Shown here one piece after another: positions 1 to 48,191 of a stretch of DNA of 48,191 bases. Source of the DNA: Desulfovibrio sp. (GTDB lineage: Bacteria > Desulfobacterota > Desulfovibrionia > Desulfovibrionales > Desulfovibrionaceae); the NCBI GenBank assembly GCA_031290615.1, contig JAITNF010000083.1, positions 1-48,191 of the forward strand, in the 5' to 3' direction. Position numbers and translations under genes: made by a program. The notes beneath the pieces were generated by a model. That model was not told the origin of the DNA. It made no database searches and saw only the letters and a list, made by a program, of their open reading frames with translations. Numbering within the stretch: position 1 is the stretch's first letter; each line of letters opens with the position of its first letter.

Positions 1-51
1 CGGCGTATAACCCGGAGTTTAATCCTATATAAAAGAGGTGGAGCAAGATAA

Positions 52-1821
<1,770 letters not shown>

Positions 1822-1879
1822 AGCTGCCCGATTGATTTCGCGGCGCTCGGAAATTTGAATCCACTCTAGAATTCTGGTC

Positions 1880-1912
1880 TTGACAGTGCCAATCTTGCGA
1901 GGTAGTTACTTT
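1880..1912 (+). promoter_or_regulatory. Possible promoter of tRNA-Thr
   Basis: A perfect -35 TTGACA lies at 1880-1885, about 45 bases before the tRNA. The -10 is weak (TAGTTA at 17 bp spacing, or TACTTT slightly further on). Position and spacing suit a tRNA promoter but the match is partial. Confidence 0.33.
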
Positions 1913-1928
1913 AAATTGGACAAAAAAT

Positions 1929-2004
1929 GCCAGCTTAGCTCAGTTGGTAGAGCAGCTGATTCGTAATCAGCAGGTCGAGAGTTCAAATCTCTCAGTTGGC
2001 TCCA
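1929..2004 (+). tRNA. tRNA-Thr (anticodon CGU)
   Basis: A full cloverleaf can be drawn. The acceptor GCCAGCT pairs with AGTTGGC with one G-T wobble. The D arm is GCTC/GAGC. The anticodon stem GCTGA/TCAGC encloses loop TTCGTAA, giving anticodon CGT. The T arm GAGAG/CTCTC encloses TTCAAAT, and a templated CCA ends the gene. It reads ACG codons. Confidence 0.96.
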
Positions 2005-2340
2005 GAAAATTCAGTGAGTTATGTGCATCAAAAGCACATAAACTCCTCTCTTTTTGCCCAAAACAAGGTATAAGGTATTGAAAATCATTTCCCGGACTCC
2101 GTATTCTGATGGCCAATCTCGCCAAGGCGCTCCAGTCTTTGCTGTCCACATTACAAACTTTCAAATACTCCAACAAAACATTGTAACCGGCCTAATATCC
2201 CTTATTTCGACAAATTCGTCCTTGTTGTGGCTTATTCCGCCATGGAGTAAGTGATGTAACATCCTATTTCTTATAGATATAATGATTGAACCGGCATAAC
2301 CAAGGTCTGTCCAACCTTGCAATTCAAGAAGGACAGATTC
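2005..2340. other. Noncoding stretch after tRNA-Thr
   Basis: There are 336 bases with only short unconvincing ORFs on both strands. It lies between a tRNA 3' end and an IS110 relic, where an integrated element might have inserted. I found no direct repeat of the tRNA 3' end in the stretch. Confidence 0.4.
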
Positions 2341-2583
2341 ATGAAAAAAACACTCTATGTCGGTATTGACGTCCACAAAAAAAGCATTTCCATCGCCTGT
2401 GCGTCTGAAGGTTAGAAAATTCGGCAAGATGGAACAATTCAGAATCATATGACAGCGTTGGACGCCGTTACGCGCAAACTGGGCTGCGCCGGGCGAATTC
2501 CGTGCTTTGTTGAAGATTTAACAAGAACTAAAAACGCGGATTCCATCAGAGCACAAGGTATATTCCATATGCCGAATAGATGA
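2341..2583 (+). pseudogene. IS110-family transposase relic
   Basis: The first codons read MKKTLYVGIDVHKKSISIA, the start of an IS110-type DEDD transposase with its first catalytic Asp in GIDVHK. A good ribosome binding site (AAGGA, 2330s) is still present. An in-frame TAG at 2413 interrupts the gene. The same frame then continues as KIRQDGTIQNH and LDAVTRKLG, which matches the next family segment. After about 2520 the similarity is lost, and the Ser-containing C-terminal catalytic region is absent. It is a deleted, inactive remnant. IS110 elements normally lack inverted ends, so its borders cannot be set. Confidence 0.75.
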
Positions 2584-2643
2584 CCGCATTTGTTCCAGTT
2601 GCTTAAAAAAGTCTTGACGCCAATAGCTGGTCTATGGAATTAC

Positions 2644-2671
2644 TTGACATGCGCGCCGGTGAGACTACTCT
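2644..2671 (+). promoter_or_regulatory. Possible promoter upstream of the PxxKW gene
   Basis: A perfect TTGACA (2644-2649) is followed after 16 bases by TACTCT (2666-2671), about 130 bases ahead of the start at 2801. The -35 is strong and the -10 moderate. Confidence 0.3.
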
Positions 2672-2800
2672 GTCTCCCGAATCAGGGCAAATCAAGCTTG
2701 CGCCGTTCCTGCTGGTGTGAGCTGCACAATAAGCTGCGCCAGAGCGTATGTTCGTTTCATTCGCAAAATACTTTAAAGCAAATTCACGAGGTACAAGATT

Positions 2801-3067
2801 ATGATTGATCTGAAAAATGCCGTTAAAACCGCTGACGGCGTCACGCTGAACGGTTTCCTTCTTTCCTCTGTCGTGGAGCAGTGCTCCGGCTGCGACCGCG
2901 TGCGCGGCTTTGAAGAGCAACAATTCTGCTCCAGCTATCCCGAGCCAATCAGTAAATGGACCGGGGGGCGCTGCAATTTTGCCACCCACATCAAAGCGCA
3001 GGCGTCAACCGCCGCAACCAAGATGAACCCACTGAAGGCCTCCAAACGCGCCGCCAAAGGACGTTAG
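2801..3067 (+). CDS. PxxKW family cysteine-rich protein
   Basis: A small protein of 88 residues with CSGC (residues 28-31), two further cysteines, and the signature PEPISKW followed by a basic C-terminus (NPLKASKRAAKGR). This pattern belongs to the PxxKW cysteine-rich family, common in Desulfovibrio-like bacteria and of unknown function. The four cysteines suggest metal binding, which is inference. The start has GAGG at a suitable distance. The gene is intact; its TAG stop lies inside the left arm of the inverted repeat described next. Confidence 0.75.
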   Translation: MIDLKNAVKTADGVTLNGFLLSSVVEQCSGCDRVRGFEEQQFCSSYPEPISKWTGGRCNFATHIKAQASTAATKMNPLKASKRAAKGR

Positions 3068-3148
3068 AGCGATTTGCACTAGGGAGCCGGGAGGGCCCCG
3101 CTTCAGGCGTTAAAGCCCTGCGGGCATTTCAGGTGTGTAACGCTCTAA
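3064..3148. repeat. Long imperfect inverted repeat between PxxKW gene and mnmG
   Basis: TTAGAGCG (3064-3071) and CGCTCTAA (3141-3148) form perfect 8-bp outer arms of an 85-base element. An internal GCCC-TGC-GGGC hairpin and a GC-rich block lie between them. The left arm includes the TAG stop of the upstream gene. No T tract follows, so it is not a simple intrinsic terminator. It may be a REP/ERIC-like intergenic repeat or an mRNA-stabilising hairpin. Confidence 0.5.
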
Positions 3149-3181
3149 ACCAAATCATTCACTTTTTTAATCGCGGCCACC

Positions 3182-5092
3182 ATGCCTGACGCCATTTTTG
3201 AATGTATCATCACGGGAGGCGGCAACGCCGGCTGCGAAGCCGCCGTTGCGCTGGCCAAACTCGGCCACAGTGTGCTGCTAATCACCGACAATATAGACCG
3301 GTTGGGCTACCTTTCCTGCAATCCAGCCATCGGCGGACTTGCCAAGGGTCATCTTACGCGAGAGATTGATGCCCTTGGCGGTATGATGGGCCTGTGGGCC
3401 GACGCTGCTGGCATACAATTCCGCACGCTCAACCAAAGCAAAGGACCGGCAGTACGCGCTACACGCGCGCAGATTGACCGCGAGGCCTACCGGCACGCTG
3501 TGAGGGAAACTCTTTTCTCCACCCTTGGTCTGCGCGTCTGGCAGGACACAGTGACAGCCGTCACAAGTGACGACAGCCGCGCCACAGGCGTGACCACCGC
3601 CCAAGGGCTCACCTTTGCCGCCCGTCATGTTCTGCTGACTACCGGCACATTTCTGAATGGCCGCATCCATATCGGCCTCAACAATCTCCCCGGCGGACGC
3701 CTAGGGGACGCACCGGCCATCGGTCTTTCCCAAAGCCTGCGGGACTTGGGACTCAGCCTTGGGCGCCTGAAAACAGGCACACCACCCCGTATCCTGCGTT
3801 CTTCTATCGACTTTTCCCGTCTTCATGAACAGCCGGGAGATACGCCCCCGCCACGCTTTAGTTTCCACGGTCCCGGCCCCACGCTACCGCAACTGCCCTG
3901 CCACATTACCTGGACAAATCCGGCGACACACAACATCATCCGACAAGCCTTCGACAGATCGCCCCTGTTTACCGGCGTCATTAAGGGCACTGGAGCGCGT
4001 TACTGCCCTTCCGTTGAAGACAAGGTAGCCCGTTTTCCCGACAGAGAGCGCCACCAGATATTTCTGGAACCCGAGGGTCTGGATAGCGCGGAAATTTACA
4101 CCAACGGCATTCCCACATCCCTGCCCGTGGAGATACAGGATGCCCTGCTGCACTCCATTGCCGGTCTTGAACATTGCGTCATGGTGCGGCCGGGCTATGC
4201 CATTGAATATGACTACGCCGACCCCGTGCAGCTAAAACCCACTCTAGAGAGCAAAAACGTGCCCGACCTCTGGCTTGCCGGCCAAATCAACGGAACTTCT
4301 GGCTATGAGGAAGCGGCAGCCCAAGGCTTGTGGGCAGCCCTGAACATTTCCGGCGCGCTGCGGGGCAAGGGCCCCTTTCTTCCGGGCCGAGAATGCGCTT
4401 ACATGGCCGTGCTGACGGACGACCTCACAACCCGCGGCACACAAGAGCCCTACCGCATGTTCACCTCCCGCGCGGAATACCGCCTCATCCTGCGTGAGGA
4501 CAATGCCGACCAGCGTCTGACGCCACCTGGACGCCAGGCGGGCCTTGTGGACGACGCCCACTGGTGGCTTTATTGCGATAAGGAAAAATCCTGCACAAAT
4601 TTCGGACGAACCCTTTCGGGAATACGCATTCCTGCCGATAAGCAGATGGGTGAAGTATTACGCCCCGGCCTGACCCTGGAAGAAATCTTGCGACGCCCGG
4701 ACATTGACATAGACAGACTCTACAATCTGCTGGACACGGAGGAAACACGGCAAATCCAAGCTGCCCTTGCGGCCGCCTTGGAGTGTTGTGATACTACGGC
4801 GCAGGAACGCGTGTTGACTGATATAAAATATGCCGGTTATCTGGAACGGGAAAAACGTCACATTGCCCGCACGGCAAAAAGGGAAAGCATGCTCTTGCCC
4901 CTGAACATCAATTATGCCAGAGTAGCGGGGCTCTCTCTGGAAGTGCGGGAAAAACTGAACCGGGTGCGCCCGTTCAACCTGGGACAAGCTGGCCGTATTC
5001 CCGGGGTAACGCCGGCGGCCGTCAGTTGCCTTGAGATACACTTGCACAAAGTAGGGCTTCTGTGTCCTTTTATTTATAATGCGTCACTGTAA
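3182..5092 (+). CDS. mnmG: tRNA uridine-5-carboxymethylaminomethyl modification enzyme MnmG (GidA)
   Basis: With MnmE it installs cmnm5 at U34 of certain tRNAs, using FAD and methylene-tetrahydrofolate or glycine, in the cytoplasm. The N-terminal FAD dinucleotide fold is visible as [11 protein letters not shown] (residues 11-21), followed by [14 protein letters not shown] and LKTGTPPRI. The length of 636 residues is normal. The C-terminal region ([14 protein letters not shown]) is the MnmE- and tRNA-binding helical domain. The ATG at 3182 gives the expected N-terminus, though its ribosome binding site is weak. The gene is intact between two decayed regions, as expected for an essential-like housekeeping gene. 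mnmE is not in the window. Confidence 0.95.
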
Positions 5093-5560
5093 ACAGCTTC
5101 TGCTGTTCAGATTCAGGCGCGGCAAGAGCCGTAGCGATGGCGTCGCTGTGGGGACATACTCTTCATGCCGCTGCAAAAGCCGTATATAATCCTGCAATTT
5201 TAACGCCCCACATGGGTGGATTTGCTCTCTCCGTCCATCCCATTCATCCATCCTTTCGTAAGATAAATTATGTATAATAACATAGTTATCAACAAATTTT
5301 TTATCAAAAATTCCCGGTTTGGATAAGTTCGTTGCTTTTGTTGAGACATCTTTGTACTATGACCACATGAACACGACAACATGCTGAAAATACAACAAAA
5401 TCAAATTTGAAAGCGTCTTCTGCCGCGTCAAACGCGAACCTCCGTCAATACGCCCCACGTATCTGCAGGACAAAATACACGCGACACCAATTGTAAAACG
5501 TATCATCGGGCCTGCTTTCCGCCCTCAAGGCGGAACTGCTGAAGACCCCAGCAGGCCACA
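5093..5560. other. Noncoding stretch between mnmG and integrase relic
   Basis: About 470 bases with no convincing coding frame. The part from about 5230 to 5400 is AT-rich. From about 5400 on, short fragments could be the lost N-terminal part of the following integrase, but I cannot show it. Confidence 0.4.
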
Positions 5561-5999
5561 TCAAAACACAAAAAAGCGCTAAGGCCAAACTACGTAAACT
5601 GTTGGCTGGGCAGACCCAACATTTTCAACTTCATGTGCTCCGCCGTCAACAGAGCCATTGCCACCGGCCTGTGGAGCGGCAGCAATTCCCTGTCCACCAA
5701 AGAGGCGTGTCTGGCAGATGGTCAAGATCAACAACGCCAGATTGCGCTTTTTTACTCCCAAGGAAGCCAAAGATTTGCTTGCCGAGCTTGAAACCGTCAA
5801 TCCGCAGCTCTGTGACATGACCATGCTGTCTCTCCGCACCGGATTACGGGCCACGAAAATTTTCAAGCTCAAAGGCCAGGACGTTGATGCCCACGCGCAT
5901 ATTCTGTACATAATTGAAAAGGGAGGAAAGCTGGCCCCCGTACGCATACCTGAAGACATGATCGCCATGCGGCATACAAAAGAGCGCCTTTGGTATTAG
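5561..5999 (+). pseudogene. Tyrosine recombinase (integrase) relic
   Basis: Two adjacent frames together read like part of a phage or ICE tyrosine integrase. One frame gives NFMCSAVNRAIATGLWSGSN. The next gives VKINNARLRFFTPKEAKDLLAEL and then MTMLSLRTGLRATKIFKLKGQD, the region holding the first catalytic Arg (family motif TGLRxxEI). A frameshift near 5720 separates them. The frame ends at 5999 before the His-x-x-Arg and Tyr catalytic motifs, so the enzyme is dead. It suggests that an element once integrated nearby, possibly at a tRNA. Confidence 0.7.
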
Positions 6000-6022
6000 G
6001 AGATGATTCGGAACCACCACCA

Positions 6023-6574
6023 TCAGCTTGGCCAGAAAAATCCGCGTTTGGATTCCATGATGCTCGCCCTGCAGGCCATCGTTTTCTCGCGCCCACAACA
6101 CATGATCAAAAACGCCGTGCCCTCCTGAATACACTTCGCCAGACCATATCTTCCTAGTGCGACCGCAAGGTCACATAAAGAAGCATTCCCCAGAGCGATA
6201 TGGGAACCATCATAACGCGATGGCACATGATGGGTATTGAAACGTTCGTTATAAAGATTGGCCACCTCTCGCGCCTCTCGTCGTCCGTCAATCAATTTCT
6301 GATCCACCACTTTGACCGGATTGTCGTTCCCGTCGCCGCAGGCCATCAATGCGGCTTTCATCGGCATCGGCTTTTTCCGCGTTGATCAGTTCCCGCAAAC
6401 TGTCAAAAAATCGTAGGGATCACCGCCGCCTTCCCCTAATAGACTCAGAGACTTGGCCAGAAAATAGTTTCGGGTTTAGCATTTTCGACGCGCAGGCGTT
6501 CCATGTGATCCGCCATCACCACGTCAAAGCTGAACGTCAACTAGCAGGGATCGTATTTCTGTTTGCGTTTAGCC
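6023..6574 (-). pseudogene. Unidentified frame-broken relic
   Basis: Reading right to left, the minus strand begins MAKRKQKYDPC then a stop, and continues as DVVMADHMERLRVENAKPE. It then changes frame to ELINAEKADADESRIDGLRRR and again to a 114-residue open stretch ending in KRGFFWPS. The pieces have amino acid content like real protein but are spread over three frames. I do not recognise the family. Its neighbours (integrase and conjugation-like relics) suggest prophage or ICE origin, which is inference. Confidence 0.35.
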
Positions 6575-6795
6575 ATTATTTATCCACTGTTATCACCTGG
6601 ATAGACCGCCTTTTTCTTTTCAAAGGCCAGGGCGGAAACATTAATGTTATCTGGCACTTGACAGTCATCTTCGTCATTTTCATGTCCATATTCCCACCTC
6701 CTCTTTTTTGTTCCTTGTTTACCTTGTATTCCTTGCTCAAGAGAAAGGGAAGAGGCGAAAAAGGAGGATGGTCAAGAAGGAAGTCGGTTTTTCGT

Positions 6796-6993
6796 TCACA
6801 GGATGCCCTTAGTAATTTGCCTGATAATATCCTCCACTTCTTTCGCCGGGAGAGGGTTAAGGGTTATGGGAGCGACTTTGAACTTCCCGAATTTCTGCTG
6901 CCGCTTTCAGCGCACGACGTTTCCGAATCCATAAAACGAACGAGCGGAATCAGCAGTGGGCAGGAATCCCAAAACCGCAATCCTCGTGGACAT
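6796..6993 (-). pseudogene. Small relic with one in-frame stop
   Basis: A 66-codon frame starts MSTRIAVLGFLPTADSARSF and ends PAKEVEDIIRQITKGIL. A single TGA lies at codon 29. Both halves look protein-like and stay in the same frame, so this may be one short gene with a nonsense mutation. I do not recognise the family. It sits just downstream of the CPYC protein relic on the same strand, so they may have shared an operon in a mobile element. Confidence 0.35.
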
Positions 6994-7179
6994 GATGTGA
7001 AAAGAGCATCACCCATGTCTGCCAGAATGCAGACAATTGATACCGCAAATGAACCAACGCCAAAGATGCACAGACAATCCCGTATCAGACACAAAACAGT
7101 GTTGAGGCTATGGGGTCTAAGTCAATGGCCTTTTATATGCGCCTTGATGCATGAGCAGAGAGCGAAGGGAAGGTATCTG

Positions 7180-7932
7180 TACGTCTAATGGCAGAAAAAA
7201 CGGCGCTAAAGCATATCCAATGCCAAGATATGTTAAGCTAAGCATGTGACACAGACTATAACCGGAGCGAGCCTTTTTCGCCAGTTCCAGGGCCGGACGC
7301 AGTTGCGCGGCGAAAATAACAAACCCCGCACCCAAGTGGGCGTGGTGGAAATGCGCGAGAGCGCGGTGGCAATGTCCTGGGCGGCAATATCCTGATTGAT
7401 GCTGGCGGAAGATTCCGTGCTGACGACTTCCATAAAGACTTCCGGGATAATGGCCGCTTTCTGCACAGCCATGATAGGGCATGGACAGGCTGAGTTTATT
7501 TTTGGGAATAACTTTGTCCCAAAACAGATTGGCCGCGTTGACGAAGAATTTTTTGAACGCCTCGTAGCTCAGGGCTTTTTTCAGCGACTCGCTGTATTCC
7601 CGCGACGGAATATGCCGCACGATGATGCAGACATACGCGTTTTCCCTTTGCGCCAGCACCTGCTACTGAATACCGCAATAGGGGCATTCAAGATTCGCCC
7701 AATATTCGGCAATATCACCTTGAAAATCTTTCACAGGCCGTTCGTCCAGACACGTCCGAGCCTCAAGCCCTTCGCCGGGCCGGTAAGGGAGCACAAAATC
7801 CTTGTTTACTTCCGCCCTGACGCGGGCCTCGACGAACACACGATCAGCTTTGGCAGATTGAGCAGGATATACTCCGAAAAAGACGAACAACAATAGAAAC
7901 AGCCAAATTGACACACTAAGCAGCCTTGTCAT
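7180..7932 (-). pseudogene. Secreted thioredoxin-fold (DsbA/conjugation-type) protein relic
   Basis: The ATG at 7932 has a strong AGGAG site. It encodes a signal peptide (MTRLLSVSIWLFLLLFVFF, cleavage near AQSAKA) and then reaches ANLECPYCGIQ, a CPYC thioredoxin-like active site. A TAG at 7663 follows directly. Past the stop the same frame continues as VLAQRENAYVCIIVRHIPSR and further for about 60 residues. Frame changes near 7470 and 7310 break the rest. Periplasmic CxxC proteins of this size occur in conjugative elements and as Dsb-like oxidoreductases; I cannot choose between them. The amber codon two residues after CPYC makes the normal product non-functional unless it is read through. 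Confidence 0.55.
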
Positions 7933-8487
7933 AAGAACACTCCTGTCCAAGTTGGAGCATTTGAGGCACACTAAGCGATCTTTTTTCCCACTGTAGTCGA
8001 AAGCGTCTTCCTTGACCGAAAAACCCGACGTGCTGACAACGGTACTATGGTCAGTCAGCCTGTCTGTCTGCGTAGCAGTTTCCAAGTTTTTTCAGCATGT
8101 TGTAACTTCATAAAATTTTGATAGCATCCTGTGTGGAGCAAGCGGATGGCAGAGCAAGACAAATTTTTTTCCAAAAACATATCGATGTTGCAGCCATGCA
8201 CTTTTTCACAGCTGGTATCCTTGCCAGAAAATTCAGGCGGCATGAAATTCCCCTGATTTTTTCAGGGAAACGTTGATGGAGTGAATGCCTCTGATGACCA
8301 CTCCTTCCATGAGAAAAAACATGTATTCAGTCAGTATAGCTGATTTCCAAAAATCAGACAACTTGCTATGGTGGACGCCAAATGGACGCGTGACCGAGGG
8401 CGAAAACCGTGACGGACCCCGCCGGAACAGGGATTGTAGCATGAAAATGACAAACGGAAAACGATCTGCTCTTTGACCTTCTCATCA
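7933..8487. other. Noncoding stretch with two short perfect hairpins
   Basis: Over 500 bases with no convincing gene. It holds CCCTGA-TTTTT-TCAGGG at 8251-8267 and CTGATTT-CCAA-AAATCAG at 8340-8357. Neither is followed by a T run. They may be regulatory or remnants of the decayed element. Confidence 0.4.
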
Positions 8488-9093
8488 ATGGAACTATTTT
8501 TTTATGATATAGCGCGTCCGCTCGGAAAAGACGAGTTGGCTCTTGTCACTAGGGCGCGCAAGGAATATGCGGGAAAATACCGCTTCCCGGAAGACAGGGC
8601 CAGATGCCTCGCTGCCGGTTTTCTGTTGCGCAGCTGCCTGAATCTTGATGATGAAATGTTGAAGTTCGGCACGGCCGGCAAACCTTGCGCAAAAATAGAA
8701 AAACTCCCCTTTTTCAATTTGTCTCATGCTGGCGATTACGTTGTGCTGGCAACCGCCCAGAATGAAGTAGGCGTGGATATTGAACCTGTTCATGCTTATG
8801 AGGACGCTGTGGCGGAGCGATGCCTTACTCCTGAAGAACATGCTTGGCGGAAGCGGCGGGGCGGAAAATGGGCGTTTTATAAACTTTGGACGGCCAAAGA
8901 AAGCGTCATGAAGGCTACCGGGAAAGGGTTTACTCTTCCTCCGGAAAGTTTTTGCATCTTACCTGTCGATGATTCCGCGCATGTAATAGAAAGAAGATCA
9001 TGGTATCTCGACTGGCTGTATGTTGAATGTCATATTGTATGTGTTGCAGTGGAAAATGAAAGAGAACATATTGCCGTGAGTTTTCTCAGATAA
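8488..9093 (+). CDS. 4'-phosphopantetheinyl transferase (Sfp/AcpT type)
   Basis: Transfers phosphopantetheine from CoA to a serine of acyl or peptidyl carrier proteins. Family motifs appear in order: FFNLSHAGDY (residues 75-84), GVDIEPV (95-101) with the Mg-binding acidic residues, and KLWTAKESVMKATGKG (132-147) with the catalytic Glu and Lys. At 201 residues it fits the two-lobed Sfp class rather than the short AcpS class. The ORF track uses a TTG at 8473; the ATG at 8488 is more likely, although neither has a clear ribosome binding site. There is no polyketide or non-ribosomal peptide cluster nearby, so the target is probably the fatty acid carrier protein, which is inference. Confidence 0.85.
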   Translation: MELFFYDIARPLGKDELALVTRARKEYAGKYRFPEDRARCLAAGFLLRSCLNLDDEMLKFGTAGKPCAKIEKLPFFNLSHAGDYVVLATAQNEVGVDIEPVHAYEDAVAERCLTPEEHAWRKRRGGKWAFYKLWTAKESVMKATGKGFTLPPESFCILPVDDSAHVIERRSWYLDWLYVECHIVCVAVENEREHIAVSFLR

Positions 9094-9135
9094 CACAGTC
9101 TGGCGCTCTGTGCGCAAACCGCGTAGCCGCCCTTG

Positions 9136-12100
9136 TCAGATTTGCACCGGCCCGACAATTTCCCCGTTTCCGACAGGACGGAAACCAGTGCGCAACCGTA
9201 GACGATCAAGGCACAGGAACACCACCGGGGTGGTGTAGAGCGTCAGAAGCTGACTCACAATAAGCCCGCCCACAATGGTCACGCCGAGGGGTGTACGCAA
9301 TTCCGCTCCGTCACCTCTACCCAAAGCAAGAGGCATAGCGCCCAGAATGGTGGCGGCCGTGGTCATCATGATAGGCCGGAAGCGTAGCAGGCATGCCTCA
9401 AAAATGGCATTTTTCGGCAGCAGCCCGCGCGTGCGTTCAGCTTCCAAGGCAAAATCCACCATCAGGATGGCGTTCTTTTTCACAATACCGCAGAGCAGCA
9501 ACAAGCCTATCAGTGCAATAACCGTAAATTCCATACCGAAAAGCATGAGGGCAAGCATCGCCCCGCCGCCGGCTGAAGGCAGGGTGGAGAGTATGGTTAT
9601 GGGGTGGATGAGACTTTCGTAGAGTATGCCCAGCACGATATAGAGCGCTACGAGGGCTGCCAAAAAAAGAACAATCTGGTCCGCCGCCGCATCGCTGTGA
9701 AGTTTGGCCATGCCCTGAAAACTGCCAATGATGTCGCCCGGCATGGCAAGCTGCACACGTGTGGCTTCAATGACCTCCTGCGCCTGCGAGAGAGCGACCC
9801 CCGGCGCGAGATTGAAGGAAATGGTGACGGCGGCAAATTGCCCCTGATGAGCCACGGACATGGGCGCGAAGCCCAGTCTCGCCTCCGCGACGGCCGTGAG
9901 CGGCACAAGTCCGGACTTGCCCGGCAGGAGCACCTTCTCCAGCGCGCTCGCGTCTTCAAGCCATTTGGGGTTGTATTCCAGCACCACCCGGTACTGGTTT
10001 TTATCCTCGTATATGGCGGAGACCTGCCGCTGACCAAAGGAGTTGTTCAGGGCCTCGTCCACGCTACTCATGGAAAGGCCGAAGCGGGCCAGCGAGTCGC
10101 GGTTCACCGTGAGCATGGTCTGCAGACCGCGTTCCTCAATATCGCTGTCCACATCTAAGAATATGGGATGCTGCGCTAGTTCGAGCTGAAGACGGCGGCC
10201 TTGAGCACGCAATTCCGACAGGGTATCAGCCTGGAGGGTGTACTGGTATTGCGAGCGGGAGCCGCGCCCGCCCATCATGATGTCCTGGCCTGGCTGCAAA
10301 AAAATCTGGATCCCCGGCTCAGCGGAGAGTTTGCCGCGTAGTCGTCCTATAACCTCCTGCGCGCTGATTTTGCGCTCTTCCAGAGGCTTCAGGACGACAA
10401 AGACCCCGCCTCCGTTACGGCCGCCGGAAATATGGGCGGAAACCTGCGCCACGGCCGGATCCTTCTTGATGATATCCACAAGTAGCGTCAGTTTGTCGCG
10501 CATGGCCTGATAAGACGCGCTCTGGTCGGCCAGTATGCCGCCCATGATCACGCCCGTGTCCTGTTGCGGGAAAAAACCCTTGGGAATCACAATATACAAG
10601 TACACATTCCCAGCTATCATTAAGGCAAAACCTGTCATCACAAGACGCGGATGCCGCAACACCGCCTCAAGACTTTTGGCGTAGCCGCACAGCAGGCGTT
10701 GCGGCATGGAAGCAAGACGTTTTTTCATCCGGACAAACAAAACTGACCGGCAAGGCCCGGCGTTTCCTCCCCTTTCCGCCAGCGGAGTTCTCAGCAGGCG
10801 GGCGCACATCATGGGTGTGGTGGAGAGGGAAATCAGCATGGAGATGAGCACGGCCGCCGTCAACACCACGGCGAATTCCCTGAACAAGCGTCCCACAACT
10901 CCTCCCATGAAGAGAATGGGCGCAAAGACCGCCACAAGAGACAGGGAAATGGAAACCACGGTAAAACCAACTTCCTGCGAGCCGCGCAGGGCGGCCATCA
11001 GGGGGGAGTCGCCAGCCTCAATGCGCCGGGTGATGTTTTCCAGCACCACAATGGCGTCGTCCACCACAAAACCAGTGGATACAGTCAGAGCCATGAGGGA
11101 GAAATTGTCCAAGCTGTAGTCGCACAGATACATGATGCCGAAGGTGGCGATGATTGAAACCGGCACGGCCACGGCGGGCACAGCTGTAGCCCACGCGGAG
11201 CCGAGAAAGAAAAAAACCACCAGAACTACCAGGACGATGGAAATGAGAAGGCTTTTTTCCACCTCGCGCAGGGAGGCGCGTATGGTCACGGACCTGTCCA
11301 TGCGTTCCTCAAGGCGCGCCCCGCCCGGCAGCCAAGCCTGAAGGTCGGGCATCATGGCCTTGATCTGATCCACCGTATCTATGATGTTGGCTCCCGGCGC
11401 GCGGGACACAATGAGCAGTATGGCGGGGATGCCGTTGACCACAGCCATGTTGCGCACGTCTTGGGAGGAGTCGCTCACTTCGGCGACGTCCGCAAGGCGG
11501 ATGATGCGGCCACCTTTTTGCCCCACCACAACATGGCGATATTCATCGGCTTTTTGAAGCTGATCGTGCGCACCCACAAGCCAGCAGACCGAGTCGTTTT
11601 CCAGTATCCCTTTGGGCAGATAGACGTTGGCCGCCGTAATGGCCTGCCGCACGTCTTCCATGACAAGACCCGCCGCCGCCAGCGCGCCAGGATTCACGTC
11701 CACCCGCACGGCGGGCAGCGCGCCGCCGCCCACCAGCACTTCTCCCACGCCTGGGATCTGAGAAATTTTCTGGGCCAGCACAGTGGAGGCCGAATCATAG
11801 AGCTGGGCGCGGGTCAACACGCTGGAGGTGACGGAAAGTATCATGATGGGCGCTCCCGAAGGGTTGACCTTGCGCCAGGACGGGTTGGACGGCATGGAGG
11901 GCAAGGTGGAACGCGCCGCGTTGATGGCCCCCTGCACGTCGCGGGCTGCGCCGTCTGTGTTGCGGTCAAGATCAAACTGCAGAATCACGCTGGTGGAGCC
12001 GAGGCTGCTGGAGGACGTCATTTCCGTGATGGCGGCTATACGTCCGAGCGCCCGCTCCAGTGGCGTCGCCACGGTGGAGGCCATGGTTTCCGGACTTGCG

Positions 12101-12324
12101 CCGGGCATGTTGGCCCGCACCGTCACCACGGGGAAATCCACATTTGGCAACGACGCCGCCGGCAAAAGGCCGAAAGCCGCCATGCCAGCCAGCGTCAGGG
12201 CGATGGTGACGAGCGTTGTGGCCACCGGACGGTGTATGAAGGGAGCGGAAAAATTGACCGGCAAAAATTCAGAGCCGAAACGCTTGTGGTCGTCTCCACG
12301 AAATTTCAGGTCTGTATTACCCAC
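9136..12324 (-). CDS. RND efflux transporter inner-membrane permease (MdtC-like)
   Basis: A proton-driven resistance-nodulation-division pump subunit in the inner membrane, usually joined to a membrane-fusion protein and an outer-membrane channel. It reads APFIHRPVATTLVTIALTLAG (TM1), then LPNVDFPVVTV and GASPETMASTVATPLERALG, closest in style to MdtB/MdtC. Further on are STGFVVDDAIVVLENI (TM4 with the proton-relay aspartates) and GIVKKNAILMVDFALEAER. The length, about 1062 residues, is full. I chose the GTG at 12324 because AGGAG lies 7 bases ahead; the track start is an upstream TTG. This leaves about 30 polar residues before TM1, more than usual. No fusion protein or outer-membrane partner is in the window. 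Confidence 0.92.
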   Translation of the reverse strand: MGNTDLKFRGDDHKRFGSEFLPVNFSAPFIHRPVATTLVTIALTLAGMAAFGLLPAASLPNVDFPVVTVRANMPGASPETMASTVATPLERALGRIAAITEMTSSSSLGSTSVILQFDLDRNTDGAARDVQGAINAARSTLPSMPSNPSWRKVNPSGAPIMILSVTSSVLTRAQLYDSASTVLAQKISQIPGVGEVLVGGGALPAVRVDVNPGALAAAGLVMEDVRQAITAANVYLPKGILENDSVCWLVGAHDQLQKADEYRHVVVGQKGGRIIRLADVAEVSDSSQDVRNMAVVNGIPAILLIVSRAPGANIIDTVDQIKAMMPDLQAWLPGGARLEERMDRSVTIRASLREVEKSLLISIVLVVLVVFFFLGSAWATAVPAVAVPVSIIATFGIMYLCDYSLDNFSLMALTVSTGFVVDDAIVVLENITRRIEAGDSPLMAALRGSQEVGFTVVSISLSLVAVFAPILFMGGVVGRLFREFAVVLTAAVLISMLISLSTTPMMCARLLRTPLAERGGNAGPCRSVLFVRMKKRLASMPQRLLCGYAKSLEAVLRHPRLVMTGFALMIAGNVYLYIVIPKGFFPQQDTGVIMGGILADQSASYQAMRDKLTLLVDIIKKDPAVAQVSAHISGGRNGGGVFVVLKPLEERKISAQEVIGRLRGKLSAEPGIQIFLQPGQDIMMGGRGSRSQYQYTLQADTLSELRAQGRRLQLELAQHPIFLDVDSDIEERGLQTMLTVNRDSLARFGLSMSSVDEALNNSFGQRQVSAIYEDKNQYRVVLEYNPKWLEDASALEKVLLPGKSGLVPLTAVAEARLGFAPMSVAHQGQFAAVTISFNLAPGVALSQAQEVIEATRVQLAMPGDIIGSFQGMAKLHSDAAADQIVLFLAALVALYIVLGILYESLIHPITILSTLPSAGGGAMLALMLFGMEFTVIALIGLLLLCGIVKKNAILMVDFALEAERTRGLLPKNAIFEACLLRFRPIMMTTAATILGAMPLALGRGDGAELRTPLGVTIVGGLIVSQLLTLYTTPVVFLCLDRLRLRTGFRPVGNGEIVGPVQI

Positions 12325-12416
12325 GGTACTTCTCCTGCGCTTCAGACGGAACATATTCAGCTGCCGCTCTCCGAGCCTGAAGGAGGGCAACGGACATCAC
12401 AGGGCATTGCTTGACA

Positions 12417-12689
12417 TCAATGAGATGCCCGCCAGTCAGAACTGTTCAGAACGCCAAGCTTTTCGGCTCGAGGGCTGGACTTTATCACATGTTCAAGACT
12501 GTACGCCATGCTCTTGGTTTCGCATTCCCGGGAAACCAGAAGTTTTACAGGCCGGCGAGAGCGGGTATATTTCGCGCCTCCCGGCAGATTGCCGTTGTGC
12601 TGATCAATCCGCCTCCGAATATCCGTGGCCACACCGCAGTAATATGTTCCGTCAGCGCATTGCAAAAGATAGACGTGCCAAGTATTCAC
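12417..12689 (-). CDS. GIY-YIG nuclease family protein (YhbQ/UPF0213 type)
   Basis: A single GIY-YIG domain of about 90 residues. It contains WHVYLLQCADGTYYCGVATD, the two-strand GIY-YIG core (as VYL and YCG), then the conserved Arg in RRRIDQHN and PVKLLVSRE. Proteins of this class are thought to cleave DNA; the YhbQ group is linked to DNA repair, with limited evidence. Two GTG starts are possible. The one at 12689 has GCGAGG 5 bases upstream and gives VNTWHVYLL, so I prefer it to 12707. It lies just upstream of the RND gene on the same strand, 92 bases away. Confidence 0.82.
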   Translation of the reverse strand: MNTWHVYLLQCADGTYYCGVATDIRRRIDQHNGNLPGGAKYTRSRRPVKLLVSRECETKSMAYSLEHVIKSSPRAEKLGVLNSSDWRASH

Positions 12690-12731
12690 GGGAACCTCGC
12701 GAGACACTCCGAGAGTTTTTATCTATAATCT

Positions 12732-12804
12732 AACTAGCATTTCACGCTTGAGATGCTTACTTTACGGCAGGCAAATCCCGCCTGCAAGCATCTCTAATCT
12801 AGTT
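12732..12804. repeat. Nested hairpin; copy 1 of an intergenic repeat
   Basis: Three nested complementary pairs: AACTAG/CTAGTT (outer), GAGATGCTT/AAGCATCTC (middle, 12750-12758 and 12786-12794) and GCAGGC/GCCTGC (inner, with a 7-base loop). The segment 12738-12789 closely matches 31539-31590, so this is a repeated element. No T run follows, so it is not a typical terminator. Confidence 0.65.
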
Positions 12805-13096
12805 GAAAAATTCGTAAAAGAATGCCTGATAACGTCGATGCTGTCAATTTGAAACATTGCACGTTGCGTTTCCGCAAAAATATCGGGATTGCCGCAGCCG
12901 GAATTTTTCCGCACAGCTTTGACATTTTCCTTTTTTTGACTGGATATGTGGATATATTTTCGATACGCTTACAAAGACAAGGTCAATAGAGAGAGGCACA
13001 CATCAAACATAACAGATAGATAATGAACAATCCCAGACTTGCGATTTTGAAGCCAAGATTGAAGCGACTTTTGATGATATTGAGGACAATCACGCC
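12805..13096. other. Noncoding AT-rich stretch
   Basis: About 290 bases after the hairpin with no convincing gene. Just before 13097 the frame EAKIEATFDDIEDNHA is open, and could be the tail of a lost gene that overlapped the ATPase start. Confidence 0.35.
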
Positions 13097-13440
13097 GTGA
13101 TAATAACAAAAATTTATCTGAAGAATTGGAAAAATTTTGGAGAAGTCACTGCCTCCTGCGGTAAACGCATTTTCCTCATCGGCCCCAACGCATCGGGTAA
13201 ATCCAATTTTCTTGACGCGTTGCGCTTTTTGCGAGATGTCGCGCAGAACGGCCTTTACAAGGCTGTGTCCATGCCCGGGGGATGAAGGTGGTCCTGTCAA
13301 TCCTTACAGAGCAGATTAACTTTGAAAAAGTTGATCTACTCTAGACGCGTCTGCCCCACGACAATGAGTTTGGACAAACCGTGGCGGATTACGGCAAAGC
13401 TGGCATCAAGCGTAAAATGTCATTGTACGGCGGCGACGCG
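13097..13440 (+). pseudogene. AAA/ABC-type ATPase relic (N-terminus only)
   Basis: The GTG at 13097 begins IITKIYLKNWKNFGEV, then FLIGPNASGKSNFLDALRFL, the strand and Walker A motif of RecF/SMC-like or OLD-like AAA ATPases (GPNxSGKSN). A stop occurs at about 13283. Later bases up to about 13440 include FGQTVADYGKAGIKRKMSLY in another frame, which looks coding but which I cannot place. Walker B and the rest are missing, so the product would be a non-functional fragment. Such ATPases are often part of defence systems, but the partner is not visible. Confidence 0.6.
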
Positions 13441-13492
13441 ATGGATTCAATTTTCTGTTGACTTCAGCCAGGATATGCTATGATAGTGGGGC

Positions 13493-13784
13493 ATGGTCGA
13501 GCTTATTTTTTCCAAATGGAGTCCCGGCGGAAACATGACCCCACTTTTTCCCGAGCGTGTCCTTACAGGACCGTCTGGCGGTCCGAGCGTTGGAAGCGGA
13601 CAGTAGCAGTAGCGGCGAGCAGGCCGGCTTTGTGAATCTGAGTGAACGCCGCATATGCATGGCGGGCGGAGCATTCTGCGTAAACGCGAGCCGCGCTTTC
13701 GGCGCGCTCATGGCGGAGGCAGTGGACGGCCCTGTGTCCTTGGTTGCAAAGAGACGGGTATGGCTTGTGGAGGAGGGCGAATGA
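13493..13784 (+). pseudogene. Truncated diaminopimelate-epimerase-like fold protein
   Basis: The frame MVELIFSKWSPGGNMTPLFPER runs to about 13555, then shifts to SLQDRLAVRALEAD and later GGAFCVNASRAFGALMAE. The GxFCxNAxRxFG pattern resembles the active-site Cys loop of DapF/PhzF-type epimerases. It ends at a TGA overlapping the cbiD start (ATGA), so the two were once translationally coupled. At about 97 codons with one frameshift it is far too short for a two-lobed epimerase, so a large internal deletion is likely. Its original substrate is unknown. Confidence 0.5.
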
Positions 13785-14914
13785 AACCCCTGCGTGAAGG
13801 CTTCACCACAGGTTCCGCAGCGGCCGGGGCGGCCCTTGCGGCCTTGATTCTGCTTGTGGAAGGCCGCGCGCCGAAAAATGTTTCTGTCCCCCTGCCGCCG
13901 TTTCATGTGCCGACAGACGGCCGTACCCCGCTGTATGCGCATGCCCGTTGTTCCAGTTTTGTCCGCGTGCCTGTAGAACAATGCCGCCTGTTCGACGTTT
14001 CCGGTGCCAAAGCCGCCGTGCGCAAGGACGGCGGGGATGATCCCGACGTCACATCGGGGGCGCTCATTGTGGCGTGCGTGACCTTTGACCCTAAGGCGGA
14101 CGGAGTTGATATCCAATTGAACGGCGGACAGGGAGTGGGCCGCGTGACCTTGCCCGGTCTACCCGTGCCGGTAGGAGAAGCGGCCATCAATCCCGGTCCG
14201 CGTGAGCAGATACGTGTTGCCTTGAGCCAGTATGTGGAGAAGTACGCCCGGCGTTTCGGGCCATGCCCGGAGTTGGCCGTGGTGATCAGCGTACCGGAAG
14301 GAGAGGCGTTGGCCTCGCGTACCCTCAATCCGCGTCTGGGCATCGTGGGAGGCATCTCGATTCTGGGTACCCGCGGCATAGTATGTCCTTTCAGCCACAC
14401 GGCCTGGCAGGCGACTGTCAGGAAGGGGCTTGACGTGGCCTTGACCTCGGGATGCGCGACAGTCTGTCTTTCCACAGGCCGCCGTTCCGAAGCTCTACTC
14501 ATGGAAAAGTATCCCCACCTTTTGCCACAAGCCTTTATACAGGCCGCCGATTTCGCCGCTTTCTCCCTGCGCGCGGCCGGTCCCATGCCTTTTACGAATA
14601 TTGTCTGGGGCTGCTTTTTCGGCAAACTGCTCAAACTGGCACAAGGTATGGAATATACCCATGCGCGCAAGGGAAGCCTTGATCTTGGAGGACTGGCACT
14701 GCTGTGTCCAAGCATCGGCGCACTACGCGCAGATGCCGTGCAGCGCTGCATCACCGCCGCTCAAGCTCTAGATATTCTTCTAGCGGATGAGGACGGGCAG
14801 CGGGTTATTACTGTGGTGACGGAAAAAGCGTCCAGGGAGGCGACCAGATTCACCGGTCGCGCTGTGCGTCTCCACCTTTTTCATACGGACGGCAGACTGT
14901 TGTGCACGGCGTAA
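13781..14914 (+). CDS. cbiD: Cobalt-precorrin-5B C1-methyltransferase
   Basis: Methylates C-1 of the corrin ring in the anaerobic (early cobalt insertion) cobalamin pathway. It starts MKPLREGFTTGSAAAGAALAAL, with the family's GxTTGSAAAAA signature, and later has NPGPREQI and SILGTRGIV. The length of 377 residues is normal. I chose the ATG at 13781 rather than the longer track ORF because it gives the family N-terminus and overlaps the preceding frame as ATGA. The stop overlaps the first codons of cbiET by 13 bases if the GTG at 14902 is used. It forms an operon with cbiET and cbiF. Confidence 0.95.
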   Translation: MKPLREGFTTGSAAAGAALAALILLVEGRAPKNVSVPLPPFHVPTDGRTPLYAHARCSSFVRVPVEQCRLFDVSGAKAAVRKDGGDDPDVTSGALIVACVTFDPKADGVDIQLNGGQGVGRVTLPGLPVPVGEAAINPGPREQIRVALSQYVEKYARRFGPCPELAVVISVPEGEALASRTLNPRLGIVGGISILGTRGIVCPFSHTAWQATVRKGLDVALTSGCATVCLSTGRRSEALLMEKYPHLLPQAFIQAADFAAFSLRAAGPMPFTNIVWGCFFGKLLKLAQGMEYTHARKGSLDLGGLALLCPSIGALRADAVQRCITAAQALDILLADEDGQRVITVVTEKASREATRFTGRAVRLHLFHTDGRLLCTA

Positions 14915-16440
14915 CACAACAAGCCCTTCTGCCCGGCATAAAGCCCAAAAAAACGGGAGAGCCGGCTCCTGAACAGACAGCGGCGGGCGAACCCCCGGAA
15001 GCCGCTGCCAAAAAAAACGCCCTCATGGAAAGCACGGCCGACGTTGCGAATTCTGCATGGCCTCCCATGACGGAGATGCTGCACTCCCTGCTTGTTTTTG
15101 AATCTACCGCTCATCGGTCGAGCTGCGGCCAGGAAAAATGTGAAGAAATCGGCGATGTGTCCGACGAGAGCATGTCTGGCGTGTCCGCCACCACCCCTGT
15201 TGTGGTCATGGGTGTTGACAGTGGTTGCGCCGCGCTGTCCGAAGCGCAGCAACAATTTCTGGCAAATGCCGACCTGCTCTGCGCCGGACGCGGCCTGACG
15301 CGCGATCTGGCTGCGGAAATCGTCCGGCCCAGTGAGGGTGACAGCGAGGGATTACTGCTTCTCTCTTCTCCGTTGGAGCCTGTTCTTGAGCGGATTGCGC
15401 AAGCCAGCGCCGACGGCCTGCGCGTGCTGGTGCTGGCGGACGGAGATCCCCTATTTTTCGGCATAGGCGTGACTCTGGCGCGCTATTTAGGCGGCGACGC
15501 GGTGCATGTCATACCTGCCGTGAGTTGCCTACAACTGGCCTGCGCCCGTCTCAATCTACCTTGGCACAATGTTGTCTGCCTTTCTCTGCACGGACAGGAC
15601 AATTTTGGCCCACTTGACGCGGCTGTCGGCAGAGGCGCACCACTCTGCGTGCTGACCGACGGCAATACCCGGCCGGACACCCTTGCCCGGCATTTGCTTG
15701 ACTGCGGAGTGGACTGGTTTTTTGCGCATATTTTTGAACGATTGAATCTGCCGGAGGAAACGGCGACCCATGTGACCCTAGACAAAGCGGCCGGCATGAG
15801 CTTCGGACCGTCGTGCACCCTCGTGCTGACCCTGGCGGCCGCGCCGCGCAGGCCCTCTCTTGGCCTTGACTCCGGGGATCTAGCCGCTGAAGACGGAATA
15901 GTGACCAAACCGTCCGTGCGTGCCGCTGTTCTTGCCTTGTTGCGCATCGCACCCACGCACACTGTCTGGGATATCGGTTCGGGATCCGGGGCAGTGGCGA
16001 TTGAAGCGTCTGTACTGGCCCATCAGGGGCGTGTCGTGGCTGTGGAAAAAAAACCGGAGCGCGCTCTGTGCATTGAGGAAAACCGTCGCCGTTTCGGCGC
16101 GGCCATAGTAGATGTTCACTTGGGAGAAGCTCCCGCCTGTCTTGACGAACTGCCGGACCCGCAACGTGTTTTCATTGGTGGGGGAATTTCCGGGAAAGAC
16201 GGCGAGGAAGTGCTGATGCGCGTCAGCCGCCGTCTGCCGCCCGGCGGGCGTGTGGCCATAAACTGCGTCCTGTTGAGCACCCTTGCCAGATGCCGTGATT
16301 TTTTCGGCGTGCATCGCTGGCCTTGTGACATTGTCAGCGTGCAGGCGGCGGAATCCCGTCCCCTAGCTGGCGATGTGCATCTTACGGCCATGAACCCGAT
16401 CTTTGCGCTGGTTGCGCAAAAACCCCCATTGACGTCATAA
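14902..16440 (+). CDS. cbiET: Cobalt-precorrin-7 C5-/precorrin-8 C15-methyltransferase fusion (CbiE-CbiT, CobL-like)
   Basis: A two-domain enzyme that methylates C-5 and C-15 and decarboxylates the corrin acetate chain. The CbiE domain starts at about residue 99 (VVVMGVDSGCAALSEAQQQF) and contains LADGDPLFFGIG. The CbiT domain starts at about residue 330 (AAEDGIVTKPSVRAAVLALL), with the SAM motif VWDIGSGSGAVAIEA. The first 90 residues are rich in Ala, Pro, Glu and Lys and match no domain I know. A second start at 15172 (MSGVSATTPVVVMG) would remove them, at the cost of a 257-base gap after cbiD. The longer form is open throughout. Both are possible. Confidence 0.9.
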   Translation: MHGVTQQALLPGIKPKKTGEPAPEQTAAGEPPEAAAKKNALMESTADVANSAWPPMTEMLHSLLVFESTAHRSSCGQEKCEEIGDVSDESMSGVSATTPVVVMGVDSGCAALSEAQQQFLANADLLCAGRGLTRDLAAEIVRPSEGDSEGLLLLSSPLEPVLERIAQASADGLRVLVLADGDPLFFGIGVTLARYLGGDAVHVIPAVSCLQLACARLNLPWHNVVCLSLHGQDNFGPLDAAVGRGAPLCVLTDGNTRPDTLARHLLDCGVDWFFAHIFERLNLPEETATHVTLDKAAGMSFGPSCTLVLTLAAAPRRPSLGLDSGDLAAEDGIVTKPSVRAAVLALLRIAPTHTVWDIGSGSGAVAIEASVLAHQGRVVAVEKKPERALCIEENRRRFGAAIVDVHLGEAPACLDELPDPQRVFIGGGISGKDGEEVLMRVSRRLPPGGRVAINCVLLSTLARCRDFFGVHRWPCDIVSVQAAESRPLAGDVHLTAMNPIFALVAQKPPLTS

Positions 16441-17205
16441 ATGCCGGGCTTGGTTTCATTTGTGGGGGCCGGTCCCGGTGATCCGGAACTCGTGACCATC
16501 AAAGGTCGCAGGGCTGTTGAAGAAGCGGGGTTGGTACTCTACGCCGGCTCTCTCGTGCCGCCAGAGCTTGTGGCCTGCGCGAGAGAGGGAGCGCAGGTTG
16601 TGGATTCGGCTCAGCTCACGCTGGAAGAATGCCACGCGTTAGCGCGCGATGCGGCCCTTGTCGGGGATGACGTGGCGCGTGTGCACACGGGTGATCCCTC
16701 ACTGTATGGCGCGCTACGGGAACAAGCAGCTCTGCTGGACAGGGACGGCATACCATGGCGCGTTATTCCAGGTATTACGTCCGCCTGCGCCGCCGCCGCC
16801 GCAGCAGGCATAACCTTTACCGTGCCGGAACTCACGCAAAGTCTTGTAATCACGCGGGTGGAGGGACGCACGCCCATGCCCGACCGTGAAAAAATCCGAC
16901 ATCTGGCCGCGCACAAGAGCTCCATGGCCATATATCTCTCCGCCAAGCTGACGGCCGTGACGCGTGCAGAACTTTTGCAGGTTCTGCCACCACCGACGCC
17001 CGTGCTGTGCGCGTACCGCGTGGGCTGGCCGGACGAAAAGCTTGTCTGGACAGATGTGGACAACATGGTGCGTTGCGTTGCGGAAAATCATCTAGAAAGA
17101 CAGACGATATTTCTCGTCCTGCCGGCTGAGGGCAAGGCGGGAGCTCTCTCACACCTGTACGCAGCTGATTTTTCCCATTCATTCCGTAAAAGCCTGGACA
17201 GGTAG
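16441..17205 (+). CDS. cbiF: Cobalt-precorrin-4 C11-methyltransferase
   Basis: SAM-dependent methylation of C-11 in corrin synthesis (CbiF/CobM). It starts MPGLVSFVGAGPGDPELVTIKG, the tetrapyrrole methylase glycine-rich motif, followed by VARVHTGDPSLYGA and VIPGITSACAAAAAAGI. The length of 254 residues is normal. The ATG directly follows the cbiET stop with no spacer, so the genes are surely co-transcribed. The window lacks the remaining cobalamin genes, so whether the whole pathway is present cannot be judged here. Confidence 0.95.
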   Translation: MPGLVSFVGAGPGDPELVTIKGRRAVEEAGLVLYAGSLVPPELVACAREGAQVVDSAQLTLEECHALARDAALVGDDVARVHTGDPSLYGALREQAALLDRDGIPWRVIPGITSACAAAAAAGITFTVPELTQSLVITRVEGRTPMPDREKIRHLAAHKSSMAIYLSAKLTAVTRAELLQVLPPPTPVLCAYRVGWPDEKLVWTDVDNMVRCVAENHLERQTIFLVLPAEGKAGALSHLYAADFSHSFRKSLDR

Positions 17206-17275
17206 CCGCCCTGGAAAAACCGCAGGCCTCTTTGACTCGCAAAGCAAGCAGCAACGCCGACTGACAATCAGGTTG

Positions 17276-17671
17276 TTACTCCGAGAGGAGGACGTTCGTC
17301 AAAAAACCCGTACACATACATTTGGCGATCAACGCCCCTAAGCCGTCAAAAACTTCGACATCATACGACATGATATGCTGTCCTGCCCGCACAATTTTCG
17401 CTTCTGCCGCCAAGGGCCCAACCTTGCCCGGCCGCAGAAATTCCACGGTAGTAGTCAGGCACACAACAGCAGTTTTTGTGGCCGCGTTGGCCGCCGCCCC
17501 AAAAGCCACATCGGCAAGGGAAAAAATAGCGCCGCCGTGGGCCATGCCCCAGCCGTTTCTGTGGTGTTCCGTGAGAGGCATACTTACTTTTGCGTAATCC
17601 TTGCGCACCTCTTCAATGGTCATATCAAGATAACGCACCAGCTTGTCGTGGTCTGCAACGTAATTCTCCAT
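17276..17671 (-). CDS. PaaI-like hotdog-fold thioesterase
   Basis: A 131-residue single hotdog domain with HRNGWGMAHGGAIFSLADVAFG (residues 37-58), the active-site and central helix region of PaaI/YdiI acyl-CoA thioesterases. TTTVEFLRPGKVGPLAAEAKI follows, the typical second strand set. It likely hydrolyses an acyl-CoA in the cytoplasm; the substrate is not visible. The gene stands alone, with 70 bases to cbiF (convergent) and 83 to the Tim44-like gene. Confidence 0.85.
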   Translation of the reverse strand: MENYVADHDKLVRYLDMTIEEVRKDYAKVSMPLTEHHRNGWGMAHGGAIFSLADVAFGAAANAATKTAVVCLTTTVEFLRPGKVGPLAAEAKIVRAGQHIMSYDVEVFDGLGALIAKCMCTGFLTNVLLSE

Positions 17672-17754
17672 GCACTTAACCTTTGTGGTGTCTTATACGG
17701 GAACAGCGTCATGGCACAATACTCGAGCCGGGGAGCAGCATTTGTCAATATTGA

Positions 17755-18648
17755 TCACTCTACCTGCTGGATACCGTCAAGCTTCCAGTCACCGTCGGCG
17801 CCCAAGCGCAAAAAATGCCAGACTTCTCTCACGGAAGCCGGAGCCTGTTGATCCGGACTCTCATGCATGAGCACGTCGAAAAAAACTTCGGCGCGTTCAT
17901 CTTCGCCCACTTTCTCCACATGCAACAGCTGGGCGTTAACCAGCAGCAGTTCCGTGATGGCCTGGTCGGAATCGGTCACCATGTCTTCACGCACCTTCTC
18001 AAGAACAAGCGGCGTAGTGAACTGGGCGATGTCGTCCAGATCACGCTTGTCCCAAGAATTCTGCAGACGCGCATAAGCCATTTTCGCGCCACGCAGAAAT
18101 TCTTCCACATCAAAGTCGGCGAGCGCATTACTGGAAGGGGCGGACTCCGGAACTGGGTCGGCGCGTAGCCTGTCCCAGCCGGCGGTTGCCGTGCGGTTGT
18201 TCGGGGACGAAAAATCCCTGTTGTCCGTGAAGGCCGAAGTCCGCCCACCGGCTGCGGTCGTGCACCTGCGGGCGAAAAGTTTAAGGCTCAAGTATATCAG
18301 GAAACCGATGAAAAGAATATCCATGAACCCGCCGCCGGCAAAACCGTGACCAGAGAGCAGGGAGCCAATAAGCGTGCCGGCGAGAAGGCCGCCGAAAAGG
18401 CCGCCCATGCCGCCGAACAATTGCCGGCTTTGCGGCGTCTGGGCCGCCGGCCGGCTCATAGCGCCGGCCTCCCGCGAAGGCTGTGTCTGTGTCGCGGGGA
18501 ATGGTAAAGGCGCGGGCGTGCTCATATAGGGCTTACCGCCGAAGGATCGGCCACCGCCCAAACGGGCAGCCGCAGCTTCATCCGCAAAGGTGAGGGTAAA
18601 AGCCGCTAGGGCCAAAAAAATTATGGCGAAAACGCTGCATATTTTCAT
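17755..18648 (-). CDS. Tim44-like domain membrane protein
   Basis: The protein has 297 residues. A signal peptide (MKICSVFAIIFLALAAFTL, cleavage near DEAAA) leads into a Gly/Pro/Gln-rich linker. A transmembrane segment (GFMDILFIGFLIYLSLKLFA) comes at about residues 145-165, and a Tim44-like domain at the C-terminus (VWHFLRLGADGDWKLDGIQQV). Bacterial Tim44-like proteins of this layout are inner-membrane proteins of poorly known role. The track start at 18807 adds 53 unlikely residues; the ATG at 18648 follows AGGAT and begins a clean signal peptide. It is monocistronic as far as can be seen. Confidence 0.8.
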   Translation of the reverse strand: MKICSVFAIIFLALAAFTLTFADEAAAARLGGGRSFGGKPYMSTPAPLPFPATQTQPSREAGAMSRPAAQTPQSRQLFGGMGGLFGGLLAGTLIGSLLSGHGFAGGGFMDILFIGFLIYLSLKLFARRCTTAAGGRTSAFTDNRDFSSPNNRTATAGWDRLRADPVPESAPSSNALADFDVEEFLRGAKMAYARLQNSWDKRDLDDIAQFTTPLVLEKVREDMVTDSDQAITELLLVNAQLLHVEKVGEDERAEVFFDVLMHESPDQQAPASVREVWHFLRLGADGDWKLDGIQQVE

Positions 18649-19049
18649 TGGGGGAATCCTGTTGTTGTTTCCGATTGCACTATATGTGGTTTTATCCAAC
18701 AGTACACGCTTTTGTCTGAAAGCGCAAGGGGACGCTTGACCCATAACAGGGCTGACACATTTAAAAACAGTAACTATTTGGAATAACATGATTTTATGAA
18801 ATAACATTCAAAAAAATTCATGACGGTACATGAAACACGGCAATTTTGGCACTTTTCCCAACTTCTTCAGGGCGGCGTAATTTTTCCAAAATCAAACCGC
18901 TTTGGCGCTTGACAGCACGATAAAAAATGCGTTGCTGAGCCCGTAAAAGCAAGCGACCGCCAGCTTATCTGAAATCAAAATTCATGCCAAGCCGCCTATG
19001 ACGCCACGGCATATGGGTCAACTTCTTGCCCATTCCGGCGGCAGAGCGT
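18649..19049. other. Divergent intergenic region before priA
   Basis: About 400 bases separate two divergently transcribed genes and presumably hold both promoters. A TTGACA occurs at 18909-18914 on the plus strand but has no good -10 at normal spacing. I see no riboswitch or RNA gene. Confidence 0.4.
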
Positions 19050-21413
19050 ATGTTCCCGTTAATGTTTGCCGATATTGCCCTGTTAAGTCCCCCATACAAC
19101 GTCCTGACCTATGAAATCCCGTCCGAATTTCCTGTGGAATTCTGGCGCCCTGGTCTGCGCGTCGTTGCGCCTCTCGGCAACGGGGCTCAACGGGCCGCCG
19201 TTCTTCTGGCCTTGAAAGACAAATCCGACCTGCCGGAGGACACTGTATGCAAGCCCGTTTGCTGGGTGCTGGAAACAATACCCCTTTTACCGCGCGATTT
19301 GCTCCTAATGCTCCAAGATATGGCCATGCGCCAGGGCATTACGGCTGGGCACATTTTGGGGCATGTGCTTCCCAAGGGCATGCGTTCAACAAAAATTCGT
19401 CTGCGACGACTCTACGACGGAAAGGCAGAATCCTTTTCCCTGCGCCGGATTCAGCAGTTGTCATCCGTAGAGCGCGCCCAACTGGCACTGGAGATGTACG
19501 CGGGCAAAGCCCGTATTCTCGCGGCCGGTGCGGACGCAGCGAGTGAAGAATTCTGCATTCTACGTTCGGACCCTCCCTGGCCGGTACGCCCCAACGCGGC
19601 ACGGCAGATAGAAGTACTGGAATTTCTGCACGAGCGCGGCTCAACAACACGCCGCCATCTGCTGCGGCAGCTCGGTGCGCCGGCCGCGCAGCCGTTGCAT
19701 GCACTCGTTGCGGCCGGGCACGTCGCCCTTGCGCGGGAAGAAGCGGAGGATGAGGTAATCGGCGATCTCCTGCCGCCACCTCCTTCATCTTTTGAACTCA
19801 ATACGGAACAAAGCCTTGCTGTCACTGATTTGTGCGCGGCGCTGGGCAGCGACGAGCCGCTTTCCCGGCTGCTTTTCGGGGTAACGGGTAGCGGCAAGAC
19901 AGTCGTCTATCTGGAACTGGCCAAAGCATGCTTGGAGCAGGGCAAAAGCATGCTCCTGCTTGCCCCTGAAGTGGCCCTTGCCCACAAATTGCGACGCGAT
20001 GCGGCCCGTGCTCTGCCGGACGCCCCGATTTTTTTGTACCATGGTTATCAGTCCGCCGCACGTCGGGAAGATTCCTTCAGGGCGTTGGCCGCACGGGAGG
20101 ATGCCTGTCTCGTGGTGGGCACGCGCTCGGCCCTGTTTTTGCCCATACCGCGTCTGGGATGTATTGTGCTGGATGAGGAGCACGACGCTTCCTACAAGCA
20201 AGACGAACAACTGTCCTACCAAGCCAAGGAACTGGCATGGTTCAGGATGCGACAAAATCGAGGTCTGCTGCTGCTTGGCTCCGCCACGCCCGACTTGAAA
20301 ACATGGCATGCGGCGCAAAACGGAGTTCTGCCCGTGTTGCGCCTGCCCCACCGCGTATCAGGCCGCCCTTTGCCGCCGGTGGAGATGGTGGATTTGCGTG
20401 GCAGCAATTTTTTTGCCGAAGCGGGCGGCATGCTGGCCCAAGAGAGTGAGGAAGCACTGCGTCAGACCATGGCAAAAGGGGAACAGGCCATCGTTCTCCT
20501 CAACCGGCGAGGCTACGCGCCCCTTGTCTACTGCCTTGATTGCGGCAAAACACAACGCTGCCCGCAGTGCGAAATCGGCCTGACCTACCACAAGGGGCGC
20601 GAAAAACTTGTATGCCACTATTGCGGCTGGTCCAAACCATTTCCCTCTCCCTGCCTGTACTGCAAGGGAATGAATTTTCTTCCCCTGGGCGAGGGTACCG
20701 AGCGTCTTGCCGAGCGGCTCGTCACCATTGCCGGCGGTCCAGTTTTACGGCTGGATAGGGACAGCACCCGCCGCCCCGGACGAATGGAAGAAATTCTGGC
20801 GGCTTTTGCCCGACAGGAGGGCGCCATATTGGTGGGAACTCAAATGGTTTCCAAGGGCCACCATTTTCCGCGGGTTACACTTGTGGTGGCCGCAGACGGC
20901 GATTTAGGCCTCAATCTACCGGATTATCGGGCCGCCGAGCGCACGTTTCAACTGCTGTTGCAGTCCGCCGGCCGAGCTGGCAGGGGAGAAAAAGCCGGTC
21001 GCGTACTTATCCAGACGCGGGATGTGGGGCATTATTGCTGGCAATATGTGCGTAGCGGCGATTATGAAGGCTTTTACGCCGGGGAACTGGAACGCCGCCG
21101 TCTGCGCAACTATCCCCCTTTTGTACGTCTAGCCCTCTTGCGTATTTCTTTTGCCGTTGGCAACAGCAACGGGCCGGCGGCCCTTGCTGAAGTCGCCGCT
21201 TCGGTGCGTGAGCGTGGCAGGGATCTAGGCGTTCGCGTACTGGGACCGGCCCCCGCGCCTTTGGCTATGCTGCGGGGGCGACGGCGCTTTCATTGTCTAC
21301 TTAAGGGACAAAATTGGCCTGATTTGCGACAACTGTATTTTTGGGCCACGATGCACGGCAAAAGCGACGTATTGCGGATTTTTCTTGACATTGATCCTGT
21401 CAACATGCTTTGA
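19050..21413 (+). CDS. priA: Primosomal protein N' (replication restart helicase PriA)
   Basis: Recognises stalled forks and reloads the replicative helicase. The N-terminal fork-binding domain begins FADIALLSPPYNVLTYEIP. The helicase core has Walker A GVTGSGKT (about residue 276), Walker B DEEH (about residue 373) and LLGSATP. A zinc-binding insert holds paired cysteines (CLDCGK, CPQC, CHYCG, CLYC). Then comes GTQMVSKGHHFPRVTLVV, and QSAGRAGRGEKAG at motif VI. About 787 residues, normal for the family. The TTG at 19026 used in the track is less likely than ATG 19050, which follows GGCAGAG; ATG 19062 is also possible. It appears intact. Confidence 0.95.
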   Translation: MFPLMFADIALLSPPYNVLTYEIPSEFPVEFWRPGLRVVAPLGNGAQRAAVLLALKDKSDLPEDTVCKPVCWVLETIPLLPRDLLLMLQDMAMRQGITAGHILGHVLPKGMRSTKIRLRRLYDGKAESFSLRRIQQLSSVERAQLALEMYAGKARILAAGADAASEEFCILRSDPPWPVRPNAARQIEVLEFLHERGSTTRRHLLRQLGAPAAQPLHALVAAGHVALAREEAEDEVIGDLLPPPPSSFELNTEQSLAVTDLCAALGSDEPLSRLLFGVTGSGKTVVYLELAKACLEQGKSMLLLAPEVALAHKLRRDAARALPDAPIFLYHGYQSAARREDSFRALAAREDACLVVGTRSALFLPIPRLGCIVLDEEHDASYKQDEQLSYQAKELAWFRMRQNRGLLLLGSATPDLKTWHAAQNGVLPVLRLPHRVSGRPLPPVEMVDLRGSNFFAEAGGMLAQESEEALRQTMAKGEQAIVLLNRRGYAPLVYCLDCGKTQRCPQCEIGLTYHKGREKLVCHYCGWSKPFPSPCLYCKGMNFLPLGEGTERLAERLVTIAGGPVLRLDRDSTRRPGRMEEILAAFARQEGAILVGTQMVSKGHHFPRVTLVVAADGDLGLNLPDYRAAERTFQLLLQSAGRAGRGEKAGRVLIQTRDVGHYCWQYVRSGDYEGFYAGELERRRLRNYPPFVRLALLRISFAVGNSNGPAALAEVAASVRERGRDLGVRVLGPAPAPLAMLRGRRRFHCLLKGQNWPDLRQLYFWATMHGKSDVLRIFLDIDPVNML

Positions 21414-21437
21414 ACATCTGATATAAAATATGTTGCG

Positions 21438-21482
21438 GAGCCTGCGACAGCGGGATCTCCGGAAAATTCGGAAAAATTTTTT
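21438..21482 (+). terminator. Possible terminator of priA
   Basis: CGGAG and CTCCG flank an inner CTG/CAG pair, followed by TCCG-CGGA and then AAAAATTTTTTT. Placed 25 bases after the priA stop, between convergent genes, it fits an intrinsic terminator, but the stems are short. Confidence 0.35.
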
Positions 21483-21555
21483 TCAACAATCTGACAAGGA
21501 CGAGCGGAGGTTCCATGCAGATTCCCCCTGAAACTGGGCGTAAACCACCCTAGAA

Positions 21556-22560
21556 TTACGCAACGATTCTTTTGAACTCGCAGGTCATTTCCGCCATCAA
21601 AAAATCCAGGCTTTGATCCACTTCGCGCTGGCCGCTCTTGACTTGCCGTTCGGCATCCATGACAAGGACCATGCACCTAGACAGAGTCGCGAAATCAATC
21701 CGTTTTGCCAAACAGTTTTTCGCTTCGGCGTCCGAAGCAAAGAGCAGAACCTGTTCCCCGACTTTCAAACGCCAGAGTATGCGCATGTCCCGCGCAAGCA
21801 GGGCGAGCAGAGGGAAGAACAGGATGTCGCGTTCCTGGCTTCGCGCCGCCTCTCTGAGCACGGCGGCAAGATTGCCGCTTTCAATGTACCTGAGCAGGGC
21901 AAAAATATCGCATTCCGCGCTGGAGGCGCATAGAGCAATCATATCGGCGCTTATTGCACCCTGCTCGCCGCCGGTCTTTTTGCTTCGGGCCAGGGTCAAC
22001 AGGACGAATTTTTGCATCTCATTTTCAATGACGAGAGCGTCCGGCGGCAGACAGGCGCAAAATTGTTCGAGGGCATCCGGCTGAAAGCGGAGATTCAGTT
22101 TCCCGGCGCGCAACTGGACGTAGCGTTTGACGCCGCGCTCGTTAATGCCATCCTGGCGCCATACCCAGCCCTGTTTGTCGGCAAAGGCAAAACACGACAA
22201 TTTGGCGATATATGCGGGAATTTTGGGGTTACCCTTGTCAAAGGGAACTTCCAGACAGAAAAAGGGCAGACATTGCGACGACGGGCGCGCCAGAGCTTTT
22301 GAAAGCTGTTTCCAGACGGCGGCTGTCCATTGTTGAGCTTGTCGCACAATAACGACGCTGGGCTTACCGAACATTCCCTGCAGAAAAAGTTGATCCCAGA
22401 AGGCCTTGGCGGGTTCTTCATCCCCCCAGTGGACATGGCGCTCCCACGAGGTATCCTGGTGAAAAAATGCCGTTGTCTGTTCTTCCAGACGGCGTTTGAG
22501 CAAAAGGCTGTCCGGGCAGATGAGAAAATTGAAACCCGGGCGTCGGCCTGTTATGGGCAT
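21556..22560 (-). CDS. holA: DNA polymerase III delta subunit
   Basis: Part of the clamp loader that places the sliding clamp on DNA. At 334 residues it has the family arrangement: an N-terminal fold starting FLICPDSLLLKRRLEEQTTAFF, a segment KPSVVIVRQAQQW after the gap where delta lacks an active P-loop, and the C-terminal collar helices (FFPLLALLARDMRILWRLK). Sequence conservation in HolA is low, so the call rests on layout and context as well. It overlaps the end of leuS by 10 bases, a common leuS-holA arrangement, and closes the rib-nusB-leuS run. Confidence 0.85.
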   Translation of the reverse strand: MPITGRRPGFNFLICPDSLLLKRRLEEQTTAFFHQDTSWERHVHWGDEEPAKAFWDQLFLQGMFGKPSVVIVRQAQQWTAAVWKQLSKALARPSSQCLPFFCLEVPFDKGNPKIPAYIAKLSCFAFADKQGWVWRQDGINERGVKRYVQLRAGKLNLRFQPDALEQFCACLPPDALVIENEMQKFVLLTLARSKKTGGEQGAISADMIALCASSAECDIFALLRYIESGNLAAVLREAARSQERDILFFPLLALLARDMRILWRLKVGEQVLLFASDAEAKNCLAKRIDFATLSRCMVLVMDAERQVKSGQREVDQSLDFLMAEMTCEFKRIVA

Positions 22561-25073
22561 ACTCTACCAGCGACAATATTGACCAGTTTTCCCGGCACCA
22601 CAACCACCCCGCGTACCGTCAGTCCAGCCGTATGGCGCCGCACAGCCTGGTTGGCCAGGGCAGCCTCCTCCAAGGCGACTTTGTCCACGCCGGCGTCAAC
22701 CTCCAGCGTGCCGCGCAGCCTGCCGTTGACCTGTAATGCCACGGTCAGCATGTCCCGCGCTGTGGCCGCCGCGTCCCAAGTCGGCCAAGGGGCATTCACA
22801 AGTTGCCTCTTGTGCCCGCAGACTTCCCACAATTCTTCACAGATATGCGGCGCCACCGGGGAAAGCAGGGTCAGCACCGTGGCTACCGCCGAGGAAAATA
22901 TGCGCCGTTCTTTCGCGCTGTACCCCAGTTTTTCACGGGCGAGATACATAGCGTTCACAAGTTCCATGATGGCCGCAATGGCCGTGTTGAACTGAAACCG
23001 ACCCATGTCCTCCCCGACTTTTTTAACCGTGAGGTGCTCCTTGCGGCGCAGATCTCGGGCAAGATCGTTTACGGCGTCGGAAGCAAACGCCCCACAAGCG
23101 TCGAGAGGTATAATCCGGGCTTTTTCTTCAACAAGGAGACGCCATACACGGCGCAGAAAACGGGAAGAACCTTCAATGCCGGAATCGTCCCAGTCGAAAT
23201 CCCGCTCCGGCGAGGCGGCAAAAAGACAGAACAAGCGCACGGTGTCTGCACCGAATTTATCCATCATTTTCGTAGGGTCAACAACATTGCCCTTGGATTT
23301 AGACATCTTGCCTCCGTCTTTCAGCACCATGCCCTGGGTGAGCAGATGGGCGAAGGGTTCGGAGAGTTCCGGCGGAAAAAAACCGAGGTCACGCAAAATC
23401 TTGGTAAAAAAGCGGGCATAGAGCAGATGGAGAATGGCGTGTTCCACGCCTCCTATATACTGATCCACTGGCAGCCAGTAGCGGAGGGCCTGCGCGTCAA
23501 AAGGCGCATCGGTCTTGCGCGCGTCGGTATGACGCGCGAAATACCAAGATGACTCCACAAAGGTGTCCATAGTGTCGGTTTCCCGCCGGGCTTTGCCGCC
23601 GCAGGCAGGGCAGACGCAGTTCACAAAGGTATCCGTTTCCGGCAGGGGAGAGCGTCCGTCGTCCCGCGTTTTCACATCAAGGGGCAGGACTATGGGCAGG
23701 TTTTCTTCCTTTTCCGGAACTAGACCGCACTGTTCGCAGTACACCACGGGAATGGGCGCGCCCCAATAGCGCTGGCGGGAAATGTTCCAGTCGCGCAGGC
23801 GGAACTGTATAGTGGCCTTGCCATTGCCTTCTTTTTCCAGCTTTTCGGTCACGGCCTCTTTACTCGGCATGTTTTCCGCGCCGTCAAATGGACCGGAGTT
23901 GATCATGCGGCCTTCTCCAGTGAAGGCCGCTTCCATGGTTTCCGGGGCTAGGGATTCCCCCTCAGGGCAAATGACCACCCGTATGGGAAGACGGTATTTG
24001 CGGGCGAAGTCAAAGTCGCGCTGATCGTGCGCCGGAACGCCCATGACAGCGCCGGTGCCGTAATCGGCCAGAACAAAATTGCCGAGCCACAGTGGCACAC
24101 GTTCGCCGGTAAAGGGGTGTAGCGTGTAAGCTCCCGTGAAAACACCTTCTTTTTCCAGAGTTTCGGCCTGACGGTCAAGGCGGTCCATATTGCGAATGCG
24201 TGTTACAAAAGCGCGCACATCACCGGCTTTTTCATAGTCCTTGATGAGCGGCTCCACCAAGGCGTGTTCTGGGGCAATAGTCATGAAGGTCACACCGAAA
24301 AGGGTATCCGGCCGCGTGGTGAAGACTTCAATACCGGTCACGCCGGCCACCGGACTTTCTAGGGGAAATGTCACCAACGCGCCTGTGGATCTGCCTATCC
24401 AGTTGCGTTGCATTGTGATGATCCGATCTGGCCAGCCGCCCTCCAACAGAGCAAGATCATTGAGCAGTTCGTCGCCGTAGGCCGTTATTTTCAGAAACCA
24501 CTGAGTCAGGTCTTTCTGTTCCACGCGGCTCTCGCAACGCCAGCACAAGCCGTCTATCACCTGTTCATTGGCGAGAACCGTGTGGCAGGATGGGCACCAG
24601 TTCTGCGAGGCCTTTTTGCGATACACTAAACCTTTTTCCTGAAGGCGCAGAAAAAAAAACTGCTCAAAGCGGTAATATTCAGGACGGCAGGTGGCTATTT
24701 CACGAGACCAGTCATAGGAATAGCCAAGACGCTGTAACTGTGAACGCATATTGGCAATATTGGCGTATGTCCAGGCGGCGGGATGGGTACGGTGTTTGAT
24801 GGCCGCGTTTTCCGCCGGCAGACCGAAGGCGTCCCAGCCCATGGGGTGTAGCACATTGAAGCCCTGCATGCGTTTGACGCGGGCCACCACATCGCCGATG
24901 GAATAATTACGCACATGTCCTATGTGGATATTGCCGGAAGGATAGGGAAACATTTCCAGCACATAGTATTTGGGACGTGCGTCGTTGTTGCTGACGGTGA
25001 AAGTGTTTTGCGCCAGCCAGCGGGCTTGCCATTTTTCTTCAACACTCTGCGGGTGGTAGCGTTCCTGACTCAT
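22551..25073 (-). CDS. leuS: Leucyl-tRNA synthetase
   Basis: Charges tRNA-Leu. It contains YPSGNIHIGHVRNYSIGD with the class I HIGH signature, the editing domain (TTRPDTLFGVTFMTIAPEH) and MSKSKGNVVDP (the KMSKS loop). The C-terminal anticodon-binding and leucine-specific parts are present (VNGRLRGTLEVD). Length is about 840 residues. Two starts are possible: 25094 (MDKRYTRMSQ) and 25073 (MSQERYHPQSVEEKW). I prefer the second, which matches the family start, although GAGG sits very close to it. It begins near the nusB end and is co-directional with it. Confidence 0.96.
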   Translation of the reverse strand: MSQERYHPQSVEEKWQARWLAQNTFTVSNNDARPKYYVLEMFPYPSGNIHIGHVRNYSIGDVVARVKRMQGFNVLHPMGWDAFGLPAENAAIKHRTHPAAWTYANIANMRSQLQRLGYSYDWSREIATCRPEYYRFEQFFFLRLQEKGLVYRKKASQNWCPSCHTVLANEQVIDGLCWRCESRVEQKDLTQWFLKITAYGDELLNDLALLEGGWPDRIITMQRNWIGRSTGALVTFPLESPVAGVTGIEVFTTRPDTLFGVTFMTIAPEHALVEPLIKDYEKAGDVRAFVTRIRNMDRLDRQAETLEKEGVFTGAYTLHPFTGERVPLWLGNFVLADYGTGAVMGVPAHDQRDFDFARKYRLPIRVVICPEGESLAPETMEAAFTGEGRMINSGPFDGAENMPSKEAVTEKLEKEGNGKATIQFRLRDWNISRQRYWGAPIPVVYCEQCGLVPEKEENLPIVLPLDVKTRDDGRSPLPETDTFVNCVCPACGGKARRETDTMDTFVESSWYFARHTDARKTDAPFDAQALRYWLPVDQYIGGVEHAILHLLYARFFTKILRDLGFFPPELSEPFAHLLTQGMVLKDGGKMSKSKGNVVDPTKMMDKFGADTVRLFCLFAASPERDFDWDDSGIEGSSRFLRRVWRLLVEEKARIIPLDACGAFASDAVNDLARDLRRKEHLTVKKVGEDMGRFQFNTAIAAIMELVNAMYLAREKLGYSAKERRIFSSAVATVLTLLSPVAPHICEELWEVCGHKRQLVNAPWPTWDAAATARDMLTVALQVNGRLRGTLEVDAGVDKVALEEAALANQAVRRHTAGLTVRGVVVVPGKLVNIVAGRVCP

Positions 25074-25102
25074 CCTCGTATACCGTTTGTCCATAAGATG
25101 GT

Positions 25103-25573
25103 TTAGGTGACGACTGTTGTGGCGTCGCTCTCAAGCTCTCCGTTTTCCGTGGTTCTAGCGGCGGCGTCCAGTATGCCGTTGATAAAACTTATGGCCTCCT
25201 CGCCGCTGAAAGCCCGACCCAGTTCCAATGCTTCGTTGATGACGGCCCGAGGCGGCACGTCCCGACAAAAAAGCAGTTCAAAAACGGCCAGACGCAGGAT
25301 AGTCAGTTCAATGCGGCCAAGGCGGTCCAGGCGCCAGTTGATGGCGTAACGGGTAATGACCTCGTCAAGTTGCGCGCTGTTGCTCCACACTCCTTCAACG
25401 AGCGTAAAGGCGTAGCCTGAGAGGGCGGCTTTCTCGTCCTGTCCGTCACTATGCGGTGAACACAGGAAAGCGTGGCGCAATTCCTCCCGGTTGTTGACCG
25501 AGGTGTAGGAAAGCGAGTAGAGAGTCTGAATGGCCAGGGACCGTTCGGAGCGGCGTTTTTTTCCTTTGACCAT
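25103..25573 (-). CDS. nusB: Transcription antitermination factor NusB
   Basis: Binds boxA RNA with NusE to support rRNA antitermination. The helical protein reads VKGKKRRSERSLAIQTLYSL at its start and has RIELTILRLAVFELLF, then VPPRAVINEALELGRAF and FINGILDAA, the conserved NusB C-terminal half. The ATG at 25573 gives a normal length of 156 residues; the track start at 25678 adds residues that only mirror ribH. It starts 4 bases past the ribH stop. A ribH-nusB pair is a common conserved arrangement. Confidence 0.94.
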   Translation of the reverse strand: MVKGKKRRSERSLAIQTLYSLSYTSVNNREELRHAFLCSPHSDGQDEKAALSGYAFTLVEGVWSNSAQLDEVITRYAINWRLDRLGRIELTILRLAVFELLFCRDVPPRAVINEALELGRAFSGEEAISFINGILDAAARTTENGELESDATTVVT

Positions 25574-25577
25574 AAAT

Positions 25578-26048
25578 TCAGATTTGCTCCAATACACGGA
25601 TAGTTTCCAGCATAGCCGCAGCTGCCTCCACGCCCTTGTTCCCCGCTTTGGAGCCGGCGCGCTCAATGGCCTGGTCAATGGTGTCGCAGGTCAGGAGGCC
25701 GAAGCCCAAAGGCACGTTGTGGGCAAGCATTGTGTGGGCAAGGCCCTTGACGGCTTCACCGCAGACATAGTCAAAATGCGGTGTAGAACCGCGTATCACC
25801 GCGCCAAGAGCCAAAATTCCGTTGTATTTTTTGCCGGTCGCGAGCTTCTGGCAAATCAGGGGCAACTCAAAAGCACCGGGCACGCGCACCAAGGTTATGT
25901 CGGCGCGGTCAAAGCCTTGGAGTTCCAGATAGTCCAACGCGCCGTCCACAAGACGGTTAACGATAAAATCGTTGAAACGGGCCGCGACGATGGCCACTTT
26001 CAGCCCTGTAGCATCCAGTTTGCCGGATATGGTTGTGATGTCTTTCAC
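25578..26048 (-). CDS. ribH: 6,7-dimethyl-8-ribityllumazine synthase
   Basis: Joins the ribitylamino-pyrimidine with a four-carbon sugar phosphate to make lumazine, the step before riboflavin. It has [21 protein letters not shown] near the start, [13 protein letters not shown], and [16 protein letters not shown] with the substrate-binding region including the catalytic His. I chose the GTG at 26048 because GGGAG lies 5 bases upstream and it gives [14 protein letters not shown], the family start; the track uses GTG 26060. About 156 residues. It sits in the operon after ribE. Confidence 0.96.
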
Positions 26049-26143
26049 GATGACTCCCACATTTTATGCCTGAAATTTATGATAGATATACGCGTTGTGC
26101 CGGAGATGTCAAATTGCGATCCTGAACGCCTGAAGTATTCTTC

Positions 26144-26797
26144 TCATAAAAACCCGTTTTCCAGCAGAAATTTTCGACTCATGCCGCCATTGCCGCCGCG
26201 CGGCGGTTCCTGTTGGGCGATCAGGCGGCGCACATATTTGCCGATCATGTCAGTTTCCATGTGGACGCAACTGCCAGCACGCCACCAGCGCATGCACGTG
26301 CGTTTTCTGGTGTCGGGAATAACGTTGATGGTAAGGAAATCACGGCCGCAGTCGTCGACTGTCAGGCTGATGCCGTCCAGCGCCACCGACCCCCTGGGGA
26401 TAATTTCCGGCCCGTATTCTTCGGGAAAAGACAGGCTGCAGACAAAGGACTGTCCGGCGTGGCGCAACTCCTGCACATGCGCAAGGCAATCCACATGTCC
26501 ACTGACCAGATGCCCGCCCAGGCGATCCCCCACAGCGAGCGAGCGTTCCAGATTGACCTGCCTGCCAGAGGAAAATTCGCCGACGACCGTGTGTCGCAGG
26601 GTTTCCCGCGAGGCGTAAACGGTAAAGTCGTCTTTGCCGTGCGTCTCCACCGAAAGGCAGACGCCATTGACTGCTATGGATTCGCCGTCGACAATGTTTT
26701 CCAGGTTGAAAAGGGAGCGTAGGGTGAGGCGGCATTCCCCATTTTTCTTGTCAAGAAAAACAATTTCACCAAGACCTTGAATAATTCCTGTAAACAT
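26144..26797 (-). CDS. ribE: Riboflavin synthase (alpha chain)
   Basis: Dismutates two lumazines to riboflavin. There are two repeated lumazine-binding domains: MFTGIIQGLGEIVFLDKK with AVNGVCLSVETH, and HLVSGHVDCLAHVQEL with ALDGISLTVDDC. The C-terminus reaches METDMIGKYVRRLI. The segment just before that (DTRKRTCMRWWRAGSCVH) is less typical but in frame. At 217 residues it is complete. It lies 18 bases after the end of ribD, and an 95-base gap separates it from ribH. Confidence 0.95.
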   Translation of the reverse strand: MFTGIIQGLGEIVFLDKKNGECRLTLRSLFNLENIVDGESIAVNGVCLSVETHGKDDFTVYASRETLRHTVVGEFSSGRQVNLERSLAVGDRLGGHLVSGHVDCLAHVQELRHAGQSFVCSLSFPEEYGPEIIPRGSVALDGISLTVDDCGRDFLTINVIPDTRKRTCMRWWRAGSCVHMETDMIGKYVRRLIAQQEPPRGGNGGMSRKFLLENGFL

Positions 26798-26815
26798 GGG
26801 TATATCTCAGGTGAT

Positions 26816-27976
26816 TCAGGTTTTGTTCACGCATGTCCTGCCGGCTGGCCTGAACACAAGATGCGCGTCCCCGCCGTAAAGCCTTGTTTCGCAGAGCCGC
26901 AGGGAGAGAGCTTCCGCCACGCTCACGGACGCGCGACCGGTGAAAAGCGGCACGGCATCACTGTCGCCCAGAATTTTTGGAGCCAGATGCAGCCGGAATT
27001 CATCCACAAGACCTGCTTCAAGAAGCGAGAGTGCGAGCCTTCCTCCGCCTTCGCACAGCACATAAGGACAGACTGTTTCGCGCCGCATTTCCGACATCAC
27101 GGCGGCAAGATCCGCGCCGGCTTGCCGGGAGTGCCCGTAGCTCAGCACACGTACGCCCCCGGACCGGAGTTTGTCAGCCTGACTTGAGGCTGCGGCGGCT
27201 GGAGAGGTAAAAAAAAGCGTCTGTTCGGGACGTTCCGTGAGCAGATAAAAATTTTCGCAGACATCGGGCAGACGGGAGGTAATAATACAAGCCAGGGGTT
27301 GTGGCCCGTCGGAAAATTTACCCCGCGCCGTGAGATGGGGGTTGTCAGCACGAAAGGTACCGCCGCCCACTAGCACAGCGCCGCCGCAACGTCCCACTCC
27401 CGCGCGCCATTGATGCGTCAGGATCCGAGAGCTTTCGGAACTGATCCATCGTGAAAGGCCACCGCGCGCGGCAATGCGACCGTCCAAGGTTGCGGCCATT
27501 TTTAGCAGAACATAGGGACGGTCCGTCGTCTGCCACACAACAAAATCCGCGATCAGGTCGCGGCATTCATCCTCCAGTACACCTTCAACAATTTCAATGC
27601 CCGCCGTGCGCAGGATTGCGGTACCGCCCGCCGCGACGGGGTTGGGATCCCGCGCGCCAATAACCACCCTAGTTATGCCGGCTTGCAGAATCGCCTTGGC
27701 GCAGGGGGGCGTTTTGCCATGATGGTTACAGGGCTCCAGCGTCACCACAAGGGTTGCCCCATCCGTGGGCACACCCCTGACAGCCGCGTCTTTCAAACAG
27801 GCCACCTCGGCATGGTCCTGCCCGGCGGCGCGGTGAAAACCCCGCGCCACACCGCAGCCGTCACGCACCAGGACGGCACCCACCGTGGGATTAGGGCATG
27901 TCGAATAACGCCCCTGTTCCGCCACTTTCAGAGCTTCACGCATAAAGGAAACGTATTCTTCTTGCTCAGGAGTCAC
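26816..27976 (-). CDS. ribD: Bifunctional diaminohydroxyphosphoribosylaminopyrimidine deaminase / 5-amino-6-(5-phosphoribosylamino)uracil reductase
   Basis: Carries out the second and third steps of riboflavin synthesis. The N-terminal deaminase has CPNPTVGAVLV, the zinc motif HAEV (about residue 55) and PCNHHGKTPPC. The C-terminal reductase has YVLLKMAATLDGRIA and WISSESSR, with a later CEGGGRLALSLLEAGLVDE. The protein has 386 residues. The start is a GTG with no strong ribosome binding site; a later ATG at codon 12 is less likely because the family has residues before it. It is the first gene of the run. I see no FMN riboswitch ahead of it. Confidence 0.95.
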   Translation of the reverse strand: MTPEQEEYVSFMREALKVAEQGRYSTCPNPTVGAVLVRDGCGVARGFHRAAGQDHAEVACLKDAAVRGVPTDGATLVVTLEPCNHHGKTPPCAKAILQAGITRVVIGARDPNPVAAGGTAILRTAGIEIVEGVLEDECRDLIADFVVWQTTDRPYVLLKMAATLDGRIAARGGLSRWISSESSRILTHQWRAGVGRCGGAVLVGGGTFRADNPHLTARGKFSDGPQPLACIITSRLPDVCENFYLLTERPEQTLFFTSPAAAASSQADKLRSGGVRVLSYGHSRQAGADLAAVMSEMRRETVCPYVLCEGGGRLALSLLEAGLVDEFRLHLAPKILGDSDAVPLFTGRASVSVAEALSLRLCETRLYGGDAHLVFRPAGRTCVNKT

Positions 27977-28089
27977 GGTTTTTCCATATCCGGATTTGAG
28001 GGGCTAGACCAGCACCCCGAGAGTCTGTAGACTCGCGGCATCATAGCGCCACAGGTGACCATGTTCACTGGAAACCAGGGAGGCGGGTC

Positions 28090-28188
28090 ATGGGAACAGT
28101 ATGCCGTATCGGACTGGACATTGCAAAAAAAATTTTGAGAGGTTATGTCAATAGGCAAACGTTACATAATAAATATTGTATAAATTAA
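28090..28188 (+). pseudogene. IS110-family transposase start (second relic)
   Basis: A 32-codon frame, MGTVCRIGLDIAKKILRGYV, matches the opening of a different IS110 subgroup (IGLDIAKxxFQxH). It stops at 28188 in AT-rich DNA and nothing recognisable follows. It is a fragment only. It differs from the relic at 2341, so two separate insertions are implied. It marks the left edge of the AT-rich defence-gene graveyard. Confidence 0.5.
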
Positions 28189-28269
28189 AATATGTTATTG
28201 TTATTTTATAAATCGCCCAATTCAATCAAAAAATGGTGATATTCCCTTTGGGATCAAATAGAGATACGG

Positions 28270-29195
28270 TCTTACTTGGCTCAATGAGCGGCAGTTGAAG
28301 AAGATCGACGGGATTGCTGAATTGCGCTTTCTTTTCACATCCCCGTCGTTCGTGAATGAGAAAGCTCCGAAAAAACGCGAATTTTATATCCCTCGCTTGA
28401 ATCTTGAGCGCAGCCTGTACGGGACGAAATTTGAAATAAAACTTCGTAACGAACTTTCCCAAAAGGCCATCGCTCACGAATGCGCCAACTGGATACGAAA
28501 AAAGGTAAAATTCAGGTCAAACGCCACGCGGAAAAATATGGATGGTTTGCTGGTTGTTACAACAGACAGCAAAATCACCATATGCCTTTGAACAAATTTA
28601 TCACAGGTGGATATAGGTTGAGCGCGGCAATAACAGCTATCAACATAATAACGCGCTTTGAAGCTCCGGGCAGCAGCGAATTCATTCGACTGTTTGACGC
28701 CGTTTGTATGACAAGAATAAATTGCAGGACGTGACGGATGGAGTCGGAATCGTAGACGGCATTACAGCCACCTATAACGAAAAACCCACCACTTTCTTTA
28801 CTTCTTCACGCTTTATAACATTTTCAACGAGTTCCTTGATGATATTTCAGAGGACATACTGCCCAATAGTCACAGACTTCAAGGAAAGCAAGATTTGGAA
28901 TACTCTGTACAATTTTCAAAAAGACGCGGCCCTCGCCATCATTAACAAACTGAAGAAATACAACAACTGCATCCTTGCGGACAGCGGCTGTATCATACCG
29001 ACCTTTCACACGGGCACTGACTTTATGGAGGAAATAGGCAAGTTTCCGGAACGACTGAGGACTGTCTCCCCGCACCCCACTTGACCGATCTGAAAAACGC
29101 GATCAGCTACAACCAGATATACGCCGAACGTACACATCTTAACCTCGCGATATACATCCCTACCGACTTCCTGCTCCCAAGCGCGGCCAGATAAT
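28270..29195 (+). pseudogene. PLD-like nuclease/SNF2-type helicase relic
   Basis: Fragments in several plus-strand frames line up with one long protein. They are KKIDGIAELRFLFTSPSFVN, EFYIPRLNLERSLYG and KLRNELSQKAIAHECANWIR (phospholipase D-like part), then LNKFITGGYRLSAAITAINI and SEFIRLFDAV. Next is WNTLYNFQKDAALAIINKL with YNNCILADS, the helicase Q-motif region; the expected GLGKT of motif I is missing. Finally LTDLKNAISYNQIYAERTHL and LAIYIPTDFLLPS come from a later part. Frame changes and an internal deletion make it inactive. Proteins with this domain pair are known from defence islands. Function of the original is inferred. Confidence 0.6.
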
Positions 29196-29204
29196 AGACA
29201 ATGC

Positions 29205-29640
29205 ATATAGAACTGTATTAATCGATGAAATAGATAAGCGTTTACATATTCAGTTACAAAAATATGTTCTTCCAAATTTATTTAATCTTTTTCCGAACAT
29301 TCAATTCATCCTTAGTTCTCATTCACATTTTGTCGCTATGGGTTTGTTTGATAATTCACAAACTAAAGAATGAGCTCGCGGTCATAGACATAGATAATGA
29401 CGGCATTAAAACTGATCTTTCCGCAACAGAATTATTCAGTGAAGTGTATAATACAATGATTGATGAAAATAATTGTTTTAAGCAGTTGTATGGAAAAATA
29501 GTCTCTAAATTATATTCAAAACCTATATTATTTGTTAAGAATAAATATACTCAAATATATAAAATATCGTGGTTAAAACTCAATGCCATCCGGACGTGTA
29601 ATAGAGCCTCCAACAGAAGGCTGTTTGAGGCTCTTCAAAA
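29205..29640 (+). pseudogene. AAA-family ATPase relic (C-terminal half)
   Basis: The frame TVLIDEIDKRLHIQLQKYVL gives a Walker B motif. It runs on to FPNIQFILSSHSHFVAMGL, the D-loop and H-loop region of OLD/RecF-like AAA ATPases (SSHSP in the family, here SSHSH). A frameshift near 29365 leads to NELAVIDIDNDGIKTDL and EVYNTMIDENNCFKQLYGKI, the usual continuation. The N-terminal Walker A part is lost. Such ATPases act in several phage defence systems. Confidence 0.65.
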
Positions 29641-29674
29641 ACGCGTTTTTGGAAAGATTCCGTGATAATAAATA

Positions 29675-29812
29675 TACTTCGACGCGGACAGCAACAGCGT
29701 CCCGAGCATTAAGCGTTTTCTTTCAGAGCTACAATTCGACGGTATGGCGCCACAGTCAATAATGTTTTACAAAGATGTCGAGCATAGTCAGGAAGGAACG
29801 AAAAAGTCACCG
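29675..29812 (+). pseudogene. Type III-like DNA methyltransferase (Mod) fragment
   Basis: About 45 codons read VPSIKRFLSELQFDGMAPQS followed by IMFYKDVEHSQEGTKK. This pattern (PxxKRFLSE, then YxxVGHxQExxKE) occurs in Mod-type adenine methyltransferases next to their catalytic part. The downstream frame KPGRLLHRLLTLAN could be the altered KPxxLLxRLL segment. Catalytic motifs are missing. The assignment is by remembered family pattern only. Confidence 0.45.
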
Positions 29813-30083
29813 CATGGTTGGAAGCCGGGACGTTTGTTGCATCGCTTATTGACTCTTGCCAATCTTGTTAAGGAACGCATCCGTCACGCGAGGACGAAAA
29901 TAGTTACAAGTTTGAAGTTGCAAGTTACGAGAGAGAAATTGCAAAGGCATGACTGTATCAAATTGTCAAAGTTTGAACGTCTAGCGGAGAACAATGGACT
30001 TGACGGATAAATATACAAGCTGGTAAAGTTGTTTCTGCACTGTACTAAATTTCTATAAAATTTAGGCCATTAACCAACAATAG

Positions 30084-30383
30084 TTGGTAGAGCATTTGAA
30101 AAGGCAATACCACAGCAGTTTATACGAACATCTGGTTCTCTCCCGTGACAAAAAAGGTAATACGTTTGACCTAGGAAGGGCAACAGCTTGAAAAATCGCG
30201 CGATATGCTAAAAACCCTCTTGTTCTGGAATTTGTGGACGTGGAAGAAAAGTCTCTTTATACCGAAAACGACATGGAATCAGCGATCATCTCAAAATTAC
30301 AGCAGTTTTTGCTCGAACTTGACACAGGTTTCCTGTTCAAGTCCCGCCAAAAACGATTTTCGTTTGATGAAAAACAATACTGA
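30084..30383 (+). pseudogene. YhcG-type PD-(D/E)XK nuclease relic (DUF1016)
   Basis: A single frame reads LVEHLKRQYHSSLYEHLVLS, then RDKKGNTFDLGRATA, a TGA at 30189, and on to NPLVLEFVDVEEKSLYTEND and FLLELDTGFLFKSRQKRFSF. It matches the middle of DUF1016 proteins, where ExAIIxxLxxFLLELGxGF precedes the nuclease core. The frame ends just where the catalytic strand (DLVFYH) should come, so the core is lost. These nucleases accompany restriction systems. Confidence 0.65.
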
Positions 30384-30447
30384 AAGTAAATTGTTTGTAT
30401 TTGCGGACAGTAACGCCCGGTATGCACCCGGCTTTCTCCATACCTGC

Positions 30448-30540
30448 GGAGAGGTAGCGAAGTGGCCGTAACGCGCCCGACTCGAAATCGGGTTATCGCA
30501 GAGATGCGATACGTGGGTTCAAATCCCACCCTCTCCGCCA
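30448..30540 (+). tRNA. tRNA-Ser (anticodon CGA)
   Basis: The acceptor GGAGAGG pairs with CCTCTCC. The anticodon stem CCCGA/TCGGG holds loop CTCGAAA, so the anticodon is CGA. A long variable arm (TCGCA/TGCGA) marks it as a class II tRNA. The T arm GTGGG/CCCAC holds TTCAAAT, and CCA is encoded. It reads UCG codons. It flanks the decayed defence island on its 5' side. Confidence 0.96.
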
Positions 30541-31054
30541 AGAGCATACCCAGCCTGGTACGGACGAGTCCAAACTGCCTTGAAAATAAAAGAATTTTGA
30601 AAAAGACTTATCCGAACCCGGTTTATTTGATTCCATCAATGCCTGCTATGCGGGAGAATCTCTGTAAAAATATACCCTCATGTCCGTTCACGTGGAAGTA
30701 TGCCATGCCTAGTTGAACTGATTCAGCAAGCTTTTATCGCGCTATGAAAATTGCATTCCACATACTTGGCCTTACTCCATTTGGCTGCGGCAATCATTGC
30801 TTTGCCCCGAGCATTTGGCCGGTCATCTCTGGGTCAAGTACCTGAAGTCCTTTCTGCCGTCAGATCAGATGTGGGATGGGCAGACCAGACTGACATCCAG
30901 GTACACGATTACGCATCACCGCAACAAAAAAACTCCACCTGATCGAAATTTTTTTGTTGCCCGTAATTAACTTTTTTCTTCTTTTTGCCGATAAGTGAAT
31001 AAATGCGTTATTGCTGGAGCGTTTGCGATATTCCCCTGATTTTGGTGAACGACT
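30541..31054. other. Noncoding stretch between tRNA-Ser and the NlpC gene
   Basis: About 510 bases with only short unconvincing frames (for example LRQSLLCPEHLAGHLWVKYL in one frame, unplaced). It contains the 12-bp inverted repeat listed separately. The last 90 bases should hold the promoter of the NlpC gene. Confidence 0.4.
30921..30960. repeat. Perfect 12-bp inverted repeat with A and T tracts
   Basis: GCAACAAAAAAA (30921-30932) and TTTTTTTGTTGC (30949-30960) are exact reverse complements around a 16-base spacer. It could work as a bidirectional terminator for readthrough from tRNA-Ser, or be a leftover of a mobile-element end. Confidence 0.55.
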
Positions 31055-31519
31055 ATGCGAAATTATTTTTTTGCCCTGATTCTTGCCTTGTTGCTTTCAG
31101 GTTGTGGTTTTATACGTTCTTCCGATTCAAATATCGCGCCCCCCATAGCCCATAAGGTGGTCAATACGGCTTACAGTCAGATAGGCAAAAAATACCTCTC
31201 CGGCGGCACCTCGCCCGCCACGGGGTTTGACTGTTCCGGCCTTGTCTGGTGGGCCTACAAAAGGAACGGACTGCAAGTGCCCCGCAAGGCGGTGGAGCAG
31301 GCGTACGCCGGAGCCGCCATTTCGCCGCACAACGCACGCCCCGGAGATATTGTTGTTTTCCGCACTTCGCACAGTCCCAACGGCCTACATACAGGGCTCC
31401 ACGCTGGCGGTTCCATGTTCATACACAGCCCGCGCAAAGGTTCCGCTGTGCGTACGGAAAGCATGGAAATTCCATATTGGGGCAACAAGCTTGTTATGGT
31501 CCGCCGCGTTCTTCAGTAA
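31055..31519 (+). CDS. NlpC/P60 family cell-wall hydrolase lipoprotein
   Basis: A 154-residue protein with a lipoprotein signal (ALILALLLSGC, lipidated Cys17), so anchored in the outer or inner membrane facing the periplasm. The NlpC/P60 domain has the nucleophile in GFDCSGLVWWAYKRNG (about residue 60), HTGLHAGGSMFIHSPRKG with the catalytic His, and a polar third residue. Members cut peptide links in peptidoglycan stems. It stands alone, with no gene in the same orientation nearby. Confidence 0.88.
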   Translation: MRNYFFALILALLLSGCGFIRSSDSNIAPPIAHKVVNTAYSQIGKKYLSGGTSPATGFDCSGLVWWAYKRNGLQVPRKAVEQAYAGAAISPHNARPGDIVVFRTSHSPNGLHTGLHAGGSMFIHSPRKGSAVRTESMEIPYWGNKLVMVRRVLQ

Positions 31520-31538
31520 TTCCCTTTTCAACGATGGC

Positions 31539-31617
31539 CATTTTACGCTTGAAACGCTTGGCTTTACGGCAGACAAAGCTACCTGCAGGCTCTATAAAAT
31601 GCCCTTTCGTTGAGGGC
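31539..31617. repeat. Copy 2 of the intergenic hairpin repeat
   Basis: Bases 31539-31590 match 12738-12789 closely, with two compensating one-base indels; the shared core is CTTTACGGCAGRCAAA. Here the outer pair is CATTTTA (31539-31545) with TAAAATG (31595-31601). A second hairpin GCCCT-AGGGC (31601-31617) follows. No T run follows. Confidence 0.6.
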
Positions 31618-31750
31618 AACAAACGGAGCATTACAAACTTTTAACAACGCAACAATAAGCTAACTGGAACAATTACGCCGCTGAATGATGCGCGTCAGCT
31701 AGACCCGCGTTGTTGGCGCCGCTAAAAACCGGTCTGAAAATCCATCTACT

Positions 31751-32542
31751 TTATTTGGTCTTTTCCGTCATCTCCATGTTCACAGCTACCCGGAAAAGAT
31801 CGCGTGGCAACGCGCCACGAATAACGAGATTGTTCACCAGAAAAAACGGCGTACCTTCCACTCCGAGCTTCTTCCCGTCGGCAAAATCCTCGGCCAGCAT
31901 GTCGGCTATTTTTTTGCTCTTCATATCTTTTTGCAGCTTCTTCACGTCCACGCCAAGACGCTCGGCCGTCTTGAAGATAAAGGCCTCCCCCCCTTTCCCT
32001 ATGAGTTTGTCCCTTTCGGCAAACAGGGCATTGTGAAATTCCCAGGCTTGTTCGTTACTCTGCTGCGCTATGGCCAGAAAAGCCGCAGCGGCCTGCGCTC
32101 TGGCGCCCTTTGTTTCCAGAGGAAAATTTTTAAAGACGAGAGAAACATCCTTGCCGTAATCTTTCATTACCTCATTCACCGCTATGGCGGCCTGCTGGCA
32201 AAAACGACAGGTAAAATCCGAAAAGGCTACGATGCGTACCTTGGCATTGGGCGAACCGAAAACAGGCCGCCCTTCCAGGCGCACATTTTTTTCTGTCTTC
32301 ATGTCCGCTCGCCACTGTGTTTCAAGGCTGTGCCTGTGCCGCTGGTTGGACCCCTGCTGGGCGATATCCAGCACGGATTCACTGTTGCGCCGCAGCACCT
32401 CCATCACAATGTCCGGCCGATCCTGAAAAAGGTTTTCGAGCCGCTTTGCGAGGTTATCTGTTGTTATTTCTTCGGCCACGGCTGGAACTGCGGTAATACC
32501 CAGAAGCAAAAACATGAGCACAATGACGCATTTCCATCGCAT
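31751..32542 (-). CDS. DsbA-family thiol:disulfide oxidoreductase, periplasmic
   Basis: The protein has 263 residues. A signal peptide (CVIVLMFLLLGITAVPAVA) is followed by a helical stretch (NLAKRLENLFQDRP) and a DsbA-like thioredoxin fold. The active site is CRFC (in FSDFTCRFCQQAAIAV), and the cis-Pro loop is GVEGTPFFLVNN near the end. It matches DSBA-type proteins with an N-terminal extension, such as Com1/BdbD-like. It likely forms or isomerises disulfides in the periplasm. The ATG at 32542 has GGAAGG upstream and begins the signal peptide; the track start at 32626 does not. Confidence 0.85.
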   Translation of the reverse strand: MRWKCVIVLMFLLLGITAVPAVAEEITTDNLAKRLENLFQDRPDIVMEVLRRNSESVLDIAQQGSNQRHRHSLETQWRADMKTEKNVRLEGRPVFGSPNAKVRIVAFSDFTCRFCQQAAIAVNEVMKDYGKDVSLVFKNFPLETKGARAQAAAAFLAIAQQSNEQAWEFHNALFAERDKLIGKGGEAFIFKTAERLGVDVKKLQKDMKSKKIADMLAEDFADGKKLGVEGTPFFLVNNLVIRGALPRDLFRVAVNMEMTEKTK

Positions 32543-32740
32543 ATGATACCTTCCTTGTTCCAGTTGAAAAATTGCGTCTTGCAATTTTTGTTTATCGTCT
32601 ACGACGGGGATTGGAATTGCCTCCACTCAGGCCGATTCTATCTTGTGCTCGGGAAAATGTCCATGTCTCTAATCGATAATCTGCTGCATTCGGCGGCCGA
32701 TTCCGTGATGCCATTTGCAAAGTAAAAATAACGCCGATTT
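32543..32740. other. Upstream region of the DsbA-like gene
   Basis: This stretch should hold the promoter for the minus-strand gene. I see no coding frame with support. Confidence 0.35.
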
Positions 32741-32776
32741 TTTTGTATGTAATTTTTTTGTTGTATTATTTATATC

Positions 32777-33110
32777 ATGCTGAAATTACAAGATAAATTC
32801 CCTACAGGCATATTTTTAATCATTTTGGAACGTGCCGGCAAGGCTACCCCAACACTGTAAAGAATACTCTGCTGTCTTTTGTCGCTACGCAACTTGGCGT
32901 CGGCAAAGTTTTTGCCGTGCATGAATTGTTGGATCAGTTCAGTGCCTTTCCGAATCCGATGCTGCTCTTTGGCATTTTGCGGTTCAAAAATGACAACACT
33001 ACTGACAATTCCCTCTTTTTATCGACAACATACGCCAAGGTATTGCGGAATATCTCGTCTTCCTGCTCACACAGGACGCATTTTACGCTGTTTTAAAAAT
33101 ACAATTTTTT
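32777..33110 (+). pseudogene. Unidentified plus-strand relic
   Basis: A frame after a stop near 32859 reads NTLLSFVATQLGVGKVFAVH and then ELLDQFSAFPNPMLLFGILR, which looks like real protein. It runs into AT-rich DNA with frame changes. The first codons MLKLQDKFPTGIFLIILERA lie in another frame. I do not recognise the family. It is between an intact DsbA-like gene and the pqiC-like gene, both on the other strand. Confidence 0.3.
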
Positions 33111-33195
33111 ATCCGTTTTCGACGCAATGGAGCAATGGAAACGGGTAGTCATGCCGTCTTGCCGTACATGCCGGTTCCAAACAGCACAGCAAAAA

Positions 33196-33819
33196 CTATC
33201 TGGAATTGGAGTCAAGGGACGGCAAAAGACCAGCAAAACGGACGGCAAAACGACTTATGAGAATGCTCTGGGCCCGTACAAGGTCGGCATATTCCTTGCC
33301 CTGCACAGGCTCGTCTTCAGCATGACTGCCCTGCCCCAAGACAACATCGCGCCTGTTCTTCAAAGTCCAACGCAATTCCGTACGTGCCTTGCCACCGATT
33401 GCGCCGTCAAAGCGCTCCACATCCAAAAAAAGCACAAGGTCTCCGCCCCCATCCTCGGTTCTCTGAACATTTATACCAGATGCGAACAGGAGAGGGGCAA
33501 GGGCTTCCCGCACAACGCGGCGTACCCCCTGGCTCAACGGTTCTGCCCAGATATGGAACTGGGCTACCACAAGGCGTGATTGTCCGTCAATCCGACTCAC
33601 AATGCCGCTACGGTCCAGGTATTCAGGCACGGCGACGCGGGCGACGCGCAGAGTTTTTTCCGGCAAACTGTCGGTCTGCACGGGCTTTGCAGAGCTTTCA
33701 AGCAGATAATACTCTGTCGGCATGCTGCGGGCGCACCCGGCAAGTTGCAGAAGAAGAAACGCTGTCAATAGAACAAGTTGCAAATAAAACATTTCAAGAG
33801 TAATTTGCCCCGAACGCAT
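33196..33819 (-). CDS. ABC-type transport auxiliary lipoprotein (PqiC-like)
   Basis: A lipoprotein of 207 residues with lipobox LQLAGC. The mature part has YYLLESSAKP at the N-terminus, VARVAVPEYLDRSGIV and VVAQFHIWAEPLSQGVRRVV, the known pattern of PqiC/YmbA lipoproteins. These sit at the outer membrane and partner with MCE proteins in lipid transport. The ATG at 33819 overlaps the mlaD-like stop (TGATG) and has AGGAG 7 bases upstream. It is the last gene of the four-gene operon. Confidence 0.88.
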   Translation of the reverse strand: MRSGQITLEMFYLQLVLLTAFLLLQLAGCARSMPTEYYLLESSAKPVQTDSLPEKTLRVARVAVPEYLDRSGIVSRIDGQSRLVVAQFHIWAEPLSQGVRRVVREALAPLLFASGINVQRTEDGGGDLVLFLDVERFDGAIGGKARTELRWTLKNRRDVVLGQGSHAEDEPVQGKEYADLVRAQSILISRFAVRFAGLLPSLDSNSR

Positions 33820-34787
33820 CACCGAGCTCCTTTTCTGCCCTGCAACAGGGATTCCGGGCTGTATTCCAGCATGTTGACCAAGGAGCGCATGGCGCGGGCA
33901 GCGGCCGCGCTTTCCTGCAACATGTGGCGCAAATCGGCGACAGTCGGCGAATCCCGCCTGACAATATCTTCCGCAGAGTCCGCAGCCCGGCGTAGTTGCG
34001 TTGCCGAATCCTCCAGGGCGCGCATGGCGTCGCGAAAACTTTTCATGGCTTCCGGCGCCTGCTCCCGCAGGGTACGCGCCGTCTCATCCAATTGTGCCAG
34101 CGTGTCCGAAGCGGTTTTCAGCAGCTCCTGATTCAGGAGCAATTTTTGCGCCTCGGCAAAAGTTCCGGTAAAAGCGGCTATGCCTTCCCTGAGCTTTCCA
34201 TCGGAAAGAGCGAAAGAAAAATTAAGGAGGATGTCGTGGAGCGATTGCAGCATGTCCTCCAGGGGAACTTTGACAAGCGCGCGCTGCAGAGCGTCAATGG
34301 GCGAAGAAATGGTGGGGATTTCAAGCTCCGGATTTGAAGATCGGTAACATGGCGTTGTTTCAGGATGAAAATCCAATCCGACGGCATAATTGCCGGTGAG
34401 CAGGCTCTGCATCTGCAAACCAGCCCGCAGGCCGCGCGCAACCATGCTGCGCATCATCTGCTGTTCAGCTTCTTCGGAAACGCCAGCAGCTCCATCGCTG
34501 TTCAAAATGCTGTTGGCGTCAATGCGGATAAAAACTGGAATGGTAACACTGCCTTCCTGCGCGTCTGCCACTAAGTTGATCCGCGTTACGCTGCCCATGG
34601 GCACGCCGCGCAACACCACGGGCGCGCCGATGGAAAGCCCGTTCACCGAAGATTCGAAGTAGAGCACATATTCGGTATCAGCACTGAAAAAACGTCTTGT
34701 GGTGAGCAGAAGCAGCCCAATAACAAAAAGCGTGACAGCGCCCAGCACAAAAACACCGACAGCTGTTTTATATCGCCGTGATTTCAT
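33819..34787 (-). CDS. mlaD: MCE/MlaD family lipid-binding protein
   Basis: The protein has 322 residues. One N-terminal membrane anchor (AVGVFVLGAVTLFVIGLLLL) is followed by an MCE domain (TEYVLYFESSVNGLSIGAPV, VVLRGVPMGSV). A long helical C-terminal part (about residues 170-310) is rich in Ala, Glu, Leu and Arg, and likely forms the coiled assembly seen in MCE rings. It binds phospholipids for trafficking between the membranes. The start overlaps the end of mlaF by 20 bases. The symbol is by domain and operon, not strict orthology. Confidence 0.9.
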   Translation of the reverse strand: MKSRRYKTAVGVFVLGAVTLFVIGLLLLTTRRFFSADTEYVLYFESSVNGLSIGAPVVLRGVPMGSVTRINLVADAQEGSVTIPVFIRIDANSILNSDGAAGVSEEAEQQMMRSMVARGLRAGLQMQSLLTGNYAVGLDFHPETTPCYRSSNPELEIPTISSPIDALQRALVKVPLEDMLQSLHDILLNFSFALSDGKLREGIAAFTGTFAEAQKLLLNQELLKTASDTLAQLDETARTLREQAPEAMKSFRDAMRALEDSATQLRRAADSAEDIVRRDSPTVADLRHMLQESAAAARAMRSLVNMLEYSPESLLQGRKGAR

Positions 34788-35583
34788 ACAGTCCCCTGTT
34801 CATGGGCTTCCCCATCACTCCTCTGGTCAAAAAACGCAGAGCATTGGCCTCTGTGGCAGGGTCACGCGCCAAATTCGCCGGTTTGCCACTAGCCGTCACG
34901 AGCCGGGTGGCGGCGTCCAGAAAAATGCAGTTGTCGGCAATGGCAAAGATGCTCTGCAATTCGTGCGAAACAATAACAAAAGTTGTATTCAGCGTTTTGC
35001 GCAATTCCAGAATGAGTTCGTCCAGCATCCGTCCGCTCACTGGATCAAGCCCGGCCGAGGGCTCATCCAAAAAAAGAATCCACGGGTCCATGGCCAATGC
35101 CCGGGCAAGCCCGGCACGCTTGCGCATGCCGCCACTTATTTCCGAGGGATAATAATCCTCAAAACCGGCCAGGCCGGCCAACGCCAACTTCAGTGACGCC
35201 TGGGCGCGGATGTCCTCGGCATTCATATCCGTGTATTGCTCCAGAATAAATCCCACATTTTCCGCCAGCGTCATGGAGCTCCACAAAGCCCCGCCCTGAA
35301 AAAGCACACCGGCTTCCTGCATAACTCTGCGCCGCCCCTCCTCGTCGCCACCCCAAAAATTGGTCTTGCCGTAAAAAACCTGTCCTGCCTGAGGCGCTTT
35401 GATGCCCATGAGCACACGCAGGAGGGTACTCTTGCCAGAACCCGAGCCGCCGAGAACACAAAAAATTTCCCCGGCATGCACGTCAAAATTGACCCCCCGC
35501 ATGAGTGTGCGTCTGCCGAAGCCCGCTTGCAGACCGCGTACTCTGAGGCGCGCCTGTCCTGTCACTGTTTCGTCAGGATTCAT
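34768..35583 (-). CDS. mlaF: ABC transporter ATP-binding protein, MlaF-like
   Basis: ATPase of the lipid transport complex. It has Walker A GGSGSGKST, the Q-loop GVLFQGGALWSSMTLAENV typical of the Mla group, the signature SGGMRKRAGLARALA, Walker B LFLDEPSAGLDP and the H-loop VSHE. I chose the ATG at 35583 (MNPDETVTGQARLRV), which follows GGGAAAG; the track start at 35610 is less likely. About 271 residues. It lies 33 bases after the mlaE stop. Confidence 0.93.
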   Translation of the reverse strand: MNPDETVTGQARLRVRGLQAGFGRRTLMRGVNFDVHAGEIFCVLGGSGSGKSTLLRVLMGIKAPQAGQVFYGKTNFWGGDEEGRRRVMQEAGVLFQGGALWSSMTLAENVGFILEQYTDMNAEDIRAQASLKLALAGLAGFEDYYPSEISGGMRKRAGLARALAMDPWILFLDEPSAGLDPVSGRMLDELILELRKTLNTTFVIVSHELQSIFAIADNCIFLDAATRLVTASGKPANLARDPATEANALRFLTRGVMGKPMNRGLYEITAI

Positions 35584-35616
35584 ACGCTTTCCCAATATGT
35601 TCGCCGCCACGACAGG

Positions 35617-36783
35617 CTATACTCTGAACGCGCTGGCGACAACAGTAATCACGGCTGTAGCCACAATGATCCCCATAATAGAATGCACAACAGCCGTGGT
35701 GGTGGCAAGGCCCACCGCCTGCGCGCTACGGCCGCAACGCATACCGTAAAAACAGCCGCTCAGGGCAATGATGATACCAAAAAACGTGCCGTATATAAGC
35801 CCCACCAGCACATGTATGAAGGACGTCATCTGTATCGTAGTGCTGAGATATTCATATGGATTTATGCCCATCAGCGTTACTGCAACCAAAAAACCGCCGA
35901 CAATTCCCATAAGGTCGGCATAGAGTATAAGCAGCGGGGTCATGGCTGTCATGGCCAGCACACGCGGCAAAACCAGAAAGTCCACGGGATAAACCCCCGC
36001 CGCCTGAAGGGCGTCCACCTCTTCATTCACCTGCATGGCGCCCGTCAAGGCGGCATAGGCGGCCCCTACCCTGCCGGCCATGACTACCCCCACCATCACG
36101 GCTCCCATAATGCGCAGCATCCCTATGCTTACAAGTCCCGCCACATAGACCTGCGCACCGAATTGCGTGAGTTGCACCGCCCCCACGAAGGCGAGAATCA
36201 AACCAAAGAGCAGGCTGGTGAACGAAATGATCGGCAGGGCCGCAACTCCGCATTCGTACACGGCCGAAAGAAGATCCTGCATGCGCATATGCGCACGGCC
36301 GAGTGCGAGACGGTGAAATGAGCGGGCAAATTCCCAGAGAAAAGCCAAAAAACTGTTTATGTCAGGTACAAGATCAAGCGCACGTCCGCCGATGGCCGCC
36401 AAAAAGGAATCATCAGTTTTTTTTTGCCCTGTATCCGCCGCTACGGGAACGGCAAAAGCCAAGGAAAGAAGACGCGCCAGACCGTCGGGCAGGTTGAGAC
36501 GCACGCTAATTTCACGCGCTCGCGCAGCCCTGACAAGCCGGGCAAGAAAAACAAGAAGGCTTGAATCCCATTGCCCGAGCTCGCTTGCGGAGAGGATAAG
36601 CCGCCGCACATACCCCCCCTCAATTTCACGCAAAGCATACGCAATTTCAGTGCGTTGCGTTGTTGTGTCCTCACCCATGCGCCACAGTCCGCCGACACTG
36701 ACGCGTAGGACATTCTGCCCTGTCCTGTCTGTTTCCACATGGTTTGCCGTCAGAGAATTTGCCGTTTGCGAAGTGTCCTGCAT
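35617..36783 (-). CDS. mlaE: MlaE family permease with N-terminal STAS-like domain
   Basis: Inner-membrane permease of the Mla/MCE transporter. The first 125 residues contain a STAS-like segment (LILSASELGQWDSSLLVFLA). The MlaE part follows, with five or so hydrophobic segments, including ISFTSLLFGLILAFVGAVQL and GMLRIMGAVMVGVVMAGRVG, and the cytoplasmic helix VNEEVDALQAAGVYP. The length of 388 residues fits STAS-MlaE fusions. First gene of the operon mlaE-mlaF-mlaD-pqiC. The MlaA and MlaC parts are not in the window. Confidence 0.93.
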   Translation of the reverse strand: MQDTSQTANSLTANHVETDRTGQNVLRVSVGGLWRMGEDTTTQRTEIAYALREIEGGYVRRLILSASELGQWDSSLLVFLARLVRAARAREISVRLNLPDGLARLLSLAFAVPVAADTGQKKTDDSFLAAIGGRALDLVPDINSFLAFLWEFARSFHRLALGRAHMRMQDLLSAVYECGVAALPIISFTSLLFGLILAFVGAVQLTQFGAQVYVAGLVSIGMLRIMGAVMVGVVMAGRVGAAYAALTGAMQVNEEVDALQAAGVYPVDFLVLPRVLAMTAMTPLLILYADLMGIVGGFLVAVTLMGINPYEYLSTTIQMTSFIHVLVGLIYGTFFGIIIALSGCFYGMRCGRSAQAVGLATTTAVVHSIMGIIVATAVITVVASAFRV

Positions 36784-37067
36784 CCCTGAACTATACCCGC
36801 AGCTTCTTCTCCACGCAAGTAATCATCCTCATCAAGTTGTGAGACATCGTATGTCGCGGAATCCACGCCGGGCTGCCCCATCGTCACTCCCACGTTGGAG
36901 CTCGCGTTGGCTGCAAGGCCGACATTTACTTCCGGATCATAAAAGCAGTCCAGCAGTTTTGCCGTGTCGCCGATGATTTTCAGGTTCAGGATGGGGATGT
37001 TGTCCCCGTCCGTCGCTGAAGCGGCAAAGAGCGAATCCAGAGTGTCGTTTTCCAGCATGGTGTCCAC
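36750..37067 (-). CDS. Hypothetical protein overlapping mlaE
   Basis: A 105-codon frame starts at a GTG with no clear ribosome binding site and reads DTMLENDTLDSLFAASATDG, IPILNLKIIGDTAKLLDCFY and DEDDYLRGEEAAG. The protein is acidic and looks genuinely coding. The coding look continues upstream of the GTG in the same frame (ISQTVIRVCV) back to a stop near 37094, so it may be the end of a larger lost gene. Its tail overlaps the mlaE start by 34 bases. I do not recognise a family. Confidence 0.4.
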   Translation of the reverse strand: MDTMLENDTLDSLFAASATDGDNIPILNLKIIGDTAKLLDCFYDPEVNVGLAANASSNVGVTMGQPGVDSATYDVSQLDEDDYLRGEEAAGIVQGCRTLRKRQIL

Positions 37068-37161
37068 GCAGACGCGGATGACCGTTTGTGAAATTTATTC
37101 GCTCCCTTGGATGCCATGAGGCAACGGATATATTTGACAATCTGAAAAAAACGGTGATTGT

Positions 37162-40100
37162 CTAGATTGCGACAATCCGTACATCTCCCTTTGTATCGGC
37201 CGCTTTTTTACGGAAGCCCTGACGCCTGTCTTCCCCATCCATAAGACCGGCCAGCCATTCAGCCGTGTGCAGCACCGGCCGGCCGCCATCGCCCATATTG
37301 ATGAGGCAGCGCCCCATGCCTATTTTGCAGGAGGGACAGCCTGCAAGTATGGGCCCGGCGTACCCTCCCGCCAAATTTTCAGCGAGACGGATTTGCTTGC
37401 GTTGGCGTAAAATATTGAAAATTTTCGGCGAGGTCATGGCCCCCATGCCCGATTCGGCGCAGCAGCCCTGGCTCAGTTCCACGCTGATTCCGGCAAAGTC
37501 GCGGATGGCTGCGGCCATGAGCTTGCGTCCCTTGACCTTGTGAAGTCCGATCCATTCGCCGTGGCAGGAAGTGTGCAGAATAATTTTCGACGGCTGTTCG
37601 GACGGATGGCTGAGAACATTTTTGTCCAGCAGGGGTAGCACAAGTTGTACCACGTCTTTCTGTTCCAAGGTTGGGAACTGAGCCTTGAGGTCAAGGCGCG
37701 CGAGACTGTCTCCGCAGGTTCCGCAGGCGGAAACTAGATACTTGCAGTCAATGCCCTTGCGGGCGATATCCCGCAGCATGGATGCCAGATATTGCCTGTT
37801 CTGCGCCAAGTTGTCCTCAAAGGCCGTGTCCATGCCCGCCGAGAGCATGGGGTAGCCACAGCACAGGTGACCGGGCGGCACGGCCACGACAAAACCGGCC
37901 TTGAGCAGAAGCATGAGGCAGGACAGACCGATGCGGTCAAAGAACAATGCGCCGCCGCAGCCGGGGAAATAGAGGACGCAGGGCATGTCCGGCCTGAGTT
38001 CCGACGGGGCAAAAAGAGCCCCACACTGGAGCTTAAGAGATTCATACAGGTTTGTATATCCCGTCTTGGGTCCCTGCCCATAAAAAAACGGACTCTGCAT
38101 GCGTTTTTTCCAGACATCCGGAACAAAACCCAGGAAGCGGTTCTGTATTTTTTGTCCCACGGAGACGAGCTTGGCAGCCTTTGGAGCGCGTTTCGACATG
38201 TCGCGGCACACACACTCCAAGACGCGTTCCTTGAGGGGATGTCCAACCGCCCTTTCATGATTCAGCAGAGCGCGCATGGTCAGCGCCACCTCACCCGAGG
38301 GGATGGAAATGGGACAATTGGCCGCGCAACGGCCGCAGGAGGTGCAATGCTCCACAATATCCCTGAAGGCCGTGAGGAGTCTTTCGTCCATACGACCCCT
38401 GTTGACCTGGGAGTAGTACACGGCCTCCAGCAGCATGCCCAACGCCATGTTTTTGTTGCGCGGATGGTAGTGCATAGAGCGTTCCGGGCAGGACATGGGG
38501 CAGACCTGCTTGCACTTACCGCAACGGGTGCAGGTTTGTATGCTTGTCAGCAGGTTGATGAGCTTGTCCTTGTCCTGCAGGCCGCTTTCATAAATGTCGT
38601 GGATGAGGCGGTTGAAGGAAAAAGTGAAGGGCTTTACCGGCAATTCCCGGTAAACGAGCTTTGCCGGGTTCATAACGTCACGCGGGTCTACACGCTCCTT
38701 GAAAGCGCGCAGGGCGGCCATCTTTTCCTTGCTGAAAAAGGCTATCTTGGTGATGCCTATGCCGTGCTCACCCGAGACCTCGCCGTCCATTTCCTGACAT
38801 TCAGCCATCACCTTCGCGGCGGCTTCCTCGGCTTCCTCAAGCATACGAGGATCATTGGAATTGACGGGGATATTTACATGACAGTTGCCGTCGCCCGCGT
38901 GCATGTGACTGGCGATGATGATGCGGCCCGCCTCCATTGAGGCGGAAATTTTATTGATTTTTTTGGCAAGGTGCGGGTAGCGCCCGGCCAGTTCTGTAAG
39001 AAAGGCCGTTGCTCTGGCAAAGAGTTCGCTGTCCGAGAATTCCGTTGTCGGCACTCCCCCAAGGGCTGCCTTGGAAGCAAAAGAAAATTCCCTGTTGAAA
39101 TCCTTGTCTTCCATGGGGAATCCCAGAAGGCATCCCACTTCCTGCAAGGCGGAACGGAAGGCTGCGGCCGTGTATTCCAGATTGAGCTGCTCCAGAAAAA
39201 GCGCGAATTCCGGTATGCGGTCTGTGGGTATGACCACGTCCTCGTTGAGCTTGAAGCCGGACGTACGTTTGGCGATGGCTGAAAGGCGGTGGCGGTCTTC
39301 CCAAAAGCGCTCGGCTTCCTTTTCGTCCTCCGCCACGATAACGTCCACATTTTCCTGGTTTTCCGCTAGGTTCACAATGTCGCCCACGCATTTGTCCAAC
39401 AGGTAGGGGTCGTCACCGTCCACCTGCAAAATGATGATGGAAATAGGCCGCTGCTCAAATTTTTGTGATTTTCGCGTATATTCTATGGCTTGCAGGTATT
39501 TTGCGCCGATTTCCTCCAAGGCGGAAATGTGGGCGTAGTCCCCCTCTTTGCGGATGCGGTCGCGCAGCTTGACGATCTCGCGCACCACCACGGCCGCCGG
39601 GTGCATGGATCGGCCGAAGAATTCCAACACCATGACACGGCTCACGTGGGGTTTGGAGTGCAGAATGAAGCAGGCTTCGGTGATGATGCCGTCCACCCCC
39701 TCCTTCTGCGCGCCGGGCAACCCGCCGAGTGCCTTGTTGGTGACGTCCTTGCCCAGACCCGGCAGACGGATTTCGCCGCTGCCCAGTTCCACCACGTTGC
39801 GCACGCCGCCGCTGACGTCCTTGACCACAAAGACAGCGATTTCGTCGGGAAGTATTTTGTGGCGCGGGTGCCCCTCCCGTTCAACGGTGATGATTTCACC
39901 TGTGGGCGTGATCATGCTCCACCAGAGCAGGTTGTCGAGGGTTGTGCCGTATTCAAAGGCGCAGGGACCGCCGGCGTTTTCCGAAATATTACCGCCGATG
40001 GCGGACGCCTGCTTGGAGGCCGGATCAACGGAAAAGAACGCACCCGCCGCGCTTGCCGCGCTGATCACGTCCTGGGTGATGGCTCCCGCTTGGCAGACCA

Positions 40101-40713
40101 CGGTCATGGCCTCCGTGTCAATGGGGCCGATGCGCGTCAACCGCGTGAGGCTTACGATGACCGTACGCTTGCGCGCTGGCACTGCCCCGCCAGTCATGCC
40201 GGAACCACCGCCACGCGGGATGATAGCGAATTTGATGTCATTGGCCAGTTTGACGATTTCCGCCACCTGTTCCGTGGAATCGGGCTCCACCACAAGCAGG
40301 GGGAGCTCCATACGCAGGTCTGTAGCGTCCGTTGCGGCGGACACCAGAGCCAGGGGCGAGGCGAGGATGGATTCACCAGGCAGAATACGGCACAGGGCTT
40401 CAATGAGAGTGTCACGGAAGGAGGCCTCCGCCGCGTGGGCAGACCAGAACATGGTTATGCCTTCGCCGACGGCTGTAGCGTAGTAATGGGCTAGGGCAAC
40501 GGATTCTTGGTCAAAACGCTTCTGCACACTTTCGCGCACAATAGCGACGTCGACAAATGGATTGTAGGCCACCAAGAACAGTTCTTCGGCAATGGCGATG
40601 GCAAGCTGCCGGACAGATTGGGGCCATTCGGTGAAATCTTCAATATTGATGCGGAGTATACGATTGACCACATAATCCGGCGCTATGGAGATATGCGGAC
40701 TCTTGTGGAGCAT
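37162..40713 (-). CDS. FAD-binding and Fe-S-binding oxidoreductase (D-lactate/glycolate dehydrogenase-like)
   Basis: A very large protein (1183 residues) joining a GlcD/Dld-type FAD domain and a GlpC/LldE-type Fe-S domain. The FAD part has PRGGGSGMTGGAVP (about 166-179) and SAIGGNISENAGGPCAFEYG. The C-terminal FAD-oxidase part has HAGDGNCHVNIPV and EVSGEHGIGI. Then two 4Fe-4S motifs, CTRCGKCKQVCPMSCP (about 726) and CTSCGRCAANCP (about 787), and two CCG-type segments (FPGCGG, HLCCGYP and SACGTCG). It probably oxidises a 2-hydroxyacid such as D-lactate and passes electrons to the membrane pool; the substrate is inferred. Good ribosome binding site AAAGGATG. It appears intact. Confidence 0.9.
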   Translation of the reverse strand: MLHKSPHISIAPDYVVNRILRINIEDFTEWPQSVRQLAIAIAEELFLVAYNPFVDVAIVRESVQKRFDQESVALAHYYATAVGEGITMFWSAHAAEASFRDTLIEALCRILPGESILASPLALVSAATDATDLRMELPLLVVEPDSTEQVAEIVKLANDIKFAIIPRGGGSGMTGGAVPARKRTVIVSLTRLTRIGPIDTEAMTVVCQAGAITQDVISAASAAGAFFSVDPASKQASAIGGNISENAGGPCAFEYGTTLDNLLWWSMITPTGEIITVEREGHPRHKILPDEIAVFVVKDVSGGVRNVVELGSGEIRLPGLGKDVTNKALGGLPGAQKEGVDGIITEACFILHSKPHVSRVMVLEFFGRSMHPAAVVVREIVKLRDRIRKEGDYAHISALEEIGAKYLQAIEYTRKSQKFEQRPISIIILQVDGDDPYLLDKCVGDIVNLAENQENVDVIVAEDEKEAERFWEDRHRLSAIAKRTSGFKLNEDVVIPTDRIPEFALFLEQLNLEYTAAAFRSALQEVGCLLGFPMEDKDFNREFSFASKAALGGVPTTEFSDSELFARATAFLTELAGRYPHLAKKINKISASMEAGRIIIASHMHAGDGNCHVNIPVNSNDPRMLEEAEEAAAKVMAECQEMDGEVSGEHGIGITKIAFFSKEKMAALRAFKERVDPRDVMNPAKLVYRELPVKPFTFSFNRLIHDIYESGLQDKDKLINLLTSIQTCTRCGKCKQVCPMSCPERSMHYHPRNKNMALGMLLEAVYYSQVNRGRMDERLLTAFRDIVEHCTSCGRCAANCPISIPSGEVALTMRALLNHERAVGHPLKERVLECVCRDMSKRAPKAAKLVSVGQKIQNRFLGFVPDVWKKRMQSPFFYGQGPKTGYTNLYESLKLQCGALFAPSELRPDMPCVLYFPGCGGALFFDRIGLSCLMLLLKAGFVVAVPPGHLCCGYPMLSAGMDTAFEDNLAQNRQYLASMLRDIARKGIDCKYLVSACGTCGDSLARLDLKAQFPTLEQKDVVQLVLPLLDKNVLSHPSEQPSKIILHTSCHGEWIGLHKVKGRKLMAAAIRDFAGISVELSQGCCAESGMGAMTSPKIFNILRQRKQIRLAENLAGGYAGPILAGCPSCKIGMGRCLINMGDGGRPVLHTAEWLAGLMDGEDRRQGFRKKAADTKGDVRIVAI

Positions 40714-40885
40714 AGAACATCCTTTTTAATAAGAAAAATGAACTGGAATACGGAATGTCAGCAAGAACTCTACGTTGATCGCGGAAGAAAGGCAAGACGG
40801 GGAAATTTCAATCATAGGGCAATCGAATAAAATTTAGATACAATCCAGAAAACTTGGCATCTCTCCTGGATATACACGGAAACAA

Positions 40886-40931
40886 AAAGGAGGTAGAGAT
40901 GCCTGAACGCAACACATTTTTATTAAATTGA
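40886..40931 (+). other. Strong ribosome binding site with an 11-codon frame
   Basis: AAAGGAGG (40886-40893) lies 5 bases before ATG 40899, which opens MPERNTFLLN and stops at 40931. A signal this strong before such a short frame suggests the start of a lost gene, perhaps the glycohydrolase relic that follows. Confidence 0.35.
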
Positions 40932-40939
40932 TTATTTCG

Positions 40940-41345
40940 CGGATAAATCCGCTTGGTATTTTCGGCGTACGACAGAGTGTTGTGGATAAGGATACGCTTG
41001 CCGCTTGGGCTGATTAGGACGTTTCCTTGACGCACATTCACCCAGTTTGCAGGCAGTCCAATGTCTTTTTTGTCGCGGCTCTTGCCCAAGCTGTCTACTG
41101 GCGGCCAAAAGCCTTCGGAATTGTATCGCGACATGTGTGAACACGCGCGAGCCGTTGGTGTTGAGCCGCCGGAAGAATAAGTATGTCCTTGTGCAAGGGC
41201 TGGGTGCTCATCGCCTTTCAGAACGCCATCTGGCAACTTCTGCACACGCCAAACCTTGAAGAGGTCACATCGGCGATACGGACACCAACACCGCCATTGC
41301 CGGAACGCTTCTGGACGCGGTTTACGACATTTTGTCCTGTCGGGC
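40940..41345 (+). pseudogene. ADP-ribosylglycohydrolase (DraG-type) relic
   Basis: Plus-strand pieces match the second half of the ADP-ribosylglycohydrolase family. VDKDTLAAWAD is followed by a TAG at 41015 and THIHPVCRQSNVFFVAALAQ. In other frames come EELYRDMCEHARAVG, then KGWVLIAFQNAIWQLLHTPN, and then GDTDTNTAIAGTLLDAVYD. The GDTDTN motif is the metal-binding site of the family. At least one stop and two frame changes break it, and the N-terminal half is missing. It once removed ADP-ribose from a target such as nitrogenase reductase or another protein. Confidence 0.65.
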
Positions 41346-41448
41346 TGATGCCGAAAAAGTCATTGATCCCGAGATGGTGGAGCTGGTCAAGGACGTATTT
41401 GCAAGAGCGAAATACGGATTCCGCTCTTACGGAGATACGAAAACGGCA

Positions 41449-41820
41449 TTAGGAAGTCAGCAGCTTCGCTATCTCCTCCCGCAGTATTTTTGCCACAGCG
41501 CCGGCAGCCGCCTGCTCCATGTTCGCCTCGAACTGATTTGCAAGAGCGCTCAGGCGCGATTCCAAGTCGTCAAGGCGCGCGCTGACGTCAGCCAAGGCGG
41601 CGTGGTCTTCTTCCCCGGCGGGCGGCGTCTCTTGCGGCAGGTTGATCTCTCCGAAGACGGACAAAATATCGTCCAGTTCCACTTTAGTGCCCGTGGCGTT
41701 ATCTGTCGATTGCGGGTCGGCTTTTTTTTCAGCGTAAGGATCTTCGGATATGTTATTGTCGCCCATTGCGATGAGTTCTGTGAGTTCAATGATATCTTCA
41801 TCGTTTTTCTGCGTAGCCAT
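41449..41820 (-). CDS. Conserved small acidic hypothetical protein with coiled coil
   Basis: A 123-residue protein starting MATQKNDEDIIELTELIAMG. It has an acidic middle and a heptad-rich stretch (LADVSARLDDLESRLSALAN) likely to be a coiled coil, then a short C-terminal helix (GAVAKILREEIAKLL). The ATG at 41820 has GAGG 5 bases upstream; the track start is 24 bases further out. It is intact among relics, so it may be under selection. I do not recognise the family, although the layout resembles short helical proteins in Desulfovibrio genomes. Confidence 0.55.
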   Translation of the reverse strand: MATQKNDEDIIELTELIAMGDNNISEDPYAEKKADPQSTDNATGTKVELDDILSVFGEINLPQETPPAGEEDHAALADVSARLDDLESRLSALANQFEANMEQAAAGAVAKILREEIAKLLTS

Positions 41821-41919
41821 ACGAACCTCGAAAATTTTGTCCAAAATTTGCTTTGCCAGTGGCCAAATCCGTAAAGATAATATTCGGCAACATATCCTGA
41901 TAGTTTAGGGCAAGGTCAC

Positions 41920-42346
41920 TTTGCTCCGGTATTGGAAAATCAAGCTCAGGCTTCCGGCCTTTGCAACATCAAAAAAATATGGGGTATTGCGCAGGATGGC
42001 ATAGAAGCGCTGAAGGTCCGCGTCAATGGTGATGGCGCAGTCAACCCAGGAGGCCACCGCTGCCATCCCCGCCAGCATGGCGTTCTGATGCCGGCGTTGC
42101 TAGCGAATTTCAGACCGTGAACGCGCGGATTCCCACGATGGTGGTACGCAATGATGTCCCACGTGGCGTCAAGGCTGCCGTCGTCAACATATAGAGCGAA
42201 ACTCTCGGGCGATATGCGTCCGGAATCAGTCATACACTGCAACAAGACGGAAATGGCCTCAACGGTTGCAGGAAGACCATTTCCTCGTTATAACAGGGAA
42301 GGATAACGGCAAGTACGGGCGGTGTTTTGTCTGGCAATGTCTGCAT
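41920..42346 (-). pseudogene. Family 2 glycosyltransferase relic
   Basis: It starts at ATG 42346 with LPDKTPPVLAVILPCYNEE, the first strand of GT-A glycosyltransferases. It then shifts frame to LPATVEAISVLLQCMTDSG and SFALYVDDGSLDATWDII (the DDGS motif). A second shift leads to VDCAITIDADLQ (the DxD-like metal site). The reading fades near 41930, so the C-terminal half and membrane segments are lost. The original likely used an undecaprenyl or dolichol-type lipid acceptor, as in GtrB-like proteins; that is inference. Confidence 0.65.
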
Positions 42347-42499
42347 GCGTCTTTTTCTCCACACTATAATTCCGAATGTGGCCGCAGTCATAATACGCGA
42401 TGGATTGACAGGGGGCAAGTATTCTAGAGAATATTCACTTACAGTTTGTCCCACTCCTGTTCCACTGTTTGATGTCACAGGAAGGAAAAATTTGTTATG

Positions 42500-42890
42500 C
42501 CCATGGAACGGCTGACCTTATTTTTTGCCGTCACTAGTGCGCGCATGGACAAAATAGCAGGCCCCAACATGGTGTTCCCGGGACGGACGCAGGCGAATGC
42601 AAGAACAATCGTTCAGCCACAACACAAGCAAATTTTGAGGTTCGGTCTATCCCGACGAAAAGATACAGCTTGCCTTCTTCCGTTTGTACCCCGGCAATAT
42701 CCAAATAAAAAATAGCCGAGGGGCAAGGCTTAAATTTTTTCTTCGCCGGAGCAATTTTTACATTTGTACGGTTGCGAAAGCCAATGTCTCTGCAAACAGC
42801 GATACAAAGCAGATCGGCTTGGCTGTGGGATTGTTTCTTGCAATGAGTATAAACAATTACTCAGAGGAACTAAACAGCTATTGAATGTGA
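42500..42890 (-). pseudogene. IS481-family transposase relic
   Basis: Minus-strand frames read VPLSNCLYSLQETIPQPSRS, ALYRCLQRHWLSQP, then (next frame) SAIFYLDIAGVQTEEGKLYL and FVGIDRTSKFA. These match the HTH tail and the rve catalytic start of IS481 transposases (family DIAEVRTAEGKLYLFVAIDR). A third frame holds REHHVGACYFVHAR. Frame changes and loss of the rest make it inactive. Its right edge reaches to within a few bases of the mqnD start, so the mqnD promoter may lie in IS-derived DNA. Confidence 0.65.
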
Positions 42891-42897
42891 GGAACTC

Positions 42898-43734
42898 ATG
42901 CTCAATTCACAAAATCTGTCCTTGGGGCTTTCTCCCTGTCCGAACGACACTTATATTTTTTACGCCTTGTTGCACGGCCTTGTGCCTGTGCCGTTCAGGC
43001 TCAAACCGCATCTGGCCGATGTGGAGAAACTCAATTCCCTAGCGATGCACGGCGTATTTGACGTGACAAAGCTGTCTCTGGGCGTTGTTCCGAACATTAT
43101 GCAAAGCTACGCCCTGCTTTCCTCCGGTTCCGCCCTAGGATGGGGCGTCGGCCCGTTGATTGTGGCCAGCGAGCCGCTGTCCGCGTCCGCGTGGCGCAAG
43201 GCGCGTGTGGCCGTGCCGGGGATCATGACAACGGCAAATCTGTTGTTGGACCTGCACGGAGGCTTTCAGGGGGAACGCAAAGAAATGCTTTTCAGCGACG
43301 TTATGCCCGCTGTGCGATGCGGCGCGGCGGATCTGGGCGTGATCATTCATGAAGGCCGTTTTACCTATCAGAGCCTAGGGCTTATAAAAATTCTGGATCT
43401 TGGGGAATGGTGGGAAGGCGCCTTTCATGTGCCGCTACCGCTGGGCGCCATTGCCGTGCGGCGTGATATCCCGAAGCAAGCGGCTCTGGCGGTACAAAAG
43501 GCTATTGCGGAAAGTCTGGCTTGCGCCAACTCTCACCCTGAAGCGTGCAGGAAGTTTGTGCGCGGGTATGCCCAAGAGATTGAAGAAGAGGTCATACAGA
43601 GCCACATCAGGACTTTTGTGACCGATTTCAGTTGTGACTTGGGGCAGGCAGGGAGGGCGGCCATTGAGGAACTTGTGGGCCGCGCGGCAACGCTACGCGG
43701 TATGGAGATGCCGGCTGCCGGACTTTTTTTATAG
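42898..43734 (+). CDS. mqnD: 1,4-dihydroxy-6-naphthoate synthase
   Basis: Converts cyclic dehypoxanthine futalosine to 1,4-dihydroxy-6-naphthoate in the futalosine route to menaquinone. It starts QNLSLGLSPCPNDTYIFYAL, the family N-terminus, with FDVTKLSLGVVPNIMQSYAL and VGPLIVASEPLS following. The periplasmic-binding-protein-like fold fits 278 residues. The ribosome binding site GAGG is 5 bases ahead. The other mqn genes are not in the window. Menaquinone is the usual membrane quinone of sulfate reducers. Confidence 0.93.
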   Translation: MLNSQNLSLGLSPCPNDTYIFYALLHGLVPVPFRLKPHLADVEKLNSLAMHGVFDVTKLSLGVVPNIMQSYALLSSGSALGWGVGPLIVASEPLSASAWRKARVAVPGIMTTANLLLDLHGGFQGERKEMLFSDVMPAVRCGAADLGVIIHEGRFTYQSLGLIKILDLGEWWEGAFHVPLPLGAIAVRRDIPKQAALAVQKAIAESLACANSHPEACRKFVRGYAQEIEEEVIQSHIRTFVTDFSCDLGQAGRAAIEELVGRAATLRGMEMPAAGLFL

Positions 43735-44035
43735 GCAATTCACATACAGCCGCGCGCCAGCTTCCAAGTGTTTTTTTATGGCAAACCACGTCGCTACCGC
43801 CCGTAAAGTCTGTATCGGTCTCGTCAGTCGGACCCGACCTCAGGGCGGTCTGGTAACAGCGTGCGCCAGTTCAGGACCGAGAGCGTTTAATGGATTGTGT
43901 GATGCCGCGGATTGTGTGATGCCCATGTCGCGCAGGGCACATTTTCCAGAACAATGTACTGTTCATTGGCGCCGAGCAGCAGCACAACGAGCATATCCGG
44001 CGAGTGTTCATCGGTCCCGTCTTGTCCGCCTTGTG
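43735..44035. other. Noncoding stretch between mqnD and the following gene
   Basis: About 300 bases between convergent genes. A minus-strand frame (SPDMLVVLLLGANEQYIVLE) could be the frameshifted tail of the following gene; it has no match I recognise. Confidence 0.35.
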
Positions 44036-44905
44036 TCAGAACAAGTGTCCGAAAGCCAGCCGCGAAACGCGGAAAAAATCCGGCGTGAGCCCCGTATGTA
44101 GCCAGAAACCTTCGCATCCGGGGGAGAGGGCCAAGGAATCAGCATGGTGCGGGCCGTGGCTGTGCTGGCGGCAGTGGCCTACGGCGGCCTCAGCCGTAAG
44201 GTAAAGGGCCGCCGGTGTAACGGGGTGGGCCGGATCCAGGGCTTGGTCCAACGCCTTGCCTTGGGCAAAGGAGAGGACTTCAACATTAAATGCCATCGGT
44301 TCTGGCAGAACCAGGACCGGAGGGCGGCGCTCCTCGTGGCAAGGGATGCCGAAAGTGCGGGCCGCAAGACGCGCGCTGTCCAACTCTCCTTCGTGCAGCA
44401 GTACAAGGCGCCCCGGACCCGGCTGGCTTTCTTCCAGCAGGGCGCAAAGGCCAGCGGTATCCAGCACAAAAATATTTTCCACGCCGGAAAGATCAAGTGC
44501 CGCAAGCGCCTGGTTGGCTGGCTCCCCGCCCACGCAGACAGCCCCGAGTAAGGGTACGCACGCCAGATGGGCGGGTACGCACGCCGCTGCCAGCCTGGCG
44601 GCTGCGGTGTACATCGGCGTAAAGGCCACGACAGCCCAAGACGCGGGAAAAGCCGTCATCTGCCGCCAGTAGCCCAAACGTGTGTCCGTCTGGCTTTCAC
44701 GCGTTCTGCATGGGCTTTGTCCAAAGTGCATGAAGGCAAGCGCAAGTCCGCTTTTCAGGGCAATCCTGCACTGCGGGGATGTGGCCTCATAGGCCTGTAT
44801 CGAGAGCGCGTCGTCAAGACGGTGTTCTTCCGCCCATTCCGGCCAGCGGCCCGCGAGGGCGTCAATGCCGTCAGCAGGAGCGTTCATGGCTTCGGATTTG
44901 AACAT
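44036..44905 (-). CDS. Conserved hypothetical protein upstream of argH end
   Basis: A 289-residue protein with a good AAGGA site 6 bases before ATG 44905. It has WAVVAFTPMYTAAARLAAAC, PLLGAVCVGGEPANQALAAL and GVENIFVLDTAGL. The layout is faintly like the nucleotide-binding fold of histidinol or aldehyde dehydrogenases, but no catalytic motif is seen. It lies 66 bases after argH on the same strand, so it may be co-transcribed. I do not recognise a family; function unknown. A possible frameshift near its end may have shortened it (see gap). Confidence 0.6.
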   Translation of the reverse strand: MFKSEAMNAPADGIDALAGRWPEWAEEHRLDDALSIQAYEATSPQCRIALKSGLALAFMHFGQSPCRTRESQTDTRLGYWRQMTAFPASWAVVAFTPMYTAAARLAAACVPAHLACVPLLGAVCVGGEPANQALAALDLSGVENIFVLDTAGLCALLEESQPGPGRLVLLHEGELDSARLAARTFGIPCHEERRPPVLVLPEPMAFNVEVLSFAQGKALDQALDPAHPVTPAALYLTAEAAVGHCRQHSHGPHHADSLALSPGCEGFWLHTGLTPDFFRVSRLAFGHLF

Positions 44906-44971
44906 ATTCGTTCCTTCAGCATGGCTGTGGGACTTTGGAGCCGTCGCATGTTTTCGGGACGGACGGCTTTT

Positions 44972-46360
44972 TCAGTTCCTGTCGGATATCCATTGGTCAA
45001 GTTGCTCCAACTGGCGCTCCACAGAGCGCGGCCCCGTGCCGCCGGGGGTTTCGCGCCGCCGCACGGCTACGGCATAGTCCAGTGCCGCGTGGACATCCTC
45101 ATCAATATACGGCTCTATCTCCTGAAGTTCGGCAAGGGACATGTCTTCAAGACCCTTGCCGAGTCGTTCAGCCTCAGCGACGGCCAGGCCGGCCGCGTGG
45201 TGAGCTTCGCGAAACGGCAGCCCCTTGCTCGTGAGATAGTCGGCCAGTTCCGTGGCGTTGAGGAAACCGCGCTTGCAGGCTTCGCGCATTCTGTCCGTGC
45301 GGAATTCAAGTTCGTCTAGCATTCCAGCCATGATGCGCAGAGACGGTTCCACAGTGGCGTCGGCGTCAAAAAAAGCTTCCTTGTCTTCCTGCATGTCCCG
45401 GTTATAGGCCAACGGCAAGCCTTTCATGACAGTGAGCATGGCCGTCAGTGCGCCGTAGACGCGGCCGGTTTTGCCCCGCATAAGCTCGGCCACGTCCGGA
45501 TTTTTTTTCTGCGGCATGATGGAAGATCCTGTGGAGTAGCCGTCCGGTAAGCGCACAAAGCCGAAAACCGGATTTGCCCAGAAGATGATTTCCTCGCACA
45601 GCCGCGAAAGGTGCATCATGAACGTCGCGGCGCAGAAAAGCGTTTCCAGCACGAAATCCCTGTCGGAAACGGCGTCCATGGAATTGCCGTAAACGACGTT
45701 GAAGCCAACTTCCAGCGCGACTCCGTGCGGGTCAAGGGGATAGGTTGCACCAGCCAGAGCGGCCGCCCCCAATGGGGAGACGCGCACACGCTTCAGTGCG
45801 TCGTCAAGGCGTTCCGTGTCCCGTCGGAACATCCAAGCGTAAGCCAGCAGGTGCTGAGCAAGGCTTACCGGCTGCGCCGGCTGCAAGTGCGTGCAGCCGG
45901 GCAGGATATCCAGCTTGTGCTGCACCGCGCGTTTTGTCAGCACAGCGCAGAGGGCAACGGCGTTGTCCTGCCAGCGTCTGACGCTGTCCGCCACATAGAG
46001 CCGGAAGGTAAGCCCCACCTGATCGTTGCGGCTACGCCCCGTATGCAGTTTTTTACCTGCGTCTCCCAACAGTTCCGTGAGGCGAGCTTCAATGTTCATG
46101 TGGACATCTTCGTGTTCCGGCTTCCAGTCAAAAGTCCCGGATGCGATTTCTTCTCGGACGTGTTCAAGACCCTCAATAATGGCTCGGGCCTCGTCCGGCG
46201 TGATGATGCCCTGGCGACCGAGCATGGCCGCGTGCGCCCCTGACGCCAGAATATCCTGCCTGTAGAGGGTACGGTCAAAGGACTGGGATTGCGTATAGGC
46301 CGCAGTGGCGGCGTGCGTGCCTTCGGCGAAGCGTCCGCCCCAACTCCTGTTTTTGCTCAT
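44972..46360 (-). CDS. argH: Argininosuccinate lyase
   Basis: Splits argininosuccinate into arginine and fumarate, the last step of arginine synthesis. It starts [20 protein letters not shown], has [10 protein letters not shown], and the fumarase-superfamily signature [12 protein letters not shown] with the catalytic Ser. The length of 462 residues is normal. Its ATG overlaps the argG stop by 4 bases (ATGA), so the two are translationally coupled. Confidence 0.97.
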
Positions 46361-47580
46361 GAACGGCCTTCATGTTTTGCCGCACGGCGTTTGGCGGCGC
46401 CGTGCTGACGCAGGCGCAGGGCGTTCAGACGGATGAAGCCGGAGGCGTCCTTATGGTCGTAGTCACAGCTTTCCTCAAAGGTGACCAGTCCCACCGAGAA
46501 CAAGGAATTAGGGGAAACGCGAGAAAGCGGCCAGACGCCGCCCTTGTACAGTTTAGCGCGCACAGTGCCGGTGACGCACTCCTGCGACTTGTCAATAAAG
46601 GCCTGCATGGCTTCGCGTTCCGGGGAATACCAGTAACCGTTGTACACGCATCTAGAATAGTGCACGGCAAGCACGTCCCGCAGGGTAAGCAACTCGCGGT
46701 CCAGGCAGATGCCTTCCAGGTCGCGGTGCAAATGATAGAGCAGGGTGCCCGCCGGATTTTCATAAACGCCACGGCTTTTCATGCCCACAAAGCGATTTTC
46801 CACCATGTCGATCCGGCCTATGCCGTTGCGGCCAGCGATTTCGGAAAGGGTACTGATGATGTTGGCCGGGCTGAGGCGCTTGCCGTTCACGTCCACGGGA
46901 TTACCGCATTCAAAATCCACGGTGACGATTTCCGGTGTGTCCGGGGCTTCCTCCACGGGAACGCAACGCTGCCTGCAAGACGCGTGTGGCTCCAGGCCGG
47001 GGTCTTCCAACTCGCTACCCTCAAAGCTGGTGTGCATCATGTTGGAGTCCATGCTGTAGCGCTTGGCCTCGCTAGAAATTGATATACCGTGTTTTTCCGC
47101 AAAGGCGGTGAGGGCCGTGCGGGACATCAAATCCCATTCGCGCCAAGGCGCGATGACCTGCAAATCCGGAGCGAGAGCGGCAACGGTGAATTCAAAGCGT
47201 ACCTGATCGTTGCCCTTGCCTGTAGACCCGTGGGAGACGGCCTGCGCGTTCTCCGTTCTGGCGACGTCCACAAGGGTCTTGGCAATGAGCGGGCGGGCGA
47301 TGGAGGTTCCCAAAAGATAGCGGTTTTCGTACAGGGCCGCACCGCGCATCATGGGAAAGACGAAATCCCGCGCCATTTCCTCGCGGAGGTCAACCACACA
47401 GGCTTTGGTGGCCCCTGTTTTCATGGCTTTTTCTTCTATGCCGGAAAGGTCTTCCGGCTGGCCCAGATCCGCAGTTACGGCGATGACGTCACAGCGGCGT
47501 TCAGTAATCAGCCATTTGAGAATAACGGAGGTGTCCAGCCCGCCGGAATAGGCGAGCACCACTTTTTTGGGTGTAGTCAT
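46357..47580 (-). CDS. argG: Argininosuccinate synthase
   Basis: Joins citrulline and aspartate with ATP to form argininosuccinate. It starts [20 protein letters not shown], with the PP-loop SGGLDTS, then [15 protein letters not shown] (the citrulline/aspartate site) and [13 protein letters not shown]. About 407 residues. The ATG at 47580 has AAGG upstream and matches the family; the track start at 47655 does not. It is the first gene of an argG-argH pair, with the hypothetical gene possibly third. Confidence 0.97.
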
Positions 47581-47719
47581 GTCAATGCCTTGTTGTATTG
47601 TTTCCTGATTCCTATTTGATACCAAAAGCCGCCGGTATGTCAATTGTACGAACAAAAAGTGACGAGCACATGATATGACCTGAAAGTTGTCAGCGGCATT
47701 TTATTCCATCAGGTACGGC

Positions 47720-48191
47720 CATGGAAAACGCTCCTCGCGAATATGGGACACACAAAACTCTGTATAATCGTTTCGCGAGATGGAGCCGCACGGACGTTTT
47801 TTACAACATCTTGGTCTAACCGGCCTTCAGACAAACGTCCGATGATTGACGCCATATATCCCAAGTATCACCACCGCACAGCGGCAAGCTTGTTTGAAAA
47901 AGGGATCTTTCCCGCTATATCGGACGCACAAAAGGCGGGTTGAATTCCAGGCTTCATGCGTTCCGCGACGGCTCGGGACGACCGGTTTACCAGCTCCTCA
48001 CATAAGATCAGGCGAGCGACCGCAAGGGTTCTTCACTCCCGCTCAACTCTCTGCCCGGCGTCAAAGAATTGCTGGCTGAACGGGGCTACGACGCTACCAG
48101 GTTTCGGAACACTTTGCTTGAAAAAGGTATCACCGTGCATTCTTCTCAATAAAGAAACAGGAAAAAGTCGATTATATACGATAAAGCACTT
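47720..48191 (+). pseudogene. IS5-type (IS427-like) transposase relic, running off the window
   Basis: Pieces in different frames match one transposase: ENAPREYGTHKTLYNRFARW, then IDAIYPKYHHRTAASLFEKG, then GGLNSRLHAFRDGSGRPVYQ. PGVKELLAERGYDATRFRNT follows, with GYDA near the DDE catalytic residues. After a TAA at about 48150 the same frame resumes as NRKKSIIYDKAL. Several stops and frame changes make it dead. The end lies beyond the window, so terminal inverted repeats cannot be checked. Confidence 0.7.

Follow-up and report, generated by a model that had tools for sequence, protein, structure and literature searches.

The stretch from 28.1 to 30.4 kb of a Desulfovibrio sp. contig (JAITNF010000083.1, assembly GCA_031290615.1) holds broken defence-type genes beside a tRNA gene, and the question raised by this locus was whether they are four systems gathered at one site or pieces of a single system. 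The whole stretch of DNA analysed (48,191 nucleotides) is referred to as the window. The fragments are very probably the wreck of one operon, an extended type III restriction-modification (R-M) system (PLD-like/SNF2 helicase - DUF4391 - Mod - Res) with two slots for exchangeable genes.

State and borders of the locus

Between 28.1 and 30.4 kb, broken pieces of four genes were found, bounded by an IS110 start and a tRNA-Ser gene. All four defence-type fragments named in the initial annotation were recovered, far above chance expectation, and the plus strand was confirmed for all four genes. The stretch was AT-rich as described (40% GC; its flanks have 57% and 53%) and contained no long open frames, and the adjoining genes were intact. 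Sequencing error was considered as the cause of the frameshifts and rejected because RibD and LeuS next door are open at full length. The window copy is non-functional now; it is a dead locus, a fossil.

The left border was the truncated start of an IS110-type transposase (28091..28136, + strand, ~15 codons, translation MGTVCRIGLDIAKK), as the initial annotation had it, and was 77% identical over 52 bp to a second truncated start on contig C6 (G000:C6:6532-6583, L195), which reads FIGLDIAKNVFQ / VCFIGLDIAKNVFQ. The same genome search that gave these two truncated starts gave no intact IS110-type copy. The right border was an intact tRNA-Ser (CGA), placed by ARAGORN at 30448..30540 (+ strand), again in agreement with the earlier reading. 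A search for direct and inverted repeats around the locus returned only short pairs of low identity.

Helicase remnants

Three helicase remnants were placed on the plus strand. Remnant 1 (28298..28704) covers the PLD-like N-terminal domain, with a frameshift near 28.6 kb, and matched helicases of ~1090 aa: positions 28298-28627 were 62% identical to aa 61-171 of a 1092-aa helicase, and positions 28567-28704 were 52% identical to aa 154-198 of ~1090-aa helicases. In a genome search within Desulfovibrionaceae, positions 28262-28588 were 67% identical to helicases; the first piece matched helicases of ~1080-1130 aa in 12 of 199 genomes of the family, the window's own included, at up to 67% identity. 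Remnant 2 (28710..29006; 50% to aa 200-297) covers the junction to the SNF2 motor, with the Walker A region broken, and remnants 1 and 2 together gave E 6e-55 when intact relatives were used as queries. Remnant 3 (29025..29188) lies past an internal deletion of ~215 codons and matched the L122 helicase (78% to aa 513-530, 68% to aa 530-567). Helicase residues 61-297 and 513-567 thus survive as frameshifted pieces across 28298-29188.

The helicase pieces alone matched no Pfam, PADLOC or NCBIfam model. A family search of the fragments, proposed as a check, succeeded in part: the ATPase, YhcG and, weakly, Mod were recognised by models, but the helicase pieces were placed via relatives. The label "PLD/SNF2 helicase" likewise held for the PLD-like fold and the SNF2 helicase but not for the catalytic motif, as HxKxxxxD was missing in 95 of 99 relative helicases; the PLD-like domain is therefore probably not a nuclease. 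The model of the helicase N-terminal domain (moderate confidence, pLDDT 72) was searched with Foldseek, with SauUSI (7clg, 4e-5) and NgoAVII (4rct, 1e-4) as best matches and BfiI (2c1l) weaker.

Intact operons in other genomes

In Desulfovibrionales, the same helicase family heads an operon of helicase, DUF4391, type III Mod and type III Res. Genomes of 85,462 species were scanned by helicase alignment and the best 80 loci were taken; these named loci, being the best helicase matches, sample one helicase family, and span Bacillota, Bacteroidota, Verrucomicrobiota, Pseudomonadota, Planctomycetota, Actinomycetota, Synergistota and others. Altogether 106 loci were examined; in 68 of them the helicase was followed by 7.5 kb of sequence or more, and in all of these (68/68) the order was helicase-DUF4391-Mod-Res. 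The core families were SNF2/Helicase_C, DUF4391, N6_N4_Mtase and type III Res with RE_endonuc. The helicase was also found on 102 of 72,556 plasmids, including plasmids of E. coli and Acinetobacter and one archaeal plasmid, and the same operon order was present on pEC21Z137-115K (E. coli), pMsp65 (Acinetobacter sp. NEB149; here an IS separates Mod from Res) and pMETHO01 (archaeon Methanomethylovorans). DPPY was present in every Mod (90/90), and 76 of 78 Res proteins kept the D...(E/D)xK pattern. Tandem Mod pairs, possibly with two recognition specificities, were seen in some operons (L059, L108, L111, L120).

DUF4391 was modelled with confidence (226 residues, pLDDT 93.6), and a fold search gave no PDB match at E < 0.001; by this model, the fold is possibly new. 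The single PDB sequence match (E 6e-4, 67 residues) was to chain sc-apCC-6-DPH-NR, probably a designed coiled coil, and was set aside. DUF4391 can occur outside the operon: at L065 (13590-14249) it was found with no helicase, Mod or Res in the 20 kb covered.

Annotations split the operon into separate "helicase-related", DUF4391, methyltransferase and DEAD/DEAH genes. The component families are already known. Searches of the open-access literature for DUF4391 together with Mod/Res, and for RhuM or YhcG inside type III operons, gave no account of the operon, though one may exist elsewhere. DUF4391 was named there in one paper, in a table. Such genes are listed together, uncommented, for a Cronobacter element (PMC12757443).

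Mod and YhcG remnants

The type III Mod methyltransferase remnant (29586..29881, + strand) shared 59% identity with the L166 Mod across residues 315-422 of that protein (E 1e-28); by HMM alone the match was weak (MTase_III, 1e-6). Among the fetched loci, its best matches were all in Mod genes of the helicase-DUF4391-Mod-Res operon. The remnant of YhcG (DUF1016), a PD-(D/E)XK nuclease, follows at 30051..30380 (+ strand; YhcG_C 2e-11, PDC-S02 4e-21) in the position of slot-2 cargo, and was 46% identical over 112 aa to the YhcG of L039, which itself lies between Mod and Res. No DUF4391 remnant was left in the window, and intact relatives used as queries gave no Res match there; two of the four core genes are therefore ones that we infer for the window copy.

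Exchangeable genes

Extra genes were found at two insertion positions, slot 1 (helicase end to Mod) and slot 2 (Mod to Res). When extra genes of at least 180 aa were counted in the 68 loci, 22 loci had none; slot 1 alone was occupied in 15, slot 2 alone in 12 and both slots in 19. Across the 82 loci having Mod and Res, 90 inserted genes were counted, which formed 54 sequence clusters, 39 of them seen once. Named slot-1 cargo comprised AAA/OLD ATPases, AAA_13, Abi_C, Schlafen-type, GmrSD, Fic, D12 methylase and a Gabija-like OLD-TOPRIM + UvrD pair, with ATPases recurring; named slot-2 cargo comprised YhcG (8), RhuM (7), Schlafen-type (4), Fic (3), Bro-N, PtuA-PtuB, Shedu and Zeta-toxin-like genes. 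YhcG was the commonest cargo and, like RhuM (7/7), was always between Mod and Res (8/8).

Operons with closely similar helicases and nearly the same Res carried different cargo. Helicase identity was 96% for L061/L062 (cargo none vs GmrSD + Abi_2), 86-89% for L117/L121/L140, 86% for L041/L043 and 87% for L152/L157 (85-96% overall). Because such near-identical helicase/Res pairs carry different cargo, the frame is fixed and the cargo exchanged.

The intact operon of L179 (a Synergistaceae MAG) reads helicase - DUF4391 - AAA_13/AAA_21 ATPase - Mod - YhcG - Res, which is the window order; in the window the order helicase, slot-1 gene, Mod, slot-2 gene is kept. L172 resembles the L179 arrangement, with an SMC-like ATPase. 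Besides L179, YhcG followed Mod in L038, L039, L136, L143, L148, L166 and L172. The suggestion that the fragments are pieces of one multi-gene system is thus supported by L179, by the seven further YhcG operons and by the invariant core order. The intact helicase-ATPase-Mod-YhcG cluster that the initial annotation had proposed looking for does exist, in L179, but in another taxon and not at this Desulfovibrio site.

In a separate observation, a complete PtuA-PtuB Septu pair was found between Mod and Res in L046 (3042-13974), and the genome of L046 (G179) has a second operon, L038, with YhcG in the same slot.

The ATPase remnant

The AAA ATPase remnant (29176..29583, + strand; PtuA-type and AAA_21 models) is a frameshifted C-terminal part and is slot-1 cargo by position. 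Positions 29176-29373 matched the PADLOC PtuA-type model PDLC00268 (1.6e-18) and Pfam AAA_21 (6e-7), and plasmid AAA ATPases covered both frames of the remnant to ~29580 (E 1e-8). Past ~29585 the "ATPase" reading frame enters Mod, so its 3' part is Mod. The closest relative among operon cargo was a slot-2 gene, the PtuA of L046 (42% over 57 aa); the ATPases of L179 and L172 were not close in sequence. It is by position, and not by sequence likeness to slot-1 cargo, that the window ATPase is tied to the operon, because the slot-1 ATPases are no close sequence relatives.

That the ATPase piece might stem from a Septu (PtuA-PtuB) insertion of its own, with only the remaining pieces belonging to the operon, is rather unlikely. 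The best models for the piece are PtuA, and the intact operon L046 does have PtuA-PtuB as cargo; that pair, however, occupies the other slot, and two inspected plasmid relatives of the ATPase had no annotated HNH partner. Septu needs PtuA paired with the HNH protein PtuB, whereas the window has a PtuA-like piece (46.8 bits against the NCBIfam PtuA cut-off of 500) and tblastn found no PtuB remnant there.

tRNA-Ser site and genome reduction

The tRNA-Ser site, which had been proposed for comparison with related genomes, has no demonstrable role. Operon pieces were present there in none of seven relatives (0/7), and none were found at the NlpC sites of relatives. The surroundings of tRNA-Ser differed in all seven, and the junction of ribD, remnant, tRNA-Ser and NlpC (window 27976-31055) was not common to any relative checked. 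Since tRNA-Ser and NlpC lie apart in these genomes, a rearrangement breakpoint probably falls within 27976-31055. As for a tRNA-integrated island, a repeat scan gave no tRNA 3'-end repeat, the pieces lie 5' of the tRNA, and the tRNA-Ser loci of relatives are not syntenic.

Defence genes cluster in hotspots, and a true defence island would have formed here if four unrelated defence genes or systems had gathered independently at a tRNA-Ser hotspot and then decayed. An IS fragment adjoins the pieces, and the window ATPase is nearer to the PtuA of Septu than to any slot-1 ATPase, as such an origin would allow. It is nevertheless quite improbable: the helicase, Mod and YhcG pieces follow a fixed operon order on one strand, L179 and the YhcG operons weaken it, and tRNA-targeted islands less usually occupy the 5' side of the tRNA, where the pieces are found and where relatives have none. 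"Collapsed operon" is a better name for the locus than "collapsed defence island", which would imply four systems.

The genome to which the window belongs measures 1.59 Mb (92 contigs); other members of the genus are mostly 2-4 Mb. A second broken operon copy was found in the same genome on contig C92 (L050, 8364-9094), with a helicase C-terminus and a frameshifted DUF4391; it is closest to the G302 copy (69%), and its pieces run to near the contig end. Broken copies were also present in reduced relatives. In G269 (1.6 Mb, about 40 contigs; L051, 9540-19578) and G302 (L052, 9856-18321), the helicase and DUF4391 are broken, and slot-1 cargo (OLD-TOPRIM + UvrD in L051, D12 methylase + AAA in L052), Mod and Res are open. 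G321 (1,410,056 bases) yielded a DUF4391 scrap and no more. To judge by G269 and G302, a host can apparently do without the helicase and DUF4391 and suffer no harm; loss of Mod while Res is present is costly in R-M systems generally. These two genomes possibly show an order of loss, and the window copy may have gone further along the same path of decay. Genome reduction explains the wreck, and therefore no special role of tRNA-Ser is needed. Among termite-protist ectosymbionts, the R-M systems of Rs-N31 are all pseudogenes and ZnDsv-02 has 11 intact (PMC7608387).

A plain two-gene Mod-Res system lying by chance beside a separate helicase as well as YhcG and a Septu-type ATPase is highly improbable. 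In known cases a type III system needs no more than Mod and Res (PMC3874151, PMC4490356), and the two seem separable from helicase-DUF4391 because of the G269/G302 state, but all complete loci sampled have helicase-DUF4391 ahead of Mod-Res, with the same arrangement on the E. coli, Acinetobacter and archaeal plasmids.

Proposed function of the operon

As a single wrecked operon, the window copy would once have carried an AAA ATPase in slot 1 and YhcG in slot 2, and deletions and frameshifts during genome reduction would have removed DUF4391, Res and most of the coding sequence. By analogy with EcoP15I, Mod (a DPPY methylase) would mark host DNA and Res would cut unmarked DNA following ATP-driven sliding. 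The helicase, whose PLD-like domain is without the nuclease motif, and DUF4391 would form a putative non-cleaving motor/adaptor unit, acting on DNA with Mod. The cargo genes (nucleases, Fic, abortive infection) are putative backup effectors against phage that escape cleavage.

It is possible, if somewhat doubtful, that the intact system is an undescribed modular defence chassis, in which one operon unites a type III R-M pair, an SNF2 motor of pseudo-PLD type and DUF4391 as adaptor, and two slots hold interchangeable effectors under the control of the chassis (YhcG, RhuM, Schlafen, Septu, Gabija-like, Fic, Abi, GmrSD, Shedu). If the slots are real docking positions, their 54 clusters are a ready list of candidate defence genes. 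The fossil locus points to an operon that is widespread in bacteria and on plasmids, and DUF4391 is a core part of this common defence operon without a significant PDB fold match. Shrinking symbionts offer a natural order-of-loss experiment for its genes.

Comparison with known systems

Type III R-M systems (EcoP15I, EcoP1I) share both closing core genes with the operon. Its Mod is an N6_N4 methylase with DPPY, for which the best PADLOC model was MTase_III (up to 5e-241), and its Res matches REase_III over the whole length, with a ResIII motor and a RE_endonuc domain. The classical systems have two genes, whereas the operon adds the upstream PLD-like SNF2 helicase, DUF4391 and two slots for exchangeable genes. 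The PLD-type enzymes SauUSI, NgoAVII and BfiI share the fold of the helicase N-terminal domain, but differ in that nearly all operon helicases are without HxKxxxxD.

BREX-related Type-2 loci (DUF499-centred, with an HKD-SNF2 helicase, an N6-MTase and DUF3780) also combine an adenine methylase and one small DUF protein with a PLD-like + SNF2 helicase, and contain auxiliary and backup effectors (PMC12839542). The operon differs from them in having type III Mod and Res, and DUF4391 instead; DUF499 and DUF3780 were not among the core-gene matches or the listed cargo families. In DISARM, DrmD is partly resembled by the operon helicase, but the match is partial (154.7 bits against an NCBIfam cut-off of 610), and DrmA, DrmB (DUF1998) and DrmC were not among the listed core or cargo Pfam matches.

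Type I R-M loci can embed genes (PrrC, RhuM), and the AAA_13 genes of the operon are taken here to be PrrC-type. An accessory effector inside an R-M operon is common to both, as are RhuM and AAA_13. The operon differs from these loci in its type III frame, its two slots and its far wider range of cargo.
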